Origin: Neorhizobium galegae bv. officinalis
GTDB taxonomy: Bacteria > Pseudomonadota > Alphaproteobacteria > Rhizobiales > Rhizobiaceae
Direction: 5' to 3'
NCBI GenBank assembly: GCA_000985875.1
Contig: CCRI01000011.1
Location: 124,001 to 188,000, forward strand
DNA: 64,000 bases
The translations under genes were made by a program, and so were the position numbers. Shown piece by piece: positions 1 through 64,000 of this stretch. Numbering within the stretch: position 1 is the stretch's first letter; each line of letters begins with the position of its first letter. A model generated the notes under the pieces. The model did no database searches. It had not been told where the DNA came from and was given only the letters and a program-made list of their open reading frames with translations.

Positions 1-328
1 TATGACCGCCGATCGGGCTGTCGCCATGGATGTTGAACCAGCCATGGCCTTCCGAACCCATCGGCAGGCTGCCTTCGGCTTCCAGCACGATGTCTTCGGT
101 ATGGACGATGAACAGCACCTCGCCCCAGGTGGTCATCTCGGCCCAGATATCCGCGAATTTCTCCTTGTCGGCGATAACCGCCGCGCCCTTGGGCAGGATT
201 TCGAGGATCTCGGCGGGCGTCACGTCGGCATTGGCGGCGATCGCCTCGACGACGCCGTCGGGCTTCTCTGCAAGAGCGGCGAGAGCCCGTTCGCGACGGT
301 CCGGCTTGATTTCGGGAACGGCGTTCAT
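1..328 (-). CDS. hutX: Haem utilisation carrier HutX (N-terminal part, runs off left edge)
   Basis: Read on the minus strand from an ATG at 328. The roughly 109 visible residues contain a stretch with LFIVHTEDIVLE, then GHGWFNIHG and PIGGH, which match the HutX/HuvX cytosolic haem-carrier family (ChuX-like fold). In that family the protein binds haem after import and passes it to a degrading enzyme. It starts only 7 bases after the stop of the IsdG-type monooxygenase gene, so the two are probably one transcript. It also faces the hmuTUV importer. The C-terminal part lies outside the window. Confidence 0.8.
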   Translation of the reverse strand, partial: MNAVPEIKPDRRERALAALAEKPDGVVEAIAANADVTPAEILEILPKGAAVIADKEKFADIWAEMTTWGEVLFIVHTEDIVLEAEGSLPMGSEGHGWFNIHGDSPIGGH

Positions 329-335
329 CAGGACC

Positions 336-683
336 TCAAGCGGCAGCGTCGGCGCGCACGCCGTTCTTGTCTTCATGGATGATCACTTCGAAACCTTCGA
401 AATGCGGACCGGAGAGGTATTCAACCTTGGCGCGGTTGTTGCCGGCATTCGCGTGCGCCGCGCGGAACTGTTCCGACTTCGTCCAGGCCTGGAAATCCTC
501 GAAGGTTTCCCACACGGTATGGGATGCGTAGAGGGTGTGATCCTCCGCCTTCGGGCCCTTGAGCATGTGGAATTCCACATAACCGGGCAGCTCAGCGAGG
601 CGGCCCTGGCGGCCGCGCCAGATGGCTTCGAACGCTTCTTCATAGCCCGGCACGACGCGGAATCGGTTCATCGCGATATACAT
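336..683 (-). CDS. IsdG/HmuQ-type haem-degrading monooxygenase
   Basis: A 115-residue protein of the antibiotic-biosynthesis-monooxygenase (ABM) fold. Asn6, Trp67 and His77 sit at the positions of the IsdG catalytic triad (N7, W67, H77 in Staphylococcus aureus IsdG), which is strong support for oxidative haem cleavage that releases iron. Rhizobial relatives are HmuQ and HmuD of Bradyrhizobium. The gene lies directly upstream of hutX in the same orientation and diverges from hmuT, so uptake, cytosolic carriage and degradation of haem sit side by side. The start at 683 gives the full ABM domain with no extra N-terminus. Confidence 0.8.
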   Translation of the reverse strand: MYIAMNRFRVVPGYEEAFEAIWRGRQGRLAELPGYVEFHMLKGPKAEDHTLYASHTVWETFEDFQAWTKSEQFRAAHANAGNNRAKVEYLSGPHFEGFEVIIHEDKNGVRADAAA

Positions 684-740
684 GAATTGTCCCTCACTTA
701 AAGTTTCACTTTCGGCTCAAGATATATGCGGCCGGTCCCC

Positions 741-778
741 TTGAAAAGCCTAAAAAACTTGCGTAGTCAACTCAAGTT
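741..778 (+). promoter_or_regulatory. Putative hmuT promoter with overlapping inverted repeat
   Basis: TTGAAA at 741-746 is followed after 17 bases by TAGTCA at 764-769, a plausible sigma-70-type pair. An inverted repeat, AACTTG (756-761) N11 CAAGTT (773-778), spans the -10 element and could be a repressor operator. Iron control of haem uptake by RirA, Irr or HmuP is known in rhizobia, but this repeat does not clearly match their published boxes. Confidence 0.35.
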
Positions 779-845
779 ATCGCCGCCGCGAGGCGGACCA
801 AAGGCATTTTACGCGCCTGCTCGGGCAGGCAAGGGGTTGAGTATC

Positions 846-1730
846 ATGGGGTCTTTCTTCACCTTCAGACGGCTTTTCGCGACCGTTCTCCTCGGCACCG
901 GTCTCGTCGCGGGCGTTGCCTCTGCATCCGACAAGGGCAATCCGGAGGCCAAGCGGATCGTCTCCATCGGCGGCACGATCACCGAGATCCTTTATGCGCT
1001 CGGCGCCGAGGACCGGATCGTAGCACGGGACTCGACGAGCTTCTATCCGGATGCGGCCACTTCCAAGCCTGATGTCGGTTACTTGCGCGCCCTGTCCGCG
1101 GAGGGCATTCTCGGCCAGAAGCCTGATCTGATCCTGATGGAGGAGGGTTCCGGCCCGCCGCCGGTTCTCGAAATCCTGAAAGCCAGCGAAGTGCCGATGG
1201 TGGTCATCCCGACGCCGCCGAAGGTGGACGCGATCGGCAGGAAGATCCGCGACGTGGGTGCGGCCGTCGGACTTTCCGACAAGGCCGAGGCGCTTGCCGT
1301 CAAGACGGAAGAGGGGCTGAAGAAGCTTGCCACCGACGTTGCCAAGATCCCCGGCCCGAAAAAGAAGGTTCTGTTCGTGCTGTCGCTGGCGAATGGCCGC
1401 GTCATGGCCGGCGGCGCCGATACCGAAGCCGGTGCGGTGATCGAAATGGCCGGCGGTATCAATGCCGCGCCGACGATCAACGGCTACAAGCCGCTCGCCG
1501 ACGAAGCCGTCATCGCCACGAAGCCGGATGTCGTGCTTTCCATGTCACGCGGCGACCACACGATCACGCCGGAACAGGTTTTCGCAATACCGTCGATGCA
1601 GACGACGCCGGCTGCCGCCAGCAAGGCGCTGGTCACCATGGATGGCCTGCTGCTGCTCGGTTTCGGGCCGCGCACCCCGGAGGCGGCCCGCGCGCTTGCC
1701 GCCCGGATCTATCCCGGAGCGATCAACTGA
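846..1730 (+). CDS. hmuT: Haemin ABC transporter substrate-binding protein HmuT
   Basis: A periplasmic haem-binding protein of about 294 residues (class III, cluster A-II, PF01497). It has an N-terminal signal peptide ending near VASA, then KRIVSIGGTITEILYALG, the typical start of the mature BtuF/HmuT fold. The ATG at 846 follows a purine-rich AAGGGG; an in-frame ATG at 726 is rejected because it lacks a ribosome site and would bury the signal peptide. The stop overlaps the hmuU start by one base. HmuT hands haem to the HmuUV permease. Confidence 0.88.
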   Translation: MGSFFTFRRLFATVLLGTGLVAGVASASDKGNPEAKRIVSIGGTITEILYALGAEDRIVARDSTSFYPDAATSKPDVGYLRALSAEGILGQKPDLILMEEGSGPPPVLEILKASEVPMVVIPTPPKVDAIGRKIRDVGAAVGLSDKAEALAVKTEEGLKKLATDVAKIPGPKKKVLFVLSLANGRVMAGGADTEAGAVIEMAGGINAAPTINGYKPLADEAVIATKPDVVLSMSRGDHTITPEQVFAIPSMQTTPAAASKALVTMDGLLLLGFGPRTPEAARALAARIYPGAIN

Positions 1731-2818
1731 TGATGAAGGCGCTGGCGATGCCCTTCCGCGTTGCTGCCGATGGAGACCGGACGCGGCAAGGCGTCGTCGT
1801 GCTTCTCCTGCTGGCGGTGATGCTGTTTGCCGCCTGCCTGCTTTCGCTCGGCATCGGCCCGACGGGCGTCGGCCTGCGGGATCTCTGGACCTATGCGACC
1901 GGCGACAGCGCCAGCCTTTCGACCCAGGATCGGGTGATCCTCGAGGCGGTGCGCCTGCCCCGCACCGCGCTTGGCCTTCTGGTCGGTGCCGGGCTTGCCG
2001 TCTCCGGTGCAATGATGCAGGGCCTGTTCCGCAATCCGCTCGCCGACCCCGGCATCGTCGGGGTCACGTCCGGCGCTGGACTTGCCGCCGTTGCGGCGAT
2101 CGTGCTCGGCAACGGCATTCTGGCGCCGGTCGCCATGCTGCTCGGCAACCAGTTCCTGCCGCTGATGGCCTTCTTCGGCAGTCTTTTCAACACCTGGGCG
2201 CTGTACATCATCGCCACTCGCGACGGGCGGACCTCGACGACGACGCTGATCCTGTCGGGCATCGCGATCGGCGCACTTTCGGCGGCGCTCATGGGCCTGC
2301 TGATCGTCATGGCCGACGACCGCCAGCTGCGCGACATCACGTTCTGGAATCTCGGCTCGCTCGGGGGCGCCACGTTCGGGCGGGTCTTGTCCATTCTGCC
2401 TTTCGTCGGCGCGGTGATGGTGGTCATGCCCTTCGTGGCGCGCGGGCTTGATGCACTGGTGCTCGGCGACGCCGCCGCCTTCCACATGGGCATACCGGTG
2501 CAGCGGCTGAAGAAGATCGTCATCGTCGCGGTGGCCGCCGCCTGCGGTTCGACCGTGGCCGTCGCCGGCTCGATCGGTTTCGTCGGCATCGTCGTGCCGC
2601 ATCTGCTCCGCCTCGTCATGGGGCCGTCGCACCGTTTCCTGCTGCCGGGCTCGGCGCTCGGGGGAGGAGCACTGCTTCTGATTGCCGACAGCGTCGCGCG
2701 CACCGTGGCCGCTCCGGCGGAACTGCCGATCGGCGTTATCACCGCTCTGTTCGGCGCGCCGGTCTTCCTCTTCCTGCTGCTCGGCAAGAACGGCATCACC
2801 ACCCGGGACATGCCATGA
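1730..2818 (+). CDS. hmuU: Haemin ABC transporter permease HmuU
   Basis: A 362-residue FecCD/BtuC-type inner-membrane permease with about ten hydrophobic segments. Family landmarks are RLPRTALGLLVGAGLAVSG near residue 80, RNPLADPGI near 110, GSIGFVGIVVPHLLR near 285 and the C-terminal GAPVFLFLL. It forms the haem channel together with HmuV. The start overlaps the hmuT stop and the end overlaps the hmuV start by four bases (ATGA), so translation is probably coupled. Confidence 0.9.
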   Translation: MMKALAMPFRVAADGDRTRQGVVVLLLLAVMLFAACLLSLGIGPTGVGLRDLWTYATGDSASLSTQDRVILEAVRLPRTALGLLVGAGLAVSGAMMQGLFRNPLADPGIVGVTSGAGLAAVAAIVLGNGILAPVAMLLGNQFLPLMAFFGSLFNTWALYIIATRDGRTSTTTLILSGIAIGALSAALMGLLIVMADDRQLRDITFWNLGSLGGATFGRVLSILPFVGAVMVVMPFVARGLDALVLGDAAAFHMGIPVQRLKKIVIVAVAAACGSTVAVAGSIGFVGIVVPHLLRLVMGPSHRFLLPGSALGGGALLLIADSVARTVAAPAELPIGVITALFGAPVFLFLLLGKNGITTRDMP

Positions 2819-3597
2819 TTTCCGCCGAACACGTCACCGTCACCCGCTCGGGCCGCAAACTGCTGGACAATATCGGCCTCGATCTCGAACCGGGGCGGTT
2901 CACCGTCGTCATCGGTCCGAACGGCGCCGGCAAATCGACGCTGATGAAGGTGATCTCCGGCGAGATGAAACCCGATATCGGCTTTGTCAGCTATCACGGC
3001 ACCAGCGTCGATCTCTGCCAGCCGGTCGAACTTGCCAAACGCCGGGCGGTCCTGCCGCAGGCGACGCAGCTTGCCTTCCCGTTCACCGCACTCGAAATCG
3101 TCCGCATGGGGGCGGTGGCGCAAGGGGCGCTCAATCCGACCGAGCAGGCTCGCCAGGCGCTTTCCCGCGTGGGCCTGCGCGGGTTCGAAAGCCGGCCCTA
3201 TCCGTCGCTGTCGGGCGGTGAGCAGCAACGGGTGCAGTTCGCCCGCGCCCTTGCCCAGGTGCCGCAGCCGGTCGCGGACGGCGTGCCGCGGGCGCTGTTC
3301 CTCGACGAGCCGACCGCCAGCCTCGACCTCGGACACCAGATCTCGGTGCTGGAAATCGCCCGCGACTTCGCCAATGCCGGCGGCATCGTGCTCGCCATCC
3401 TGCACGACCTCAATCTGGCAGCCGAATTCGCCGACCATCTGGTGGTGCTGAACCACGGCCGGGTGGTCGCGGAAGGCGCCTGCACGGACACGGTGAACGA
3501 CGAGATCATCGCCAGCGTCTACGGCATCGCCGGCGCCGTCGGCCGCCTGCCGGCCGCCCATATCCCCTATGTATTGCCGCAGTCGCGGCATCGCTGA
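2815..3597 (+). CDS. hmuV: Haemin ABC transporter ATP-binding protein HmuV
   Basis: A 260-residue ABC ATPase. Walker A GPNGAGKST is at about residues 34-42, the signature LSGGEQQR precedes Walker B ALFLDEPTAS, and the switch histidine lies in AILHDLNLA. It energises HmuU for haem import. It is the last gene of hmuTUV; the next gene lies on the opposite strand with its stop only four bases away. Confidence 0.9.
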   Translation: MISAEHVTVTRSGRKLLDNIGLDLEPGRFTVVIGPNGAGKSTLMKVISGEMKPDIGFVSYHGTSVDLCQPVELAKRRAVLPQATQLAFPFTALEIVRMGAVAQGALNPTEQARQALSRVGLRGFESRPYPSLSGGEQQRVQFARALAQVPQPVADGVPRALFLDEPTASLDLGHQISVLEIARDFANAGGIVLAILHDLNLAAEFADHLVVLNHGRVVAEGACTDTVNDEIIASVYGIAGAVGRLPAAHIPYVLPQSRHR

Positions 3598-3601
3598 ACG
3601 G

Positions 3602-3958
3602 TCATGTATCGGGGCGGGTGACGATGAAGGTCGCCGAGCCGAGCATGACCGCGGCCACCAGTGCCGCCCGCCACAGCGGCGGCGAGGTGCCGAACCAGAA
3701 GACCGCGTAGCTTGCCGCCATCAACGAAATGGCGGCGATCTTCGCCTTGCGGGTGATCGCACCCTTTTCCCGCCAGTTGCGCAGCGACGGTCCGAATTTC
3801 GGGTGCTCGAGCAACCATGCCTCCAGCCGCGGCGAGGAGCGGGCGAAACAGGCGACGGCCAGAAGCAGGAATGGCGTGGTGGGCAGGACAGGCAGGAAAG
3901 CCCCGACAATGCCGATTGCGACGAACAGCCATCCGAGGGCGAGAAAGAGGAGACGCAT
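3602..3958 (-). CDS. YbaN-type DUF454 inner-membrane protein
   Basis: A small membrane protein of 118 residues from the chosen ATG (MRLLFLALGWLF). It shows the DUF454 pattern: an N-terminal helix followed by GAFLPVLPTTPFLLLA, then CFARSSPRLEAWLLEHP, and a C-terminal hydrophobic pair. Function is unknown across the family; the E. coli relative is YbaN. A longer in-frame start exists at 4015, but the added residues do not look like family sequence. It converges with hmuV, and proximity to haem genes may be chance. Confidence 0.78.
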   Translation of the reverse strand: MRLLFLALGWLFVAIGIVGAFLPVLPTTPFLLLAVACFARSSPRLEAWLLEHPKFGPSLRNWREKGAITRKAKIAAISLMAASYAVFWFGTSPPLWRAALVAAVMLGSATFIVTRPDT

Positions 3959-4099
3959 GAAATGACCTATGGATATCCTGAGTAGGATAGACAAGTTCGG
4001 GAACGGCGTCTCCACCCAAATTTCTCATGGTCGTCCGCCCTTCCCATTTAAGCGCCGCCGGGTATAGTGCCGCCGGCTTCAATAACCGCAGGGAAAATG

Positions 4100-5089
4100 A
4101 TGTCGAAACAGAAAGTGCTCGTGGTCGGCGGGGCCGGCTATATCGGTTCCCATACGTGCCTGGTGCTCGCCGAGCGGGGATATCAGCCGATCGTCTTCGA
4201 CAACCTCTCCAACGGACATGCGGAATTCGTGCGCTGGGGTGAGCTGGAACAGGGCGATATCCGTGACCGCGCCCGGCTCGACGAGGTTTTTGCCAAGCAC
4301 AAGCCGGATGCCGTTCTGCATTTCGCAGCGCTGATCGAGGTGGGGGAATCGGTCAAGAACCCGGTCGCCTTCTACGACAACAATGTCATCGGGGCGCTGA
4401 CGCTCTTGTCGGCGGCGATCGATGCCGGCGTGGAGGCCTTCGTGTTTTCCTCCACCTGCGCCACCTACGGCCTGCCGGACCGCGTGCCGATGGACGAGAC
4501 GCACAAACAGGCGCCGATCAACCCCTATGGCCGCACCAAATTCATCATCGAGCAGGCGCTGAAGGATTACGGCACCTACAAGAATTTGAAGTCGGTGATG
4601 CTGCGCTATTTCAATGCCGCCGGCGCCGATTTCGAAGGCCGGATCGGCGAATGGCACACGCCGGAAACCCACGCCATTCCGCTCGCGATCGAAGCGGCGC
4701 TCGGCCGCCGCCAGGGCTTCAAGGTGTTCGGCGACGATTACGACACCCGCGACGGCACCTGCGTGCGCGATTATATCCACGTGCTTGACCTTGCCGATGC
4801 GCATGTGCGGGCGGTGGACTATCTTCTCGCCGGCGGCGAGACGGTCGAACTCAACCTCGGCACCGGCACCGGCACGACGGTGAAGGAATTGCTTGCGGCG
4901 ATTTCGGAGGTTTCCGGAAAACCCTTCCCCGTGGACTATGTCGGCCGGCGCGAAGGTGATTCCACCTCACTGGTTGCCAATAACGACAAGGCGCGGGCGG
5001 TGCTCGGCTGGGAGCCGAAATACAGCCTGAACGATATCATCCGTTCGGCCTGGGACTGGCATTCCCGCTCCAACCACCACGTGGCCTGA
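4100..5089 (+). CDS. galE: UDP-glucose 4-epimerase
   Basis: A 329-residue short-chain dehydrogenase/epimerase that interconverts UDP-glucose and UDP-galactose, feeding exopolysaccharide and LPS synthesis. The NAD-binding GGAGYIGSH lies near the N-terminus, the catalytic YGRTK (YxxxK) near residue 150, and the substrate loop RYFNAAGAD follows. Two adjacent ATGs (4097 and 4100) are possible; 4100 has the better spacing to AGGGA. Ung follows 10 bases downstream on the same strand. Confidence 0.93.
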
Positions 5090-5099
5090 GGGGCAGGAC

Positions 5100-5792
5100 A
5101 TGGCCGAAGGCGAGGTCAAGCTCGAGGAAAGCTGGAAGCTCGTGCTCGGGCAGGAATTCTCCGATCCCTATATGGGTGAACTGAAGCGTTTTCTCGTCGC
5201 CGAAAGGCAAGCGGGCAAACGCATCTTTCCCAAGGGCTCGGAATATTTCCGCGCGCTCGACCTGACGCCGCTCGACGAGGTGAAGGTCGTGATCCTGGGC
5301 CAGGATCCGTATCACGGCTTCGGGCAGGCGCATGGCTTGTGTTTTTCCGTCAAGCCCGGCGTGCGCATTCCGCCGTCGCTCGTCAATATCTACAAGGAGA
5401 TGGAGACGGATCTCGGCATCCCGCCGGCCAAACATGGCTTCCTCGAACACTGGGCCGAACAGGGTGTGCTGTTGCTGAACAGCGTGCTGACGGTCGAGGA
5501 AGGCAAGGCCGCCGCCCATCAGGGCAAGGGCTGGGAGCGGTTTACCGATGCGGTGATCCGCGCCGTCAACGACGAATGCGACGGTGTCGTTTTTATCCTC
5601 TGGGGCTCCTATGCCCAGAAGAAGGCGGCTTTCGTGGACCAGCAGCGCCATCTGGTGCTGAAATCCGCGCATCCATCGCCGCTTTCGGCCCATAACGGCT
5701 TTCTTGGCTCGCGACCCTTTTCGAAGGCGAATGCCTACCTGCAGTCGATCGGCAAGGATCCGGTCGACTGGCGCCTGCCTGAACAAGTTTAA
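5100..5792 (+). CDS. ung: Uracil-DNA glycosylase, family 1
   Basis: A 230-residue base-excision repair enzyme that removes uracil from DNA. The water-activating motif GQDPYHG is at residues 67-73 with Asp69 as catalytic base, LLLNSVLTV follows in mid-protein, and the Leu-loop [11 protein letters not shown] is near the C-terminus with the catalytic His. Length fits family 1 Ung. It is only 10 bases downstream of galE, so transcription is probably shared, though the functions are unrelated. Confidence 0.95.
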
Positions 5793-5898
5793 TTCTGTGA
5801 ACGATTAACTATTTGTCGTCTACGCAGGGTGAACAATGCGTTCGGATCGTCGCGTCTATCCAATTCGCGGTCGTTCCACCATTTTAACTCCAGAAACC

Positions 5899-5916
5899 AG
5901 GCCGCACAGGCGGCCT
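5899..5916 (+). promoter_or_regulatory. Hairpin in leader of the dioxygenase gene
   Basis: A perfect seven-base stem, AGGCCGC (5899-5905) and GCGGCCT (5910-5916), with loop ACAG. It lies three bases before the purine-rich ribosome site GAAAGGGG (about 5919-5925) of the ring-cleaving dioxygenase gene. It could be an mRNA structure near the start, or an operator for an MhqR-type repressor. Confidence 0.35.
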
Positions 5917-5932
5917 CAGAAAGGGGTTTAAA

Positions 5933-6865
5933 ATGCTCGACCAGATCAAAGGCCTCCACCACGTCACGTCGATGGCTGCCAGCGCAAGCACCAACAACAA
6001 GTTCTTCACCGATACGCTTGGCCTTCGCCGGGTCAAGAAGACCGTCAACTTCGACGCTCCGGATGTCTACCATCTCTATTATGGCGATGAGGTCGGTTCG
6101 CCCGGCTCCGTCATGACCTACTTCCCGTTCCCGCATATCGCCCGTGGCCGTCAGGGTACCGGTGAAGTGGGCACGACGCTGTTCTCGGTTCCGGAAGGTT
6201 CGTTCGGTTTCTGGACCGACCGCCTGACCAAGGCCGGCGCCGAAGGCATCAAGGCCGATACCGCATTCGGTGAAAACCGGCTGCATTTCGCCGGTCCCGA
6301 TGGCGACGGTTTCGCGCTCGTCGAAGTCAAGGACGATGCTCGCAAGCAGTTCATCGGCAACGGCATTTCCGAAGACCACGCCATCCGCGGCTTCCATTCA
6401 GCCTCGCTTCGTCTTCGCGATGAAGGCGCCACTGCCGAACTGCTGAAGTTCATGGGTTACCAGCAGATCGACGACAAGGATGGGGTGCTGAGGCTCGCCA
6501 TGCCGGGCGGCAACGGCGCCGATGTCATCGACATCGAAACCATGCCGAACATTGCCCGCGCCAATCTCGGTGCAGGCTCGGTCCACCACATCGCCTTTGC
6601 CGTCGAGAACCGCGCAACCCAGCTCGAAGTTCGCAAGGCGCTGATGGATACCGGCTACCAGGTTACCCCGGTCATCGACCGCGATTATTTCTGGGCGATC
6701 TATTTCCGCACGCCGGGTGGCGTGCTGTTCGAAATCGCCACCAACGAACCCGGCTTCGATCGCGACGAGGATACCGATCATCTCGGTGAAGCCCTGAAGC
6801 TGCCCGCACAGCACGCACATCTGCGGGCAACGCTCGAACAACATCTCGAACCGCTGGACGCCTAG
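5933..6865 (+). CDS. VOC-family ring-cleaving dioxygenase (MhqO/PcpA-like)
   Basis: A 310-residue protein with two vicinal-oxygen-chelate modules. The N-terminal GLHHVTSM (His9/His10), an internal SVHHIAFAVENR and the C-terminal GVLFEIATNEPGF supply the usual His-His-Glu iron site. The closest family pattern is MhqO/PcpA/LinE, which open hydroquinone-type rings. The following alpha/beta hydrolase resembles MhqD, and in Bacillus subtilis mhqO and mhqD work together against quinones and electrophiles. A role in quinone detoxification is therefore likely but inferred. Confidence 0.82.
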   Translation: MLDQIKGLHHVTSMAASASTNNKFFTDTLGLRRVKKTVNFDAPDVYHLYYGDEVGSPGSVMTYFPFPHIARGRQGTGEVGTTLFSVPEGSFGFWTDRLTKAGAEGIKADTAFGENRLHFAGPDGDGFALVEVKDDARKQFIGNGISEDHAIRGFHSASLRLRDEGATAELLKFMGYQQIDDKDGVLRLAMPGGNGADVIDIETMPNIARANLGAGSVHHIAFAVENRATQLEVRKALMDTGYQVTPVIDRDYFWAIYFRTPGGVLFEIATNEPGFDRDEDTDHLGEALKLPAQHAHLRATLEQHLEPLDA

Positions 6866-6892
6866 TCAAGCGTAGCGTTCAAGGAGATTATC

Positions 6893-7507
6893 ATGAGTTA
6901 CGACAGTTATGTGCACCGGGCGCGGCCCGGTGCCCCAGGAGCGCCGATCCTGTTCGTCTTTCACGGTACCGGCGGCGATGAAAACCAGTTCTTCGAATTC
7001 GGCGGCCGGCTGTTGCCGGGCGCCACGGTGGTCTCGCCGCGCGGCGATATCTCCGAACACGGTGCGGCACGCTTCTTCCGGCGCAAGGCGGAAGGCGTCT
7101 ACGATTGCGAGGATCTGGCACGGGCGACCGAGCGGATGAGCGAATTTGTCGCCGCCAACCGCGAACGCTACGGTTCCTCGACCGTGCTCGGCCTCGGTTT
7201 CTCGAATGGCGCGAACATTCTCGCCAATATCATGATCGAGAAGCCTGGCCTGTTCGATGCGGGCGTGCTGATGCATCCGCTGATCCCGTTCAAGCCCAAG
7301 GACCGCAAGGTCGAAGACAAGGCCCATGTTCTGATCACGGCCGGTCAGCACGACCCGATCAGTTCCGTGGAACAGACCGACGACCTTGCCGACTATTTCA
7401 GGCGGCAAGGCGACACGGTGACATTGGAATGGCATGGCGGCGGGCATGAGATCCGCCCCAACGAGATCGAAGCCGCCAAGAAGTTCTTTGCGCCCTATGG
7501 CGCTTGA
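6893..7507 (+). CDS. MhqD-like alpha/beta hydrolase (carboxylesterase/phospholipase family)
   Basis: A 204-residue serine hydrolase of the Abhydrolase_2 type. The oxyanion segment FVFHGTGGDE is near residue 25, the nucleophile lies in GFSNG with Ser104, and the Asp (AGQHDP) and His (WHGGGHEI) of the triad are in the last third. It lies 27 bases after the dioxygenase gene, on the same strand. In the MhqR regulon a similar pair handles quinone or ring-cleavage products, so it probably hydrolyses a product of its neighbour. Confidence 0.8.
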   Translation: MSYDSYVHRARPGAPGAPILFVFHGTGGDENQFFEFGGRLLPGATVVSPRGDISEHGAARFFRRKAEGVYDCEDLARATERMSEFVAANRERYGSSTVLGLGFSNGANILANIMIEKPGLFDAGVLMHPLIPFKPKDRKVEDKAHVLITAGQHDPISSVEQTDDLADYFRRQGDTVTLEWHGGGHEIRPNEIEAAKKFFAPYGA

Positions 7508-7523
7508 ACGCGACAATGAAAAC

Positions 7524-7558
7524 GCCCGGCGTCAGGCCTGTGAAGGCTGATGCCGGGC
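7524..7558 (+). terminator. Terminator hairpin after the hydrolase gene
   Basis: GCCCGGCGTCA (7524-7534) pairs with TGATGCCGGGC (7548-7558) through one G-T wobble. A short T-rich stretch (CTGCTTTT) follows. It lies between convergent genes. Confidence 0.6.
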
Positions 7559-7577
7559 CTGCTTTTGCGGGCGCTCG

Positions 7578-8494
7578 CTACCGGCGGGCCGTTGCCTTGC
7601 CGAACAGGTTCTGCAGGGTCGGTTTTTTCTCGGCGTCGGCCGCCTCTTCACGGTCGCCCGTTTTGCCTTCTTCTTCTTTGAAGTATTTGGCGACGGTCTG
7701 CATGTGCCACTGCATCAACTCATAGCAGTATGTCACTTCCCGACCGCCAGCCGACCAATAGGCATTCGGCTCGCCGCATTCGGCGGCCGTCAGCTTGATG
7801 CCGTCGTCCAGCTTGTAGAGTCCCGAGAGAAGCTCGGCGAGGATATCCAGGACCTTCGCCGTTTCGTCAGGTCCGCGTAGTCCTCGAGTTCCTTGTTGGT
7901 CGGATTCTTGTAGGTGATCGTAAATTTGTTGTTCCGTCCGTCGGTGCGCAGATGCGGTTTCAGGACGCCGAACCAGCTGTCATGGGCTTTCAGATATTCG
8001 CCGACGCACTGCCTGCGGCGTTCCGCCGGAAATTCGAGATTGTCGGCCGATTCCTTGAATTTCTCTGCGTCCTTGCCGACCATCATGCAGACCATGCTGA
8101 AGGCGCGCTGGCGGTCGAGCGCGTGGACGTCCCACATGGGCAGTTCCTGTTCGGCAGCCTCGCTGGCCTCTGCGGAAAATGTCCAGCCATCGACGGAATC
8201 GGTCAGCGCCGTGTCGAAAACCTCGTCGTCGGCCTCCAGCAGGAGCAGCGTGGAAAGCGTGTCCACCGCGTCCTCCTCACGGCCGAGAACCGGTAGGTTG
8301 AATTCTGAAACCAGCATGTGCCCGGCTTCGTGGAACAGGAAGAACAGCGCGTTGCCGAATGCGAACTCGACACTGTCCTCGACCTGCTGTTTGGAAAGAC
8401 CCTGAAGGTCGTCGATGAGGGCCGTCGCCTGTGCGGCGGGCATGGGCAGCGCAAACAGCCCGAGAAGGGCGAGAGGGAGAAGGCTGCGTCGCAT
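7578..8494 (-). pseudogene. DUF4344-type putative metallopeptidase, frameshifted
   Basis: Starting at the ATG at 8494 the frame encodes a signal peptide (MRRSLLPLALLGLFALP), then HEAGH at residues 55-59, the zinc-peptidase HExxH motif, in a DUF4344-like protein. The frame is sound down to about 7865, then runs into non-family sequence. One frame over, family-like sequence resumes at AKVLDILAELLSGLYKLDDG and continues to a TAG at 7578 (final residues FGKATARR). Restoring one base at the TTT run at 7862-7864 would give a single protein of about 305 residues. This is either a true one-base deletion or a sequencing error. Confidence 0.75.
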
Positions 8495-8848
8495 CGGGCC
8501 TGCCTGCTTTCTGAAAGCCGTGTTGATCTGCCGCGTCCATGGCCCAGCGCTGCGGAAATTCCCTGGGGCGTCGCAAGGTCGATCTATTCCGTAACATCGA
8601 GCTTTTAAGTTCGGATGAAGCGGTATTGTTGCTGATGTGTTTCGACGGGTTTTACGAACATTTAAGGCTTGTTGACATCCCTCGGCTTTCCCTGGCCTGC
8701 AGGAGCAAAGGCGTCGGCTGCCGGGCGCTGCGTGGCGACGGAACAAGTCTCCGCACTTCGTCTTGCGAACAGCTTCTCCGGGCTTGCGAGGGAGATGGTG
8801 ATCGCCGATAGTGGCTCGATCACGTCTCTGGCTGCCCGGAGGTTTCCC
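8495..8848. other. 354-base divergent intergenic region
   Basis: It separates the DUF4344 gene from the aldehyde dehydrogenase gene and must hold both promoters. A TTGACA lies near 8670 but no convincing -10 follows at normal spacing. The aldehyde dehydrogenase frame extends upstream to 8669, but that part lacks family similarity. No RNA gene or repeat was recognised. Confidence 0.4.
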
Positions 8849-10276
8849 ATGAGCAACCATTTGAAATTCTTCATCGACGGCGCCTGGGTCGAGCCGGCCA
8901 TCCCGGTCGCGCTGGACGTCATCGATCCCTCGACGGAAGAAGCCTATACGCGGATCGCCCTCGGCTCCAAGGCGGATGTGGACAAGGCGGTCGCAGCCGC
9001 CAAGGCGGCTTTCCCGGCTTTCTCGCAATGGTCGAAGGAGGAGCGGCTGGCGCTGCTCCGCCGGATTCTCGTCGAATACGAAAAGCGCTACGAGGACATC
9101 GCCCAAGCCGTATCACAGGAAATGGGTGCGCCGATCGGCTTTGCCCGGGACGCGCAGGCCGCCGCCGGGCAGGGGCATCTCAAGGCGACCATCGAGGCGT
9201 TCGAAGCCTACGAATTCACCGAGAGGCGCGGTACGACGACCATCGTGAAAGAGCCGATCGGCGTCTGCGCTCTGATCACGCCGTGGAACTGGCCGCTCAA
9301 CCAGATCGTCTGCAAGGTGGCGCCGGCGATCGCCGCCGGTTGCACCATGGTGTTGAAGCCCTCCGAAATCGCGCCGATCAGCGGCATCATCTTTGCTGAA
9401 GTGATGGAGGCGGCGGGTACCCCGAAAGGCGTCTTCAATCTTGTCAACGGCACCGGCCCGGACGTGGGCCAAGTGATGGCCGGCCATCCGGATGTCGACA
9501 TGGTGTCCTTCACCGGCTCGACCCGCGCCGGGGTGATCGTCGCCAAGACGGCCGCCGATACCGTGAAGCGGGTGGCGCAGGAACTCGGCGGCAAGTCGCC
9601 CAACATCATCCTGGCGGATGCAGAGTTCGAAAAGGCGGTGGCGGACGGCGTGACCGCCTGCTTTGCCAATTCCGGCCAGTCCTGCGACGCGCCGACCCGG
9701 ATGCTGGTGCCGGCCCGGCGTCACGACGAGGCACTTCAAGTTGCCAAGGCGGCGGCCGAGAACCTGAAGACCGGCGACCCGCGGGCCGACGGCATAGATC
9801 TCGGACCGGTGGTCAGCCAGACCCAGTTCGACAAGATCCAGCGCCTGATCGAGGCGGGCATTGCCGAAGGCGCGACGCTCGTCACCGGCGGCCCGGGCCG
9901 GCCGGGAAACCTCAATCGCGGCTATTATATCCGCCCGACCGTGTTCGGAAACGTCACCAACGACATGACCATCGCCCGCGAAGAGATCTTCGGGCCGGTC
10001 CTTTCGATCCTGCCTTACGAGACCGAGGAACAGGCAATCGAGATCGCCAACGACACGCCCTACGGGCTTGCCGCCTATGTCCAATCCGGCGACCTCCTCC
10101 ATGCTCGCAAGGTGGCGGCGCGGCTGCGCGCCGGCTCTGTGTTCATCAACTATCCCGAATGGGATCTCTTCGCGCCCTTCGGCGGCTTCAAGCAATCCGG
10201 CAACGGCCGCGAATATGCCGACTGGGCTATTCACGATTTTCTCGAAATCAAGGGTATCGTCGGTTATGGCATTTAA
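8849..10276 (+). CDS. NAD(P)-dependent aldehyde dehydrogenase family protein
   Basis: A 475-residue class I/II aldehyde dehydrogenase. Cofactor and active-site landmarks are TPWNWPLNQ, the VSFTGSTRAG loop, ELGGKSPNI with the general-base Glu, and the nucleophile in FANSGQSCDAPTRM. The C-terminal EEIFGPVLSI is canonical. The ATG at 8849 follows GGAGG at good spacing, so the longer upstream frame is discarded. The substrate cannot be read from sequence. It overlaps the RidA-family gene by 11 bases, so the two are one unit; the pairing suggests amine or amino-aldehyde catabolism. Confidence 0.88.
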   Translation: MSNHLKFFIDGAWVEPAIPVALDVIDPSTEEAYTRIALGSKADVDKAVAAAKAAFPAFSQWSKEERLALLRRILVEYEKRYEDIAQAVSQEMGAPIGFARDAQAAAGQGHLKATIEAFEAYEFTERRGTTTIVKEPIGVCALITPWNWPLNQIVCKVAPAIAAGCTMVLKPSEIAPISGIIFAEVMEAAGTPKGVFNLVNGTGPDVGQVMAGHPDVDMVSFTGSTRAGVIVAKTAADTVKRVAQELGGKSPNIILADAEFEKAVADGVTACFANSGQSCDAPTRMLVPARRHDEALQVAKAAAENLKTGDPRADGIDLGPVVSQTQFDKIQRLIEAGIAEGATLVTGGPGRPGNLNRGYYIRPTVFGNVTNDMTIAREEIFGPVLSILPYETEEQAIEIANDTPYGLAAYVQSGDLLHARKVAARLRAGSVFINYPEWDLFAPFGGFKQSGNGREYADWAIHDFLEIKGIVGYGI

Positions 10277-10673
10277 GACCTTCAATCCGCCTTCCGTCCG
10301 CAAGCCGTTCGGCGGCTACAATCACGGCCTGCTGGTGCCGCCGGGCGCAAGCCTGCTGGTCACATCCGGCCAGCTCGGCATTTCTCCCGAAGACAGGATT
10401 CCGCCGGACGTGGCAGGTCAGGCCGAACTCTGCTTCAAGGCGATCGGTGCGATCCTCGAAGAGGCGGGCATGACCTACGCGGACGTCATCCGCATTTCCG
10501 GCTTCGTGACCAGCCGCGAGGATTTTCCCGCCTACATGGCGGTGCGGGACCGCTATACGCTCGATCCGAAACCGGTCTCCACCCTGATCGTCGTCGGTGG
10601 CTTCACCCGTGCCGAATTCCTGGTCGAAGTCGAGGTGACGGCGGCGAAGGTGTTTTCAAGCAACGCCCAATAG
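10266..10673 (+). CDS. RidA/YjgF-family protein
   Basis: A 135-residue protein of the RidA (YjgF/YER057c/UK114) superfamily. GASLLVTSGQLGI near residue 35 and the C-terminal FLVEVEVTAAKV match the trimeric fold. Members hydrolyse reactive enamine/imine intermediates or act in specific catabolic steps. The start lies inside the aldehyde dehydrogenase gene (11-base overlap in another frame), pointing to coupled translation and to a role in the same pathway. Confidence 0.82.
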   Translation: MAFKTFNPPSVRKPFGGYNHGLLVPPGASLLVTSGQLGISPEDRIPPDVAGQAELCFKAIGAILEEAGMTYADVIRISGFVTSREDFPAYMAVRDRYTLDPKPVSTLIVVGGFTRAEFLVEVEVTAAKVFSSNAQ

Positions 10674-10683
10674 AGATACCTCT

Positions 10684-10714
10684 TGCGGGCGAAGTGCATC
10701 GCGGACGGCCCGCA
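10684..10714 (+). terminator. Possible terminator stem after the RidA gene
   Basis: TGCGGGC (10684-10690) and GCCCGCA (10708-10714) form a perfect seven-base stem with a 17-base loop, 10 bases after the RidA stop. No T run follows directly, so termination is uncertain. Confidence 0.35.
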
Positions 10715-10863
10715 CATATTCAGTCTTTGTTGATCACGTATTGTCTTGTGGCGGCAATGGCTGGCGCAATTGTGATTTTATGACGAATACAGCCCTCGAT
10801 TTTAAATATTCCTTGAGTTGAATGGGGTATTGCTTGCTCCAGGGTTTTTATTGGGGGTTTTCT

Positions 10864-11292
10864 ATGCGTCGTATCGTAATGGGAGCCATGGCGCTCTTCT
10901 GTGCGCAATTTCTCGCACCCGCTGCTTTTTCTGCAAGTCTTGTTGCCAGTGTCAGCCTGTCGTCGCAGACCATGACCGTCGAGCAGGATGGCGTTGTGGT
11001 TTACGAATGGAAGGTTTCGACCGCGCGTCCGGGCTATTCGACGCCGACCGGGAACTGGGGCGCCAAATGGCTGTCCAGGGACCATCGTTCGCGCAAATAC
11101 GACAATGCGCCGATGCCCTATGCGGTGTTCTACAACGGCGGTTATGCCGTCCATGCGACCTTCGAGACGAAACGTCTCGGCCGGCCAGCCTCGCATGGCT
11201 GCATCCGGCTGCATCCGGAAAATGCAGCGACATTCTTCTCGCTCGCCAGCCGGCACGGGGTATCGAACACTCGCATCGTCGTCAGCCGCTAG
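10864..11292 (+). CDS. L,D-transpeptidase (YkuD domain)
   Basis: A 142-residue exported protein: a signal peptide through about residue 24, then a compact YkuD domain. The catalytic motif is complete, with His97 in AVHAT and SHGCIRLHPE with the nucleophile Cys113. Such enzymes form 3-3 crosslinks in peptidoglycan or attach outer-membrane proteins to it. The ATG at 10864 gives a normal signal peptide; an in-frame ATG at 10822 would add 14 residues. A lytic-transglycosylase-like lipoprotein gene converges just downstream. Confidence 0.87.
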   Translation: MRRIVMGAMALFCAQFLAPAAFSASLVASVSLSSQTMTVEQDGVVVYEWKVSTARPGYSTPTGNWGAKWLSRDHRSRKYDNAPMPYAVFYNGGYAVHATFETKRLGRPASHGCIRLHPENAATFFSLASRHGVSNTRIVVSR

Positions 11293-11299
11293 GTTTCGC

Positions 11300-11875
11300 T
11301 CAATAGCCGCAGCTTCTCAGCTGCGCTTCGTATTTGGCGGCCATGCCGGCGGATTTCTGGGCGGTCTGCTTGACACCGTTGCCGAACTGGCCGCGCGCGT
11401 AGCCGGCCTGGCCGGTGTAGTAGGCGAGGTAGAGGTTGTAGCTGTCGGTGAGCGGAATGCCGTTCTTGAGATGGCTCTGGTTGTGATACCAGCCGACGAA
11501 ATGGACGGCATCGCCGAAATCCGTGCGGCTGGCGCTCCAGCGGCCGGTATCCTTCCTGTAGCTCAGCCAGGTGCCGTCGAGCGCCTGGGCGTAGCCATAG
11601 GCCGTCGAGGCGCGGGTCCACGGGATGAAGCCGAGCAGCTTGGTGCGCGGCGGCCGGGCATAGGGCTGGAAGCCGGATTCCACGTATATCGTCGCCATCA
11701 GGATCGGTACCGGCACGCCGAATTCCCGCTCGGCCTTCTTGGCGTCACGCGCCCAGTTGTTGAACAGCCCGTCGCGCTGCTCGAAGATCGCACAGGCGTT
11801 GGTGACGCGGCTCGGCGCAGATGCGCAGGCAGACAGGGACAGCGTCAGGAGGGCGATGAAAAACGCAATACGCAT
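11300..11875 (-). CDS. Lytic-transglycosylase-like (SLT) lipoprotein
   Basis: A 191-residue lipoprotein with lipobox LSAC (Cys17) after a hydrophobic signal. The domain has ATIYVESGFQPYARP, where Glu66 fits the SLT catalytic acid, and later AYGYAQALDGTW, the lysozyme-like substrate groove. It is predicted to sit in the outer membrane and cleave peptidoglycan. It converges with the L,D-transpeptidase gene (stops 7 bases apart), placing two wall-modifying enzymes together. Confidence 0.78.
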   Translation of the reverse strand: MRIAFFIALLTLSLSACASAPSRVTNACAIFEQRDGLFNNWARDAKKAEREFGVPVPILMATIYVESGFQPYARPPRTKLLGFIPWTRASTAYGYAQALDGTWLSYRKDTGRWSASRTDFGDAVHFVGWYHNQSHLKNGIPLTDSYNLYLAYYTGQAGYARGQFGNGVKQTAQKSAGMAAKYEAQLRSCGY

Positions 11876-11929
11876 CGCTTAATCTCTCGGTTTCCAGAGA
11901 TTAATAACCGGTAAAATTTAAGGAAAAGT

Positions 11930-13132
11930 TTAATGGTCGGGATGAGATGTCGGTGGCGCTAAATAAGCGCGCCCGGCAAACAGGTTTCTGACGATGACGC
12001 CGAGCGCGGTCGCGGCCGCGATGCCTTCCAGACCGAGCCCGATTGCCGGCGCGACGAGCGTCAGGGCGGCAAACACAACGAGCGTGTAACGCGCCGGGCC
12101 GATGCAGACATAACGGTCGCGCACGAACCACAGGCTCGCCAGATAGATCGCCACCGGGATCGCCACTGCGTAGTCGCCGACGAGGATGGAGACTTCGGAA
12201 TGGTGGGTGATGATATCGACGAGCACGGCAAAACCGGCACCGACCGCAGCACCCGAGGTGAAGATGAAGAAATGGCCGTAACCCCAGAGAAGCGAACGTC
12301 TGAGGTGATGGCTGTTGAGTTGTTCCTCGCGGGCGAAATAGACCCACCAGAGCGAAAAGACGATGACCAGCGCGGAAAGCGCGGTGTGGACGAGCATGAT
12401 GTTAACCTCGCCGGCGAACTGGCGAAGCGCCATTGATCCCGCAAGCAGGGTCTCGCCGAGCACGATGATGTTGAGCAGGCCGTAACGTTCGACGATGTGG
12501 TGACGATGCCACGGCGTGTTGGCGCTCAGCCTTTCCGCGACGGCCGGCACGGCAAGTTCAAGAGCCACGCCGAGCGCCCAGAGGAGATACGACAGGCCGA
12601 AGGTGATGGGTTGCAGGAAGAGAAAGCTCAGCCAGAGGAGCTGGACGAGGAAGATGCCGATCGCATAACCGAGCGCGGTCGGGCGGCAGGCCGGGCCGTG
12701 ATAGGCGGCCCGCAGCCACAGGATGATCATGGCGATGCGCATCACGGCGTAACCGTAGATCACCAGCGTGAAATCCGGCGCTTCCGTAAAGAGTGCCGGA
12801 ATGCCGGCGGCAATCGTCAGCGAGCCGCCCATCAATACCATGGTCAGCAGCCGATAGACGACGTCGTCATTGTCATAGGCAGACGAGAACCAGGTGAAGT
12901 TCATCCAGGCCCACCAGATGGCGAAGAAGGCCATGATGAAGGTCATCACCCCCTGCGCCGCATGGTTTTCGGCAATCGCGTGGTGCAGCCCGGCCGCGGC
13001 GGAAGCGATCGCGATCACCGAAACGAGATCGAACAGAAGTTCGAGCGGGGTCGCGACCCGGTGATGCTCGTCCGGATTGCGGGGATGCAGAGGACGCAGG
13101 ATACTCGCGAGTGGTGAAACCTGGTTCGTCAT
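11930..13132 (-). CDS. Low-temperature-requirement A (LtrA) family membrane protein
   Basis: A 400-residue polytopic membrane protein. TPLELLFDLVSVIAI near residue 30 is the LtrA family hallmark, followed by about ten hydrophobic segments and FAIWWAWMNFTWF. The biochemical role is unknown; the name comes from a Listeria cold-growth phenotype. The ATG at 13132 (MTNQVSPL) is preferred over a longer in-frame start at 13183, because the extra residues are basic and not membrane-like. Confidence 0.82.
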   Translation of the reverse strand: MTNQVSPLASILRPLHPRNPDEHHRVATPLELLFDLVSVIAIASAAAGLHHAIAENHAAQGVMTFIMAFFAIWWAWMNFTWFSSAYDNDDVVYRLLTMVLMGGSLTIAAGIPALFTEAPDFTLVIYGYAVMRIAMIILWLRAAYHGPACRPTALGYAIGIFLVQLLWLSFLFLQPITFGLSYLLWALGVALELAVPAVAERLSANTPWHRHHIVERYGLLNIIVLGETLLAGSMALRQFAGEVNIMLVHTALSALVIVFSLWWVYFAREEQLNSHHLRRSLLWGYGHFFIFTSGAAVGAGFAVLVDIITHHSEVSILVGDYAVAIPVAIYLASLWFVRDRYVCIGPARYTLVVFAALTLVAPAIGLGLEGIAAATALGVIVRNLFAGRAYLAPPTSHPDH

Positions 13133-13240
13133 CGTCTGTCTGCCCCTGAACATGAAGATTCGCGATCGAGGAAAATAGCGCAAAAAAGCGTGTTCAAGTA
13201 AAGAGTGGCGGGGCGATATGGCGATGATTAAGAGCGTAGG

Positions 13241-13861
13241 ATGCGTGAGATTCTTGAGACGGAAAGGCTGACCTTAAGGGAGATCACCAAAGCCGATCTG
13301 CCGATATTGTTTGGCATCTTCGGCGATGTGCAGAGCATGCGTTTCTACCCCCGCGCCAAGACTTTCGAAGAAACGGAAGCGTGGTTCGAGAAGCTGGCCT
13401 TCCGGAGTTACAAGGAACAAGGTTTCGGTCTCTGGGGCATCGTCGAGAAGGCGACCGGCGAGCTGATCGGCGATTGCGGCCTTACCCTTCAGCCGACGCC
13501 CAACGGCGTGGAGCCGGAGATCGGCTATCATCTCCGGCACGAATGGCTCGGTCGTGGTTATGCCGCCGAGGCAGCTGCCGCCTGCCGTGATTTCGGTCTC
13601 GCCAGCCTCGGTTTCGAACGGATCGTCTCGATCGTAAGCCCGGAAAATGTTCCGTCGCTCCGGGTTGCGGCGAGGATCCATCAGCGATGGGAAACCTACC
13701 GGACGGTGACGTCGGCAGGGGCGGAGGTAGATCGGTTTCTGTTCATATCGGACCGCAATGCCGGTGAGCCGGTCGGTCCCATGTCGAACGCAGAGACCCG
13801 TGCCGCCATGGCGGAGGCAGACGCTTTGCTGTTGATGCGCCGCCGCGAAACGGAAAGCTAG
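13241..13861 (+). CDS. GNAT N-acetyltransferase, RimJ/RimL type
   Basis: A 206-residue acetyltransferase. ETERLTLREITKADL opens the domain, HEWLGRGYAAEA holds the acetyl-CoA pyrophosphate loop (R/Q-x-x-G-x-G/A), and SPENVPSLRVAARI is the usual RimJ/L-type C-terminal segment. After it the sequence departs from the family and carries about 45 extra residues. The substrate is unknown. Its stop overlaps the convergent reductase gene by four bases. Confidence 0.78.
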   Translation: MREILETERLTLREITKADLPILFGIFGDVQSMRFYPRAKTFEETEAWFEKLAFRSYKEQGFGLWGIVEKATGELIGDCGLTLQPTPNGVEPEIGYHLRHEWLGRGYAAEAAAACRDFGLASLGFERIVSIVSPENVPSLRVAARIHQRWETYRTVTSAGAEVDRFLFISDRNAGEPVGPMSNAETRAAMAEADALLLMRRRETES

Positions 13862-14436
13862 AACCGCTCCATCTCTCGCTTCACCTTGTCCAGAAACGCC
13901 GCACGTGTCTGCGGCGTGCAGTTGTTCATGTCGTAATGGGCGAGAAACGTCACCGGACGGGCTGGGTTGGTCTGTACCCGCAGCACGCGCTTCGACAGCT
14001 TTCTCGGCGGGTCGCCGGCGAGGAAGGCGCGCCAGCGGGTGGCGCCGTAGGTGGTGACTACCGCCACCTTGTCGATATGCAGCTTTCGCGTCAGCTTGCC
14101 GTCCTTCAGTTCGAAGGTGATGCCCGGCAGCCAGACGCGGTCGAAATAGCCTTTCAGCATGGCCGGCCAGCCGAAATTCCAGACCGGCGTGACGATCACC
14201 AGTCCCTCGGCTGCCTGCAGCCGGTCGACATAGGGTTTCACCAGCGACAGGTTGTTCGGGTAGTCGTGATAGATCATCCGGTCATGACGCGACATGACCG
14301 GATCGAAACCTTCGGCATAGAGGTTGCAGTCATCCACCTCGTGCCCGGCTTTCAGTAGGCTTTCGCGGGCCTGCCTATGCAGGGCGGCGCCATAACTTTC
14401 CTCGACCGGATGCGAATGGACGAGCAGGACACGCAT
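13858..14436 (-). CDS. NAD(P)H-dependent FMN oxidoreductase (flavodoxin-fold quinone reductase)
   Basis: A 192-residue protein of the NQO/MdaB flavodoxin-like family. It begins MRVLLVHSHP, and TPVWNFGWPAMLKGYFDRVW is the typical FMN and dimer contact region. It overlaps the upstream FAD oxidase gene by the ATGA junction and so is the last gene of the ABC-importer operon that starts at 19930. It may recycle an electron acceptor or reduce a pathway intermediate; this is inferred from position only. Confidence 0.8.
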   Translation of the reverse strand: MRVLLVHSHPVEESYGAALHRQARESLLKAGHEVDDCNLYAEGFDPVMSRHDRMIYHDYPNNLSLVKPYVDRLQAAEGLVIVTPVWNFGWPAMLKGYFDRVWLPGITFELKDGKLTRKLHIDKVAVVTTYGATRWRAFLAGDPPRKLSKRVLRVQTNPARPVTFLAHYDMNNCTPQTRAAFLDKVKREMERF

Positions 14437-15848
14437 CAGCCACCTGCTGCGGCAAGGCCCGGAAAGAGGTAGTTCTTGCCGGCGGAAAAATCGAAATCGG
14501 GATTGTCCCAGGCGATCATCTTGCCGGGGTTGAGCAGCCCCTTCGGATCGGTCTCCTTCTTGAATGCGAGTTGGACCACGTCCGTCTGCTTCATGCCGCC
14601 TTCTTCCAGCGTGTAGCGGTGCGGGTTGAAGATCGGGCAGCCGTTGTCGCGGTGGATCTGCATGATCTCCTCCAGCCGCTCCCTGGTCGTGTAGCGCACC
14701 AGCGGCAGGCCGGAGCACTGCATGCGTCCGTCGAACTTGATGAATTCCAGATGGCCCGGCACTTCGTCGCCGAAGAGTTTCGTCATCTTCTCGACCTTGG
14801 CGACGTGGTCCGGCCCCGGATACTGGACTTGAAGATAGGTGAAGCCGGGATCGACTTTCAGGGCGCGCAGGGTCGTGTGGTTCCAGGCAAGCTCATAGGC
14901 ATGCGGGATGCCCTTCATGCTCTCCACCTTGTCGGAGCGGAACAGGATTTCGCCCTTCTGGCGCTCGGCAAAGGCGGTGAAGGCATCCATCGAATGCGGC
15001 GCTACCATCAGCACGACGATCGACTGATTTCGGTCGCGCAGGAACGGCTTGTGGCGCGGGAAATAGTCGTAGGGGATGGGTGCCGCGATCGGAGCGATTT
15101 CCTTGATCAGCAGGCCGTTCTTGTGGGCCAGCGCATCGCCGAAGCGCACCGCATCCATGAAGTCGTCGTAGCCGACCAGTACGTCCACCCAGTCATAGGC
15201 GGGTGCGAGGGGCATCTCGACCTCGACGATGATGCCGTTGGTGCCATAGGCGTGGGTGACCTTCTGCAGGTCCCAGGCGGTCAGGTCGAGCACACGGGGC
15301 TCGGCTTCCATGGTGACGACGCGCAGGCGCAGGATGTTGCCGAGGTCGCGCAGGCCGCCCCAGTGGATCGAGCCGACGCCGCCGGAGCCGCCGGCGACGA
15401 AGCCGCCAATCGTCGCCGTCTGGGCGGTCGAGGGGTGGAAGCGCAGTTCCTGGCCGGAATGGGCCCTGGTCTGGCGGTCGAGTTCGGCAATCACGATGCC
15501 GGGCTCGGCGATGACGCGGCCCGGATGGATTTCCTTGACCTTGTTCATGTTGATGAGGTTGAGCACGATGCCGCCGGAGAGCGGCATGGCCTGGCCGTAA
15601 TTGCCGGTGCCGGCGCCGCGCGGGGTGACCGGTACGCCATGGGCATAGGCGACCTTCAGCACCCGGATCACCTCTTCCTCGCTTTTCGGCGAGACGACGA
15701 GATCGGCGGTGACGCTCTCGAGCTCTTCCTTCAGAATCGGCGAGTACCAGTAGAAATCGCGGCTCTTCTGGCGCACCAGCGCCGGATTGTCCTCGATTGC
15801 GAGGCCCTCGAGTTCTTTCTTGATCTGTGCGTAATCCGGCATGTTCAC
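14436..15848 (-). CDS. FAD-binding oxidase/dehydrogenase (GlcD/D-lactate dehydrogenase superfamily)
   Basis: A 470-residue flavoprotein of the VAO/PCMH superfamily. FAD-binding type-4 landmarks are VSPKSEEEVIRVLKVA and PRGAGTGNYGQ near residue 77, then STAQTATIGGFVAGGSGG. The C-terminus carries NPHRYTLEEGG and LLNPGKMI, as in glycolate and D-lactate dehydrogenases. The substrate is probably a hydroxy acid or related catabolite. It overlaps the genes on both sides by four bases, so it is translated with the amidohydrolase and the flavodoxin-fold reductase. Confidence 0.8.
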   Translation of the reverse strand: MNMPDYAQIKKELEGLAIEDNPALVRQKSRDFYWYSPILKEELESVTADLVVSPKSEEEVIRVLKVAYAHGVPVTPRGAGTGNYGQAMPLSGGIVLNLINMNKVKEIHPGRVIAEPGIVIAELDRQTRAHSGQELRFHPSTAQTATIGGFVAGGSGGVGSIHWGGLRDLGNILRLRVVTMEAEPRVLDLTAWDLQKVTHAYGTNGIIVEVEMPLAPAYDWVDVLVGYDDFMDAVRFGDALAHKNGLLIKEIAPIAAPIPYDYFPRHKPFLRDRNQSIVVLMVAPHSMDAFTAFAERQKGEILFRSDKVESMKGIPHAYELAWNHTTLRALKVDPGFTYLQVQYPGPDHVAKVEKMTKLFGDEVPGHLEFIKFDGRMQCSGLPLVRYTTRERLEEIMQIHRDNGCPIFNPHRYTLEEGGMKQTDVVQLAFKKETDPKGLLNPGKMIAWDNPDFDFSAGKNYLFPGLAAAGG

Positions 15849-17155
15849 TTGTCCAAAATCGGGTCCAGGTCACGGTAATCCGGCAGGCGACGGTCGATGC
15901 CCATGCCATTCCGCATCACGATGCGGTCGGCCTGCGGACGGGAAAGGAATTCACTCCAGCGGCGCGCGCTGAAGAGCACGAGGTCGGCGGGACCACCTTC
16001 GGCAATAACGCCGATATCCGGCCGCCCAAGGATTTCGGCGGGCGTCGAGGTGACGACGCGGGCGGATGTGTCGAGCGGGTGATCGAGATGCAGGATGCGG
16101 ACAGCCTCGCGGAAAACCTCGACCGGATCCATGTCGCCATAGGCGTAGAACGGATCGCGGGTATTGTCGGAGGAGACGGCGGTTTTCACGCCGGCGGCTG
16201 TCAGTTCGTGGAACAGCGTCACGCCGCGCCAGCGGGGGGTGCGGCCGGCATGGCGGTCCTGGAGGTACATGTTGCACATCGGCAGGGAGACTACCGAGAT
16301 TTCAGCCTTGGCGACCTTGTCGATGACGCGCCTTGCGGTCTCGTCGTCCTGCCTTGCCAGCGAGCAGCAATGGCCGACGGTGACCGAACCTTCGAAGCGG
16401 TTGCGGATTTTCGCCTCGGCGATCTGTTCCAGGGTGAGGACCTGTTTGTCTTCCGTCTCGTCGACATGCAGGTCGATATCGAGGCCGTTGTCGGCCGCTG
16501 CCTTGAAGAGGGTATCGAGGATACGCTCGAAATCCGGCAGGATGCGGGTAGCGCCGCCCAGCAGCCCGCCATAACGCTTCGTCGTCGCAACGATGCCGCC
16601 GAAAACGCCTTCGTCGAGCGCGCATTCGAGCGGCAGCAGGGCGACCGCCTGGAGCGCGATACGGTCCTTCCATTCCGAGCGGAGTTCGTCGAAGAGCGGG
16701 AAGGAGATGTCCGGCTGCGGCGGAATGCTGTCGAGATGGGTGCGGATCAGTTTCGTGCCGTAGGCATAGGCGCTTTTCAGCGAAAACTCGAAGCGGGCGC
16801 GGATGTCCTCAGCCGACCAGTTGGCGATCCGATCCTCGCGCACATTCATCAGCGCGCCCTCGAACGTGCCGTCCGGGTTGGGGCGGCGGTCCCAGAAATG
16901 CCCCTTGTCGAGATGCGTATGCATGTCCGCGAAACAGGGCCAGATCATGCCGCCGCGCATATCCGCAATCGTCAGATCGGCGGGCGCCGAGCCTTTCGGC
17001 AGGATTGCCTCGATCTTCCCGTCCGCGATGACGAGATCGGCCTCCATGAGGCCGTCCTTCGCGGCAGCCGGCAGGCCCTTGACGAGGACGGCCGGCAGCG
17101 TCGCATTGGTGAGCGCGAAACGGCGGGCGTCGGGGAGCGTCATGAAGGCAGTCAT
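15845..17155 (-). CDS. Cytosine-deaminase-like amidohydrolase
   Basis: A 436-residue metal-dependent amidohydrolase. Metal ligands appear in HTHLDKG (His79, His81), DLHVDET, TVGHCC and SSDNTRDPFYAYGD, the pattern of CodA-type cytosine deaminases. Relatives also act on creatinine, isoguanine and other cyclic amidines, so cytosine is not assured. The gene shares one base with the upstream permease gene and four with the FAD oxidase gene. The cluster suggests an imported N-heterocycle that is deaminated or ring-opened. Confidence 0.8.
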   Translation of the reverse strand: MTAFMTLPDARRFALTNATLPAVLVKGLPAAAKDGLMEADLVIADGKIEAILPKGSAPADLTIADMRGGMIWPCFADMHTHLDKGHFWDRRPNPDGTFEGALMNVREDRIANWSAEDIRARFEFSLKSAYAYGTKLIRTHLDSIPPQPDISFPLFDELRSEWKDRIALQAVALLPLECALDEGVFGGIVATTKRYGGLLGGATRILPDFERILDTLFKAAADNGLDIDLHVDETEDKQVLTLEQIAEAKIRNRFEGSVTVGHCCSLARQDDETARRVIDKVAKAEISVVSLPMCNMYLQDRHAGRTPRWRGVTLFHELTAAGVKTAVSSDNTRDPFYAYGDMDPVEVFREAVRILHLDHPLDTSARVVTSTPAEILGRPDIGVIAEGGPADLVLFSARRWSEFLSRPQADRIVMRNGMGIDRRLPDYRDLDPILDK

Positions 17156-17994
17156 CAGTTTTCTCTTTTCAGGCTGCTTTCATGCCAGCGATGCAGGAAA
17201 AACCACGAGATGAAGGAGGTGATCGCAAAAATCACCACGCCGAGCAAGGAGAGCAGGATCAATGCCGCGAACAGACGCGGAATGTTGAGGCGATACTGGG
17301 ATTCGAGCAGCCGGAAGGCAAGGCCGGAACCTGCGCCCGCCGAGCCTGCCGCGAATTCCGCAACAACGGCCGCGATCAGTGCCAGGCCGCCGCCGATCCT
17401 CAGGCCCGTCATGAAATAGGGGAGCGAGGAGGGGAGTTTGAGGTAGAGCAGCGTCTGCCAGCGGGAGGCACCGTAGAGATCGAAAAGGTTGAGCAGGTTG
17501 TGATCGACGCTCTTCAGGCCCTGGACCATGTTCGACAGGATCGGGAAGAAAGCGACGAGGAAGGCGCAGATCAAGAGCGCCACCTGGGTGGTCGGCGCAT
17601 AGATCAGGATCAGCGGCGCGATCGCCACGATCGGCGTCACCTGCAGGATGACCGTGATCGGATAGAAGGCGGTCTCGATCCATTTCGACTGGATCAGAAA
17701 GACGGCGATGCCGACGCCGCCGATCAGCGCCAGTGCGAGCGCCTGCATGGTGATCTGCGTCGTCACCCACAGGGCTGGCGAGAGCGTGCCCCAGTCGTTG
17801 TAGAGCGAGTTCGCGACCGCCAGCGGCCCCGGCAGGATGTATTGGGGAATGCTGTTGACGGTGATGATGAACTGCCAGAGGAGGACGAGGCAGACCACCA
17901 CGCAGATCGGGACGAGGGTGCGCAGCAGCGTATCGCGGTTGCGGCTGAGGAAGCCCGGCTTCGGCGGCACGAGGGCGGTATCGGTGTCGGCCAT
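17155..17994 (-). CDS. ABC transporter permease, NitT/TauT type
   Basis: A 279-residue inner-membrane permease with about six hydrophobic segments, of the BPD_transp_1 family. LQVTPIVAIAPLILIY and the EAA-like loop LYGASRWQTLLYLKLPSSLPYF contact the ATPase and are typical for SsuC/ThiX-type permeases. It overlaps the ATPase gene by four bases and the amidohydrolase gene by one. Confidence 0.87.
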   Translation of the reverse strand: MADTDTALVPPKPGFLSRNRDTLLRTLVPICVVVCLVLLWQFIITVNSIPQYILPGPLAVANSLYNDWGTLSPALWVTTQITMQALALALIGGVGIAVFLIQSKWIETAFYPITVILQVTPIVAIAPLILIYAPTTQVALLICAFLVAFFPILSNMVQGLKSVDHNLLNLFDLYGASRWQTLLYLKLPSSLPYFMTGLRIGGGLALIAAVVAEFAAGSAGAGSGLAFRLLESQYRLNIPRLFAALILLSLLGVVIFAITSFISWFFLHRWHESSLKREN

Positions 17995-18818
17995 CAGTGT
18001 TCCTCCCCGCCGATTGCTTCGATAAGCATGGTCGAGACCTTTTCGCAGGCCTGGCGGTATTCTTCCGAGGTGCGGTAACGGGCATCGCGCTCGAGGCTCG
18101 TCACCAACGGGAAATCCGCATGGACCCGGCCGGGGCGTGCCTTCATGACCACGATGCGGTTGGAGAGGTAAGCGGATTCGAAGACGGAATGGGTGACGAA
18201 GATCACCGTGATGCCGGTCTCGCGCCACAAACGCAGCACGTCGTCGTTGAGTTTCTGACGGGTGATTTCGTCGAGCGCCGCAAAGGGCTCGTCCATCAAG
18301 AGCAGCTTCGGCTTGGTGACCAGCGCACGGGCGATCGAGACGCGCATCTTCATGCCGCCAGAAAGTTCGCGCGGATAGGCGTCGGCGAAGTCCTGGAGGC
18401 CGACGGTCGCCAGCGTCTTCATGATTTCTTCGCGGGCAGCCGATTTGGAGACGCCGCGCAGTTTCAGCGGCAGGTAGACGTTTCCGAACACCGTCTGCCA
18501 CGGCATCAGGGTCGGCTCCTGGAAAACGAAGGAAATGTCGCCTTCCGGCAGGCCTTTGGAGTTGATGCGCGAACTCGGCCAGTCGATCGTGCCGGTCGAG
18601 ACGTCGCCGAGACCGGCAATGATGCGCAGTGCCGTCGATTTGCCGCAGCCGGAAGGACCGAGCAGACTGACAAACTCGCCCCCCTCGACCGTCAGCGACA
18701 TGTCGGAGAGCGCCAGCGTGCCGCTGGAGAACGTTTTCGAGACGGAGCGCATGACGACCAGCGGGCGTCTGCGTGTCTCCCCGGGGGCGGGTATCAGCGG
18801 GGCTTGGGACATGCTCAT
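17994..18818 (-). CDS. ABC transporter ATP-binding protein, NitT/TauT type
   Basis: A 274-residue ATPase with Walker A GPSGCGKST, signature LSGGMKMRVSIARAL, Walker B KLLLMDEPFAALDE and switch His in VIFVTHSVFES. It energises the adjacent permease for import. Two in-frame ATGs (18818, 18812) are equally plausible starts. A 95-base gap holding a strong hairpin separates it from the substrate-binding protein gene, unlike the overlapping genes downstream. Confidence 0.88.
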   Translation of the reverse strand: MSMSQAPLIPAPGETRRRPLVVMRSVSKTFSSGTLALSDMSLTVEGGEFVSLLGPSGCGKSTALRIIAGLGDVSTGTIDWPSSRINSKGLPEGDISFVFQEPTLMPWQTVFGNVYLPLKLRGVSKSAAREEIMKTLATVGLQDFADAYPRELSGGMKMRVSIARALVTKPKLLLMDEPFAALDEITRQKLNDDVLRLWRETGITVIFVTHSVFESAYLSNRIVVMKARPGRVHADFPLVTSLERDARYRTSEEYRQACEKVSTMLIEAIGGEEH

Positions 18819-18852
18819 TGCGGGCCTTGAACTTAGTCGGGACAGGGCGGCA

Positions 18853-18891
18853 ATTCCCTCTTTCCCGTGACAGGCACAGCAAAGAGGGAAT
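18853..18891 (-). terminator. Intercistronic hairpin between binding-protein and ATPase genes
   Basis: A perfect 11-base inverted repeat, ATTCCCTCTTT (18853-18863) and AAAGAGGGAAT (18881-18891), with a 17-base loop. There is no T run. In many ABC operons such a stem stabilises the upstream message or causes partial termination, giving an excess of binding protein. Confidence 0.6.
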
Positions 18892-18913
18892 GAACCATTG
18901 CGCTCTTCCGAGA

Positions 18914-19930
18914 CTACTTCTTCAGCGCCATGCCGACGCCCTTGCAGACGAACTTTGTCGAATAGGCCTTCTTGTAATCGAGGCTGGCCGGCTGGACACC
19001 GATCGATACCATGGACTCGAAGAACTTCTTGTAGCGCTCGTCGGTGATGCAGCCGATGCCCTTGGTCTCGGCGTCGCCCGACATGACGATCCCGTATTCC
19101 TTCATCTTGGCGATGGAATAGGCGATCTGGCCATCCGTCATTTCCGGATTGTCCTTCTTGATCAGATCGTTGGCGGCCTTGTTGTCACCATAGAGGTAAG
19201 TGTACCAGCCCTCGATCGAGGCATCGACGAAGCGCTGCACGACGTCGGACTTCTTGTCGATCATCGTCTGCGTGGTGGTGATCATCGTCGAATAGGGGCC
19301 GTAACCGGCATCGGCGATCAGGAAGACTTTCGGCGTCCAGCCGGCCTGCTTGGCGATCTCGTAGGGTTCGGAGGTCAGGTAACCCTGCTGCGCGGAGGCC
19401 TTGTCGGCGATGAAGGGGGCTGGGTTGAACGTGTAGGGCTTGAACTGTTCGTCCTTGAAGCCTTTGAAGTTCTTCTTCATCCATTCGAAATAGGTGGTGT
19501 AGCCTTCCTTGCCCATGAAGATGGTCTTCATCTTGGCGAGGTCCTCGAACTTTTCGACGCCCGCGTCGGGATGGGCGAGCAGGACCTGCGGGTCCTTCTG
19601 GAAGATCGAAGCGACGCTGACCAGCGGGATGCCCTGCTTGACGGCATCCATGTCGCCGAGCGGGCCGCCCATGTAGAAATCGACCTTGCCGGCGATCAGG
19701 AGTGCGCGGTTGGCGGCATTCGGGCCGCCCTGCACGATCTTCACCTTCAGGCCGCGCTTTTCATAGGTGCCGTCGGCGACGGCCTGGTAGAAGCCGCCGT
19801 GCTCGGCCTGGGCAAGCCAGTTGGTGCCATAGGAGACTTCATCGAGAGCCGCGGCCGGCTGAGCGCCGAGCGCCACAGCCGAAAGGCCGACGGCAGCAAA
19901 AAAACTCTTCATCATCAAGGATTTGGACAT
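18914..19930 (-). CDS. ABC transporter substrate-binding protein, NMT1/THI5-like
   Basis: A 338-residue periplasmic protein with a signal peptide ending near PAAA. The mature part begins VSYGTNWLAQAEHGGFYQAVADG, the NMT1/THI5-like pattern (PF09084) found for pyrimidine precursors, riboflavin and other heterocycles. It is the first gene of the operon and faces the LysR gene. The ATG at 19930 is preferred over 19963 since it follows AGGGGA and starts the signal peptide properly. Confidence 0.85.
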   Translation of the reverse strand: MSKSLMMKSFFAAVGLSAVALGAQPAAALDEVSYGTNWLAQAEHGGFYQAVADGTYEKRGLKVKIVQGGPNAANRALLIAGKVDFYMGGPLGDMDAVKQGIPLVSVASIFQKDPQVLLAHPDAGVEKFEDLAKMKTIFMGKEGYTTYFEWMKKNFKGFKDEQFKPYTFNPAPFIADKASAQQGYLTSEPYEIAKQAGWTPKVFLIADAGYGPYSTMITTTQTMIDKKSDVVQRFVDASIEGWYTYLYGDNKAANDLIKKDNPEMTDGQIAYSIAKMKEYGIVMSGDAETKGIGCITDERYKKFFESMVSIGVQPASLDYKKAYSTKFVCKGVGMALKK

Positions 19931-20011
19931 GTTGCTTTGTTCCCCTGTTAAACCGTGCGGCATCGTGAGAGCAGCTTATGATGGACATTTGTACGGTTGC
20001 GTTGCTCTTTG

Positions 20012-20045
20012 AAAAGCATCAAAATTCGTTCACATTGATGCCTTT
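20012..20045. promoter_or_regulatory. Inverted-repeat operator between binding-protein and LysR genes
   Basis: GCATCAA (20016-20022) N12 TTGATGC (20035-20041) is a perfect dyad. With flanks the arms are AAAAGCATCAA and TTGATGCCTTT, 10 of 11 bases matching. It lies about 80 bases before each divergent gene. Twelve bases of one arm (GAAAAGCATCAA, 20011-20022) recur before the creatininase-family gene, so this is probably the LysR or a co-regulator site. Confidence 0.55.
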
Positions 20046-20121
20046 AGGGCAGCGCTCTATTTTTAATCTGCCAAATTGTGGTGCGCGATCAAAAAACATG
20101 CAATGAGGGGCTTCGAAGAAA

Positions 20122-21093
20122 ATGCTGCACTCGCGAAAACTTCAATATATCGACGAAATCGCCCGATGCGGATCGATCCGCAAGGCGGCAGCCCGGCTGA
20201 ACGTCGCATCGTCGGCGATCAACCGGCAGATTCTGGCCCTGGAAGAAGAGTTCGGGGCGCCGCTTTTCGAGCGGATGCCGCGCGGGCTGAAGCTGACGGC
20301 AGCAGGCGAGCTCTGCATCGAGCATATTCGGGAGGTGCTGAAAACCTACGAGCGGATGGAAGCGCGCATCCGCGGACTCAAGATGCCGCAGGCCGGCAAA
20401 GTGACGCTGGTTTCGACCGTCGGGCTTGCCGCTGGGCCGCTTCCCGAGATCATAGCCCGCTTCGTCGCGCAGCATCCGCGCGTGCGGGTTCTCCTGCGCA
20501 ACGACGGGCCGTCGAACACGATGCAGCCGGTGATCACGGGGGAGGTGGATTTTGGGCTCGGCTTCAACATCCCCGCGACGCCCGGCATCCGTACGCTCGC
20601 CAACTTCGATATACCGATCGGGGTCGTGATGCCGCCAGGGCATCGGCTGGCGGCGGAAGAGGGGCCGGTCGACCTTGCGGATGTCGTGCAGGAGCCTCTG
20701 GTACTTGCCCAATCGGGCACCAGCCTGCGCAACATCATCAATCTGGCGCTATCGCCGCTGTCGGTCGCGGTGGAGCCGCTGGTGGAAAGCAACGCCTCGG
20801 AAATGCTGAAGAAGCTGGTCAAGGCGGGCACCGGCCTGACGTTGCTCAATCCGCTCGACGTGCTGTCGGAATGCCGCCGCGGCGAGCTGATCTTCCGGCC
20901 GATCGCCAATCCGCACGCGCGTCACCAGCCAATGAAGCTTTTCGCCCGTGCGCGGACGACGCTCGATACGGCAACCAGCCTGTTCGTGGAGTTCCTGCTG
21001 TCGGAACTTGCGGCGATGGTGGCCGAATTGCAGGCCAAGGGCCACCTGCCGCCCCAGCCGCATGGCCGGGACGCGCAACGCGACGAAGGTTAG
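20122..21093 (+). CDS. LysR-family transcriptional regulator
   Basis: A 323-residue regulator. The N-terminal winged helix (LQYIDEIARCGSIRKAAARLN, residues 7-27, split around the recognition helix) is followed by a LysR substrate-binding domain starting near residue 90. It is transcribed away from the importer operon and converges with the creatininase gene (stops overlapping by four bases), the classical arrangement for a local pathway regulator. The inducer is presumably the imported compound or a product of it. Confidence 0.87.
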   Translation: MLHSRKLQYIDEIARCGSIRKAAARLNVASSAINRQILALEEEFGAPLFERMPRGLKLTAAGELCIEHIREVLKTYERMEARIRGLKMPQAGKVTLVSTVGLAAGPLPEIIARFVAQHPRVRVLLRNDGPSNTMQPVITGEVDFGLGFNIPATPGIRTLANFDIPIGVVMPPGHRLAAEEGPVDLADVVQEPLVLAQSGTSLRNIINLALSPLSVAVEPLVESNASEMLKKLVKAGTGLTLLNPLDVLSECRRGELIFRPIANPHARHQPMKLFARARTTLDTATSLFVEFLLSELAAMVAELQAKGHLPPQPHGRDAQRDEG

Positions 21094-21878
21094 CGGGAAT
21101 ACAGCTCGTCGAGGGGGAATGTCTGGAATTCCCGCAGCATCTCGATGAAGCCCGCAACCTGATGGCGGCAGATGAGCGCGCCCTTTTCCGCGGTGCCCTT
21201 GGAGGCGTCGCCGACGACGCCGTTGGGGTTCAGGTCGTGCGCCACCCAGGACAGCACGTGCGGCGGGGCCGGCTGCATGTATTTCGAGCGGCTTTCCGCC
21301 TTGGAGACGAAGTTCTGTGCGTTCTCCATTCGCACCAGCTCGGGGCGGAAATGCAGCATCAGCGAGGTTTCGACCTCGCCGCCGTGGATACCGTATTTCT
21401 GCTCGTGCTCGCTGATCAGGCCCGGCGGGTGGCCGAAGCGTCCCCATTGCGTGCCGATCACCGCCATCTTGTGGCGGACGCGCAGCTCCCGGCCGACGAT
21501 GCTCATGATATCGACGTTGCCGCCATGCGAGTTGACGAAGACGAGCTTCTTGACCCCGGCTTCCGCCACCTTGGCGCCGATCGCGGTCCAGGCGGGGATC
21601 AGGATCTCCGGGCCGAAGGACAGCGAGCCGGGGCCGTAGACATGTTCGTTCGCCTTGCCGATCTCTTGGGTTGGGAGAACGAGGAAATCGAGATCGTCAG
21701 GACGCTGCGTCTTCAATTCCGCCAGCATGCCGTTGGCGATTGCCACGTCGGTTGCGATCGGCAGGTGGGGCCCGTGCTGTTCGGTCGAGGCGATCGGCAG
21801 GATGGCGATGGTCTTGTCGGGCGAAAGGCCGGCGAAATCGAGTGTATTGAGTTCGTTCCAGTAAAATGGCTTGCCCAT
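21090..21878 (-). CDS. Creatininase-family amidohydrolase
   Basis: A 262-residue protein of the creatinine amidohydrolase family. STEQHGPHLPIATD (Glu33, His35, Asp44) supplies metal ligands, SHGGN follows at 117-121, and GGEVETS near 167 adds an acidic ligand. True creatininase has His-Tyr-Glu where this has HGG, so it is probably an amidase on another cyclic amide. It lies on the same strand as the importer operon, beyond the LysR gene, and shares an upstream 12-base element with it. Confidence 0.8.
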   Translation of the reverse strand: MGKPFYWNELNTLDFAGLSPDKTIAILPIASTEQHGPHLPIATDVAIANGMLAELKTQRPDDLDFLVLPTQEIGKANEHVYGPGSLSFGPEILIPAWTAIGAKVAEAGVKKLVFVNSHGGNVDIMSIVGRELRVRHKMAVIGTQWGRFGHPPGLISEHEQKYGIHGGEVETSLMLHFRPELVRMENAQNFVSKAESRSKYMQPAPPHVLSWVAHDLNPNGVVGDASKGTAEKGALICRHQVAGFIEMLREFQTFPLDELYSR

Positions 21879-21933
21879 GCTGTCCTGCCTTTCTGCATCT
21901 CGTTTTTGAGGGGTAGGAGATCGGGCACATCTC

Positions 21934-21945
21934 GAAAAGCATCAA
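21934..21945 (-). promoter_or_regulatory. Half-site of the operator before the creatininase-family gene
   Basis: GAAAAGCATCAA occurs 56 bases before the start at 21878 and is identical to 20011-20022 in the LysR/importer intergenic region, in the same orientation toward the downstream gene. No second arm was found here. Confidence 0.45.
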
Positions 21946-22125
21946 TTTCCGCCTGCTCCGCTGCCTTTTTGAGCACGCTATTTCGAACCTTCTGTATCAA
22001 GTCGGGAAAAAAGCCGATTTCACTAAAATTGCAGCTATCGGCTTAAGCGCCCCGAAAAACCCGAGGGCTAGGGTGAACTCATCCAAGAAACGGCATCCAA
22101 GCCGTCTGAAGAAAAGGGTGCAGCC

Positions 22126-22611
22126 ATGATCAAGAAGCTCATCATTTCCGCCGTTGTCCTGACGGCGCTGATTGTCGGCAAGGAATCACGTGCAGCCGGC
22201 GTCACCGGTTTTGCGGGCATATTGACCGAACGCACGGCGATCGAGCGCCATCACGGCGTCAAGGATGATACGGCGCTGACATTGTCGCAGCGGCGCGAAT
22301 TGCAGCGGGTCAATTCCGCGGTGAATAACGCCATCTCCGAGCTCGACAGTTATTTCGATACGGTCGCCGGCGTACCTTTGGCCAGGATGCGCGCCAATGC
22401 CTGCCTCGATTGCGCCGACCTCAAGCGCGATCACCTGATTTCGCTCGGCTGGCCGCCGGAGGTTCTGCGGATCGAATACGCGATCGGCGCCGAAGGCCGC
22501 ATCGAACGGGTGCTGGCGATTGCGACCGGCCGCGGCGAGATGATCCTCGGCCATGGCGGCGCCATGATCGACATGTCCCGCGATCAGGTGCGGCGCCCGA
22601 CCGCCGGGTGA
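22126..22611 (+). CDS. Small exported protein, possible transglutaminase-like Cys protein (BTLCP-like)
   Basis: A 161-residue protein with a signal peptide (MIKKLIISAVVLTALIVG) and a region around residue 98 with CLDCADLKRD followed by LGWPPEVLRIEY. This resembles the Cys-containing segment of bacterial transglutaminase-like cysteine peptidases (BTLCP). The segment that normally carries the catalytic His reads RIERVLAIA, so the enzyme site looks incomplete. The family call is tentative. AAGGG precedes the ATG at good spacing. It is flanked by divergent and monocistronic genes. Confidence 0.5.
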   Translation: MIKKLIISAVVLTALIVGKESRAAGVTGFAGILTERTAIERHHGVKDDTALTLSQRRELQRVNSAVNNAISELDSYFDTVAGVPLARMRANACLDCADLKRDHLISLGWPPEVLRIEYAIGAEGRIERVLAIATGRGEMILGHGGAMIDMSRDQVRRPTAG

Positions 22612-22692
22612 GGTATGATCATTCCGACCCGTCATCTTATCTGATCCGGAGCGGCTCTCCTCGCTCCCGTCCGTTGCAGCACGACGGACCGG

Positions 22693-22723
22693 CCCGTCTC
22701 CCTCATACGGGGAGGCGGGTTTT
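22693..22723 (+). terminator. Terminator after the small exported protein gene
   Basis: CCCGTCTCCC (22693-22702) pairs with GGGGAGGCGGG (22709-22719) with one wobble and one bulge, followed by TTTT. Confidence 0.6.
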
Positions 22724-22830
22724 CGCGATTCGGTGAATGTGATGCCTAAGTTGCGGAAACGATTCCACAGGCTTCCGGAACGCCTTGTATTTAATCGAAT
22801 ATTTAATGTTTTATACGAGGTTGTATTATC

Positions 22831-22888
22831 TCTCCCGTCCAGGTCGGGAGACGCTGCCGGATGGTTCAGCAATTATCCGAATTGCTGA
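22831..22888 (+). promoter_or_regulatory. Two successive dyads before the chemoreceptor gene
   Basis: TCTCCCG (22831-22837) and CGGGAGA (22845-22851) form a seven-base stem. TCAGCAATT (22866-22874) and AATTGCTGA (22880-22888) form a perfect nine-base dyad 47 bases before the start. An AT-rich stretch (about 22786-22830) lies just upstream and could hold the promoter. The rest of the 22612-22935 gap shows nothing else. Confidence 0.4.
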
Positions 22889-22935
22889 TTGCCCGCAAAC
22901 CCAGCGGCGAGTGTATTAAATAAGGAGTGATGCAG

Positions 22936-25188
22936 GTGCGGATTTCAATCAAGCATACTTTGATACTGGCGTTTGTTGTTCTTAGCTTGGGCATACTGGG
23001 CCTGATGGGCAGAATGCTGTCTCAGGAGATCGGCCGCTACCAAAATTCCACCCAGCTCTCGGAACTGGCACAGCTTGACGAAGCGCTGTTCAATGCGCTG
23101 ATCGGGCTGCGCGGCGAGCGCGGCGGCATATCCTCGGCGATCAAGCTGGAACCTGCCGAGATCGCATCCAGCCGCAAGAACATGGATACCGGCCGGCAGT
23201 CGATGGATAAAGCCTTCTCGGAGGTGAAGACCCTGACGGCCGAAATCGAATCGGCGAGCCTGCGCAATGCAATATCTCCGGTTCTCAACGCCTACACGCA
23301 GTGGGCGGGTTATCGTCCAAATGTCGACACCGCGCTCACGCAGGCGGTCAAGGACCGTGATCCGGCGCTCGGCAAAGCCGTGCTCGGACTTGCCGATACG
23401 ATGCTGGCCGATCTCGAAAAGGCCGCCAATCAGGCCGAGGCCACCATCAATGCGCGCGGACCCGGGATGATCATGTTCACCCAGATACGCTCCCTTGCCT
23501 GGACGGCGCGCACGCAACTCGGCACCGCAAACTCCACCTTCGTCAATGCCCTGATCGCCAAACAGCCGCTTGCGGCGGACAAGCTGACGGAAATTGCCGT
23601 TCAGGATGCGCGTGTGGCAACGGCATGGGATGTCATTACCCAGCTTTCCAACGCGGAGACGACGCCGGAGAAGATCAAGGCGCTCCACCGGACAGCGCAA
23701 GCGACCTATTTCGCCGGACCGTATGCCGAGCAGCGCAATGCTGCCCTCAAGGCATTCCAAGCCGGCAAACCCTTCGACATGGCGGTTGACGACTGGCGCA
23801 AGCCCGCCGCGCCGGCACAGTCTTCGATCGCCGATATGGCCTCCGCCTCGCTCAACGAGATGACGAGGCTGACGGCAGAAGAGGCTGCTTCCGCAAAACA
23901 ATCCATCATCATCTACAGTGTTGCGACCGTTCTTGCTTTTACGCTTTCGCTTCTCGGCATCTACACGGTCATCGTGCGGATCGCCAATCCGATCGGCCGG
24001 TTGACGGGTGTGATGCGCACGCTCGCAGGCGGCGACCTTTCCGTCGAGATCCCGGGTGCTGCCCGCACTGACGAGATCGGCGACATGGCGCGCGCTGTCG
24101 AAATCTTCCGCGAGGCTGCGCAGCAGAACCGCCAGCTCGAGGCGGATGCCGAACACTCCCGCAAGGCGGCCGAGGCAGAACGCATCGAATTCCAGCGCCG
24201 GGCAGAGTCCGAAGCCGAGGAGCGATTGACCCAGGCCACATCGGAACTTGCGCAGGGTCTGAAGCGCCTTGCTGCCGGCGATCTGCTGTGTGAGATCGAC
24301 AAGGAATTTTCCGAGCAGTTCGAAACCCTGCGTCACGACTTCAACAGTTCGGTCCGCCAGTTGCGCACCGCGCTCGAAGGCGTGAACCGGACCGCCCAAA
24401 GCGTTCGCAGCGGCAGCGACGAAATCTCGACCGCTTCCGACCAGCTTTCGAAGCGTACGGAACAGCAGGCCGCATCGCTGGAAGAGACGGCCGCGGCGCT
24501 GGAAGAAGTGACCACCAATGTGAAGCAGACCTCGGAAAGGGCGAGCGAGGCACGGGAAATCGTCCGGGATGCGAGCTCCCGCGCGCAAAACTCCAGCACC
24601 GTCGTTTCCAATGCGGTCAATGCGATGCAGAAGATCGAGATGGCGTCGAACCAGATCAGTCAGATCATCGGCGTCATCGACGAGATCGCGTTCCAGACCA
24701 ACCTGCTGGCCCTCAATGCAGGCGTCGAAGCCGCCCGCGCAGGCGAGGCCGGCAAGGGATTTGCCGTCGTTGCCCAGGAAGTCCGCGAGCTGGCGCAGCG
24801 CTCGGCCAAGGCCGCCAAGGAGATCAAGACGCTGATCGGTAATTCCGAAGCCGCCGTCAACCAGGGCGTGGTTCTCGTCAATGATACCGGCGACGGTCTC
24901 AAGGAGATCGCCAAGCTGGTCGCGGCGGTCAACCAGCATATGGAGGCGATCGCCATCGCTGCAAACGAGCAGGCAGTCGGTCTCTCGGAAATCAACACGT
25001 CCGTGAACCACATGGACCAGATGACCCAGCAGAACGCCGCCATGGTTGAGGAAATGAATGCGGCCGGCGCGTCTCTGGCGCAGGAAAGCAGCCGCCTTTC
25101 CGAACTGCTGGCGCGCTTCGAAGTGAGCCGAAACAACGTGCGCGATCAGCGCTCGTTCGCCCCCGGACGACTGGCGATGGCCAGCTGA
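22936..25188 (+). CDS. Methyl-accepting chemotaxis protein
   Basis: A chemoreceptor of about 750 residues: an N-terminal membrane helix, a long periplasmic region (about 30-315), a second membrane helix (SIIIYSVATVLAFTLSLLG), HAMP (NPIGRLTGVMRTLAGGDLS), and a signalling domain whose hairpin tip is EIAFQTNLLALNAGVEAARAG. The periplasmic start LFNALIGLRGERGG resembles nitrate/nitrite-sensing-type helical domains, but the ligand is unknown. AAGGAG at 22922-22927 is ideally spaced for the GTG at 22936 (MRISIKHTL); an ATG at 22930 is too close. No C-terminal CheR-tethering pentapeptide is seen. Confidence 0.88.
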   Translation: MRISIKHTLILAFVVLSLGILGLMGRMLSQEIGRYQNSTQLSELAQLDEALFNALIGLRGERGGISSAIKLEPAEIASSRKNMDTGRQSMDKAFSEVKTLTAEIESASLRNAISPVLNAYTQWAGYRPNVDTALTQAVKDRDPALGKAVLGLADTMLADLEKAANQAEATINARGPGMIMFTQIRSLAWTARTQLGTANSTFVNALIAKQPLAADKLTEIAVQDARVATAWDVITQLSNAETTPEKIKALHRTAQATYFAGPYAEQRNAALKAFQAGKPFDMAVDDWRKPAAPAQSSIADMASASLNEMTRLTAEEAASAKQSIIIYSVATVLAFTLSLLGIYTVIVRIANPIGRLTGVMRTLAGGDLSVEIPGAARTDEIGDMARAVEIFREAAQQNRQLEADAEHSRKAAEAERIEFQRRAESEAEERLTQATSELAQGLKRLAAGDLLCEIDKEFSEQFETLRHDFNSSVRQLRTALEGVNRTAQSVRSGSDEISTASDQLSKRTEQQAASLEETAAALEEVTTNVKQTSERASEAREIVRDASSRAQNSSTVVSNAVNAMQKIEMASNQISQIIGVIDEIAFQTNLLALNAGVEAARAGEAGKGFAVVAQEVRELAQRSAKAAKEIKTLIGNSEAAVNQGVVLVNDTGDGLKEIAKLVAAVNQHMEAIAIAANEQAVGLSEINTSVNHMDQMTQQNAAMVEEMNAAGASLAQESSRLSELLARFEVSRNNVRDQRSFAPGRLAMAS

Positions 25189-25260
25189 GGAGCACTTCCT
25201 GACCAGCCGGCTCCCCCCAAATGCCTCTGCAGGCGGCGGGATGTTACCGGTCGATGATCT

Positions 25261-25298
25261 GAAAACCGCCGGCCCGTTTGCAGGGGCCGGCGGTTTTC
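25261..25298. terminator. Bidirectional terminator
   Basis: A perfect 15-base stem, GAAAACCGCCGGCCC (25261-25275) and GGGCCGGCGGTTTTC (25284-25298), with an eight-base loop. A and T runs at the ends serve both the chemoreceptor gene and the convergent EamA gene. Confidence 0.8.
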
Positions 25299-25311
25299 GT
25301 TTTCAGCAGGA

Positions 25312-26202
25312 CTACCGGTCCATATGGGGTTTTCCCCATTCGGCGATGGCGATGCCGCCGAGCGCCAGCGCCAGCGCGACGACATGGAAGAGCTGCAGGC
25401 TTTCGCCGATGATGGCGACCGAGAGCAGCGTGCCGAACACCGGCACGAGATTGATGAACAGCCCGGCCCGGTTGGCGCCGATCTCCTCGACCCCCTTGAT
25501 GTAGAGCACCTGGGCGATCAGCGAGGCGAAGACGGCCGTATAGAGCACCACGATCCAGCCTTCCGTGTCGGGCCAGATCAGGCGGTCGCTCGAATATTCC
25601 CAGAAGGCCAGGGGCAGGGAGAAGATCATCGCGAAGAAGGCGGGGACCGCCATCAGCGTCCGCCAATCGACCTTCGGGCGCCATCTGAGCGCCACGGTAT
25701 AGATCGCGTAGGCGACGATCGCGATCATCATGATCGCATCGCCGGAATTGACGGTCAGCGTCACCAGCGCGCTCAGATCGCCGTGGACGGCGGTGAGGAT
25801 GCCGCCGAGAAGCGTCAGGGTGAAGCCGAGGATCTGCGCCCAGGAGACCTTCATCCGGAACAGGGCGAAGTTGATGACGAAGATCAGCATCGGGATGACC
25901 GCCTGCTCGACCGTCACGTTGATCGCCGTCGTGTAATTGACGGCGGTATAGAGCGCGGCGTTGAAGACGACATAACCGACGACGCCGAGGAAAAGGAGAA
26001 TCGGCAGGTTCTTCCTGACGACCGGCCAGTCCTTGATGATCTGGGGCATGGAGATGGCGAAGATGATGGCGACGGCGAAGAACCAGCGCCAGAAGGTCAG
26101 CATCATCGGGCTGACATGGCCGACGGCGAGCTTGCCCGCTACCGCATTGCCGCCCCAGGCCAGGGTTGCAATGATGAGCGAGAGATAGGCCTTTTTATGC
26201 AA
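25312..26202 (-). CDS. EamA/DMT-family transporter
   Basis: A 296-residue inner-membrane protein with about ten hydrophobic segments in two EamA repeats. LAWGGNAVAGKLA near the N-terminus and FINLVPVFGTLLSV in the second half are typical of the drug/metabolite transporter superfamily. The substrate cannot be told; relatives export amino acids or other metabolites. It is monocistronic, diverges from purA, and shares a bidirectional terminator with the chemoreceptor gene. Confidence 0.82.
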   Translation of the reverse strand: MHKKAYLSLIIATLAWGGNAVAGKLAVGHVSPMMLTFWRWFFAVAIIFAISMPQIIKDWPVVRKNLPILLFLGVVGYVVFNAALYTAVNYTTAINVTVEQAVIPMLIFVINFALFRMKVSWAQILGFTLTLLGGILTAVHGDLSALVTLTVNSGDAIMMIAIVAYAIYTVALRWRPKVDWRTLMAVPAFFAMIFSLPLAFWEYSSDRLIWPDTEGWIVVLYTAVFASLIAQVLYIKGVEEIGANRAGLFINLVPVFGTLLSVAIIGESLQLFHVVALALALGGIAIAEWGKPHMDR

Positions 26203-26491
26203 GATGATCTCCGGCGCCGGAAAATGGCGGCGATTTCAGGGATGGCGGGCGGGAAATAGCGTGCGATCCACGCTTTTGTCACGTAAAAACCACGCCTGAG
26301 TGACAAACAGGTCGCTTTCCATCGGCCGAGGCTTTATAGATGCGGCCGTTTGCAATGCCCTTGAACGAGTTCTCTCCGCCAAAGGCAGTGCATGTAAAAT
26401 CAAACTGGCGCATCGACCGTATATCAATATTGATCTACGGAAGGTGTGCGTGTGGTCGCGTGGGGCTTTGCCCGCAATACAGGAAACGCAG

Positions 26492-27790
26492 ATGACGAAC
26501 GTAGTCGTGGTTGGTTCGCAATGGGGTGACGAAGGCAAGGGCAAGATTGTCGATTGGCTTTCCGAACGTGCCGATATCGTGGTGCGTTTCCAGGGCGGTC
26601 ACAATGCGGGCCATACGCTCGTCATCGACGGCGTCAGCTATAAGCTGTCGCTGCTGCCCTCGGGCATCGTCCGTCCCGGCAAGATCGCGGTGATCGGCAA
26701 CGGTGTCGTGCTCGATCCGCATGCGCTGCTGGCCGAAATCGAAAAGCTCGGCGCGCAGGGCGTCAAGGTCACCCCCGAGAACCTGCGCGTTGCCGATAAC
26801 GCCACACTGATTCTCTCGCTGCACCGCGAACTCGACGGCATGCGCGAGGATGCCGCCTCCAACAGCGGCACCAAGATCGGCACCACCCGCCGCGGTATCG
26901 GCCCGGCCTACGAAGACAAGGTCGGTCGCCGCGCCATTCGCGTCATGGATCTTGCCGACCTGGAAACGCTGCCGGGCAAGGTCGACCGCATCCTCACCCA
27001 TCACAACGCGCTGCGCCGTGGTCTCGGAGAGAAGGAAGTCTCGCACGAGGCGATCATGCAGGAACTCACCTCGATCGCCGACCGTGTGCTGCCCTTCCGC
27101 GAAACCGTCTGGGAATTGCTCGACAAGCAGCGCCGCAAGGGCGCTCGCATCCTCTTCGAAGGCGCGCAAGGGTCCCTGCTCGATATCGACCATGGCACCT
27201 ATCCGTTCGTCACCTCGTCCAACACGGTCGCCGGCCAGGCGTCTGCCGGCTCCGGCATGGGTCCGGGCGCGCTCGGCTATATTCTCGGCATCACCAAGGC
27301 CTATACGACTCGCGTCGGCGAAGGCCCGTTCCCGACCGAGCTGAAGGACGAGATCGGCCAGTTCCTCGGCGAGAAGGGCCATGAATTCGGTACGGTCACC
27401 GGCCGCAAGCGCCGTTGCGGCTGGTTCGACGCAGCGCTGGTACGCCAGTCGGTCGCTACCAACGGCATTACCGGCATCGCACTCACCAAGCTCGACGTGC
27501 TCGACGGCCTCGACGAGTTGAAGATCTGCGTCGGCTATATGCTCGACGGCCAGCAGATCGATCATCTTCCTGCAAGCCAGGGCGCCCAGGCTCGTGTAGA
27601 GCCGGTCTATGTTACCCTCGAAGGCTGGAAGGAATCGACGGTAGGAGCTCGCTCCTGGGCGGACCTGCCGGCCCAGGCGATCAAATACGTCCGCCAGGTC
27701 GAGGAATTGATCGGCGCCCCGGTTGCACTACTTTCCACCAGCCCGGAGCGGGACGACACCATACTTGTGACCGACCCGTTTGAAGATTAA
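26492..27790 (+). CDS. purA: Adenylosuccinate synthetase
   Basis: A 432-residue GTP-dependent enzyme joining IMP and aspartate, the first step from IMP to [19 protein letters not shown] at the N-terminus is the GTP-binding P-loop with the catalytic Asp, QGGHNAGHT follows, and [14 protein letters not shown] and [11 protein letters not shown] are family signatures. The ATG at 26492 follows AGGA; the frame upstream to 26300 lacks family sequence. Confidence 0.96.
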
Positions 27791-27813
27791 AGTCAAGAAT
27801 TGATTACCATTCG

Positions 27814-27831
27814 GCCGGCCTTCGGGCCGGC
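27814..27831 (+). terminator. UUCG hairpin between purA and the large membrane protein gene
   Basis: GCCGGCC (27814-27820), loop TTCG, GGCCGGC (27825-27831): a very stable seven-base stem with a UUCG tetraloop. No long T run follows, so it may attenuate rather than stop transcription, or structure the leader of the next gene. Confidence 0.55.
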
Positions 27832-27849
27832 TTACATGAGAAAGTGCTG

Positions 27850-30495
27850 ATGGCTGATTTTGTAGCGGTGATCCGCCGCGCCGTTGACGGTCTGGCGAAC
27901 AACACGCCGGAGATGCGCGCGAAGGTGTATGACAAAGCTCGTGGCGCCGTGCAGCGGCAACTCGAGAACATGAAGCCGCGTCCGCCTGAAGACATGCTGC
28001 GGCGGCAGCTCGACAAGCTCGAAGCCGCCATCGTCGACGTCGAGAGCGAACATGCCGAAGCATTGGAGCCCATAGCCGACGGTGCAAGCGCCGCGGATGC
28101 CCAGACAGTCGATGAGGCTGCTCCGGCCGAGCGGGTCTCGGAATACGAGGACGATCAGCAGCGCGCTGCCGAACCGGCTCAGGCGCCGGAAGCACATGAG
28201 CCCGCAGAGATGCCGGCCGCATCCGAATCAGCCCCCGCCGTTCGCGTGGAACGGCCCGTATTTTACGAAGACGGTTATGAAGAGCCGGTACCGGCCGTCG
28301 CCCCCGCCGAGCCGGAGCCGGTCGCGCAGGAACCTGCCGACGTGGAGCCTCCGGTCTCCGAGCCAGCCGTACTCCACGAGGAGGAAGAGGTAACGGCGGT
28401 TTCCGATCAGCCGGAACCCGCCCATCAGCCGGAACCCGCCCAGCAATATGGCGACTGGCGGGACGACGTGCCGTCGGAAGAGCCACCCGTCGAGCCGGCC
28501 ACCTACGATCATTCCGAACAGGTGCCCGAGCCTTCGCAGGCTTTCGACGAGAGCACGATCGAATTCCCGACGGCCGCACCCCTGCCGGCCTCAGAGCCGG
28601 TCGTGCCGGAACCGGTCAATGCTGCTGCCGAGCCGGTCGATACTGCCGAGAGCGAATCGACCGACGACGATTTCCCCTATCCGACACGCGGCGAGCAGAC
28701 CGTTCAGCAGGACGCTCCGGAGTTCGTGGAGGCATGGCGGCACAGCGAACCAGATCCGTTTGAAGATCCGCATCCGGTCGAGGACCGGATGGAGGTCGAG
28801 CAGCCTGCCCAAGCTTATCAGGCGCCGGAACCGGCCAAGCCGGCAGACGAGGATTGGGGCTGGGAGGTGCCGGCTCCGGCCGAGCCTCCGATGTCGAGCC
28901 AGGAGACGGTCGCTGCCGCTGCATGGAACGATGTGCCGGAATTGATCACGGCCGGTCCTGTCGTGCCGATCGATCACGGGCACGGCGGAACCGCAGCTCC
29001 GGCCGACGCTCATTTCGATCCGGAGACCCATGTGTCGGCCGATTCGGTCCGCATGCCGCCAGTCGCCGATCTCCCTGAGCTGGCCGAGCAATCCGGCGCA
29101 GCGGCAGGGGTGGCAACGGCTGCTGGTATCGATCCCTTCGCCGAATATCTCGATCAACAACAGTCCAAGAAGGTCACCGCCGCGCCGGCGAAACCGGCCG
29201 ACAGCGATCCATGGGGTGATCTCGAGGAACTGATCGGCTTCAACAAGGATGCTCCGTCCTCTTCAGGCGGTGGTGCGCACAGCACGCTGCACACCGATGC
29301 CGATGCGGACGATCTGATGCATGCGCCGGCGAGGCCCTATCGGGTTACTCCCGTGCGCAAGCGCAACTATGCCGGGATCGTGCTGGCGATCGTCGGTCTG
29401 GCACTTGTCGGCGGCGGCGGTTACGCGATCTGGCTGAACCGCGACTCGCTGAACGACATGGTCGACGGCCTGATCCAGTCGAGCCTGCCCGGAAGCCAGA
29501 GCGCGCAGCAGACACCGGCGCCCGCACCGGCTACACCGCAGCCCAACCCTACCCCTTCGACGCCTTCCAACCCTTCGACACCGCCACAGAACGGTGCGGC
29601 CAATACGCCTGCTGCGCCGCGAACGGCGGACGGATCTACGGCCGGGACCAAATTCACGCAGCGGCTGATGGCCGATGGCCGCGAGGTCGACGAGGGGCCG
29701 GGCGTTACCGCTGGCCTGGCGCAGAATGCGGAAGGCCAGTCGGTAGCGCAGCTCAACGCTCCGCCCGCCAATCCTCCGACGGCCGCTCCGGGCGCGCCGG
29801 CTGCAGCCCCCCGCGCTCCGAACGGCAGCGCCAACGCTGCTCCGGCTCAGACGCCACCTGCGGTGCCGGCTCCGAATGCCGCCACGCCGCCGGCCAGCCC
29901 GCCCTCGGCAGCCCCCGCGAATGCTCCGGCGGTCGCAGGCGAAAAGATGTTTCTTTATGAGGAGCGGATCGGCCAGACGGCGCCGACGGCCATCGACGGC
30001 TCGGTCTCCTGGTCGCTGCAGCGCGAGGCAGGTGCCAACGGCCGGCAGGAACCGGTCGTGCAAGGACGTATCAACGTGCCGGGCAGGGGCCTGACGGCGC
30101 TGATGACCTTCAAGCGCAATACCGATCCGTCGCTGCCGGCGAGCCACTTGGTCGAGATCGTCTTCGCCGTGCCGCCGGATTTCGAAGGTGGTGCGATCGA
30201 AAGCGTGCAGCGCATCGCCATGAAGGCGAGCGAGCAGGATCGCGGCAACGCATTGATCGCGGTGCCCGCCAAGATCACCGATGACTTCCACATGATCGCG
30301 CTCAACGATTTCCCGGATGCACGCTCGACCAATCTGGAACTCCTGCGCAGCCGCAACTGGATCGACATCCCGATCGCCTATCGCAACGGCCGCCGCGCGC
30401 TGCTGACCCTCCAGAAGGGCCCGGAAGGCGAACGCGCCTTCAACGACGCGATCCGCGAATGGGCCACGCTCGGGGCAACCGTCAGCGGGCAGTGA
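27850..30495 (+). CDS. Large Pro/Ala/Glu-rich single-pass membrane protein, function unknown
   Basis: An 881-residue protein. Residues 1-75 are helical (FVAVIRRAVDGLANNTPEMR). A long acidic Pro/Glu/Ala-rich region with repeated PEP/PAE-type units runs to about 495. A membrane helix (AGIVLAIVGLALVGGGGYAIWL, roughly 506-528, split here around the Gly run) crosses the membrane, then a Pro/Ala/Asn linker leads to a folded C-terminal domain of about 190 residues beginning KMFLYEERIG. The likely topology is an acidic cytoplasmic arm with a periplasmic domain. No enzyme motif is seen. A role in envelope organisation is a guess. Confidence 0.7.
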   Translation: MADFVAVIRRAVDGLANNTPEMRAKVYDKARGAVQRQLENMKPRPPEDMLRRQLDKLEAAIVDVESEHAEALEPIADGASAADAQTVDEAAPAERVSEYEDDQQRAAEPAQAPEAHEPAEMPAASESAPAVRVERPVFYEDGYEEPVPAVAPAEPEPVAQEPADVEPPVSEPAVLHEEEEVTAVSDQPEPAHQPEPAQQYGDWRDDVPSEEPPVEPATYDHSEQVPEPSQAFDESTIEFPTAAPLPASEPVVPEPVNAAAEPVDTAESESTDDDFPYPTRGEQTVQQDAPEFVEAWRHSEPDPFEDPHPVEDRMEVEQPAQAYQAPEPAKPADEDWGWEVPAPAEPPMSSQETVAAAAWNDVPELITAGPVVPIDHGHGGTAAPADAHFDPETHVSADSVRMPPVADLPELAEQSGAAAGVATAAGIDPFAEYLDQQQSKKVTAAPAKPADSDPWGDLEELIGFNKDAPSSSGGGAHSTLHTDADADDLMHAPARPYRVTPVRKRNYAGIVLAIVGLALVGGGGYAIWLNRDSLNDMVDGLIQSSLPGSQSAQQTPAPAPATPQPNPTPSTPSNPSTPPQNGAANTPAAPRTADGSTAGTKFTQRLMADGREVDEGPGVTAGLAQNAEGQSVAQLNAPPANPPTAAPGAPAAAPRAPNGSANAAPAQTPPAVPAPNAATPPASPPSAAPANAPAVAGEKMFLYEERIGQTAPTAIDGSVSWSLQREAGANGRQEPVVQGRINVPGRGLTALMTFKRNTDPSLPASHLVEIVFAVPPDFEGGAIESVQRIAMKASEQDRGNALIAVPAKITDDFHMIALNDFPDARSTNLELLRSRNWIDIPIAYRNGRRALLTLQKGPEGERAFNDAIREWATLGATVSGQ

Positions 30496-30501
30496 ACCGG
30501 G

Positions 30502-30535
30502 GAGTGTCGCGAAAATCTGGATTTTCGCGACACTC
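30502..30535. terminator. 34-base palindromic terminator
   Basis: GAGTGTCGCGAAAATC (30502-30517) and GATTTTCGCGACACTC (30520-30535) are perfect 16-base arms with a two-base centre, placed between convergent genes. The stem includes AAAA/TTTT at the top rather than a trailing T run. Confidence 0.6.
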
Positions 30536-30546
30536 ATACCCGAAGC

Positions 30547-31623
30547 CTAGAGGGACCGGCTTGCCCGCGCCAAGCCGTGCGCGACCAGGCGATCGATGAT
30601 TTCGGGATAGCTGACGCCGCTTGCGCCCATGACCTTGGAATACATGCTGATATCGGTGAAACCGGGGATCGTGTTGAGTTCGTTGACGAGGATCCGCATG
30701 TCCTGGGTGACGAAGAAGTCCGCTCGCGCCATGCCGTCGCAGCCGAGCGCGCGAAATGCTCTCCTGGCAATGGCGCGGATTTCATCCTCGACCTCTTGGG
30801 GCAATTCCGCCGGCACCTTCAGCGCCGCACCGTCACCATCGATATATTTGGCATCATAGGTGTAGAAGCCGTGGGTCTTGGCGGGAATGATTTCGCCGGT
30901 CCGGGACACGAACAGCCCGCCTTGGGTATCTTCAAGAACGGCGCATTCGATCTCACGGCCGTCAATGAACTCCTCGGCCAGAAGCTTGCGATCATGGCGG
31001 AAGCCTTCCGAAAGCGCCGCTTCATAATCCGCCCTGGTCGAAACCTTGCTGACTCCCACCGATGACCCCTGACGAGCCGGCTTGATAAAGAGGGGAAGAC
31101 CGAGCGTCTCTTCCAGTTCCTCAAAGTCCGGCGCCGCGCCTTGATGAACCGTGACCGATCGCGCCGCCGGGATGCGGGCCTCGTTGAACAGGCGCTTGGC
31201 GATGTCCTTGTCGAGGGCGTTGGCGGAGCCGGGAATGCCGCATCCCGCGAGCGGCACGCATGCCACCTCGGCCAGTCCCTGGATCGCACCGTCTTCGCCG
31301 TGGATGCCGTGCAGGACGGGGAAGACGATGTCCATCCCCGGCAATTCGTAGGGAGAACCATGCTCGGGAGATGCAATCGCCCGGCCACGTCCTCCAGGGA
31401 TGAAGCACAGTTCCGTGCCGCTGGTGGGCTTTGCGAGCGCACCGTTCTCGAAGGCGCTCAGCAGCCATCGTCCCTCACGCGTGACGAAGACCGGGACGGC
31501 ATCGTATTTTTCCGGATCCAGCGCATGCATGACGTTGGTGGCTGACAGCACCGATACGTCATGCTCCGCCGAGCGCCCGCCAAACAACACACAGATACGC
31601 AATCTCTTTGAAATATCGGTCAT
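30547..31623 (-). CDS. ddl: D-alanine--D-alanine ligase
   Basis: A 358-residue ATP-grasp ligase making D-Ala-D-Ala for peptidoglycan. The N-terminal CVLFGGRSAEHDVSV, the PVLHGIHGEDGAIQG loop, KPARQGSSVGV and the metal site VNELNTIPGFTD are all present. The ATG at 31623 gives the normal start (MTDISKRL). It stands alone here and not in the division/wall cluster, so it may be a second (DdlA-type) copy; the rest of the genome would be needed to tell. Confidence 0.92.
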   Translation of the reverse strand: MTDISKRLRICVLFGGRSAEHDVSVLSATNVMHALDPEKYDAVPVFVTREGRWLLSAFENGALAKPTSGTELCFIPGGRGRAIASPEHGSPYELPGMDIVFPVLHGIHGEDGAIQGLAEVACVPLAGCGIPGSANALDKDIAKRLFNEARIPAARSVTVHQGAAPDFEELEETLGLPLFIKPARQGSSVGVSKVSTRADYEAALSEGFRHDRKLLAEEFIDGREIECAVLEDTQGGLFVSRTGEIIPAKTHGFYTYDAKYIDGDGAALKVPAELPQEVEDEIRAIARRAFRALGCDGMARADFFVTQDMRILVNELNTIPGFTDISMYSKVMGASGVSYPEIIDRLVAHGLARASRSL

Positions 31624-31690
31624 GAATATCCTTCCCATTGGACCATTGCGCAGAATCTCGGCTTCAAGCCGCGCCCGCGCCGGATATCTG

Positions 31691-31717
31691 CGTCGCAGAA
31701 TCGGGATATTCTGCGAC
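31691..31717. promoter_or_regulatory. Inverted repeat upstream of ddl
   Basis: CGTCGCAGAAT (31691-31701) and ATTCTGCGACG (31707-31717 region) form a perfect 11-base dyad with a short centre, about 68 bases before the ddl start. A further GCGCAGAATC occurs near 31648-31657. It may be an operator or a leader hairpin. Confidence 0.45.
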
Positions 31718-31789
31718 GGTTTCAGGCGTTCGATATCCTTTGCGGAGAATTTTCCGTCCGCCGGCTCCAACATCTGCCGATGCGCCAAA

Positions 31790-31815
31790 AGAAAAGGGGC
31801 CGCCGAAGCAGCCCC
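31790..31815 (-). terminator. rpoH terminator
   Basis: On the minus strand GGGGCTGC, loop TTCG, GCGGCCCC form a stem with one wobble, followed by TTTTCTTTT. It lies 28 bases after the rpoH stop. Confidence 0.8.
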
Positions 31816-31842
31816 TATTTTATCGTCGGTGTTGAACCCGCT

Positions 31843-32745
31843 TTACGCGTCGACGACGCGCAGAGCGTTCGCCTGGGCGAGCGCTTCCTTCTGGACCGCT
31901 TCCTGCACCTTTTCGAAGGCACGGACTTCGATCTGACGGACGCGTTCGCGGCTGATATCGAACTCGGCCGACAGTTCTTCGAGGGTCACCGGATCGTCGG
32001 CAAGACGACGGGCTTCGAAGATGCGGCGTTCGCGGTCGTTCAGCACGCTCAGGGCCTTGGCCAGCATGCGGCGGCGCGTGTCGAGCTCGTCCTGCTCGAT
32101 CAGCACGGCTTCCTGGCTTTCGTGGTCGTCCACCAGCCAATCCTGCCACTGGCCGGATTCGCCTTCGGTGGCGCGGATCGGCGCATTCAGCGAAGCGTCG
32201 CCCGAAAGGCGGCGGTTCATGGAAACCACTTCCTCCTCGGAGACGTTCAGCTTGGTGGCGATTTCGGCCACCTGGTCGGGCTTCAGATCACCTTCGTCGA
32301 TCGCCTGGATCTTGCCCTTCAACCGGCGCAGATTGAAGAACAGGCGTTTCTGGTTGGCGGTGGTGCCCATTTTCACGAGCGACCACGAACGCAGGATATA
32401 TTCCTGGATCGAGGCCTTGATCCACCACATGGCGTAGGTCGCCAAACGGAAGCCGCGTTCCGGGTCGAACTTCTTGACGGCCTGCATCAGGCCGACGTTA
32501 CCTTCAGACACGACTTCGCCGATCGGCAGGCCATAACCGCGATAACCCATGGCGATCTTCGCCACGAGACGCAGATGGCTGGTGACCAGCTTGTGGGCCG
32601 CATCCCGGTCGGCATGTTCGGCATACCGTTTCGCCAGCATGTATTCCTGCTGGGGTTCCAGCATGGGAAACTTGCGGATTTCGTCGAGATAGCGGTTGAG
32701 GCCGGCTTCACCGGCGGTAATGGAAGGCAGAGTATTGCGGGCCAT
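31843..32745 (-). CDS. rpoH: RNA polymerase heat-shock sigma factor RpoH (sigma-32)
   Basis: A 300-residue sigma-70-family factor. Region 2 has GLPIGEVVSEGNVGLMQAV and FRLATYAMWWIKASIQEYIL, the RpoH box QKRLFFNLRR follows near residue 133, and region 4 ends with the helix-turn-helix LEELSAEFDISRERVRQIE. It directs transcription of heat-shock genes. Rhizobia often carry two rpoH genes; this one resembles the main rpoH1 type in length. GGGG precedes the ATG at 32745. Confidence 0.94.
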   Translation of the reverse strand: MARNTLPSITAGEAGLNRYLDEIRKFPMLEPQQEYMLAKRYAEHADRDAAHKLVTSHLRLVAKIAMGYRGYGLPIGEVVSEGNVGLMQAVKKFDPERGFRLATYAMWWIKASIQEYILRSWSLVKMGTTANQKRLFFNLRRLKGKIQAIDEGDLKPDQVAEIATKLNVSEEEVVSMNRRLSGDASLNAPIRATEGESGQWQDWLVDDHESQEAVLIEQDELDTRRRMLAKALSVLNDRERRIFEARRLADDPVTLEELSAEFDISRERVRQIEVRAFEKVQEAVQKEALAQANALRVVDA

Positions 32746-33022
32746 AAAGCACCCCTTTCCGATCTATATATCGGCTCCCTTTTTGATCTAGCTGTGCATG
32801 CTGAAGGCGAGCCAAGCGGCGCAGGTCATTTTCGACCCCACACCGACCCAAGTGACAGATAAGTACGGCAGAACAGTGATTCAAGTCATCACAGAAGCGT
32901 TATATCATTACGTATTGGTAATATACCTGCTTCAATTGTTGGTATTGAAAGCGCCCGACTTGCAATTTAACCATGGGAGGGGATCTGGGCCAGCAACGGC
33001 TTACTACGAGGGGACAAGAGCT

Positions 33023-33703
33023 ATGAAAAAACGTGCCTCCAGGATGCGCCGCGCCAGTGGCCTGGCGATTTTTTTCGTTTTGGCTGCGCCGACGCTGGCA
33101 TTGGCGCAGGATGCCCAGGATCGGGCCGGAGAGCTCAAGGCCTGGCGGGAGCAATGCAACGATCCGGATCCGGACCTGCGGCTTGCCTATGTGGAGAAGG
33201 CGGTCGCTGGGGGTGACGCTGCCATCCAGCGCATCTGCACCCGCCTCGCGCTCGACAGCGACAATGCCGATATCCGCAATCTCGGACTGCGCACCGCCGT
33301 GGCGACCCTGCCGCAGATCCGCTTCTCGGTGGAGATCCCGCCCCAGCTCACGGCGGCCATCAAGGCCGCGTCCGGCAACGAGAAGAAGATGGCCGAACTG
33401 GAGCGCTCGTACATCATGCGCAGCTGGCAACTGATGCAGAACGGCCTGGTCTTCGAGATCGACGGAGCCGAACCGGGTACGAGCAATTCAGTCTGGTATC
33501 CGATGGTGGGCCTCAATGACCGAAACAACAACTACAAGGGAAAGACGACCATTGTCGGCTCCCGCCTGAACTGGCTCGGACGTGCCAACCTGCCGCAGGG
33601 GGAGTGTTCGCTCAACATTCAGTTGAAGGCCGGTTCCGAACTTGCCGGCACGTTCCAATGCGCCGACGCCTGGCCTTTCGCGGTGTCCGCCAAGCTGCTT
33701 TGA
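33023..33703 (+). CDS. Exported protein of unknown function
   Basis: A 226-residue protein with a basic N-terminus (MKKRASRMRR), a hydrophobic signal and a cleavage site near ALAQ. The mature part has a helical N-terminal half (AYVEKAVAGGDAAIQRICTR) and a beta-rich C-terminal half with GNxNxx-like loops and two Cys (GECSLN, FQCAD) that could form a disulfide. No family was recognised. GAGGGGACAAG precedes the ATG. It converges with the protease-like gene, with stops 10 bases apart. Confidence 0.65.
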   Translation: MKKRASRMRRASGLAIFFVLAAPTLALAQDAQDRAGELKAWREQCNDPDPDLRLAYVEKAVAGGDAAIQRICTRLALDSDNADIRNLGLRTAVATLPQIRFSVEIPPQLTAAIKAASGNEKKMAELERSYIMRSWQLMQNGLVFEIDGAEPGTSNSVWYPMVGLNDRNNNYKGKTTIVGSRLNWLGRANLPQGECSLNIQLKAGSELAGTFQCADAWPFAVSAKLL

Positions 33704-33713
33704 CGCGCGGAGG

Positions 33714-34844
33714 TCAGCGAAGCTTCAGGCCGGACAGTTTCACCGGTTCCTTCGCCTCGATTCGCAGGCGAAGCTGCCGAGGCCCGTTGAGGTTGACGCG
33801 GCAGGGTGATGCTCCGGCGCTGCCGGTCTGGCATTTGCCGACATAGTTCCAGGCGCTGTCTCCCGGCCGTCGCTCGTCGACCCAGAAGGTTCTCGTGCCG
33901 CCCGTGCAGTTCCCCTGGTGTTGGAACTCTATCGTCTCGACCCGGTCGAGCGTGTCGGCGAGTTCGATCGTCAGTTCGACGTCGCCGCGTCCGCCATCTG
34001 CCGCGGCCCGGAAGCAGCCGGATCCGGACTGGAGAGCGGAGGGGCCGTCGCTGCCCTTGAGAAGCAGGGCGACGTAACCAAGCACGGTATAGGGCACGCC
34101 ATCCGCTGCGGCGCGGCTACCGCGCCGCTTGGCGGAGTCGTTGCTGTCGATGGCTGCAAACCGCTCGCGGATGTAGTCGAAGCGTATCGCCATGACCCCG
34201 GACTGGTCGGCCGGTACCCGCGTGATCATCGCGAAAGGTACCGGACTTCCCGAACGCTCGCTCATCACGATCGCCCCGCTCAGCCCCTTTTGGAGAAAGC
34301 CCTTGTCGGATGCATCCGGCACCTGGAACTGCAGGATGGCACCGCCATACTCGTCGACGCCGCCGCGCTTCAGGGCGACCTCGAAATTGCCGTAGCTGGT
34401 CCTCAGCATGCTGAAGACATTCATGCGCGGAGCCGAAGCGAGCAGGTTGTTGTAGACGAATGTCGGCGGGCCGAGCCGGGACAGACAGGCGCCGTCCTTG
34501 CGTCCGCTTGCGACGCGGGCGAAGGCGAGGTCGGCGGCGCGCTCCTCCATGGGCGTCTTTGGAGCATCGATGGCGCCGGAGACCGGTCGTACGCTTTCTC
34601 CGCCCACCGCATTCCGATCGGTGAAGAAGAACGGCTGCAACTCCTTGGTTTCCGGCGAGGCGACAACATGGGCGGGAACGGCGAGCCAGCACTCGCCGGG
34701 ATTGATGCCTGCCGAGCCGAACAGCCAGGCCTGCCCGATCTCGCCATTGCGCGAGCGGACCGATACGGGTTCCGCCCTGGCATCGGAGAGAAGCAGAGCC
34801 GCAAGGCCCAATGCAATGCCGATTGGACGGGTAAAGCGCCTCAT
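33714..34844 (-). CDS. Exported trypsin-like serine-protease-fold protein
   Basis: A 376-residue protein with a signal peptide to about residue 24. His59 in LAVPAHVV, Asp105 in RAADLAFARV and Ser189 in KGLSGAIVM sit in the order and contexts of the trypsin-like triad. The region after about residue 260 is a separate Cys-containing beta-rich domain ending VKLSGLKLR, perhaps ligand-binding. The protease fold is inferred from motifs only. It is the last gene of a three-gene unit and overlaps the membrane protein gene by one base (TAATG). Confidence 0.6.
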   Translation of the reverse strand: MRRFTRPIGIALGLAALLLSDARAEPVSVRSRNGEIGQAWLFGSAGINPGECWLAVPAHVVASPETKELQPFFFTDRNAVGGESVRPVSGAIDAPKTPMEERAADLAFARVASGRKDGACLSRLGPPTFVYNNLLASAPRMNVFSMLRTSYGNFEVALKRGGVDEYGGAILQFQVPDASDKGFLQKGLSGAIVMSERSGSPVPFAMITRVPADQSGVMAIRFDYIRERFAAIDSNDSAKRRGSRAAADGVPYTVLGYVALLLKGSDGPSALQSGSGCFRAAADGGRGDVELTIELADTLDRVETIEFQHQGNCTGGTRTFWVDERRPGDSAWNYVGKCQTGSAGASPCRVNLNGPRQLRLRIEAKEPVKLSGLKLR

Positions 34845-35851
34845 TACTGCTTCTTCTCCGGATCCCGCCAAAGGCCCATCCAGCTCGCGACCGCTGCCAG
34901 CACGCCGCCGAAGACGATGACGAAGCCGGTAATGACGATTGCGTGCGAATCCGCGAATGTGCTGGTCAGCAGGCTGAGGCCGAGCGTTTCCATCTCATCC
35001 CGGCGGGTGCCGGGCCGGTAGAGCTGAAGTGTGTTCGATATGGTCGTCGCCGAAACCTGCAATCCTTGCTCGACCGGAATCGCTGCGCCGTACCAGGCGG
35101 CAATCGCCGGATCAACCGGCTGCTTCGGGTCCAGGTTATCGCCGCCGGACAGGCGGCTGCCGATGGGAAGCGGAAACTCGGCGTCCGCCACGGGCACTAG
35201 TAGTTCGCTGAAATAGGTGCGGTTGAAGACCCTGACGCGCCCTTCCCACAGGATGTCGTAGATGCGGGAAGTCGTCCCGGTCGGCATGACGGGCACGCCG
35301 AATTCCTGCCCGATATCGGCCGGGCCGGCGATCGGTAGCGGCCGGACCAGTTCGGCGGCGTTGGTGATCCGCACCGTCACGGGCTCCACGAGGTCGCAGT
35401 CTGCCCTGCCAGAAGATTGGAAGGTGGCCGCGACCCTCGTTCCCTTTTCGCTGACAAGCCTGCCGCCGACGATCTGAATGGCGATCCGGCCGGCGCCGGC
35501 GCGATAGCTGACGATAGCGCCTTCCGAGGGCTGCAAGAGGCCGGTGACGCGCGGTGAAGGATCGCCGGCCAATGCGACGCAGCCTTCCGCCGACGCGATC
35601 AGCGTCGCATTGGTCAGCGGGATCGTGGCGATCAGCGGCCTGACCGCGCGGTAGCGCACCAGTTCGGACACGGCATCGACGGACGCATAGAGCTCCGATC
35701 TGGACAGTTGCCGAAGCGCGAGGAATGCGATGGAGGTCAGGATAAGCGCGATGACGATCAGGTTCGTCGCGCCTTTCGTAGTCAGGTACTTGGCGACCTT
35801 GGTTGCCAGCCATTTCGCTCCGGTCGAAACGCGCTTGCCCACGATCTTCAT
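34844..35851 (-). CDS. Two-pass membrane protein of unknown function
   Basis: A 335-residue protein with a membrane helix near residues 28-46 (NLIVIALILTSIAFLAL), a periplasmic middle with two Cys (EGCVAL, ADCDLV), and a C-terminal helix (AIVITGFVIVFGGVLAAVA) followed by a short WRDPEKKQ tail. No family was recognised. It lies between an exported Cys-containing protein gene (four-base overlap) and the protease-like gene (one-base overlap), so the three products probably act together at the inner membrane. Confidence 0.65.
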   Translation of the reverse strand: MKIVGKRVSTGAKWLATKVAKYLTTKGATNLIVIALILTSIAFLALRQLSRSELYASVDAVSELVRYRAVRPLIATIPLTNATLIASAEGCVALAGDPSPRVTGLLQPSEGAIVSYRAGAGRIAIQIVGGRLVSEKGTRVAATFQSSGRADCDLVEPVTVRITNAAELVRPLPIAGPADIGQEFGVPVMPTGTTSRIYDILWEGRVRVFNRTYFSELLVPVADAEFPLPIGSRLSGGDNLDPKQPVDPAIAAWYGAAIPVEQGLQVSATTISNTLQLYRPGTRRDEMETLGLSLLTSTFADSHAIVITGFVIVFGGVLAAVASWMGLWRDPEKKQ

Positions 35852-36594
35852 CTATTGCGTCTCAGCGATACGAGCACCGGTTCCTTTTCGGTCGCGAAGC
35901 CGTCATCCATGGCGATAACGAAGCGGGCGTTCTCATCCTGGACGCCGCGAACGTTGACCCGGCATTCCTGGTCGAAGGCGATTCGCGCTCCGCTCGCGGG
36001 GGCGCCGCAGGCGATGTCGCTGGCGCCTGCCGGCGCCTCCAGGGTGACCCTTCGGGAGCTCGCATTGATCATGATGGTTAGCACATCGGCGTTCGCGCCG
36101 GTTCCGAGCTGGGGGAAATGCAGCGCGCCATCCGGAATGCAGTCGCTGCCTTTCGCCTCGAAGACCTTGAGAGCGTAGTCCCTGCCGTCGTAGCCGGACA
36201 GAGCTGCTCTATGTTTTCGCGTTACCGGAGAAATCCGGACGCTTTTCGCCGTCTGCGTACTCGTGATTGTATATTCGTTGTTGGCCGAGTAGCGGCCGTC
36301 GCGGGTGAGGGCGCGGACGCACACCAGCGTTTTTTGCGTCATGGCGAAGCGTACGTTTTCGGGATCGAGCTTTCCGGGCGTATCGCCGAGCCTCAGGCCG
36401 ACGACCACGCCTCCTGAGACCGCAGCGCTTTCGTCATAGCTCTCGCGGAAATTTTCCCCCGGCGTGGCGACGGCGACCTCCTGCGCGAATGCCGGCACGG
36501 AGGTTATGGGCGCGAGCCACAGGAGAGCGGCCGTGAGCCATCGACCGGATATAGACAGCCGGTATCGCCGATGCCATCCCCCAATCCGCAACAT
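35848..36594 (-). CDS. Exported protein of unknown function, first of a three-gene unit
   Basis: A 248-residue protein from the ATG at 36594, with a signal ending near PAFAQ. The mature part is beta-rich with Cys in LVCVRAL, SDCIPDG, IACGAP and QECRVNV, enough for two disulfides. The longer frame to 36768 has no signal-like start. No family was recognised. Its stop overlaps the start of the membrane protein gene by four bases. Confidence 0.6.
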   Translation of the reverse strand: MLRIGGWHRRYRLSISGRWLTAALLWLAPITSVPAFAQEVAVATPGENFRESYDESAAVSGGVVVGLRLGDTPGKLDPENVRFAMTQKTLVCVRALTRDGRYSANNEYTITSTQTAKSVRISPVTRKHRAALSGYDGRDYALKVFEAKGSDCIPDGALHFPQLGTGANADVLTIMINASSRRVTLEAPAGASDIACGAPASGARIAFDQECRVNVRGVQDENARFVIAMDDGFATEKEPVLVSLRRNR

Positions 36595-36814
36595 GCCCTC
36601 CCGCCTATTCGCCCTGGAAGACGTCGATGGACAGCCAACGACCTCAATGATTGCGTGGCTGGGCGCATATCCGGTCCGCGCAGCCATGCAATCGGAAATA
36701 GAGCAAATCCGAATGGCTTTCACAAGACACCGAAAAGGTGAAGGGCAGGATGGGGTTGTCCTCGTCACAAGGGCAAATCGCCGAGATTTTCAGCGAATCC
36801 GTGGCGGACTGCGC

Positions 36815-37600
36815 CTACCGATAGACGCGCTCCGAAAAGGCCCGCATGCCCGACCGTACCATCAGTTCATAGACCATGCGACGGCTCATCGGATTGTGCA
36901 ACCGTGCTACTTTCGAGCCGAGAAATTCCGTTTCCACATGGTCGAAGGCGATGAGGTCTGCGGCCTCGGCGATCACCTTCAAATAGAATTCGTGGAATTC
37001 TTTGCGGCAGACATAGGTCTTGTACTTGGTCATGCAGAAGGTCGAGAACGTGTCCTTGCGCTCCCGCAGGAAGTCCGCGACACCGACGGTCACCTCCGGC
37101 CAGGCCGGATTGAACGTATCGTCGAAGGCAATGATGCCGTGGTCGGCGAGCGTGTCCGTCGCAAGCCGGCTGTCGGCCGTGATGTGCTGCAGCGTATGGC
37201 CGCCGTCGATGCTGAAGAAGCGGGTGCGGCCGACCTTGCTGGTGATCTCGTCGGCCTGCATCAGGGTGCTGTCACCCTTGATGATCAGCTCCTCGTCCAC
37301 GTCCAGACCCAGCCGGCGACCATTGGCGAGAAACTGGCCGTATTGCGTCGGCGCCCCGTCCGACGCCTGGCCGATATCGAAGAGATCGATCGCCAGGATC
37401 TTGTCCCCGCCGTTATTGACCTTCTTCATAAGGAAATAGGAGCGTCCGTAAAAGACGCCGATCTCGGCAATGCCCCCGCCTAACCCATTTTTCTTTTGTG
37501 CCTGCAGAAGAGTCAGGAAAACCAGCGCGTCGGGTGGGTCGATATAGCCCTCGATCGTCTGCAGGTCATGAAAGATGAACTTCCGGAGGCTTGAGTTCAT
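36815..37600 (-). CDS. Class I SAM-dependent methyltransferase
   Basis: A 261-residue protein. GGIAEIGVFYGRSYFLM near residue 47 is the SAM-binding motif I, ILAIDLFD follows as motif II, and FFSIDGGHTLQHITAD and GIIAFDD match Methyltransf_24-like enzymes, many of which work in sugar or surface polysaccharide pathways. The substrate is unknown. The ATG at 37600 has GAGGG upstream. It is monocistronic, and the 237-base region before it holds repeats. Confidence 0.75.
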   Translation of the reverse strand: MNSSLRKFIFHDLQTIEGYIDPPDALVFLTLLQAQKKNGLGGGIAEIGVFYGRSYFLMKKVNNGGDKILAIDLFDIGQASDGAPTQYGQFLANGRRLGLDVDEELIIKGDSTLMQADEITSKVGRTRFFSIDGGHTLQHITADSRLATDTLADHGIIAFDDTFNPAWPEVTVGVADFLRERKDTFSTFCMTKYKTYVCRKEFHEFYLKVIAEAADLIAFDHVETEFLGSKVARLHNPMSRRMVYELMVRSGMRAFSERVYR

Positions 37601-37678
37601 ATCGTGCGCGTCCCTCATTATTCTATTTGTTGTGCTTTTGATAAATACATCGCGCACGATGCACGGCTTGGGCCGGAG

Positions 37679-37709
37679 ATTTATTTTGGTAGTGCAGACA
37701 TTTATTTTG
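37679..37709 (-). repeat. Tandem ATTTATTTTG repeats before the methyltransferase gene
   Basis: ATTTATTTTG occurs at 37679-37688 and 37700-37709, 21 bases apart (two helical turns), 79-109 bases before the methyltransferase start. AGTGCA and TGCACT-like halves flank the second copy. The spacing suits paired regulator sites. Confidence 0.4.
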
Positions 37710-37837
37710 CACTGCAGCAATAGGGACAAATAAAGCAAAACTTTGACGGCGATTTGACTTGTGGACAGTCGCGATGATTCCGATCATGACTCGGATTTAT
37801 TTCGACATGTCTTTGCTTTGCCTAGTTCTACAGAACT

Positions 37838-38134
37838 TCAAAGGCATTTGCGTTCCAGCCCGTGCGCCTCGCTGCGGCGGTAGCGGCTGATATCGCCATA
37901 GGCCCCGCTGCGCGAGACGCCGATATCCTTCAACTGATCATCGGTCAGCTCAAGCAGCGCCAGCCGGTTGCTACGCTGGCGAATTTTTCTGACGATGCCG
38001 GCGACGACGCGTTGCAGCAGCGATGACCTGGCCAATGCATCAACGGGCGGTTGGCACGCCGCAGGCGACAGGTCCAAGACAAGGTGGTAGCGTTCCGATG
38101 CGCGGTCAAAGACCGCCCGGTTCTCGTTCTTCAT
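37838..38134 (-). CDS. DUF1127-domain protein
   Basis: A 98-residue protein with the arginine-rich DUF1127 (YjiS-like) segment RKIRQRSNRLALLELTDDQ and LKDIGVSRSGAYGDI at the C-terminus. Small DUF1127 proteins are abundant in Rhizobiaceae; short ones have been linked to RNA-related regulation and phosphate or carbon metabolism in Agrobacterium. This one has about 45 extra N-terminal residues. It lies alone. Confidence 0.8.
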   Translation of the reverse strand: MKNENRAVFDRASERYHLVLDLSPAACQPPVDALARSSLLQRVVAGIVRKIRQRSNRLALLELTDDQLKDIGVSRSGAYGDISRYRRSEAHGLERKCL

Positions 38135-38181
38135 GATCTTTCTCCTGAAGGGATGCCGGCCGATCCGCGGCTGGCGTTCAG

Positions 38182-38206
38182 GAGGCGGGCGGCTGCCGCC
38201 CGCCTC
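38182..38206 (-). terminator. GC-rich hairpin after the Cys-rich small gene
   Basis: GAGGCGGGCG (38182-38191) and CGCCCGCCTC (38197-38206) form a ten-base stem with a five-base loop, 24 bases after the stop at 38231. There is no T run. Confidence 0.5.
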
Positions 38207-38230
38207 GATGTCGGTTACCGGTGCTGGATT

Positions 38231-38392
38231 TTACTTGCTGGCGGCCTGGGCCGTGCGGGTTGCGACTTCCGCTTCCCGCAATGCTTGGGCACATTCCTCG
38301 CAGCAGACCTCGACCGTCTTGCCGCCGATCTTCACCGCGATCCGGGTCGAATCGAGTTCGCAGTCGCAGGCGGCGCAGGTGTTCTCTTTCAT
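38231..38392 (-). CDS. 53-residue Cys-rich putative metal-binding protein
   Basis: The frame runs from ATG at 38392 to TAA at 38231 and encodes a small protein with CAACDC near residue 6 and VCCEECAQAL near residue 29. This pair of Cys clusters resembles a TRASH- or zinc-ribbon-like metal site. The length, initiator context and hairpin after it support a real gene, although longer shadow frames overlap. It lies 91 bases after the AraC regulator gene, on the same strand. Metal sensing or chaperoning is possible. Confidence 0.65.
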   Translation of the reverse strand: MKENTCAACDCELDSTRIAVKIGGKTVEVCCEECAQALREAEVATRTAQAASK

Positions 38393-38483
38393 GGTGGCAT
38401 CTCCCGATGTGGACGTTACGGGAGAAGAAAAACATTTTGCCGGGGTCTTCCGCTGTCAGAATCTTTAGCGACTTTGCGCCCGG

Positions 38484-39317
38484 CTATCTTAAGCCCGCAA
38501 ATCTCTGGAATTCCGCCGGCGTGCGGCCATAGGCCTGGCGGAAAGCCGAGGAAAAGTGGCTGTGGCTGGAAAAGCCGAGCTCGAGGCCAAGGTCGGTCAG
38601 GTCGTCATAGGTGCCGAGCAGGTCGAGCGCCCGGGCCAGCCGCAGGCGAAGCTGGTAGCGATAGAGCGGCGTGCCCTCCACCTGCTGGAAGACTTGAGTG
38701 AGGTAGACCGGCGAGACGCCGGTTTCGCCGGCAATCTCGGCGAGCGTCCAGCGGCGGGCCAGATCGGAGGAGAGGGCGAGCTTGGCGCGATCCACCAGCT
38801 TCTGGCGCCCGGCGCTGGCGGTCGCCGCGCGTGCGGTGCGCACGCCGACGGAACGGCGCACCAGCGTCATGGCGAGCGTCTCGGCTTCCAGCGTCTCGGC
38901 CGCACCGCGCATCAGGCTGTGGCGCAGCAGCGCCACCAGCGCCTGGGCGCGTTCGTCGATCCTCAGCCGCTGCTTGTTGAAGACGAAGCGCGAGCCCTTG
39001 GGATTGCGGTGCTCGGCCGGGACCAGTTCCTCCAGCATCGCTTCCGGCACGTCCATGCTCAGGCAGGAATCGCCGCCTTCGACCGGGTGGCTGATCTGGT
39101 AGGCCTCGTCGCAGTTGAAGAACAGGACCTGGTTGGCTTCCGCCACCGTGTCGTCGCCGCCGACATGGCGCATGAAGACGCCGCGATAGGGGAAGACAAG
39201 GCTCGTCGCGTGGGAGCATTCCTCGCCGCTGCGATGCCGGCATTCGCCGCCGCACACGACGTCGCGGACCTGGATCAGGTCCGTGTCGAGGAGCTTCTTG
39301 ACGGCGAACTGGCTCAT
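38484..39317 (-). CDS. AraC-family transcriptional regulator
   Basis: A 277-residue regulator. The N-terminal half has three Cys (VVCGGECRHRSGEEC, residues 21-35) that could sense metal or redox state. The C-terminal AraC/XylS domain is clear: RWTLAEIAGETGVSPVYLTQVF as first helix-turn-helix (split around Gly) and LGLELGFSSHSHFSSAFR as second. The small Cys-rich gene just downstream may be its target or partner. The chosen start is the first ATG. Confidence 0.84.
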   Translation of the reverse strand: MSQFAVKKLLDTDLIQVRDVVCGGECRHRSGEECSHATSLVFPYRGVFMRHVGGDDTVAEANQVLFFNCDEAYQISHPVEGGDSCLSMDVPEAMLEELVPAEHRNPKGSRFVFNKQRLRIDERAQALVALLRHSLMRGAAETLEAETLAMTLVRRSVGVRTARAATASAGRQKLVDRAKLALSSDLARRWTLAEIAGETGVSPVYLTQVFQQVEGTPLYRYQLRLRLARALDLLGTYDDLTDLGLELGFSSHSHFSSAFRQAYGRTPAEFQRFAGLR

Positions 39318-39377
39318 GGGGCCCTCGTGAATGTCGTGGAGTCATATACTCCCCGACAGTGCCTCAAGCCACCCGTT

Positions 39378-40400
39378 TCATGCCTTCAGCGCTTCGATCA
39401 GCTCCGCCATGTCTTCGGGCATCGGCGCTTCGAATTCCATCACCTCGCCGGTGCGGGGATGTTCGAAAGCGAGCAGGAAGGCGTGCAGCGCCTGGCGCGG
39501 AAAGCGGTTGACGACGCCCTTGGCAAAATCCGGAAGCAGGTTCGCCTTGGTCTTGAAGCCGGCGGAATAGTCCTGGTCGCCGATCAGCGGATGGCCGATA
39601 TGGGCCATGTGGACGCGGATCTGATGGGTACGGCCGGTTTCCAGCCGGCACTCGATCAGCGCGGCAAGCGCCGTGGCATCCGGCTTTTCGTGGAAGCGCT
39701 CGATCACCTGGTAATGGGTGATGGCCTCGCGAGCGTCGCTGCTGTCTTCCTTCTGCACGGCGCGCTTGGTGCGGTCGCCGGCGCGGCCGAGCGGCGCGTC
39801 GATCGTACCCTTGAGCCCGCGCGGACGACCCCAGACGACCGCCTGGTAGGCGCGCTCCAGCGGGCCTGAGCGGCCGTGGTCGGCGAACTGGTCGGCAAGG
39901 TGGCGGTGGGCGATATCGTTCTTGGCGGCGACCATGACGCCGCTCGTATCCTTGTCGAGCCGGTGGACGATGCCGGGGCGCTTGACGCCGCCGATGCCCG
40001 AGAGGCTCGCGCCGCAGTGATAAATTAGCGCGTTGACCAGCGTGCCGGTCCAGTTGCCGGCGCCGGGATGGACGACGAGGCCGGCCGGCTTGGCGATGAC
40101 GATCAGGTCGTCGTCCTCGTAGAGAACCTCAAGCGGGATATCCTCGCCCTTCGGCTCCGGGTCCTCGGGTTCCGGAAGGTCGATCTCGACCGTGTCGCCG
40201 GCATTGATCTTCTTCTTCGGCTCGGTGATGACCTTGCCGTTCAGGCTGACGGCGCCCTGTTCGATCAGCGCCTTGATCCGGTTTCGCGAAAACTCGCCGT
40301 CCAGCACCGAGGTCAGCCAGGCATCCAGCCGCCCTTCGGCCTCTTCGGAGGCGGTGAGGACTTTCCTTGGGCGCTCGGCTTCTTTAAAGGGATCGTTCAT
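39378..40400 (-). CDS. RluA-family 23S rRNA/tRNA pseudouridine synthase (RluD-like)
   Basis: A 340-residue enzyme with an N-terminal S4 RNA-binding domain (GRLDAWLTSVLDGEFSRNRIK, about 24-44) and a catalytic domain with GIVHRLDKDTSG, whose Asp is the catalytic residue, and the later RTHQIRVHMAH. RluD-type proteins modify helix 69 of 23S rRNA. It diverges from the DUF6476 gene with only 45 bases between starts. Confidence 0.9.
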   Translation of the reverse strand: MNDPFKEAERPRKVLTASEEAEGRLDAWLTSVLDGEFSRNRIKALIEQGAVSLNGKVITEPKKKINAGDTVEIDLPEPEDPEPKGEDIPLEVLYEDDDLIVIAKPAGLVVHPGAGNWTGTLVNALIYHCGASLSGIGGVKRPGIVHRLDKDTSGVMVAAKNDIAHRHLADQFADHGRSGPLERAYQAVVWGRPRGLKGTIDAPLGRAGDRTKRAVQKEDSSDAREAITHYQVIERFHEKPDATALAALIECRLETGRTHQIRVHMAHIGHPLIGDQDYSAGFKTKANLLPDFAKGVVNRFPRQALHAFLLAFEHPRTGEVMEFEAPMPEDMAELIEALKA

Positions 40401-40445
40401 TCAATCATTCCGATAGCATTCGACAAGAACAAGGACGTCGCCCTC

Positions 40446-40832
40446 ATGCCCCAACCCGAAATCGAGGAACAGGAAGAGCCGCTTGATCCGGCAATGGAGA
40501 AAATCCGCCGGAAGATGGTGCTTCTGATACTCGTTTCGGGCGGGATCTTGTTCGTCTGCTTTATGGCGGTCCTTGGCGCCATTGTCTACAAGGTCACGCA
40601 GCGGCCTGCGACGCCCGGGACGATCGCCTCGACAGGCGGGTTCTCGGTGCCCGCCGGCCAGCCGCTTGCGGCAACCGCGGAACTGCCTGCCGGCTTCGTG
40701 GTGCAGGGCGTATCGCTCTCCGGCAGCCAGATCCTGTTCTACGGAATGCTGACCGGCGACCAGAAGGTGCTGATCTACGATATCGCTGCCGGCCGCATCG
40801 TCGCCGATGTGACGGTGGCGATACCGCAATAA
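40446..40832 (+). CDS. DUF6476-family single-pass membrane protein
   Basis: A 128-residue protein: an acidic N-terminus (QPEIEEQEEPLDPAMEKIRRK), a membrane helix (LLILVSGGILFVCFMAVLG, about residues 26-46) and a periplasmic domain ending VADVTVAIPQ. This matches the DUF6476 family of Rhizobiales, of unknown function. The stop overlaps the start of the rRNA methyltransferase gene by one base (TAATG), so the two are co-translated. Confidence 0.72.
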   Translation: MPQPEIEEQEEPLDPAMEKIRRKMVLLILVSGGILFVCFMAVLGAIVYKVTQRPATPGTIASTGGFSVPAGQPLAATAELPAGFVVQGVSLSGSQILFYGMLTGDQKVLIYDIAAGRIVADVTVAIPQ

Positions 40833-41668
40833 TGGCGCCGATCCGCATCGACGACGCGGACGATCCGCGGATCGCCGAGTTCCGGTCGATCCGCGAGCGG
40901 GACCTCACGGGACGGCAAGGGCGGTTTATCGCCGAGGGTACGGTGGTGCTCAGGATGCTCGCCGCGGCGCATGGTTCCGGTGGCGATTTTCTGACCGAGA
41001 AGATCCTGCTGCTCGAAAACCGGGTTGCGGGGGTTTCGGAGATCCTCGCAGGTTTTCCGGCAGATGTTCCGGTCTACGTGGCCTCGGCCGCGGTGCTGGA
41101 TCAGATCGCCGGTTTCCACCTGCATCGCGGCGTGCTGGCGCTTGGACGCCGCCGGCGGGAGAGGACGGCTTCCGAACTGGTCGCCGCGCTGCCGGAAAAG
41201 GCGCTGGTGGTTGCTGCCTTCGGCATTTCCAATCACGACAATATCGGTTCGATCTTCCGCAACGCCGCCGCCTTCGGCGCCGATGCGGTGCTGCTCGATC
41301 AGGGCTGCTGCGACCCGCTCTACCGCAAGTCGCTGCGGGTTTCCGTCGGAGCGGTGTTGTCGGTGCCTTATGCGCGGCACGGCACGATGTCGGACATTCT
41401 GGCGGCGCTGATGGAGAGTGGTTTTGCCGTCTGGGGGCTTTCGCCGGCGGGTTCGGTGGAAATCCGCGATGTGCCAGCCTGCGACCGCATGGTGTTGATC
41501 ACCGGCACGGAAGGCGAGGGACTGCCCGCTGAGGTGCTTGCCCGCATCCAGTCGGCGCGGATCGCCCAGGCGCCGGGCCTCGACAGCCTCAATGCGGCAA
41601 CCGCGACCGGCATCGCGCTCTACGAGATCGCCATGGCCCAAGGTCGCCTATCCCAGGGTCGTCTATAA
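40832..41668 (+). CDS. TrmH/SpoU-family RNA methyltransferase
   Basis: A 278-residue SPOUT methyltransferase with a substrate-binding N-terminal domain (RFIAEGTVVLRML) and the knotted C-terminal domain: SNHDNIGSIFRNAAAFGADAV split as motif 1 (NxGxxxRxA), LITGTEGEGLP as motif 2 and SLNAATATGIALYE as motif 3. It probably 2'-O-methylates a ribose in rRNA or tRNA; the exact nucleotide is unknown. It is translated together with the DUF6476 gene. Confidence 0.87.
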   Translation: MAPIRIDDADDPRIAEFRSIRERDLTGRQGRFIAEGTVVLRMLAAAHGSGGDFLTEKILLLENRVAGVSEILAGFPADVPVYVASAAVLDQIAGFHLHRGVLALGRRRRERTASELVAALPEKALVVAAFGISNHDNIGSIFRNAAAFGADAVLLDQGCCDPLYRKSLRVSVGAVLSVPYARHGTMSDILAALMESGFAVWGLSPAGSVEIRDVPACDRMVLITGTEGEGLPAEVLARIQSARIAQAPGLDSLNAATATGIALYEIAMAQGRLSQGRL

Positions 41669-41673
41669 AGATC

Positions 41674-42879
41674 TCAGGTGTTTGCGTCCTGACGGGTTGC
41701 GAGCGTCTTCTTCGACCTCGCGGCCAGGCTCTCCCGGTTGCCGTTTCCGGATTTGCCCGACAGGATCTTGTGGATCGGCGAGACCGATCCTTCGGATGCC
41801 GCCGTCATGGCCACCATGCTGGCGGCTATGGAGGCCAGTTCCTGGCGGATGGCGTCGTCGCTGCCGCTGCCCTTCTGCAGGCGTTCGGAGAGCGCCGCTG
41901 CCCGGTTGCGGGCATCATCAGCCAATTCGGCCACCACGGGATCGACGTCCGGCTGTCCGGAAACTCGAGCCTGTCTGGGAGGCGGAGCATGCGGAATTTC
42001 GCGCAGGTTGATGTCCTCCGGAGTGATCTTCTTTTTCGGCGTCGCTTTTATCACCGGGCGGACAGCCACCGCATCGCGAAGGGCGCGGCTGGAATCGCGG
42101 GCTTCGGCACTCGCGCCTTTCAGCTTGTCCCGCAGCCGGCCGATCTCGGCAAGCCGGCGTTCCAGCGCCGTCTCCCTGTCGGCACGGTCGGCGATTTCCT
42201 TGGCAAGCTTGTCCTCGAGCCGCTGGACGCGATGCTCTTCCTGGGCGAGCCTTGTTTCGGCGTCCTTGGCGCGGGCAGTCTGTTGCCGGACGTCGTTGCG
42301 CAGCGTATCCCGTTCGTCGCGCAAGGCGGTGACGCGGAACTTGAGGTTCTCGACCTCCGTGTCGCGGGTGGACAGATCGATCCGGAAATTGTCGGCGTCG
42401 GCGATCATCAGAAGCTGACGCTGCTGGAGCTTCTCGATCTCCAGTTCCTTGGCTGCGACAGTTTTCTCGGCGGTTTCGAGCGCCGCCTTCAACTGCTGGA
42501 TATAACTGTCCTCCTGACGCAGGCGCGAACGGGCGTCGGCGGCCTCGACATCCATGGTGTCGATCTGGGCGCGCAGGTCGGTGATCTCGGACAGCAGTTG
42601 GGCGGCTTCCTCGGCCAGCCTGTCGCTCTTGATCTGCAGCGCGACCGCCTTGTCCCTTTCCTGGACGAGTTCCTGCTTGGTGCGGGCATTCTCGGCCGCA
42701 TAGACGGCGCGGGCCATGTCCCGCTGGGCGCGGACTTCCTGCGGGCTGATGGGCAGCGTCGCCTTGATGCGGTTTTCGGTGTAGCGCACGATGCGATTGT
42801 GGACCGCCGGTGCGACCAGCATCACCGCAAGCGCGGCGCTCAGGAAACCCAAGCCGAACAGAAGAGCAAACTGGATCAC
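41674..42879 (-). CDS. Membrane-anchored coiled-coil protein of unknown function
   Basis: A 401-residue protein with one N-terminal membrane helix (ALLFGLGFLSAALAVMLVAP), then a long coiled coil from about 50 to 270 rich in Glu, Arg, Leu and Ala, and a disordered C-terminal part with PKKKITPEDINLREI and APPPRQ. No catalytic motif is present. Such single-helix coiled-coil proteins often serve as scaffolds in envelope or division processes, but nothing here decides that. Its stop lies five bases from the stop of the convergent methyltransferase gene. Confidence 0.65.
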   Translation of the reverse strand: MIQFALLFGLGFLSAALAVMLVAPAVHNRIVRYTENRIKATLPISPQEVRAQRDMARAVYAAENARTKQELVQERDKAVALQIKSDRLAEEAAQLLSEITDLRAQIDTMDVEAADARSRLRQEDSYIQQLKAALETAEKTVAAKELEIEKLQQRQLLMIADADNFRIDLSTRDTEVENLKFRVTALRDERDTLRNDVRQQTARAKDAETRLAQEEHRVQRLEDKLAKEIADRADRETALERRLAEIGRLRDKLKGASAEARDSSRALRDAVAVRPVIKATPKKKITPEDINLREIPHAPPPRQARVSGQPDVDPVVAELADDARNRAAALSERLQKGSGSDDAIRQELASIAASMVAMTAASEGSVSPIHKILSGKSGNGNRESLAARSKKTLATRQDANT

Positions 42880-43037
42880 GATGAGGCCGTTTCGCGGTCT
42901 GGATGGGAATGCGCAGGCTGTTTAAGCATGGTCACATTCACCCGGCAAGCGCCCTTCAGGTTGAAGGCCGGATTACCGGCCGCTGTGGCGCAAAACATGA
43001 ATTTCCCTCCGGTGTCCCGAGGGGAAAATGGCGAATT

Positions 43038-43640
43038 TCAGAAAGGGTTCCAGGTCGGTGACTGGGTGAGCTTCAGATAACCGACGTTGATGCCGAGGCG
43101 AGCACCGAGGCCGGTGCGAATCGGCACGAGAATCATGTTGTTGTTGCGCAGGACCGTCATGCCGACGCCGGCGACCACGAAGGCGGAGCCCGACACGCCG
43201 CCGAAGCGGGCATAGAGGCTGTTCACCGAAGGAAGGTCGTAGACCAGCATCATCGCGCGGGTGCCCTGGCCGCCGTAGTCGATGCCGAGCGAAGGGCCCT
43301 GCCAGAAGACCGGGTGCTGGCCGGCGTTCTTCGTATAAAGCTCGCCCTCGCCATAGGTCAGGCCGGCGATGAACGCGCCCGAGCCTTCCTGGCCGAGAAT
43401 ATAGCCGTTCGGCAGGCCGTATTGCGAAAAGGCGTTCTCAACGACCTTGGCAAGGCCGCCGCTGGTGGAGCCGAAGAAGCCGTGGCCGGCATCGACGATT
43501 TCCTGGGCCGAATATTGGTTGGAGCCCTGCTGGGCGGATGCCGGGGCTGCGAAGACCGCCACGGCTGCGATCACGGCAAACACCGTCGCTGCGAAACGGG
43601 CGAGGGCGGAATGGGTGTGGATGCGCATTGTCAGATCCAT
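43038..43640 (-). CDS. DUF1134-family exported protein
   Basis: A 200-residue protein with a signal peptide (cleavage near ASA/QQG). The mature part has QYSAQEIVDAGHGFFGSTS, SQYGLPNGYILGQEGSGAF and YDLPSVNSLYARFGGVSGSA (broken here for length), the DUF1134 pattern of alphaproteobacteria. Function is unknown; YSxxE/G-rich folds of this kind resemble SYLF-like lipid binders. Two starts are possible, 43640 and 43628. Confidence 0.78.
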   Translation of the reverse strand: MDLTMRIHTHSALARFAATVFAVIAAVAVFAAPASAQQGSNQYSAQEIVDAGHGFFGSTSGGLAKVVENAFSQYGLPNGYILGQEGSGAFIAGLTYGEGELYTKNAGQHPVFWQGPSLGIDYGGQGTRAMMLVYDLPSVNSLYARFGGVSGSAFVVAGVGMTVLRNNNMILVPIRTGLGARLGINVGYLKLTQSPTWNPF

Positions 43641-43824
43641 GATTGTATCATCCAGGGGCACGCCTTTTGCGTCATGCTTAAGGCCGGGACATTTTGAAGC
43701 CATGATCTTAATAATCGGTTTACCAAATATGGTGTCATTATGACCAGGAACAGTGCTACACCCTCGCGCAACCTTCAGATGGCAAGGCGAACACGGGCGG
43801 AGCATTCCCAAACAGGAGACCTAC

Positions 43825-44472
43825 ATGCCGAAGAATCCGAATCTTACCCTTGCCGGGCCAGATCTCGCGGCACTTCTGTGCAGCCGTGTCTGCCATGACG
43901 TGATCTCCCCGGTCGGTGCGATCAACAACGGCCTCGAGCTTCTCGACGAAGGTGCGGCCGATAGCGACGCGCTCGACCTCATCCGCACCTCCGCCTTGAA
44001 TGCCTCGGTACGCCTCAAGTTCGCGCGACTCGCCTTCGGTGCTTCCGGTTCGGTCGGCGCCTCGATCGATACGGGCGAGGCCGAGAAGGCCGCCAAGGAC
44101 TTTGCCATCGCCGAAAAGAAGACCGAGGTCACCTGGAACGGTCCGCGGGCGATCATCGCCAAGAATCGCGTCAAGCTGCTCCTCAACCTCTTCCTGGTCG
44201 CCTATGCGGGCATTCCCCGCGGCGGTTCGATCGACGTGACGCTGGAAAATCCGGAATACGACGCGAAATTCATCCTGACCATCAAGGGACGGATGATGCG
44301 CGTGCCGGCCAAGTTCGTCGAGATCGCCAGCGGCACGCTCGAAGAACCGATCGATGCTCATTCGATCCAGCCCTATTACACGGTGCTGCTCGCGGAAGAA
44401 TCCGGCATGGAACTGAGCCATGTGGTTTCTGAAGACAAGATCGTTTTCATCGCCGAAACCGTGGCTGCTTGA
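43825..44472 (+). CDS. chpT: Histidine phosphotransferase ChpT
   Basis: A 215-residue protein. ALLCSRVCHDVISPVGAINN, with phospho-accepting His24, and NGLELLDEGA are the ChpT hallmark. In Caulobacter and Brucella ChpT takes phosphate from the hybrid kinase CckA and gives it to CtrA and CpdR, thereby setting cell-cycle progress. The C-terminal half is a degenerate ATPase-like fold. AGGAG precedes the ATG at 43825. The neighbouring receiver gene and ctrA make this a cell-cycle module. Confidence 0.9.
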   Translation: MPKNPNLTLAGPDLAALLCSRVCHDVISPVGAINNGLELLDEGAADSDALDLIRTSALNASVRLKFARLAFGASGSVGASIDTGEAEKAAKDFAIAEKKTEVTWNGPRAIIAKNRVKLLLNLFLVAYAGIPRGGSIDVTLENPEYDAKFILTIKGRMMRVPAKFVEIASGTLEEPIDAHSIQPYYTVLLAEESGMELSHVVSEDKIVFIAETVAA

Positions 44473-44576
44473 GACGATCTGTAGTTGTTTGGTGCCCGAG
44501 GGTAACCATTCATTAGTGCCATCCCCTTAATGATAGATGCTCGGAACCAGAGCGGGCTCAGCGTCAAGGGGATACG

Positions 44577-44939
44577 ATGCAGCGTTTAATGATTGCCGAC
44601 GGATCGGACATCGTACGCACGGTCGGAAAGCGAATCCTGTCGGAACTGGGCTTCCTCGTGGTCGAGGCAGCCACAGCGCGCGAGGCGACGACGCGCTGCA
44701 ATGCCGAGCTTCCCAATTTCCTGATCGTCGATGCAGCGCTTGAAGGCGCGCTTGAACTCATTGGCACCATCCGGGCGATGCCGAACGGCAAGAACATCCG
44801 CATCTTCTATTGCGTCATCGAAGCGGACCTCAAGAAGATGATGGCCGGCAAGCGCGCCGGTGCGGACGATTTTCTGCTGAAGCCATTCGATCGAAAGATC
44901 CTGACGTCCGTCTTCTCGGCGCTGGCGCAGGCCGCCTGA
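44577..44939 (+). CDS. Single-domain response regulator with an incomplete acidic pocket
   Basis: A 120-residue receiver domain. Asp52 in FLIVDAAL is the likely phospho-acceptor and Lys in FLLKPFD is the conserved C-terminal Lys. The usual pair of acidic residues at positions 8-9 is reduced to Asp8-Gly9. It lies 104 bases after chpT on the same strand and converges with ctrA. CpdR is the known single-domain partner of ChpT, but this sequence does not look like CpdR, so its role is unknown. Confidence 0.78.
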   Translation: MQRLMIADGSDIVRTVGKRILSELGFLVVEAATAREATTRCNAELPNFLIVDAALEGALELIGTIRAMPNGKNIRIFYCVIEADLKKMMAGKRAGADDFLLKPFDRKILTSVFSALAQAA

Positions 44940-45040
44940 TTCCCGCTCCGCGACATCCGCTCGACCCATGGTGGCCCGCCCCGCGGTTCCTTTTCCGTTT
45001 CCGCCACGTTTCGTTTTGGGTCCGCAGGCGGCTCAAAACA

Positions 45041-45072
45041 AAACGTCCGCCGGGTAGACCAGGCGGACGTTT
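45041..45072 (-). terminator. ctrA terminator
   Basis: AAACGTCCGCC (45041-45051) and GGCGGACGTTT (45062-45072) form an 11-base stem with a ten-base loop. On the minus strand it continues into TTTTGTTTTG, suiting ctrA, whose stop is 22 bases upstream. A few T residues on the plus side may also serve the receiver gene. Confidence 0.7.
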
Positions 45073-45094
45073 CGAAAGGGGATTTTCAGGCAGC

Positions 45095-45793
<699 letters not shown>

Positions 45794-46216
45794 ATTTTTC
45801 CCCTTTACCGCCGCGTAAGGTATTTTTGCCCCCTTACTCGATACGGATCCAGACTGAGCCTGATTTGGAAGCTGCCACTAAATGGTTAACAAATTATGAT
45901 TCAACCTGGCAAGGTTCATGATTTCGTTAAGCAAGATTAGTAGCAACCTGTTTTCCCTTCAAGTTTGGCCATCACCAGGATTGAATCAGCGGATGAGGAA
46001 ATTCCGCTAAGTGATTCATTCGACTCATACATTGTCGCGGCCAATTTAGGCCCTGGCATTTACCGACCCTTAAACGATCCGGTTTATCATTAATGATGCC
46101 CGTAAACGAAAGGTTAACGCGACGCCCAATTTATTAACGTCGCGAGAATTTTTTGATCCGGAGTGTACCAATCCGGATACACGGGCCTGGGTCTCGCTAT
46201 CCACGGAGTATTGCGT
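45794..46216 (-). promoter_or_regulatory. ctrA upstream region with clustered GANTC and TTAA sites
   Basis: GANTC (the CcrM methylation site) occurs at 45898, 45983, 46013 and 46022, four times within 129 bases. TTAA occurs at 45886, 45927, 46070, 46090, 46114 and 46134. No perfect TTAA-N7-TTAA CtrA box was found. The ctrA promoter and the promoter of the divergent FliJ-like gene must lie here. CcrM and CtrA control of ctrA is known in Caulobacter. Confidence 0.55.
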
Positions 46217-46567
46217 ATGAAGTCGCGTGACAGCATGGTTCGCCTGAAAAGCTTTCAGGTCACCGAAAAGCGCCGTCAACTGCAGCAATTGCAGATGATG
46301 ATGGCCGAATTCGAGAGAATGTCTAAAGAACTTGAGCATCAGATCACTCTGGAAGAGAAGAAATCCGGCATTACCGACCGGAATCACTTCGCTTATCCGA
46401 CCTTTGCAAAGGCAGCCCGCCAGCGCGCGGACAATCTTCAGGTCTCGATTCGCGAGCTGAAGGTCCAGGAGGAAAGTGCCGAATTGGCGCTTGAGGAAGC
46501 GGAAGCGGAATTCGCCAAGGCTTCGGCGCTCGAAGAGCGCGATGGCGGAATGCGCGCCCGCGCTTAA
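46217..46567 (+). CDS. fliJ: FliJ-like flagellar export chaperone
   Basis: A 116-residue, almost fully helical protein beginning MKSRDSMVRLKSFQVTEKRR, with heptad-rich segments (QLQQLQMMMAEFERM; RELKVQEESAELALEEAE). This is the size, charge pattern and coiled-coil build of FliJ, which escorts flagellar substrates to the export ATPase FliI. Its position next to ctrA fits rhizobial genomes. Sequence motifs in FliJ are weak, so the call rests on architecture and place. Confidence 0.6.
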   Translation: MKSRDSMVRLKSFQVTEKRRQLQQLQMMMAEFERMSKELEHQITLEEKKSGITDRNHFAYPTFAKAARQRADNLQVSIRELKVQEESAELALEEAEAEFAKASALEERDGGMRARA

Positions 46568-46688
46568 CAAAGTCGGGCGGCATCATCGACGGAAATGCCA
46601 TAATCTGGGGCGGTGCCGCGGCGCCGGGCCCCCATTTCCGTATTTTCGGCTCTCGTTAGCGTTTTTGATTCGGGCTCGGCATCCCGTG

Positions 46689-46967
46689 TTAACGAAGAAT
46701 GTCCTGCCAGTCGGGGTGGCGTTCCGCTTGCGCCTTGAAGAACGGGCAGAGCGGTATGATCTTCCAGCCACCCTTGCGGGCTTCCTCGACCGCATGCAAC
46801 GCCAGGGCCTGGCCGACACCCTTGCCGCGGAGTTCGCCGGGAACGCCGGTATGATCGACGATCACAAGTTGCGGCGATGCGCGCGAATAGGTCATTTCGG
46901 CAAGGTGACCTTCCACTTCGGCCAGGTAACGGCCGCCGGATCGCGATTCTTCGTGGGTGATATTCAT
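46689..46967 (-). CDS. Small GNAT-type acetyltransferase (YjdJ/GTL-like)
   Basis: A 92-residue protein from the ATG at 46967 (MNITHEESRSGG). The acetyl-CoA motif GELRGKGVGQALALHAVEEA and PLCPFFKAQAERHPDW at the end match the small YjdJ-type GNAT family. Substrate unknown. The frame runs upstream to 47279 without family sequence. It diverges from the PqiA-like gene. Confidence 0.78.
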   Translation of the reverse strand: MNITHEESRSGGRYLAEVEGHLAEMTYSRASPQLVIVDHTGVPGELRGKGVGQALALHAVEEARKGGWKIIPLCPFFKAQAERHPDWQDILR

Positions 46968-47073
46968 GATGACCCCGCTTTTGTGCTTCCGCCGATGATG
47001 TAATACGGGACGGGCCGAAGGGAAATAGGCGCGCGGCCGACCCAAGGGTGACACATCGTCAACGGAGAGAGCG

Positions 47074-47526
47074 ATGAACTGGCTACGGCCGCTTCTTCTC
47101 GTGCTGGCTGCAATCTTCCTGGCGCTCGGGCTTTTCCTGCCGATCATCCGATTCGAGCGGCTGTATTTCTTCAGCGAAACACCGTCTCTGCTGGAGCTTG
47201 TCGCGGCGCTGTTCCGGGAGGGAGATCTGGCGCTATCGCTGGTGGTCGGCCTGTTTTCGATCGTCTTTCCGATCGTCAAGCTTGCCGGGCTGGCGATGCA
47301 GCTCTCCGGACGGGCGGCGGAGGCAGGATTTTTCCGCCGCGCGATGCCGCATCTTTCGAAGTGGTCGATGATGGACGTGATGCTGGTGGCAATCGTCGTG
47401 TTTGCGGCAAAGAGCAGTGGCCTGGCTGTTGCGGTCTCGCAGCCCGGCCTCTGGTTCTACGCCGCCTCGGCCATCATCGCCGGGCTGCTGCCGTCGCTGT
47501 CCCGGATCGGATCCGGGCAGAATTGA
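47074..47526 (+). CDS. PqiA-family membrane protein
   Basis: A 150-residue inner-membrane protein with four hydrophobic segments. FLPIIRFERLYFF and SKWSMMDVMLVAIVVFAAK are typical of the paraquat-inducible protein A family, which acts with MCE proteins in lipid transport between membranes. It is about one PqiA repeat and lacks the partner MCE genes nearby, so its role here is unclear. Confidence 0.75.
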   Translation: MNWLRPLLLVLAAIFLALGLFLPIIRFERLYFFSETPSLLELVAALFREGDLALSLVVGLFSIVFPIVKLAGLAMQLSGRAAEAGFFRRAMPHLSKWSMMDVMLVAIVVFAAKSSGLAVAVSQPGLWFYAASAIIAGLLPSLSRIGSGQN

Positions 47527-47544
47527 GCCGTCTTTCAGAAACCG

Positions 47545-47579
47545 AAAGGTGCCGTTGCGTTCGTTGCAGCGGCACCTTT
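47545..47579. terminator. Bidirectional terminator between the PqiA-like gene and sciP
   Basis: AAAGGTGCCG (47545-47554) pairs with CGGCACCTTT (47570-47579) and is followed by T residues on both strands. It lies between convergent genes. Confidence 0.7.
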
Positions 47580-47617
47580 TGGTTTCCGGTGCGGGTTTGA
47601 CGCCCGCGATTTCGGCG

Positions 47618-47893
47618 TCAGTGGCGATATTGTTGGATGCGTGTGGTGCGCAGGCCGGCCAGGCCATGGTCGTTGATGGAGGACTGCCAGGACAGGAATT
47701 CCTCGACGGTAAGCGTGTAACGCTCGCAGGCTTCTTCCAAGCTCAACAGGCCGCCGCGAACCGCGGCTACCACCTCTGCCTTGCGCCGGATAACCCAGCG
47801 GCGCGTATTGGCCGGCGGCAGATCGGCGATCGTCAGGGGGCTGCCATCGGGGCCGATGACATATTTCACTCGGGGACGTATCAATTCGGTCAT
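47618..47893 (-). CDS. sciP: CtrA inhibitor SciP (DUF1153)
   Basis: A 91-residue protein. YVIGPDGSPLTIADLPP, then TRRWVIRRKAEVVAAVRGG and LSLEEACERYTLTVEEFLSW with the helix-turn-helix, are the DUF1153/SciP pattern. In Caulobacter SciP binds CtrA-dependent promoters and blocks their activation, and its own gene is turned on by CtrA. The ATG at 47893 is preferred over an upstream in-frame start. A near-consensus CtrA box lies 52 bases upstream. Confidence 0.9.
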   Translation of the reverse strand: MTELIRPRVKYVIGPDGSPLTIADLPPANTRRWVIRRKAEVVAAVRGGLLSLEEACERYTLTVEEFLSWQSSINDHGLAGLRTTRIQQYRH

Positions 47894-47944
47894 TGGACTC
47901 TCTACACAACGCAAGACCACGTCGGTGAGCCTAGCTGCCCAGTT

Positions 47945-47959
47945 TTAATATTTGACTAA
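47945..47959 (-). promoter_or_regulatory. Candidate CtrA box upstream of sciP
   Basis: TTAA (47945-47948), seven bases, CTAA (47956-47959): seven of eight positions of the CtrA full site TTAA-N7-TTAA, 52 bases before the sciP start. CtrA activation of sciP is known in Caulobacter. Confidence 0.5.
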
Positions 47960-48088
47960 ACAGGCAGCAGCATTTGTTCCGACTGTGGCAACAATCGCGT
48001 TGCGTGTCCAAAGGCAGGACGAAAAGCGCTCACTTTTCCAGGAAAAGAAGGTGTTTCTGCGATCGGGTGGTTACCTGAAAGCGGCGGG

Positions 48089-48769
48089 TCAGAAGCCTTT
48101 GCCGCCCCGAAATTCGGAGAGCAGCGTGCCGAGCATGATACGCAGATCGAGGAAAACGGAGAAATTGTCGATGTAGTGCAGGTCGCATGCGATACGGGCG
48201 CGCGCCTTGCCGGGACGGTCCGTCGGGCCGCGAAGACCGCGCATCTGTGCAAGACCGGTCATGCCCGGCCGCATCGAATGGCGGCGATGACAGTCCGGAA
48301 CCAGGTCCTCGTAAGGGATGCCGGCCGCCAGCATGTCGATCGCGTGACAGCGCGGCCCGACCAAAGACATGTCGCCCTTCAGGACATTCAGGAGTTGCGG
48401 CAGTTCATCGACATTGGCCTTGCGGATGAGGGCGCCGACGCGGGTGATGCGCGGATCGTCTCTGATCGTCTGGGTTATCCCCCGGGCATCGCCGAGATTG
48501 GTGCGCATCGAACGGAACTTGTAGACCCGGAACCTGCGGCCATCCTTGCCCCAGCGCATCTGGGTGAAGAGCGCCGGCCCGTCGCTGTCGATGCGGATCG
48601 CCAGCGCGACGAGCAACATCAGAGGCAGGAGCAGGATCAGTGCGGAGAGCGAGGCGCCGATGTCGATCGCCCGCTTTGCCGCGAGCTGCGCCCGAAGGCT
48701 ACCGCCGGATTTACGGGGTAAAACCGAATGCCTGATGAGAATTGGCGGCTCGATGTGGCGCCAGCCCAT
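48089..48769 (-). CDS. ExoY-type sugar transferase (undecaprenyl-phosphate glycosyl-1-phosphate transferase)
   Basis: A 226-residue polyprenyl glycosylphosphotransferase (bacterial sugar transferase, PF02397). The hydrophobic entry helix ([18 protein letters not shown]) is followed by [34 protein letters not shown] (split here for length) and [11 protein letters not shown]. It starts an exopolysaccharide repeat on undecaprenyl phosphate. The ATG at 48769 gives the length typical of ExoY; an in-frame ATG at 48889 is possible. No other polysaccharide gene is adjacent. Confidence 0.82.
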
Positions 48770-48939
48770 CGATCCGTCGGTGGCGTCGTCATGCAGATCA
48801 GGAACACTCAAAACCAGCCACCCCACCCTACGCCCGAAGCCCTGAGGGCGGCGGTGGCTCTTAATAGAATACCTCCAGTCCGGAGTCATCAGCCAAGTTA
48901 ACCGTCCGTTAAGGATGAATAGAATTTTAGTGATTGCTG

Positions 48940-49971
48940 TTATTGCAGCATCGCCAAAGATAGTTCCGTTTTTCCGGCGCCCAATTCCAGTTGTGCCGTT
49001 CCTGCATGCCCGAGCGTCACGTAATCTCCCGCGGAAAAGGAAAAAATTCCCGTTGCGGACTGCATTTGTGCTCCACCGGCGACGCCATTCATCAGAATAA
49101 GTGTCTGCGTTGCATTGAGCATCAGGCTGGTCGCATGGCCGGACGACGAGAGCACCGCGAGATTGAGGGCGACGAGATAAACGCCATCGGCCGGCACCAC
49201 GACCCGATTGCCGCCGCCGCCGACCGCGGCGCCCAGCGAAACGCCGCCGCGATCGAGGGCGAGCGTGGTGAAGCCGCTCTGCTGGCCGGCGGTCGGGATG
49301 AAACTCGTGCCGGTGCGGTAAGCGCGGGCAGCCGGCTGGTTGGGTTGCGAGACACGGCCGCTGGGCGAGATCGACAGCCCGGTCTTCCATGTGGTCCCGT
49401 CGCTGACCTTGACGGAGAACTCGGTGTTGCCGGCCAGGCCCATTTCCGCATGACCCGTCCAGTTCGACTGGAAGAGCAGCGAGGCCGTGTCGGTGGACGC
49501 GGCCTTGTTGACCTTGATCTGGTGACCGTTGCCGGCGTGGTTGAACAGGCTTGCCGGCGAGGCGAGCGTGAGCCGGTTGGTGCTGTCGGGCGTCGCATTG
49601 ATGCCGAGTTCGTCGACGCGGCCGATGGCGGGCAGGGGGATGTCCTGCCAGAGCGTGCCGGAGAACACCTTGAGCTTCTCGGGAGCGGCGAACCAGGCCC
49701 GCCAGCCGACGCGTGGGCTCAGGAATGCCCAATAGCCATCCTGCCAGGAGGCGATACGCCCCGTCTTGCCGGCCCAGGCGCCGGTCGCTCCGGTTGCCAC
49801 CAGGTAACAGGCGCCTTCCTCGGATGCGCCGGGCGGGTCCGCGAGTTCCGCGATGATCGTCAGATGCACCAGCGCATCGAGCCGAAGCAGCGCCTCGTTG
49901 TGGGTCACGTGTTTCTGCGCCTGCGAAGGCAGGATGAAGGGCATGTTCAGATTTGCGGTCGTATCGGCCAT
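48940..49971 (-). CDS. DUF2793-domain protein
   Basis: A 343-residue protein. The N-terminal part, with MPFILPSQAQKHVTHNEALLRLDALVH (split here around QAQ) and CYLVATGATGAWAGK then GWRAWFAAPEKL, is the DUF2793 domain. The C-terminal half is Gly/Ser/Ala-rich and beta-like, as in phage or gene-transfer-agent fibre proteins, ending LSLAMLQ. There is no signal peptide. A structural surface or particle role is possible, but no other phage-like genes lie nearby. Confidence 0.72.
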   Translation of the reverse strand: MADTTANLNMPFILPSQAQKHVTHNEALLRLDALVHLTIIAELADPPGASEEGACYLVATGATGAWAGKTGRIASWQDGYWAFLSPRVGWRAWFAAPEKLKVFSGTLWQDIPLPAIGRVDELGINATPDSTNRLTLASPASLFNHAGNGHQIKVNKAASTDTASLLFQSNWTGHAEMGLAGNTEFSVKVSDGTTWKTGLSISPSGRVSQPNQPAARAYRTGTSFIPTAGQQSGFTTLALDRGGVSLGAAVGGGGNRVVVPADGVYLVALNLAVLSSSGHATSLMLNATQTLILMNGVAGGAQMQSATGIFSFSAGDYVTLGHAGTAQLELGAGKTELSLAMLQ

Positions 49972-50208
49972 GGCTGTCTCCGTTCGGTCGCCCGGAGTCT
50001 AAGGCCGATGGCGGAGACGGGGAGGCGGAAGCGGTCAAGCCTTTGAAAAGCCTGAAGCGGCCCTTGTAAAACATGCTCGTTTCGACGCGCCGTGCCTTTG
50101 GCGCAACGCCTGGGCGTTTCGTCGCATGCGGGCTTTTCGATGTCCTGATTGCGCTTGTCCTTTGTCTCGCATATGCGAATGTGAGCGCGGCGAGAGACAG
50201 GGAAGAGC

Positions 50209-51459
50209 ATGCGTTATTCGGCCTATTCGATCTTCAAGGAAGCGCTGTCCGGCAACCGGATGTGGAAGCCGGCCTGGCGCGAACCGCAGCCGAAACCTCA
50301 TTACGACGTGATCATCGTCGGCGGCGGCGGGCATGGGCTGGCGACTGCCTATTACCTCGCCAAGGAGTTCGGCATCACCAATGTCGCGGTGCTCGAAAAG
50401 GGCTATCTCGGATCGGGCAATGTGGGACGCAACACGACGATCATCCGCTCCAACTACCTGCTCGAAGGCAACAACCCGTTCTACGAATTTTCGCTGAAGC
50501 TCTGGGAAGGGCTGGAGCGGGATTTCAACTACAACGCCATGGTCTCGCAGCGCGGCATGCTCAACCTCTTCCATTCCGACGGCCAGCGGGATCAATACGC
50601 GCGAAAGGGCAACGGCATGCGCCTGCATGGCGTCGATGCCGAACTGCTCGACCGCGAACAGGTGCGCCGGAAAGCGCCCTATCTCAATTTCGACCACGCC
50701 CGTTTCCCGATCATGGGCGCGCTCTACCAGAAGCGCGCCGGCACGGTGCGGCACGATGCGGTCGCCTGGGGTTACGGCCGCGGGGCGGACGCCCGCGGCG
50801 TCGATCTGATCCAGCATTGCGAGGTGACCGGCATCCGCCGCGAGAGCGGCCTTGTCGTCGGCGTCGAGACGACCAAGGGCTTCATCGGCTGCAACAAGCT
50901 CGCGCTCGCGGCCGCCGGCAACACGACGACGGTGGGGAGGATGGCCGATCTGGAACTGCCGATCGAGTCGCATGTGCTGCAGGCCTTCGTTTCGGAAGGG
51001 CTGAAACCGGTGGTCGACCATGTCATCACCTATGGCGCCGGTCATTTCTACATATCGCAGTCGGACAAGGGCGGATTGGTGTTCGGCGCCGAGATCGACT
51101 TCTATTCCTCCTATGCGCAGCGCGGCAATCTGGCGACCGTCGAGCACACGATGGAGGAGGGGGTGTCGCTGATCCCCGGCCTGTCGCGCGCCAAGGTCTT
51201 GAGAAGCTGGGGCGGTGTCATGGACATGTCGATGGATGGATCGCCGATCATCGACCGCACGCCGATCGACAATCTCTATCTGAACTGCGGCTGGTGTTAC
51301 GGCGGCTTCAAGGCGACGCCGGCCTCCGGTTTCTGTTTCGCCCACTTGATCGCCAAAAACGAGACGCATCACGTCACCCGCTTCATGCGGCTCGACCGGT
51401 TCGAGCGCGGCTACACGATCGACGAAGCGGGCCGCGGCCCCCAGCCGAACCTCCACTGA
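50209..51459 (+). CDS. soxB: Sarcosine oxidase beta subunit
   Basis: A 416-residue flavoprotein subunit of heterotetrameric sarcosine oxidase, which demethylates sarcosine to glycine with release of formaldehyde equivalents and peroxide. DVIIVGGGGHGLATAYYLA near residue 33 is the dinucleotide-binding fold, and GNVGRNTTIIRSNYL is characteristic of SoxB. It heads soxBDAG; the downstream genes overlap or nearly touch. Confidence 0.94.
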   Translation: MRYSAYSIFKEALSGNRMWKPAWREPQPKPHYDVIIVGGGGHGLATAYYLAKEFGITNVAVLEKGYLGSGNVGRNTTIIRSNYLLEGNNPFYEFSLKLWEGLERDFNYNAMVSQRGMLNLFHSDGQRDQYARKGNGMRLHGVDAELLDREQVRRKAPYLNFDHARFPIMGALYQKRAGTVRHDAVAWGYGRGADARGVDLIQHCEVTGIRRESGLVVGVETTKGFIGCNKLALAAAGNTTTVGRMADLELPIESHVLQAFVSEGLKPVVDHVITYGAGHFYISQSDKGGLVFGAEIDFYSSYAQRGNLATVEHTMEEGVSLIPGLSRAKVLRSWGGVMDMSMDGSPIIDRTPIDNLYLNCGWCYGGFKATPASGFCFAHLIAKNETHHVTRFMRLDRFERGYTIDEAGRGPQPNLH

Positions 51460-51471
51460 GCAAGATCCCCC

Positions 51472-51753
51472 ATGGCAAGCCTGATCACCTGTCCGCATTG
51501 CGGCACCAGACCCAAGGAAGAGTTTTCGATCCGCGGCGCCGCCGCGCCGAAGCGTCCTTCGCCGACCGCCAAGGACGAGGCCTGGCACCGTTACGTCTAT
51601 GTACGGGACAATCCCAAAGGACGATATCAGGAGTATTGGCATCACGTCGCCGGCTGCCGCCGCTTTCTGGTGGTCGAGCGCGACAATCTCACCCATGAGG
51701 TTTTCGGCGTGACCGATGCTGCGGAATTAGAGCGCGCAGGAGCTGGCGAATGA
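51472..51753 (+). CDS. soxD: Sarcosine oxidase delta subunit
   Basis: A 93-residue zinc-binding subunit. CPHC at residues 7-10 and HHVAGC with His58 and Cys62 supply the four ligands known for SoxD. It helps hold the tetramer together. It lies 12 bases after soxB and overlaps soxA by four bases. Confidence 0.92.
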   Translation: MASLITCPHCGTRPKEEFSIRGAAAPKRPSPTAKDEAWHRYVYVRDNPKGRYQEYWHHVAGCRRFLVVERDNLTHEVFGVTDAAELERAGAGE

Positions 51754-54707
51754 CCTCCTATCGCCTCGGCTCCGGCGGCGCGATCAATCGTGGCCAGTCG
51801 CTCACCTTCACCTTCGACGGCCGTAGCTACAAGGGTTTCGACGGTGATACGCTCGCCTCGGCGCTGCTTGCCAACGATCAGATGCTGATGGCCCGCAGCT
51901 TCAAGTACCACCGTCCGCGCGGCGTGGTGACGGCAGGTTCCGCCGAACCCAATGCGCTGATGACGATCGGGTCCGGCGCGCGGGCCGAGCCGAACGCCCG
52001 AGCGACCGTGGTGGAGCTCTACAATGGCCTCACTGCTGCCAGCCAGAACCGCTGGCCGTCGCTGAAGCATGATTTCGGCGCGGTGAACGATCTCTTCTCG
52101 CCGTTTCTCGGCGCCGGGTTCTACTACAAGACCTTCATGTGGCCGGGCGTGCTTTGGGAAAAGCTCTACGAGCCGCTGATCCGCCGTGCCGCGGGGCTCG
52201 GCAAGGCCACGATGCAGGCCGATCCCGACCGTTACGAAAAGTCCTGGGCGCATTGCGACCTGCTGGTGATCGGCGCGGGGCCGAGCGGCCTGATGGCGGC
52301 GCTTACTGCCGGCCGGGCCGGGGTTCGGGTCATTCTGGCCGACGAGGGGTTCAGGTTCGGCGGTTCGCTGCTGTCGGAAAGCGCTGCGGTCGGCGGCCAG
52401 CCGGCGGCGGAATTCGCCGCTGAGGTCGTCGAGGAACTGGCCACGCTGCCGAACGTGACGCTGATGCCGCGCACGACCGTGTTCGGCTGGTATGACGACA
52501 TGGTGTTCGGTGCGGTCGAGCGGGTGCAGAAACATGTGGCCTCGCCATCGCCGGACCTGCCGATGGAGCGGCTGTGGCGCATCGTTGCCAAACGCGCGAT
52601 CCTCGCCACCGGGGCGGAGGAACGACCTCTCGTTTTTGGCGGCAATGACAAGCCGGGAGTGATGACGGCCGGGGCTGCGCGCACCTATCTCAACCGCTAC
52701 GGCGTTGCTGTCGGCGGCAAGGTCGCGGTCTTCACCAATGGCGGCTCCGGGTATCGCACGGCCGCCGACCTGCTCGCTCAGGGTGTCGACGTCACCGCGA
52801 TCATCGACGCGCGGCCGCAATCGGCCGATCCGGTGCCGGAGGGCATCCGCATCATCCGCAACGGCTCGGTGATCGCCACCAAGGGGCGCTATCGCATCGA
52901 CGGGCTGATCGCCGAGCGCTCCGGCTTCGAGGAAGTGATCGGATGCGATGCGCTGGCGATGTCCGGCGGCTGGTCTCCGATCGTGCATCTGATGTGCCAG
53001 CGCGGCGCCAAGCCCGTGTGGTCCGACGAGAAACAGGCATTCCTGGCGCCCGACGTGGGCGGAGCTTTCGTGGCTGCCGGTGCGGCTGCCGGCCAGGCGT
53101 CGCTCGGCGAATGCCTGACGGATGGTGCGGCCAAGGGGCATGCCGCACTCGAAGCGCTGGGCAGGCTGGTCGGCACGCTTGGAACGCCCGAGGTCGAGGG
53201 CGAATACGATCCGTCATTCGCGCCGCTCTGGTACGTTCCGGGCGCCCGGGACAAGGCCTTCGTCGATTTCCAGAACGACGTGCATGTCGGCGATCTCGGC
53301 CTCGCCCAACGGGAAGGTTTCCGCCATATCGAGCACACCAAGCGTTATACGACCGCCGGCATGGCGACCGACCAGGGCAAGCTCGCCAATGTCAACACGG
53401 CCGGCATCGTCGCCGGGATGCGCGGGGTATCGCCCGCCGAGATCGGCACCACCACATTCCGGCCGTTCTACACGCCGGTCTCCTTCGGCGCTCTCGCCGG
53501 CACGGCTCGGGCCGAACATGCAGCTCCGGTGCGCACTTCGCCGCTGCATGGCTGGGCAAGGAAGAACGGCGCGACCTTTGTGGAATCCGGCCCCTGGTAC
53601 CGTTCCGCCTGGTTCCCGACGGATGGCGAAAAGACCTGGCGGGAAAGCGTCGATCGCGAGGTCCTGAACGTTCGCGTCAATGCCGGGCTATGCGATGTCT
53701 CCACCCTCGGCAAGATCGAAATCTTCGGTCGAGGTGCGGCGGAATTCCTCGACCGGATCTATTCGAACAGTTTTCTGAAACTGCCGGTCGGAAGGGCGCG
53801 TTACGGGCTGATGCTGCGCGAGGATGGCATCGTCTTCGACGACGGCACCGCGAGCCGGCTTTCCGAAAACCACTATGTGATGACCACGACGACGGCCTAT
53901 GCCGCCGAGGTTCTCGCTCATCTCGAATTTTCGGCCCAGACCTTCTGGCCGGAACTCGACGTGCGCTTCGTCTCCTCGACGGATCAGTGGGCGCAGATGT
54001 CGCTTGCCGGACCGAAGGCGCGGATCATCATGAGCCGCGTCGTTCAGGACGATATTTCCGATGCGGCCTTCCCCTTCCTCGCCGCCAGGGAGGTGGTGCT
54101 GCGCGGCGGGCTGAAGGCGCGGCTCTTCCGCATCTCCTTCTCCGGCGAGCTCGCCTACGAGCTTGCTGTGCCGGCTGGCTACGGTGAGGCGGTCGCCGAT
54201 GCGATCATGGATGCGGGCCGCGAGGAGGGCATCTGCGCCTATGGCGTCGAGGCCTTGAATGTGCTGCGGGTCGAGAAGGGGCATGTCACCCACAGCGAGC
54301 TCGATGGCCGCACCACCGCGGACGATGTCGGGCTCGGCCGGATGATGGCGATGCAGAAGCCGGATTTCATCGGCAAACGGCTCTCGATGCGATTCGGGCT
54401 GACAGCCGCAGACCGTCTGCAACTCGTCGGATTGAAGCCGGTCGAGGCCGACAAGGAGATCAAGGCCGGTGCGCATCTGCTGAAAGACGGTGCAAAACCG
54501 TCGACGGCGAACGACCAGGGTTTCGTCTCCTCAGCCTGCTTTTCACCGACGCTCGGGCATTTCATCGCGCTCGGCATGCTGAAGTCCGGGCGCGAGCGGA
54601 TCGGCGAACGGGTCATGGTCTGGGATGGGTTGCGCGGCTCGGAAGTGCTCAGCGAAGTCTGCCCGCCGGTGTTCGTCGATCCCGAAAACAGCAAACTGCA
54701 TCTCTGA
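51750..54707 (+). CDS. soxA: Sarcosine oxidase alpha subunit
   Basis: A 985-residue subunit. An N-terminal ferredoxin-like part (TFTFDGRSYKGFDGDTLASAL, about residues 12-32) precedes a pyridine-nucleotide fold (DLLVIGAGPSGLMAALTAGRAG near 168), and a C-terminal aminomethyltransferase (GcvT-like) domain from about 600 binds tetrahydrofolate to capture the methyl carbon as methylene-folate. It overlaps soxD by four bases; soxG begins 10 bases after it. Confidence 0.95.
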   Translation: MTSYRLGSGGAINRGQSLTFTFDGRSYKGFDGDTLASALLANDQMLMARSFKYHRPRGVVTAGSAEPNALMTIGSGARAEPNARATVVELYNGLTAASQNRWPSLKHDFGAVNDLFSPFLGAGFYYKTFMWPGVLWEKLYEPLIRRAAGLGKATMQADPDRYEKSWAHCDLLVIGAGPSGLMAALTAGRAGVRVILADEGFRFGGSLLSESAAVGGQPAAEFAAEVVEELATLPNVTLMPRTTVFGWYDDMVFGAVERVQKHVASPSPDLPMERLWRIVAKRAILATGAEERPLVFGGNDKPGVMTAGAARTYLNRYGVAVGGKVAVFTNGGSGYRTAADLLAQGVDVTAIIDARPQSADPVPEGIRIIRNGSVIATKGRYRIDGLIAERSGFEEVIGCDALAMSGGWSPIVHLMCQRGAKPVWSDEKQAFLAPDVGGAFVAAGAAAGQASLGECLTDGAAKGHAALEALGRLVGTLGTPEVEGEYDPSFAPLWYVPGARDKAFVDFQNDVHVGDLGLAQREGFRHIEHTKRYTTAGMATDQGKLANVNTAGIVAGMRGVSPAEIGTTTFRPFYTPVSFGALAGTARAEHAAPVRTSPLHGWARKNGATFVESGPWYRSAWFPTDGEKTWRESVDREVLNVRVNAGLCDVSTLGKIEIFGRGAAEFLDRIYSNSFLKLPVGRARYGLMLREDGIVFDDGTASRLSENHYVMTTTTAYAAEVLAHLEFSAQTFWPELDVRFVSSTDQWAQMSLAGPKARIIMSRVVQDDISDAAFPFLAAREVVLRGGLKARLFRISFSGELAYELAVPAGYGEAVADAIMDAGREEGICAYGVEALNVLRVEKGHVTHSELDGRTTADDVGLGRMMAMQKPDFIGKRLSMRFGLTAADRLQLVGLKPVEADKEIKAGAHLLKDGAKPSTANDQGFVSSACFSPTLGHFIALGMLKSGRERIGERVMVWDGLRGSEVLSEVCPPVFVDPENSKLHL

Positions 54708-54717
54708 GGGCTGCGTG

Positions 54718-55266
54718 ATGTCGATCAATCTTCTCCACCGGCATGCCCTCGAGGATCATATCTCCGGTTTCGAGACGGATCCCAATCCGAACCACCTCTG
54801 CGTCATCCGCCGGCCGGTGATCTTCTCGGTTCTCGCCCACGAGGGCCAGGAGACAGCCGTCGCCGAGGCCTTGTGGAATGCCGAGGATGTGGCGCCGCGC
54901 TTCTGCAGCCCGTCCGAATGGTTCGCCGTATCGCGGACGCTCGGAGCCGAGACGGTCGCCGGCACGCTGTCCGAAATCGCCGGAGCGTCCGTCGTCGACC
55001 AGAGCGACGGCCGCGTGCTCATGGAAATCTCCGGTCCGAGCGTGCGAACGATTCTGGCCAAATGCGTGGCGATCGACCTGCATCCGGAGGTCTTCGAGGA
55101 GGGCCATTCAGCCTCGATGCTGTGCTGCCACGCGGAGGCGAATGTCGCCCGCACCGGAGCCGACAGGTTCGAGATCATCGTGCCGCGCTCGCTTGCCGGC
55201 TCGGTCTTCGAACTGCTGATGGAAATGGGCCGGGAGCATGCGCTGACCCGCGGCTTCGCTGGCTGA
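54718..55266 (+). CDS. soxG: Sarcosine oxidase gamma subunit
   Basis: A 182-residue subunit with a GcvT-like partial fold. CSPSEWFAVSRTLGAETVAG in the middle and HVARTGADRF-like NVARTGADRFEIIVPRSLA in the C-terminal part are typical of SoxG. The ATG at 54718 (MSINLLHRH) lies 10 bases after soxA. It ends the operon, followed by an intrinsic terminator. No glyA, folD or purU lies beside the operon. Confidence 0.9.
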   Translation: MSINLLHRHALEDHISGFETDPNPNHLCVIRRPVIFSVLAHEGQETAVAEALWNAEDVAPRFCSPSEWFAVSRTLGAETVAGTLSEIAGASVVDQSDGRVLMEISGPSVRTILAKCVAIDLHPEVFEEGHSASMLCCHAEANVARTGADRFEIIVPRSLAGSVFELLMEMGREHALTRGFAG

Positions 55267-55339
55267 ACGCGGAACCTGCGGGGCGACGGGTCGATCTGGA
55301 TTTGACGTTAACCGCGGGACGATCTTTAATTTCGAAAAC

Positions 55340-55382
55340 CCGGCAGCTTGGCTAATTTTTCGACAGAAGTTGCCGGTTTTTT
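55340..55382 (+). terminator. soxBDAG terminator
   Basis: CCGGCAGCTT (55340-55349) pairs with AAGTTGCCGG (55367-55376) with one wobble, followed by TTTTTT (55377-55382). Confidence 0.82.
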
Positions 55383-55500
55383 GGAATTTCTGATCTTTGT
55401 GTTGCCACGCTGTTGAGAAATGCCGCGATTTTGTCGATCTCGCGCCTTTTTGTCTTCACATTCCTTGCGAAAACGTTATGGAATGCGCCAAAGAACGTAA

Positions 55501-55550
55501 GATCCCGCAAGGGGCAAATAAACGAGATGCGGCCCTTCCGGGATCGCATC
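55501..55550 (+). promoter_or_regulatory. Two mutually exclusive stems in the livH leader
   Basis: GATCCCG (55501-55507) can pair with CGGGATC (55539-55545). GATGCG (55526-55531) can pair with CGCATC (55545-55550). The second stem ends two bases before AGGGGAAA, the livH ribosome site, and the two cannot fully form together. Confidence 0.35.
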
Positions 55551-55563
55551 CAGGGGAAAATAT

Positions 55564-56466
<903 letters not shown>

Positions 56467-56467
56467 C

Positions 56468-57856
56468 ATGACAGCTGCAACCGAAACCGGTCATCCGAAC
56501 GTACTTGCCAAGGCGGTACGGGAAGGGATTTTCGCCGGCGTCATCTCCTTCTTCATGTTCCTGCTGTTCGTCGGCGTCGAAACCTATCAGGACATCAACA
56601 ACGCGCTCGTCTGGCGCACCCGCTGGGGTCTTCTGGCGATCTTCGTGCTGGTTGCGGCGGTCAGCCGCTTCCTCACCGTCGCGTTCATCAAACCGCATAT
56701 CGACCGTCGCAAGCTCGCCAAGGCAAAAAGCGGCGTTCTGGAAGTTTCCGAGCAGAAGAACTTCTTCCACCGGCATTTCCTGAAGATCGCGCTGATCTTC
56801 CTGCTGGTCTATCCCTTCCTGTCGCTGCTCATCGTCGGCAAGCAGGGTTCGCTGAAATATGTCGACAATTTCGGCATCCAGATCCTCATCTACGTGATGC
56901 TCGCCTGGGGCCTGAACATCGTTGTCGGCCTCGCCGGATTGCTCGACCTCGGTTATGTCGCCTTCTATGCGGTCGGTGCCTATTCCTACGCGCTGCTGTC
57001 CTCCTATTTCGGCTTTTCCTTCTGGCTGCTGCTGCCGATGTCGGGCATTCTCGCGGCGCTCTGGGGCATCATCCTCGGCTTCCCGGTTCTGAGGCTCAGG
57101 GGCGACTATCTCGCCATCGTGACGCTCGCCTTCGGGGAAATCATCCGCCTGGTGCTGATCAACTGGACCGAGGTGACCAAGGGAACATTCGGGATATCGG
57201 GTATCGCCAAGGCCTCGTTCTTCGGTATCTGGTCCTTCGATACCGGCAGCGCGAACAGTTTCGTCAAGGCCTGGGGCCTGTCGGCTTCTTCGGTCTACTA
57301 CAAGATTTTCCTGTTCTACATCATCCTGGCGCTCTGCATGCTCACCGCCTACGTCACCATCCGGCTTCGGCGCATGCCGATCGGTCGGGCCTGGGAAGCG
57401 TTGCGCGAGGACGAGATCGCCTGCCGTTCGCTCGGCATCAACACCGTTACCACCAAGCTGACCGCCTTTGCGACCGGTGCGATGTTCGGCGGTTTCGCGG
57501 GTTCCTTCTTCGCCGCCCGACAGGGTTTCGTGTCGCCGGAGAGTTTCGTCTTCCTGGAATCGGCCGTGATCCTGGCAATCGTCGTTCTCGGCGGCATGGG
57601 CTCGCTGACCGGCATCGCGATCGCCGCGGTGGTGATGGTGGGCGGTACCGAGGTGCTGCGCGAAATGTCCTTCCTCAAGGCCGTGTTCGGGCCTGACTTC
57701 ACGCCTGAACTCTACCGCATGCTGCTCTTCGGCCTGGCGATGATCATCGTCATGCTGTTCAAGCCGCGCGGCTTCGTCGGATCGCGAGAACCGACGGCCT
57801 TCCTCAAGGAGCGCAGGGCGGTCTCCGGAAGCTTTACCAAGGAGGGCCACGGCTGA
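56468..57856 (+). CDS. livM: Branched-chain amino acid ABC transporter permease LivM
   Basis: A 462-residue permease. The first 130 residues carry extra membrane helices common in rhizobial LivM. The core has [23 protein letters not shown] (split around Leu-Gly) and the EAA-type loop [19 protein letters not shown]. It starts one base after livH and overlaps livG by one base. It pairs with LivH. Confidence 0.93.
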
Positions 57857-58722
57857 TGGCTCTCGGAACGACGACAATGACGAACGATACGATCCTCAAG
57901 GTCGAACACCTGTCGATGAAGTTCGGCGGCTTGATGGCCATCAACGATCTCTCGCTGGAGGTACGGCGCGGCGAGATCACCGCGCTGATCGGGCCGAACG
58001 GCGCGGGCAAGACCACGGTGTTCAACTGCATCACCGGCTTCTACAAGCCGACCATGGGCATGCTCACCCTGCAGCGCAGGGACGGCAAGGAGTTCCTGCT
58101 GGAACGGCTGCGCGATTTCGAAATCCCGAAGCTCGCCGGCGTCGCCCGCACCTTTCAGAACATCCGCCTGTTCTCGGGCCTGACCGTTCTCGAAAACCTG
58201 CTGGTCGCGCAGCATAATGCGCTGATGAAGGCGTCGGGCTACACCATCCTCGGGCTCCTCGGTCTGCCGGCCTATAACAAGGCCGTCGATGCCTCGATCG
58301 AGAAGGCGAAATACTGGCTCGACAAGGCAGATCTGACGGATCGTGCCGACGACCCTGCCGGCGACCTCCCCTACGGTGCCCAGCGGCGCCTGGAAATCGC
58401 CCGCGCGATGTGCACCAACCCGGAACTGCTGTGCCTCGACGAACCGGCTGCCGGCCTCAACCCGCGTGAATCTGCGGCGCTCAACACGCTGTTGCACCTG
58501 ATCCGCGACGAGGGTGCTTCGATCCTGCTGATCGAGCACGACATGTCGGTGGTCATGGAGATTTCCGACCATGTCGTGGTGCTGGAATACGGCCAGAAGA
58601 TATCCGACGGCTCGCCGGACCATGTGAAGAACGACCCACGAGTGATCGCCGCGTATCTCGGCGTCGAGGATGACGAGGTGGAAGAGGTGATTGCGGTAGA
58701 ACTCGAGGGAGGCAATCACTGA
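57856..58722 (+). CDS. livG: Branched-chain amino acid ABC transporter ATP-binding protein LivG
   Basis: A 288-residue ATPase with Walker A GPNGAGKTT near residue 46, the LivG insert, signature-like LPYGAQRRLEIARAM, Walker B LLCLDEPAAGLNP and switch His in LIEHDMSVVM. It overlaps both neighbouring genes by one base. Confidence 0.94.
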   Translation: MALGTTTMTNDTILKVEHLSMKFGGLMAINDLSLEVRRGEITALIGPNGAGKTTVFNCITGFYKPTMGMLTLQRRDGKEFLLERLRDFEIPKLAGVARTFQNIRLFSGLTVLENLLVAQHNALMKASGYTILGLLGLPAYNKAVDASIEKAKYWLDKADLTDRADDPAGDLPYGAQRRLEIARAMCTNPELLCLDEPAAGLNPRESAALNTLLHLIRDEGASILLIEHDMSVVMEISDHVVVLEYGQKISDGSPDHVKNDPRVIAAYLGVEDDEVEEVIAVELEGGNH

Positions 58723-59450
58723 TGGCGGCCGAATCCCTCCTGAAAGTCGAGTCTGTCGAGACCTACTACGGCAATATCCGTGCGCTCGCAGGCGTCGATA
58801 TCGAAGTCAACAAGGGTGAGATCGTCAGCCTGATCGGCGCCAACGGCGCCGGCAAGTCGACCCTGATGATGACCATCTGCGGCAGCCCGCAGGCCCGAAC
58901 CGGCTCGATCATCTTTGACGGCGAGGACATCACCAAGCTGCCGACGCACCTGATCGCGCGGCGCCGCATCGCCCAGTCTCCGGAAGGCCGGCGCATCTTT
59001 CCGCGCATGACCGTCTATGAAAACCTGCAGATGGGCGCCGGTCTCGACAATCTCAAATATTTCAGCGAGGACGTCGAGAAGATCTTCACGCTCTTCCCGC
59101 GCCTCAAGGAACGCCAGAGCCAGCGCGGCGGCACGCTTTCGGGCGGCGAGCAGCAGATGCTGTCGATCGGGCGCGCGCTGATGGCGCGGCCGAAGCTGCT
59201 GCTGCTGGACGAGCCCTCGCTGGGCTTGGCGCCGCTGATCGTCAAGGGCATTTTCGAGGCGATCAAGAAGCTGAACCAGGAAGAGGGGTTGACCGTCTTC
59301 CTCGTCGAGCAGAACGCGTTCGCGGCACTGAAACTCTCCGACCGTGGCTATGTGATGGTCAACGGCAAGGTGACGATGAGCGGTTCCGGAAAAGAGCTTC
59401 TCGCCAATCCGGAAGTGCGCGCCGCCTACCTTGAAGGTGGACGGCATTGA
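58722..59450 (+). CDS. livF: Branched-chain amino acid ABC transporter ATP-binding protein LivF
   Basis: A 242-residue ATPase with Walker A GANGAGKST near residue 38, signature LSGGEQQMLSIGRALM, Walker B LLLLDEPSLGLAP and the C-terminal FLVEQNAFAAL. It is the second ATPase of the importer. Confidence 0.94.
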   Translation: MAAESLLKVESVETYYGNIRALAGVDIEVNKGEIVSLIGANGAGKSTLMMTICGSPQARTGSIIFDGEDITKLPTHLIARRRIAQSPEGRRIFPRMTVYENLQMGAGLDNLKYFSEDVEKIFTLFPRLKERQSQRGGTLSGGEQQMLSIGRALMARPKLLLLDEPSLGLAPLIVKGIFEAIKKLNQEEGLTVFLVEQNAFAALKLSDRGYVMVNGKVTMSGSGKELLANPEVRAAYLEGGRH

Positions 59451-59489
59451 TCGTTAAGGTTGTGTTAATGGCAGCCGGAGGAATTTAGG

Positions 59490-59843
59490 ATGCAGGGACT
59501 GTTTTTCGAAAGCGACAGCGGCGTGCGGTACCTCTTGCGTTTCCTCGTGCTGATCATCGGTTTCTGGACTGCCTGGCGCTCGGGCAGGGCCGCCGCCGAG
59601 GGCTGGAACGGCTATCCGACGGTGGTGGTCTATACGCTTCTGCTCGGCGTCGCGATGCGTTTTCTGCACTTCGCGCTGTTCCAGGGGCCGTTCATCAGCC
59701 CGTTCTACTACATCCTCGATGTGGCCATCCTGCTCGTCTTTTCGAGCGCCGGATTCCGCATTCGCCGGACGCGCCAGATGGTGCAGAATTACTATTGGCT
59801 CTACGAGCCGACTTCCGCTTTCTCCTTCAAGAAGAAAGATTGA
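59490..59843 (+). CDS. DUF6867-family membrane protein
   Basis: A 117-residue protein with three or so hydrophobic segments (LLRFLVLIIGFWTAW; PTVVVYTLLLGVAMRF; ILDVAILLVFSSAGF) and a C-terminal QNYYWLYEPT. It matches the DUF6867 family, which in Rhizobiales sits in liv operons. It may modulate the transporter, but function is unknown. Confidence 0.75.
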   Translation: MQGLFFESDSGVRYLLRFLVLIIGFWTAWRSGRAAAEGWNGYPTVVVYTLLLGVAMRFLHFALFQGPFISPFYYILDVAILLVFSSAGFRIRRTRQMVQNYYWLYEPTSAFSFKKKD

Positions 59844-59982
59844 CAGCCGAACTTTTCTGCCCTCAGATTAGCTCGGGTTGAAACCATAAGTAACCTAGAG
59901 TGGAACATTTCCGGCGCAGTGATGGTGGGTATTGCGCCCGGTTTCGAAAAATCAGCTCACCTAAAAAATTGGGAGTAACTCG

Positions 59983-61107
59983 ATGAAGAAGTCTCTTCTT
60001 TCCGCGGTTGCGCTGACGGCCATGGTCGCCTTCAGCGGTAGCGCATGGGCCGACATCGTTATTGGCGTCGGCGGTCCGCTCACGGGTCCGAACGCCGCCT
60101 TCGGTGCACAGCTCCAGAAGGGTGCCGAACAGGCTGCAGCCGATATCAATGCCGCTGGCGGCATCAACGGCGAAAAGATCAAAATCGTCCTCGGCGACGA
60201 CGTGTCGGACCCCAAGCAGGGCATCTCGGTTGCCAACAAGTTTGCTTCCGACGGCGTCAAGTACGTGGTCGGCCACTTCAACTCGGGCGTTTCCATCCCG
60301 GCTTCCAAGGAAGTCTATGCCGAAAACGGCATGCTGGAAATCACCCCGGCTGCGACCAACCCGGTCTTCACCGAGCGTGGCCTGTGGAACGTGTTCCGTA
60401 CCTGCGGCCGTGACGACCAGCAGGGCGGCGTTGCCGGCGCCTACCTCGCCGACAAGTTCAAGACTGCCAAGATCGCCATCATCGACGACAAGACGCCTTA
60501 CGGCCAGGGCCTTGCCGAAGAAACCAAGAAGGCTATGAACGCCAAGGGCCTCAAGGAAGTCATCCGCGAAGGCGTCAACGTCGGCGACAAGGACTTCTCG
60601 GCGCTCATCTCCAAGATGAAGGAAGCCGGCGTCACGATCATCTACTGGGGCGGTCTCCACACCGAAGCCGGCCTGATCATCCGCCAGGCCAAGGACCAGG
60701 GCCTCAAGGCGACCCTCGTTTCGGGTGACGGCATCGTCTCCAACGAACTTGCCTCCATCGCTGGCGACGCCGTCGCAGGCACGCTCAACACCTTCGGCCC
60801 GGACCCGACGCTGCGTCCGGAAAACAAGGACCTGGTTGCCAAGTTCAAGGCCGCCGGCTTCAACCCGGAAGCCTACACGCTGTATTCCTACGCAGCCGTG
60901 CAGGTCATCGCTGCCGGCATCAAGGCAACCGGCAAGGCTGACGACGCCGAAGCCGTTGCCAAGACGCTGCATGAAAAGGGTCCATTCAAGACCGTTCTCG
61001 GCGACATGGCCTTCGACGCCAAGGGTGACCCGAAGCTTCCCGGCTACATCATGTACGAGTGGAAGAAGGGCCCGGACGGCAAGTACAGCTACTTCCCGCA
61101 GGGCTGA
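59983..61107 (+). CDS. Branched-chain amino acid ABC transporter substrate-binding protein (LivK-like)
   Basis: A 374-residue periplasmic protein with a signal peptide ending AWA. The mature start [21 protein letters not shown] and [16 protein letters not shown] are typical of Leu/Ile/Val-binding proteins (Peripla_BP_6). It lies 139 bases after the DUF6867 gene; that gap holds a weak stem (59913-59938) and likely its own promoter, which would let the binding protein be made in excess. Confidence 0.9.
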
Positions 61108-61139
61108 GCCGTTATCGGCCAAGCCGCGTTTTAAAAGGG

Positions 61140-61160
61140 AGCCCGGTCAAAAGCCGGGCT
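61140..61160 (+). terminator. Terminator after the binding-protein gene
   Basis: AGCCCGG (61140-61146) pairs with CCGGGCT (61154-61160), followed by TCTTTG. Confidence 0.65.
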
Positions 61161-61203
61161 TCTTTGCGTTTGGTAGGAAGAAGCGTTCTGCAGTTGGCGG
61201 AAG

Positions 61204-61737
61204 TCAACCATCCGGATTTCCATCCACGCGCGTCAGCGCATAAGTCACCGAGTTTATATCTCGCTGAAGGTCATAAAGCTGACAAGCCAGATCGGCGATC
61301 ACGTCGGGTGTAACAGCGTTCAGGCTGACGGTCGTAGATTGCTTTCCTCGCCTATACTCGACCGCTAGTGGCGATACATCGTACATGTCGCCGCTACCAA
61401 ATATCCCGACCTCGATAGCGTCATGTATTGCTCGATGTCGTTGTGTCCTGAGAGCTTCAAATCGGGTTACCGCATCTAAAGCCTGATCCCGTAATCCCGC
61501 ATCGGCAATCATATGAATGCGAAGGCGGACGAAAGCCTCTGCTTTTCTGTCCCAGTTCCTAAGTTTCTGAGCTACGTCCTCTGGCCGCATCTGGTCGGGA
61601 GAGCCGCCCGAAGGAATCTGTGAACATAGTTCAATTAGTTCGTTCTCCGCATAAGCCGCCTGCATCGCCAAATGCCCCAAAGGCTCAATAAATGGTTGGC
61701 GGAATTCGTCCACATTAGGTAAGCGCAAAACGGTCAT
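61204..61737 (-). CDS. Protein of unknown function, possibly HEPN-like
   Basis: A 177-residue helical protein from the ATG at 61737 (an ATG at 61776 would add 13 residues and directly follow the regulator stop). FEALRTQRHRAIHDAIEV near residue 115 contains an R-x4-H pattern like the active-site motif of HEPN ribonucleases, and the earlier QAAYAENELIEL gives a matching helix. GC is visibly lower than in its neighbours, suggesting transfer. The HEPN idea is an inference from one motif; no antitoxin or phage-defence partner gene is adjacent. Confidence 0.45.
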   Translation of the reverse strand: MTVLRLPNVDEFRQPFIEPLGHLAMQAAYAENELIELCSQIPSGGSPDQMRPEDVAQKLRNWDRKAEAFVRLRIHMIADAGLRDQALDAVTRFEALRTQRHRAIHDAIEVGIFGSGDMYDVSPLAVEYRRGKQSTTVSLNAVTPDVIADLACQLYDLQRDINSVTYALTRVDGNPDG

Positions 61738-61778
61738 TCCCTTATCTCTGCAATGACGGTTTAGACGATGGAACATGC

Positions 61779-62702
61779 TCACATTTCGTGCAGCACATGC
61801 GCGGCCTTGACCGCGGCCGAGGCGCGGTTCTCGACGCCGAGCTTCACATAGATCTGTTCCAGATGCTTGTTCACCGTGCGGGCCGAAAGTCCGAGGATAT
61901 CGCCGATGTCGCGGTTCGACTTGCCCTTGGCGATCCACAGCAGCACTTCGGATTCGCGCTGGGTCAGCGGGAAATGCTGTCGCAGCACCTCGTCGTCCGG
62001 GCGTTTGTTGGCGGCCGTCAGGCGGAAGAGATGTTCGTCGGCGCCGATCGCGCCAAGGAACGAGAATTGCAGGCTCGCCTGACCGTTCTGGACGAGGGCG
62101 AAGGCGGCGTCGCGGGCAAAGCCGGGCTTGTCGCGCTCGGCCATCCAGGCGGAAATCCGGCGGGAGACGATGTCGAGCCCGTCGTCGCTGTTGGTCGCCG
62201 CGTTGATCAGCCGTGTTGCCTGCGGCGTCGACCAGTGGATGGCGCCACTCGCCTTGACGGCCAGCAGGTGGCGGCCGGCGGCATCGAGCGCCACGCGGGC
62301 GCTCTGGGCCGAACGGGCATTGGAGAGGTGCACGCGGATGCGGGCGCGCAGTTCGTCGATATTGATCGGCTTGGTGAGGTAGTCGACGCCGCCGGAATCG
62401 AGCGCGTTGACCACATGCTCGGTCTCGGTGAGGCCGGTCATGAAGATGACCGGCACCTGGGTCACGCCGCCGTTGGTCTTGAGCTTCCGGCAGGTCTCGA
62501 ACCCGTCCATGCCGGGCATCACCGCGTCGAGCAGGATGAGGTCGGGCGTGATCCGTTCGACGATGTTGAGCGCCGAGTGGCCGGTCGTGGCGATCAGCAC
62601 GGAGAAGCCGGATTTTTCCAGCGCCTCGGTGAGGAAGCCCAGCGTTTCGGGGCTGTCGTCCACGAGAAGGACGATGTCGCGCGGCAGAGCAGTTTCAGCC
62701 AT
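61779..62702 (-). CDS. Response regulator with receiver and LuxR-type DNA-binding domain
   Basis: A 307-residue regulator. The receiver has LLVDDSPETLGFLTEAL and phospho-acceptor Asp in LILLDAVMPGMDG, with the Lys in YLTKPINID. A middle region of about 90 residues (GRHLLAVKASGAIHWST) is PAS-like in size. The C-terminus is a LuxR/GerE helix-turn-helix (LTQRESEVLLWIAKGKS). It overlaps the end of the hybrid kinase gene by eight bases, so they form a two-component pair. Their stimulus is unknown; the liv binding protein gene is adjacent but convergent. Confidence 0.87.
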   Translation of the reverse strand: MAETALPRDIVLLVDDSPETLGFLTEALEKSGFSVLIATTGHSALNIVERITPDLILLDAVMPGMDGFETCRKLKTNGGVTQVPVIFMTGLTETEHVVNALDSGGVDYLTKPINIDELRARIRVHLSNARSAQSARVALDAAGRHLLAVKASGAIHWSTPQATRLINAATNSDDGLDIVSRRISAWMAERDKPGFARDAAFALVQNGQASLQFSFLGAIGADEHLFRLTAANKRPDDEVLRQHFPLTQRESEVLLWIAKGKSNRDIGDILGLSARTVNKHLEQIYVKLGVENRASAAVKAAHVLHEM

Positions 62703-64000
62703 CACTCGTCCTTTCTGCCTCAAGGCGGCTCAGGAATTTCATATAACCGGCAAGATCGAAGGCCTGCACGTAGGTGCCGAGTTCTTCCGCGAAGGGGCGG
62801 TGTTCCTCCTCCCGGGCGAGATCGGCAAGTTTTGCTTCGATACCGCGCACGTAGCCGATTTCGCCGAGCCGCAAAAGGTCCTGGACATGGTTCGTCCCCG
62901 GACTTTTGATCGGTTTCTTCGGGCCGACCACGGCGGGAAGCAAGGTTTCGTTCTCATAGACCCAGACGAGGCCGAGATGGGCGGCGAGCTTGTCGGCGAG
63001 GCTGCGGATGTCCACCGGCTTGGCGATCGCGTCACTATGGCCTTCGTCGCCGGAATGCACCGCAATCCCGTCGCCGATATTGGCTGACAGCATGACGATC
63101 GGCGCCACCTGGCCGTTCTCTCGCAGCTTGGCCACGAGCTGCCAGCCGCTCATGCCGGGCATGGAGATGTCGACGAGGAAGAGGTCCGGCTTGACGCCTT
63201 CGATCAGCGTCAGGCAGTCCGGGCCGCTGTTTGCCGTCAGCACGACAAAATCCATCGGCGAGAGCACTTCGCGCATCAGGTCGCGGTGGTCCTCGTTGTC
63301 GTCGACGACGACGATGGTGCGGCGCGGGCCGGTATAGGAAACGATCTTCTTTTCGGCAGCCGGCGCCGTGTTCGGCCGCTCGATGGCGGACAGCATCAGC
63401 CGCACCTTGAAGATCGAACCTTCGCCCTTGGTGCTGGCGACCGCGATCTCGCCGCCGAGCGTGTTGGTCAAAAGCTGGGTGATGGTGAGGCCGAGACCGA
63501 GGCCGGGCATCGGCCGGATGCTCTCCGCCTCGCCGCGCTGGAAGGGTTCGTAGATGCGGCCGAGATCCTTTTCGGCAATGCCCCGGCCGGTATCGGAAAT
63601 GGTGAAGGTCGCGACCTGGCTGCGATAGGCGACATCGAATTTCACCGTGCCCTCGTCGGTGAACTTGATCGCGTTCGAGAGCAGGTTGACGAGGATCTGG
63701 CGCAGCCGTTTCTCGTCGGTACGAACATATTGCGGCAGGGAGCGGGCGCGTTCGTGTTCGAAGGTCAGGCCCTTGGCCTGCGCCTGCAGGCCGAACATCT
63801 CGACGATCTGGTCGAGGAAATCCTGGATGTTGATCTCGTTGGAATAGACCTGCAGCCGGCCGGCCTCGATCTTGGAAATGTCGAGCAGCCCGTCGATCAG
63901 GCCCGAGAGATGGTCGGCGGAGCGCTTGATGACCTTGATCGCCGACTGGCGCGGGGCGGGGATCGTCTCGTCGCGCTCGAGGATCTGGGCGTAGCCGAGC
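62695..64000 (-). CDS. Hybrid sensor histidine kinase (C-terminal part, runs off right edge)
   Basis: The frame stays open to base 64000. Visible in order: the end of the HisKA domain (LLDISKIEAGRLQVY), a HATPase domain with NLLSNAIKFTDEG (N box), SDTGRGIAEKDLG and GLGLGLTITQ, then a receiver with VVVDDNEDHRDLM and LFLVDISMPGMSGW, and a C-terminal tail of about 100 residues. The phospho-accepting His and the sensor part lie outside the window. The start at 63798 implied by the first internal ATG is wrong since coding continues upstream. It partners the LuxR-type regulator. Confidence 0.9.
   Translation of the reverse strand, partial: LGYAQILERDETIPAPRQSAIKVIKRSADHLSGLIDGLLDISKIEAGRLQVYSNEINIQDFLDQIVEMFGLQAQAKGLTFEHERARSLPQYVRTDEKRLRQILVNLLSNAIKFTDEGTVKFDVAYRSQVATFTISDTGRGIAEKDLGRIYEPFQRGEAESIRPMPGLGLGLTITQLLTNTLGGEIAVASTKGEGSIFKVRLMLSAIERPNTAPAAEKKIVSYTGPRRTIVVVDDNEDHRDLMREVLSPMDFVVLTANSGPDCLTLIEGVKPDLFLVDISMPGMSGWQLVAKLRENGQVAPIVMLSANIGDGIAVHSGDEGHSDAIAKPVDIRSLADKLAAHLGLVWVYENETLLPAVVGPKKPIKSPGTNHVQDLLRLGEIGYVRGIEAKLADLAREEEHRPFAEELGTYVQAFDLAGYMKFLSRLEAERTSDG

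Follow-up and report, generated by a model that had tools for sequence, protein, structure and literature searches.

Four open reading frames, here called A to D, lie side by side at positions 33023-36594 of the window, the whole 64,000-nucleotide stretch of Neorhizobium galegae bv. officinalis DNA that was analysed, and all four are open over their full length. The original prediction of three overlapping minus-strand genes and a convergent fourth was confirmed: D, C and B are read from the minus strand, D and C overlapping by 4 nt and the stop codon of C sharing 1 nt (34844) with the start codon of B, whilst A is read from the plus strand and converges on B across a gap of 10 bp (Table 1). 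dN/dS values of 0.08-0.32 across genes A-D, calculated for the window and its two near relatives, indicate purifying selection. Because of these low values, and because the four genes are kept side by side in distant relatives, the frames are not chance occurrences.

Table 1. Features of the four-gene set, in window coordinates.
Feature	Position	Strand	Description
Inserted stretch, 3.9 kb	32927..36818		Holds all four genes; ~18 bp in G174
Gene A	33023..33703	+	226 aa; export-like start, HEAT-like repeats, extra C-terminal part
Gene B	33714..34844	-	376 aa, protease-like; export-like N-terminus
B C-terminal discoidin (F5/8 type C)-like domain	33717..34112	-	~residues 245-376, approximate bounds; PDB profile match
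B trypsin/HtrA-like domain	34140..34772	-	~residues 25-235, approximate bounds; HtrA1 chains, and Trypsin_2 in relatives
B Ser189 codon	34278..34280	-	Invariant in aligned B
B Asp105 codon	34530..34532	-	Invariant in aligned B
B His59 codon	34668..34670	-	Invariant in aligned B
Gene C	34844..35851	-	335 aa, predicted two-pass membrane protein, ~250 residues between spans
Gene D	35848..36594	-	248 aa, export-like N-terminus; invariant Cys 92, 152, 196, 211 and N177

None of the four window proteins matched an accepted family in Pfam, NCBIfam, PADLOC or PHROGs. Below threshold, C reached at best an E-value of 0.2 and A one of 0.037, the latter to RT_I-B, the only PADLOC match of the whole set. 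The earlier statement that no known family is present holds for the window's own proteins; some of their relatives gave faint matches to Trypsin_2 and HEAT families (see below).

Co-occurrence of the set across genomes, by which the original prediction was to be checked, was seen throughout: A, C and D adjoined B in 23/23 opened B loci (two of them damaged), which excludes the lack of a conserved neighborhood. These loci fall into two layouts. In layout I, that of the window copy, D-C-B faces A, and in layout II B is directed away from D-C, still facing A; a tree of B proteins contained a split (100/100) matching the two. Leave-one-out profiles, built without the tested locus and its near relatives, recovered every aligned member, with worst E-values of 2.6e-20 (A), 1.2e-37 (B), 8.2e-20 (C) and 1.5e-23 (D). 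When layout I was compared with layout II in hhalign, the families paired one-to-one (A 98.9%, P 3e-17; B 99.6%, 5e-24; C 95.9%, 5.5e-9; D 99.5%, 9e-23), and the 12 unlike pairs between layouts reached at most 6.2%. The distance matrices of the genes also agreed (rho 0.57-0.81 over 14 loci, 0/2000 permutations), an agreement owed in part to the division into two layouts. All four genes are co-inherited.

Within the genus, the 3.9-kb insert was present beside rpoH in 3/57 members, and a fourth member carries layout II at another place. G174 has ~18 bp in place of the insert, between the rpoH flank and a methyltransferase gene. Beyond the genus, the set spans several families of Alphaproteobacteria on both chromosomes and plasmids, including plasmid pC of Cereibacter sphaeroides 2.4.1. 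The copies there are DQL45_RS22020 for A, RS22025 for B, RS22035 for C and RS23585 for D. The four-gene set is patchy, accessory and horizontally moved. Eight genomes matched in one search, of which G206, G297, G337 and G443 (E 0.003-0.007, short matches) were taken as chance; G297 does hold a set, at a different place from its chance-level match. A match in G170 (E 1.8e-4, profile positions 218-325 only) and five plasmid records matched by B (four Cereibacter, one Paracoccus) lie outside the opened-locus count, and a match in G078 (E 6.6e-4, with a stop) was dropped after inspection.

Protein B had been described as protease-like, with His59, Asp105 and Ser189 as its triad, and this numbering proved correct. 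All three residues were invariant in 18/18 aligned B proteins, as were G187 and G190 of the G-x-S-G motif, and 15 of the 18 (those outside the near relatives) share 17-34% identity with window B; invariance of these five residues at such identity would be expected of a working active site. The order His, Asp, Ser is that of trypsin-like serine proteases. B also begins with a hydrophobic, export-like segment, and its dN/dS was 0.10-0.12 among the window and two near relatives.

A B profile searched against PDB chains matched HtrA1 in 10 of 17 cases (best E 0.043), these being the sole protease chains matched. Trypsin_2 (PF13365) matched 4/18 B members at E <= 0.1, with a best score of 24.4 bits (E 5.5e-5); the curated Pfam cut-off of 27.6 bits was reached by no B member. 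All four belong to layout I, and neither the layout-II members nor window B itself matched this family. Alignment of B with three HtrA-type proteins in hhalign gave P values of 0.003-0.004 and 4-8% probability, against 0.006 and 6.2% for the best unlike control pair, and we rejected this similarity as stand-alone support since it was little better than the control. The C-terminal domain proposed for B found a counterpart in a weak match of its C-terminal half to F5/8 type C chains 6tr3/6tr4 (PDB profiles, E 0.0033), with weaker matches to five chains (hyaluronidase, chitobiase and one uncharacterised protein); neither discoidin (F5/8 type C) nor PDZ domains were matched in Pfam scans of B members. 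An AlphaFold model of B, built from a two-sequence alignment (window and Neorhizobium vignae), had a pLDDT of 37, too low for the model to be used. Together these weak matches suggest that B combines a trypsin/HtrA-like domain with a discoidin-like domain.

B is like HtrA/DegP (PF13365) in its export-like N-terminus, its catalytic residue order and its matching of HtrA1 alone among protease chains. It differs in having the discoidin-like match in the stead of a PDZ match, and in being accessory, patchy and fixed to three partner families. The window genome contains six Trypsin_2 loci, and B is not among them.

The export-like hydrophobic N-terminus of A is in line with the claim that the convergent gene encodes another exported protein. 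An A profile matched alphaRep HEAT chains in the PDB (best E 7e-4), and 4/22 A members gave faint matches to HEAT_2 (best E 0.0014) in the N-terminal part. A is distinguished from HEAT-repeat proteins by its extra C-terminal part and its export-like start, and no named subfamily was matched. It faces B in opened loci of both layouts, is duplicated in L046 and L075 (E 2.3e-20 and 2.9e-36 for the second copies), and an A-like protein stands alone in G774 (L096).

C has two hydrophobic segments (~residues 28-46 and 304-322), in agreement with the two-pass membrane protein predicted. No relatives of C were found in Pfam or among PDB sequences, and its AlphaFold model, from an alignment of the window and Neorhizobium vignae sequences, had a pLDDT of 32, likewise too low for use. 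D, which had been called an exported Cys-rich protein, does carry an export-like N-terminal hydrophobic segment, and its four Cys and N177 were invariant in 18 aligned relatives, but "Cys-rich" is generous for four Cys in 248 residues. D had no Pfam relative, and the PDB search gave one chance-level match.

An A-type domain was fused to a caspase-domain (Peptidase_C14) protein in L077, and in L074 an A-type protein was adjacent to one; in Cereibacter sphaeroides, too, a caspase-family gene lies not far from the set. With a home-made caspase profile, no caspase gene was seen within the stretch fetched around the other opened sets, and such a gene was found near a single lineage of sets only. 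The same profile gave no match beside the A-type domains of G626, G642 and G774. A role for A as a partner of caspases alone was rejected, as A-type domains occurred in two longer proteins in which no caspase domain was seen, and once by themselves. In a third genome an A-type protein sits beside an FGE-sulfatase/SH3 fragment. The fused, adjacent and nearby caspases raise the possibility that the four-gene module is part of a broader arrangement, in which the same partners serve trypsin-like and caspase-like proteases alike.

Prokaryotic metacaspases are abundant in Alphaproteobacteria, some having an N-terminal helix that is possibly a signal peptide and some carrying FGE-sulfatase domains, according to the excerpted text of PMC3501461. 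The two caspase-domain proteins found with A-type proteins, and the FGE-sulfatase/SH3 fragment, recall these enzymes; B, however, is serine-protease-like, and that excerpt says nothing of A, C or D. Antiviral nuclease-protease pairs and caspase-nuclease (canu) loci, which in the excerpted text of Tuck et al. (PMC12799240) use a gated MBL nuclease, are similar in that a partner protein is found with a trypsin-like or a caspase-like protease. They differ from the present set, in which B goes with a HEAT, a membrane and a four-Cys protein; no nuclease family, of the MBL type or other, was matched in window A, C or D. Among open-licence PubMed Central papers we found no description of the four-gene set, nor any occurrence of the accession numbers for five B proteins and the Cereibacter caspase.

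Flank scans covered 78 of 112 listed flanking proteins from 15 loci, in two lists (42 + 36) chosen crudely as the longest frames. Among the families listed (for PADLOC on the second list the best 25 of 58, for Pfam the best 25 of 54 and the best 25 of 48), no Pfam or PADLOC family occurred in more than two members of either list (2/42 and 2/36), and the named Pfam families, within those same best 25, were mostly metabolic or transport. Single strong PADLOC matches were present among the pooled flanking proteins, including Upx (8.5e-77), SspH (3.5e-58), PDC-S54 (8.9e-33) and BrxHI (1.5e-25); a consistent defence-gene context was not found around the set. Three viral-contig scans with single proteins (from the window in two cases, a layout-II B in the third), which reach close relatives only, and one phage-record search returned no viral relatives, giving no support to a phage origin. 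Of the envelope complex originally envisaged, perhaps a regulated protease or surface defence system, support extends to the conserved, co-inherited export-signal and membrane proteins around a B with an intact triad; their assembly into one complex, regulated proteolysis and a defence role are putative.

Judging from sequence, we give about an even chance to the reading that A-D form one accessory, horizontally moved envelope proteolytic module with B as its predicted protease. C would anchor the module in the inner membrane, and D would bind the periplasmic part of C as a sensor or scaffold. B would act as a periplasmic serine protease, its discoidin-like domain tethering it to envelope glycan or to C/D, and A, the HEAT-repeat protein, may bind B or what B produces, serving as an adaptor, a substrate or an inhibitor. 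When C-D senses a disturbance, the activity of B would be released in the envelope.

Other readings give the same proteins different roles. B could be a harmful exported protease directed against competitors or invaders, with A as its periplasmic immunity protein and C and D serving display or delivery; A does face B, is duplicated in two loci and occurs as a lone copy reminiscent of orphan immunity genes. We consider this unlikely, as B is under strong constraint among near relatives, toxin-delivery domains were not matched in window A-D (Pfam) or in B members, and the fusion of an A-type domain to a caspase-domain protein fits a regulatory domain better than immunity. The linkage of B to export-signal or membrane proteins in the opened loci, in the company of mostly metabolic or transport flanking families (in the best-25 lists above), would also suit a maturation or assembly machine in which B processes D or C for a surface structure and A is a chaperone, with no defence or stress role. 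That, too, is improbable in our judgement: pilus, fibre, anchor and secretion families were not matched in A-D (Pfam, NCBIfam, PADLOC, PHROGs), and so scattered a distribution points to a benefit that depends on conditions. Finally, the weak scores of B against active protease families could mean a pseudo-protease whose trypsin-like fold is a binding domain only, which the invariance of the triad and both Ser-flanking glycines in such divergent proteins makes very improbable.

If the envelope proteolytic module is the right reading, it could represent a new class, in which a C-D sensor pair gates B, acting on or through A, with A shareable with exported caspases. Such a class would be to the periplasm what the bacterial trypsin/caspase modules of immunity and cell death are to the cytoplasm. 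We put this forward tentatively, as a possibility that is on balance doubtful. What were four hypothetical proteins per genome become one testable inherited unit with a predicted enzyme at its center, and the copy in Cereibacter sphaeroides 2.4.1 makes direct testing of the set easy. Should the proteolysis prove true, these bacteria would possess a protease that is mobile, works beyond the cytoplasm and may be gated, and that could be connected with exported bacterial caspases.

The four genes (A, B, C and D) that the original prediction had described at positions 33023-36594 of the window were confirmed there, with all four frames open (see table). They read in the order D-C-B, with overlaps of 4 nt between D and C and 1 nt between C and B, and A is convergent with B, 10 bp away. 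A simple Nei-Gojobori count of dN/dS among the window and two near relatives carrying the set (genomes G159 and G202) shows purifying selection on all four genes (A 0.08-0.15, B 0.10-0.12, C 0.21-0.29, D 0.24-0.32). Between the window and Neorhizobium vignae, a member of the same genus in which a near-identical set is present, dS was 0.49 for C, 0.18 for A and 0.11 for D (window against extracted loci L007 and L008), and dS against G159 was larger for B (0.37) and D (0.24). From this unevenness, gene-wise recombination seems likely, making the set a mosaic between species.

Positions of the four genes and of related features at the loci discussed
Feature	Stretch	Positions	Strand	Remark
A	window	33023-33703	+	226 aa, open frame
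B	window	33714-34844	-	376 aa, open frame
C	window	34844-35851	-	335 aa, open frame
D	window	35848-36594	-	248 aa, open frame
Methyltransferase-like gene	window	36815-37738		beside rpoH
Damaged set	L102	4156-7639		C. sphaeroides MBTLJ-13
Tandem-duplicated A	L046	7354-8585		layout II
Tandem-duplicated A	L075	7423-8687		layout II
Caspase-family gene and two small genes beyond D-C	L104	1446-5205		Cereibacter sphaeroides plasmid
Caspase-family gene and two small genes beyond D-C	L102	1442-5034		Cereibacter sphaeroides plasmid
Three neighboring caspase-type proteins	L077	8022-15958		G586
A-type domain in longer protein	L094	4990-6540		G626, G642
A-type domain in longer protein	L095	5394-6764		G626, G642

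We opened 23 B loci, in 16 genomes and seven plasmid records (a Tistrella record being counted together with G849). Families A, C and D lay beside B in 23/23, bearing out the proposed coupling of the set across genomes, in a sample that is not fully independent, several loci having come to light by way of A, C or D. The loci show two layouts. In layout I, D-C-B run in the same direction with A convergent (the window's own genome G000, G159, G202, G406, G411, G437, G633, two R. leguminosarum records and Bosea). In layout II, D-C share a direction, B is divergent from D and A is still convergent with B (Paracoccus JCM7685, three Cereibacter sphaeroides records, G167, G240, G297, G357, G499, G606, G624, G849 and G915). 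Two loci were damaged, G357 having an in-frame stop in A. C. sphaeroides MBTLJ-13 has an open B alongside broken frames for C and D and a cut A, which may reflect sequence error or decay. A is tandem-duplicated in two layout-II loci.

Early profiles missed some members or barely saw them; for example, the Bosea B (E 0.92) and D (E 0.15) were barely seen, the Paracoccus C was missed, and the C of three layout-II loci was assigned by position only. The profiles were therefore rebuilt leave-one-out, each without the tested locus and its near relatives. These recovered every aligned member of each of the four families (worst E: A 2.6e-20, B 1.2e-37, C 8.2e-20, D 1.5e-23). The profiles that picked up the Cereibacter and G167 loci had been built without them. 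In a maximum-likelihood tree the 18 B proteins fell into two groups of nine by layout, with 100/100 support. For each family, layout I and layout II alignments were built apart and then compared with hhalign: like-with-like probabilities were 98.9% (A), 99.6% (B), 95.9% (C) and 99.5% (D), with P from 5.5e-9 to 5e-24, and the 12 unlike family pairs reached at most 6.2%, so all four families are common to both layouts. The A-D distance matrices also correlated (rho 0.57-0.81, 0/2000 permutations as high) across 14 loci, near-identical loci being removed and G357 being absent for want of an intact A; this correlation partly reflects the two-layout split.

None of the four window proteins had an accepted match in Pfam, NCBIfam, PADLOC or PHROGs, in agreement with the original statement that none matches a known family; the best unaccepted matches were FAM194 for C (E 0.2) and RT_I-B for A (E 0.037). 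In B, the triad His59, Asp105 and Ser189 was invariant in 18/18 members, as were G187, G190, C52 and C120. As a single query, window B found no PDB chain at E 1. The B profile matched 17 PDB chains with E no greater than 1. Its first half accounts for ten of them, all HtrA1 (best E 0.043), and its second half for the other seven, which are of F5/8 type C (E 0.0033), of hyaluronidase, of chitobiase and of one uncharacterized protein. Trypsin_2 matched 4/18 B members (E 5.5e-5 to 0.011), all of layout I and all below cut-off. Comparison of B by hhalign with three HtrA-type proteins of its own genome placed His and Asp in register (P 0.003-0.004, probability 4-8%; reversed control P 0.43), and since the best unlike family pair reached P 0.006, this comparison alone is not evidence. 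Taken together with its triad, the Trypsin_2 matches make a trypsin-like fold likely for B. A showed faint matches to HEAT repeats. D has four Cys, all invariant, plus an invariant N177. By hydropathy only, C has at least two hydrophobic spans in 17/17, and by the same crude measure A, B and D each have an N-terminal hydrophobic stretch in 16/17; in the exceptions (A of R. leguminosarum, where it is weaker, B of Paracoccus and D of Bosea) the start may be wrongly placed.

The set is sparsely distributed. Among 151 sampled genomes of the family, C matched its own genome alone and B its own genome plus one weak match, which was dropped. A deeper B profile matched 5/57 genus genomes (G000, G159, G202, G167 and, in part, G170); the cleanest counts come from B searches, in which G159, G202 and G167 hold all four genes (a partial match in G170 is outside the count), as do 5/5 non-own matches in the class. 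There the B profile matched 6/385 genomes, the same six holding the set (G000, G606, G624, G633, G849, G915), and the A profile matched 9/385, the other three with A alone (G626, G642, G774). In the order, B matched 8/397 genomes, of which G000, G406, G411 and G437 were kept, and A matched 11/397, eight with the set (G000, G240, G297, G357, G406, G411, G437, G499) and three with A alone (G206, G363, G586). When 72,556 plasmid records were searched at the protein level, C turned up in Bosea vestrisii and D in two Rhizobium leguminosarum records, and A matched all three of these as well as two Paracoccus aminovorans records; the A, C and D matches were co-located in 4/4 records opened. Layout-II B queries found ten plasmid records (seven Cereibacter sphaeroides, two Paracoccus, one Tistrella).

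In 3/57 genus genomes the set lies beside a gene which, from its protein sequence, we take to be rpoH; the gene flanking the set on the other side is presumably a methyltransferase. Among the matches listed, with gaps read by hand from the match table, the rpoH flank adjoins the methyltransferase gene in at least 28 of the other 54 genomes, with a gap of 11-38 bp in 22 of these and of 59-204 bp in the other six, where the flank is partly unaligned. In G174 about 18 bp correspond to the 3.9 kb of the window. Another genus member, G167, carries a layout-II set on a contig other than that of its rpoH flank. In the B tree, R. leguminosarum, of the window's own family, falls outside the window's five-row clade (97/90), and family f41 is represented in both layouts. 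The distribution of the set and the B tree fit horizontal transfer. The methyltransferase-like gene is itself patchy beside rpoH in the genus; close relatives such as G157, G160 and G200 have no match to it there among the matches listed.

A-type domains also occur apart from the set: fused to a caspase-domain protein in G586 (L077), adjoining one in G363 (L074), and adjoining an FGE-sulfatase/SH3 fragment at a contig end in G206 (L073). The starts of these proteins are signal-like by eye. G586 has three neighboring caspase-type proteins, one of them fused to the A-type domain (two by Pfam, the third by a home-made profile only). Two C. sphaeroides strains, MBTLJ-13 and MBTLJ-20, have a gene annotated as caspase-family beyond C on the D-C strand, separated from C by two small unnamed genes; in strain 2.4.1 the matching frame continues beyond the last base of the circular record in its stored form. 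The Cereibacter protein has a signal-like start and what we take to be the His and Cys motifs. The home-made profile found no caspase in the fetched stretch at the other opened four-gene loci, and the A-type domains of G626, G642 and G774 have no caspase neighbor, which speaks against a general caspase rule. In G626 and G642 the A-type domain forms the C-terminal part of a longer protein whose middle looks, by eye, like coiled coil. A surface defense role, also raised originally, found no consistent support in the flanks of opened loci. Single strong PADLOC matches occur in the flanks of L043-L049 and L067-L078, e.g. Upx (8.5e-77), SspH (3.5e-58) and PDC-S54 (8.9e-33).

The other part of the original prediction, an envelope complex that is perhaps a regulated protease, is strengthened and is still our best reading. 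The analysis establishes the four-gene set, the conservation of the triad and the export-like character of the proteins. C and D would form an anchor or sensor, B would act as a gated protease, and A may be a partner, adaptor, substrate or inhibitor; the interactions, activity, gating and role in this scheme are inferred. The nearest published logic pairs a protease of the trypsin or caspase kind with a gated nuclease (PMC12799240); unlike in those pairs, no nuclease family was matched here. The fold of the B enzyme is most likely a known one; the three partner proteins and the way they are arranged have no record in the family libraries and literature searched.
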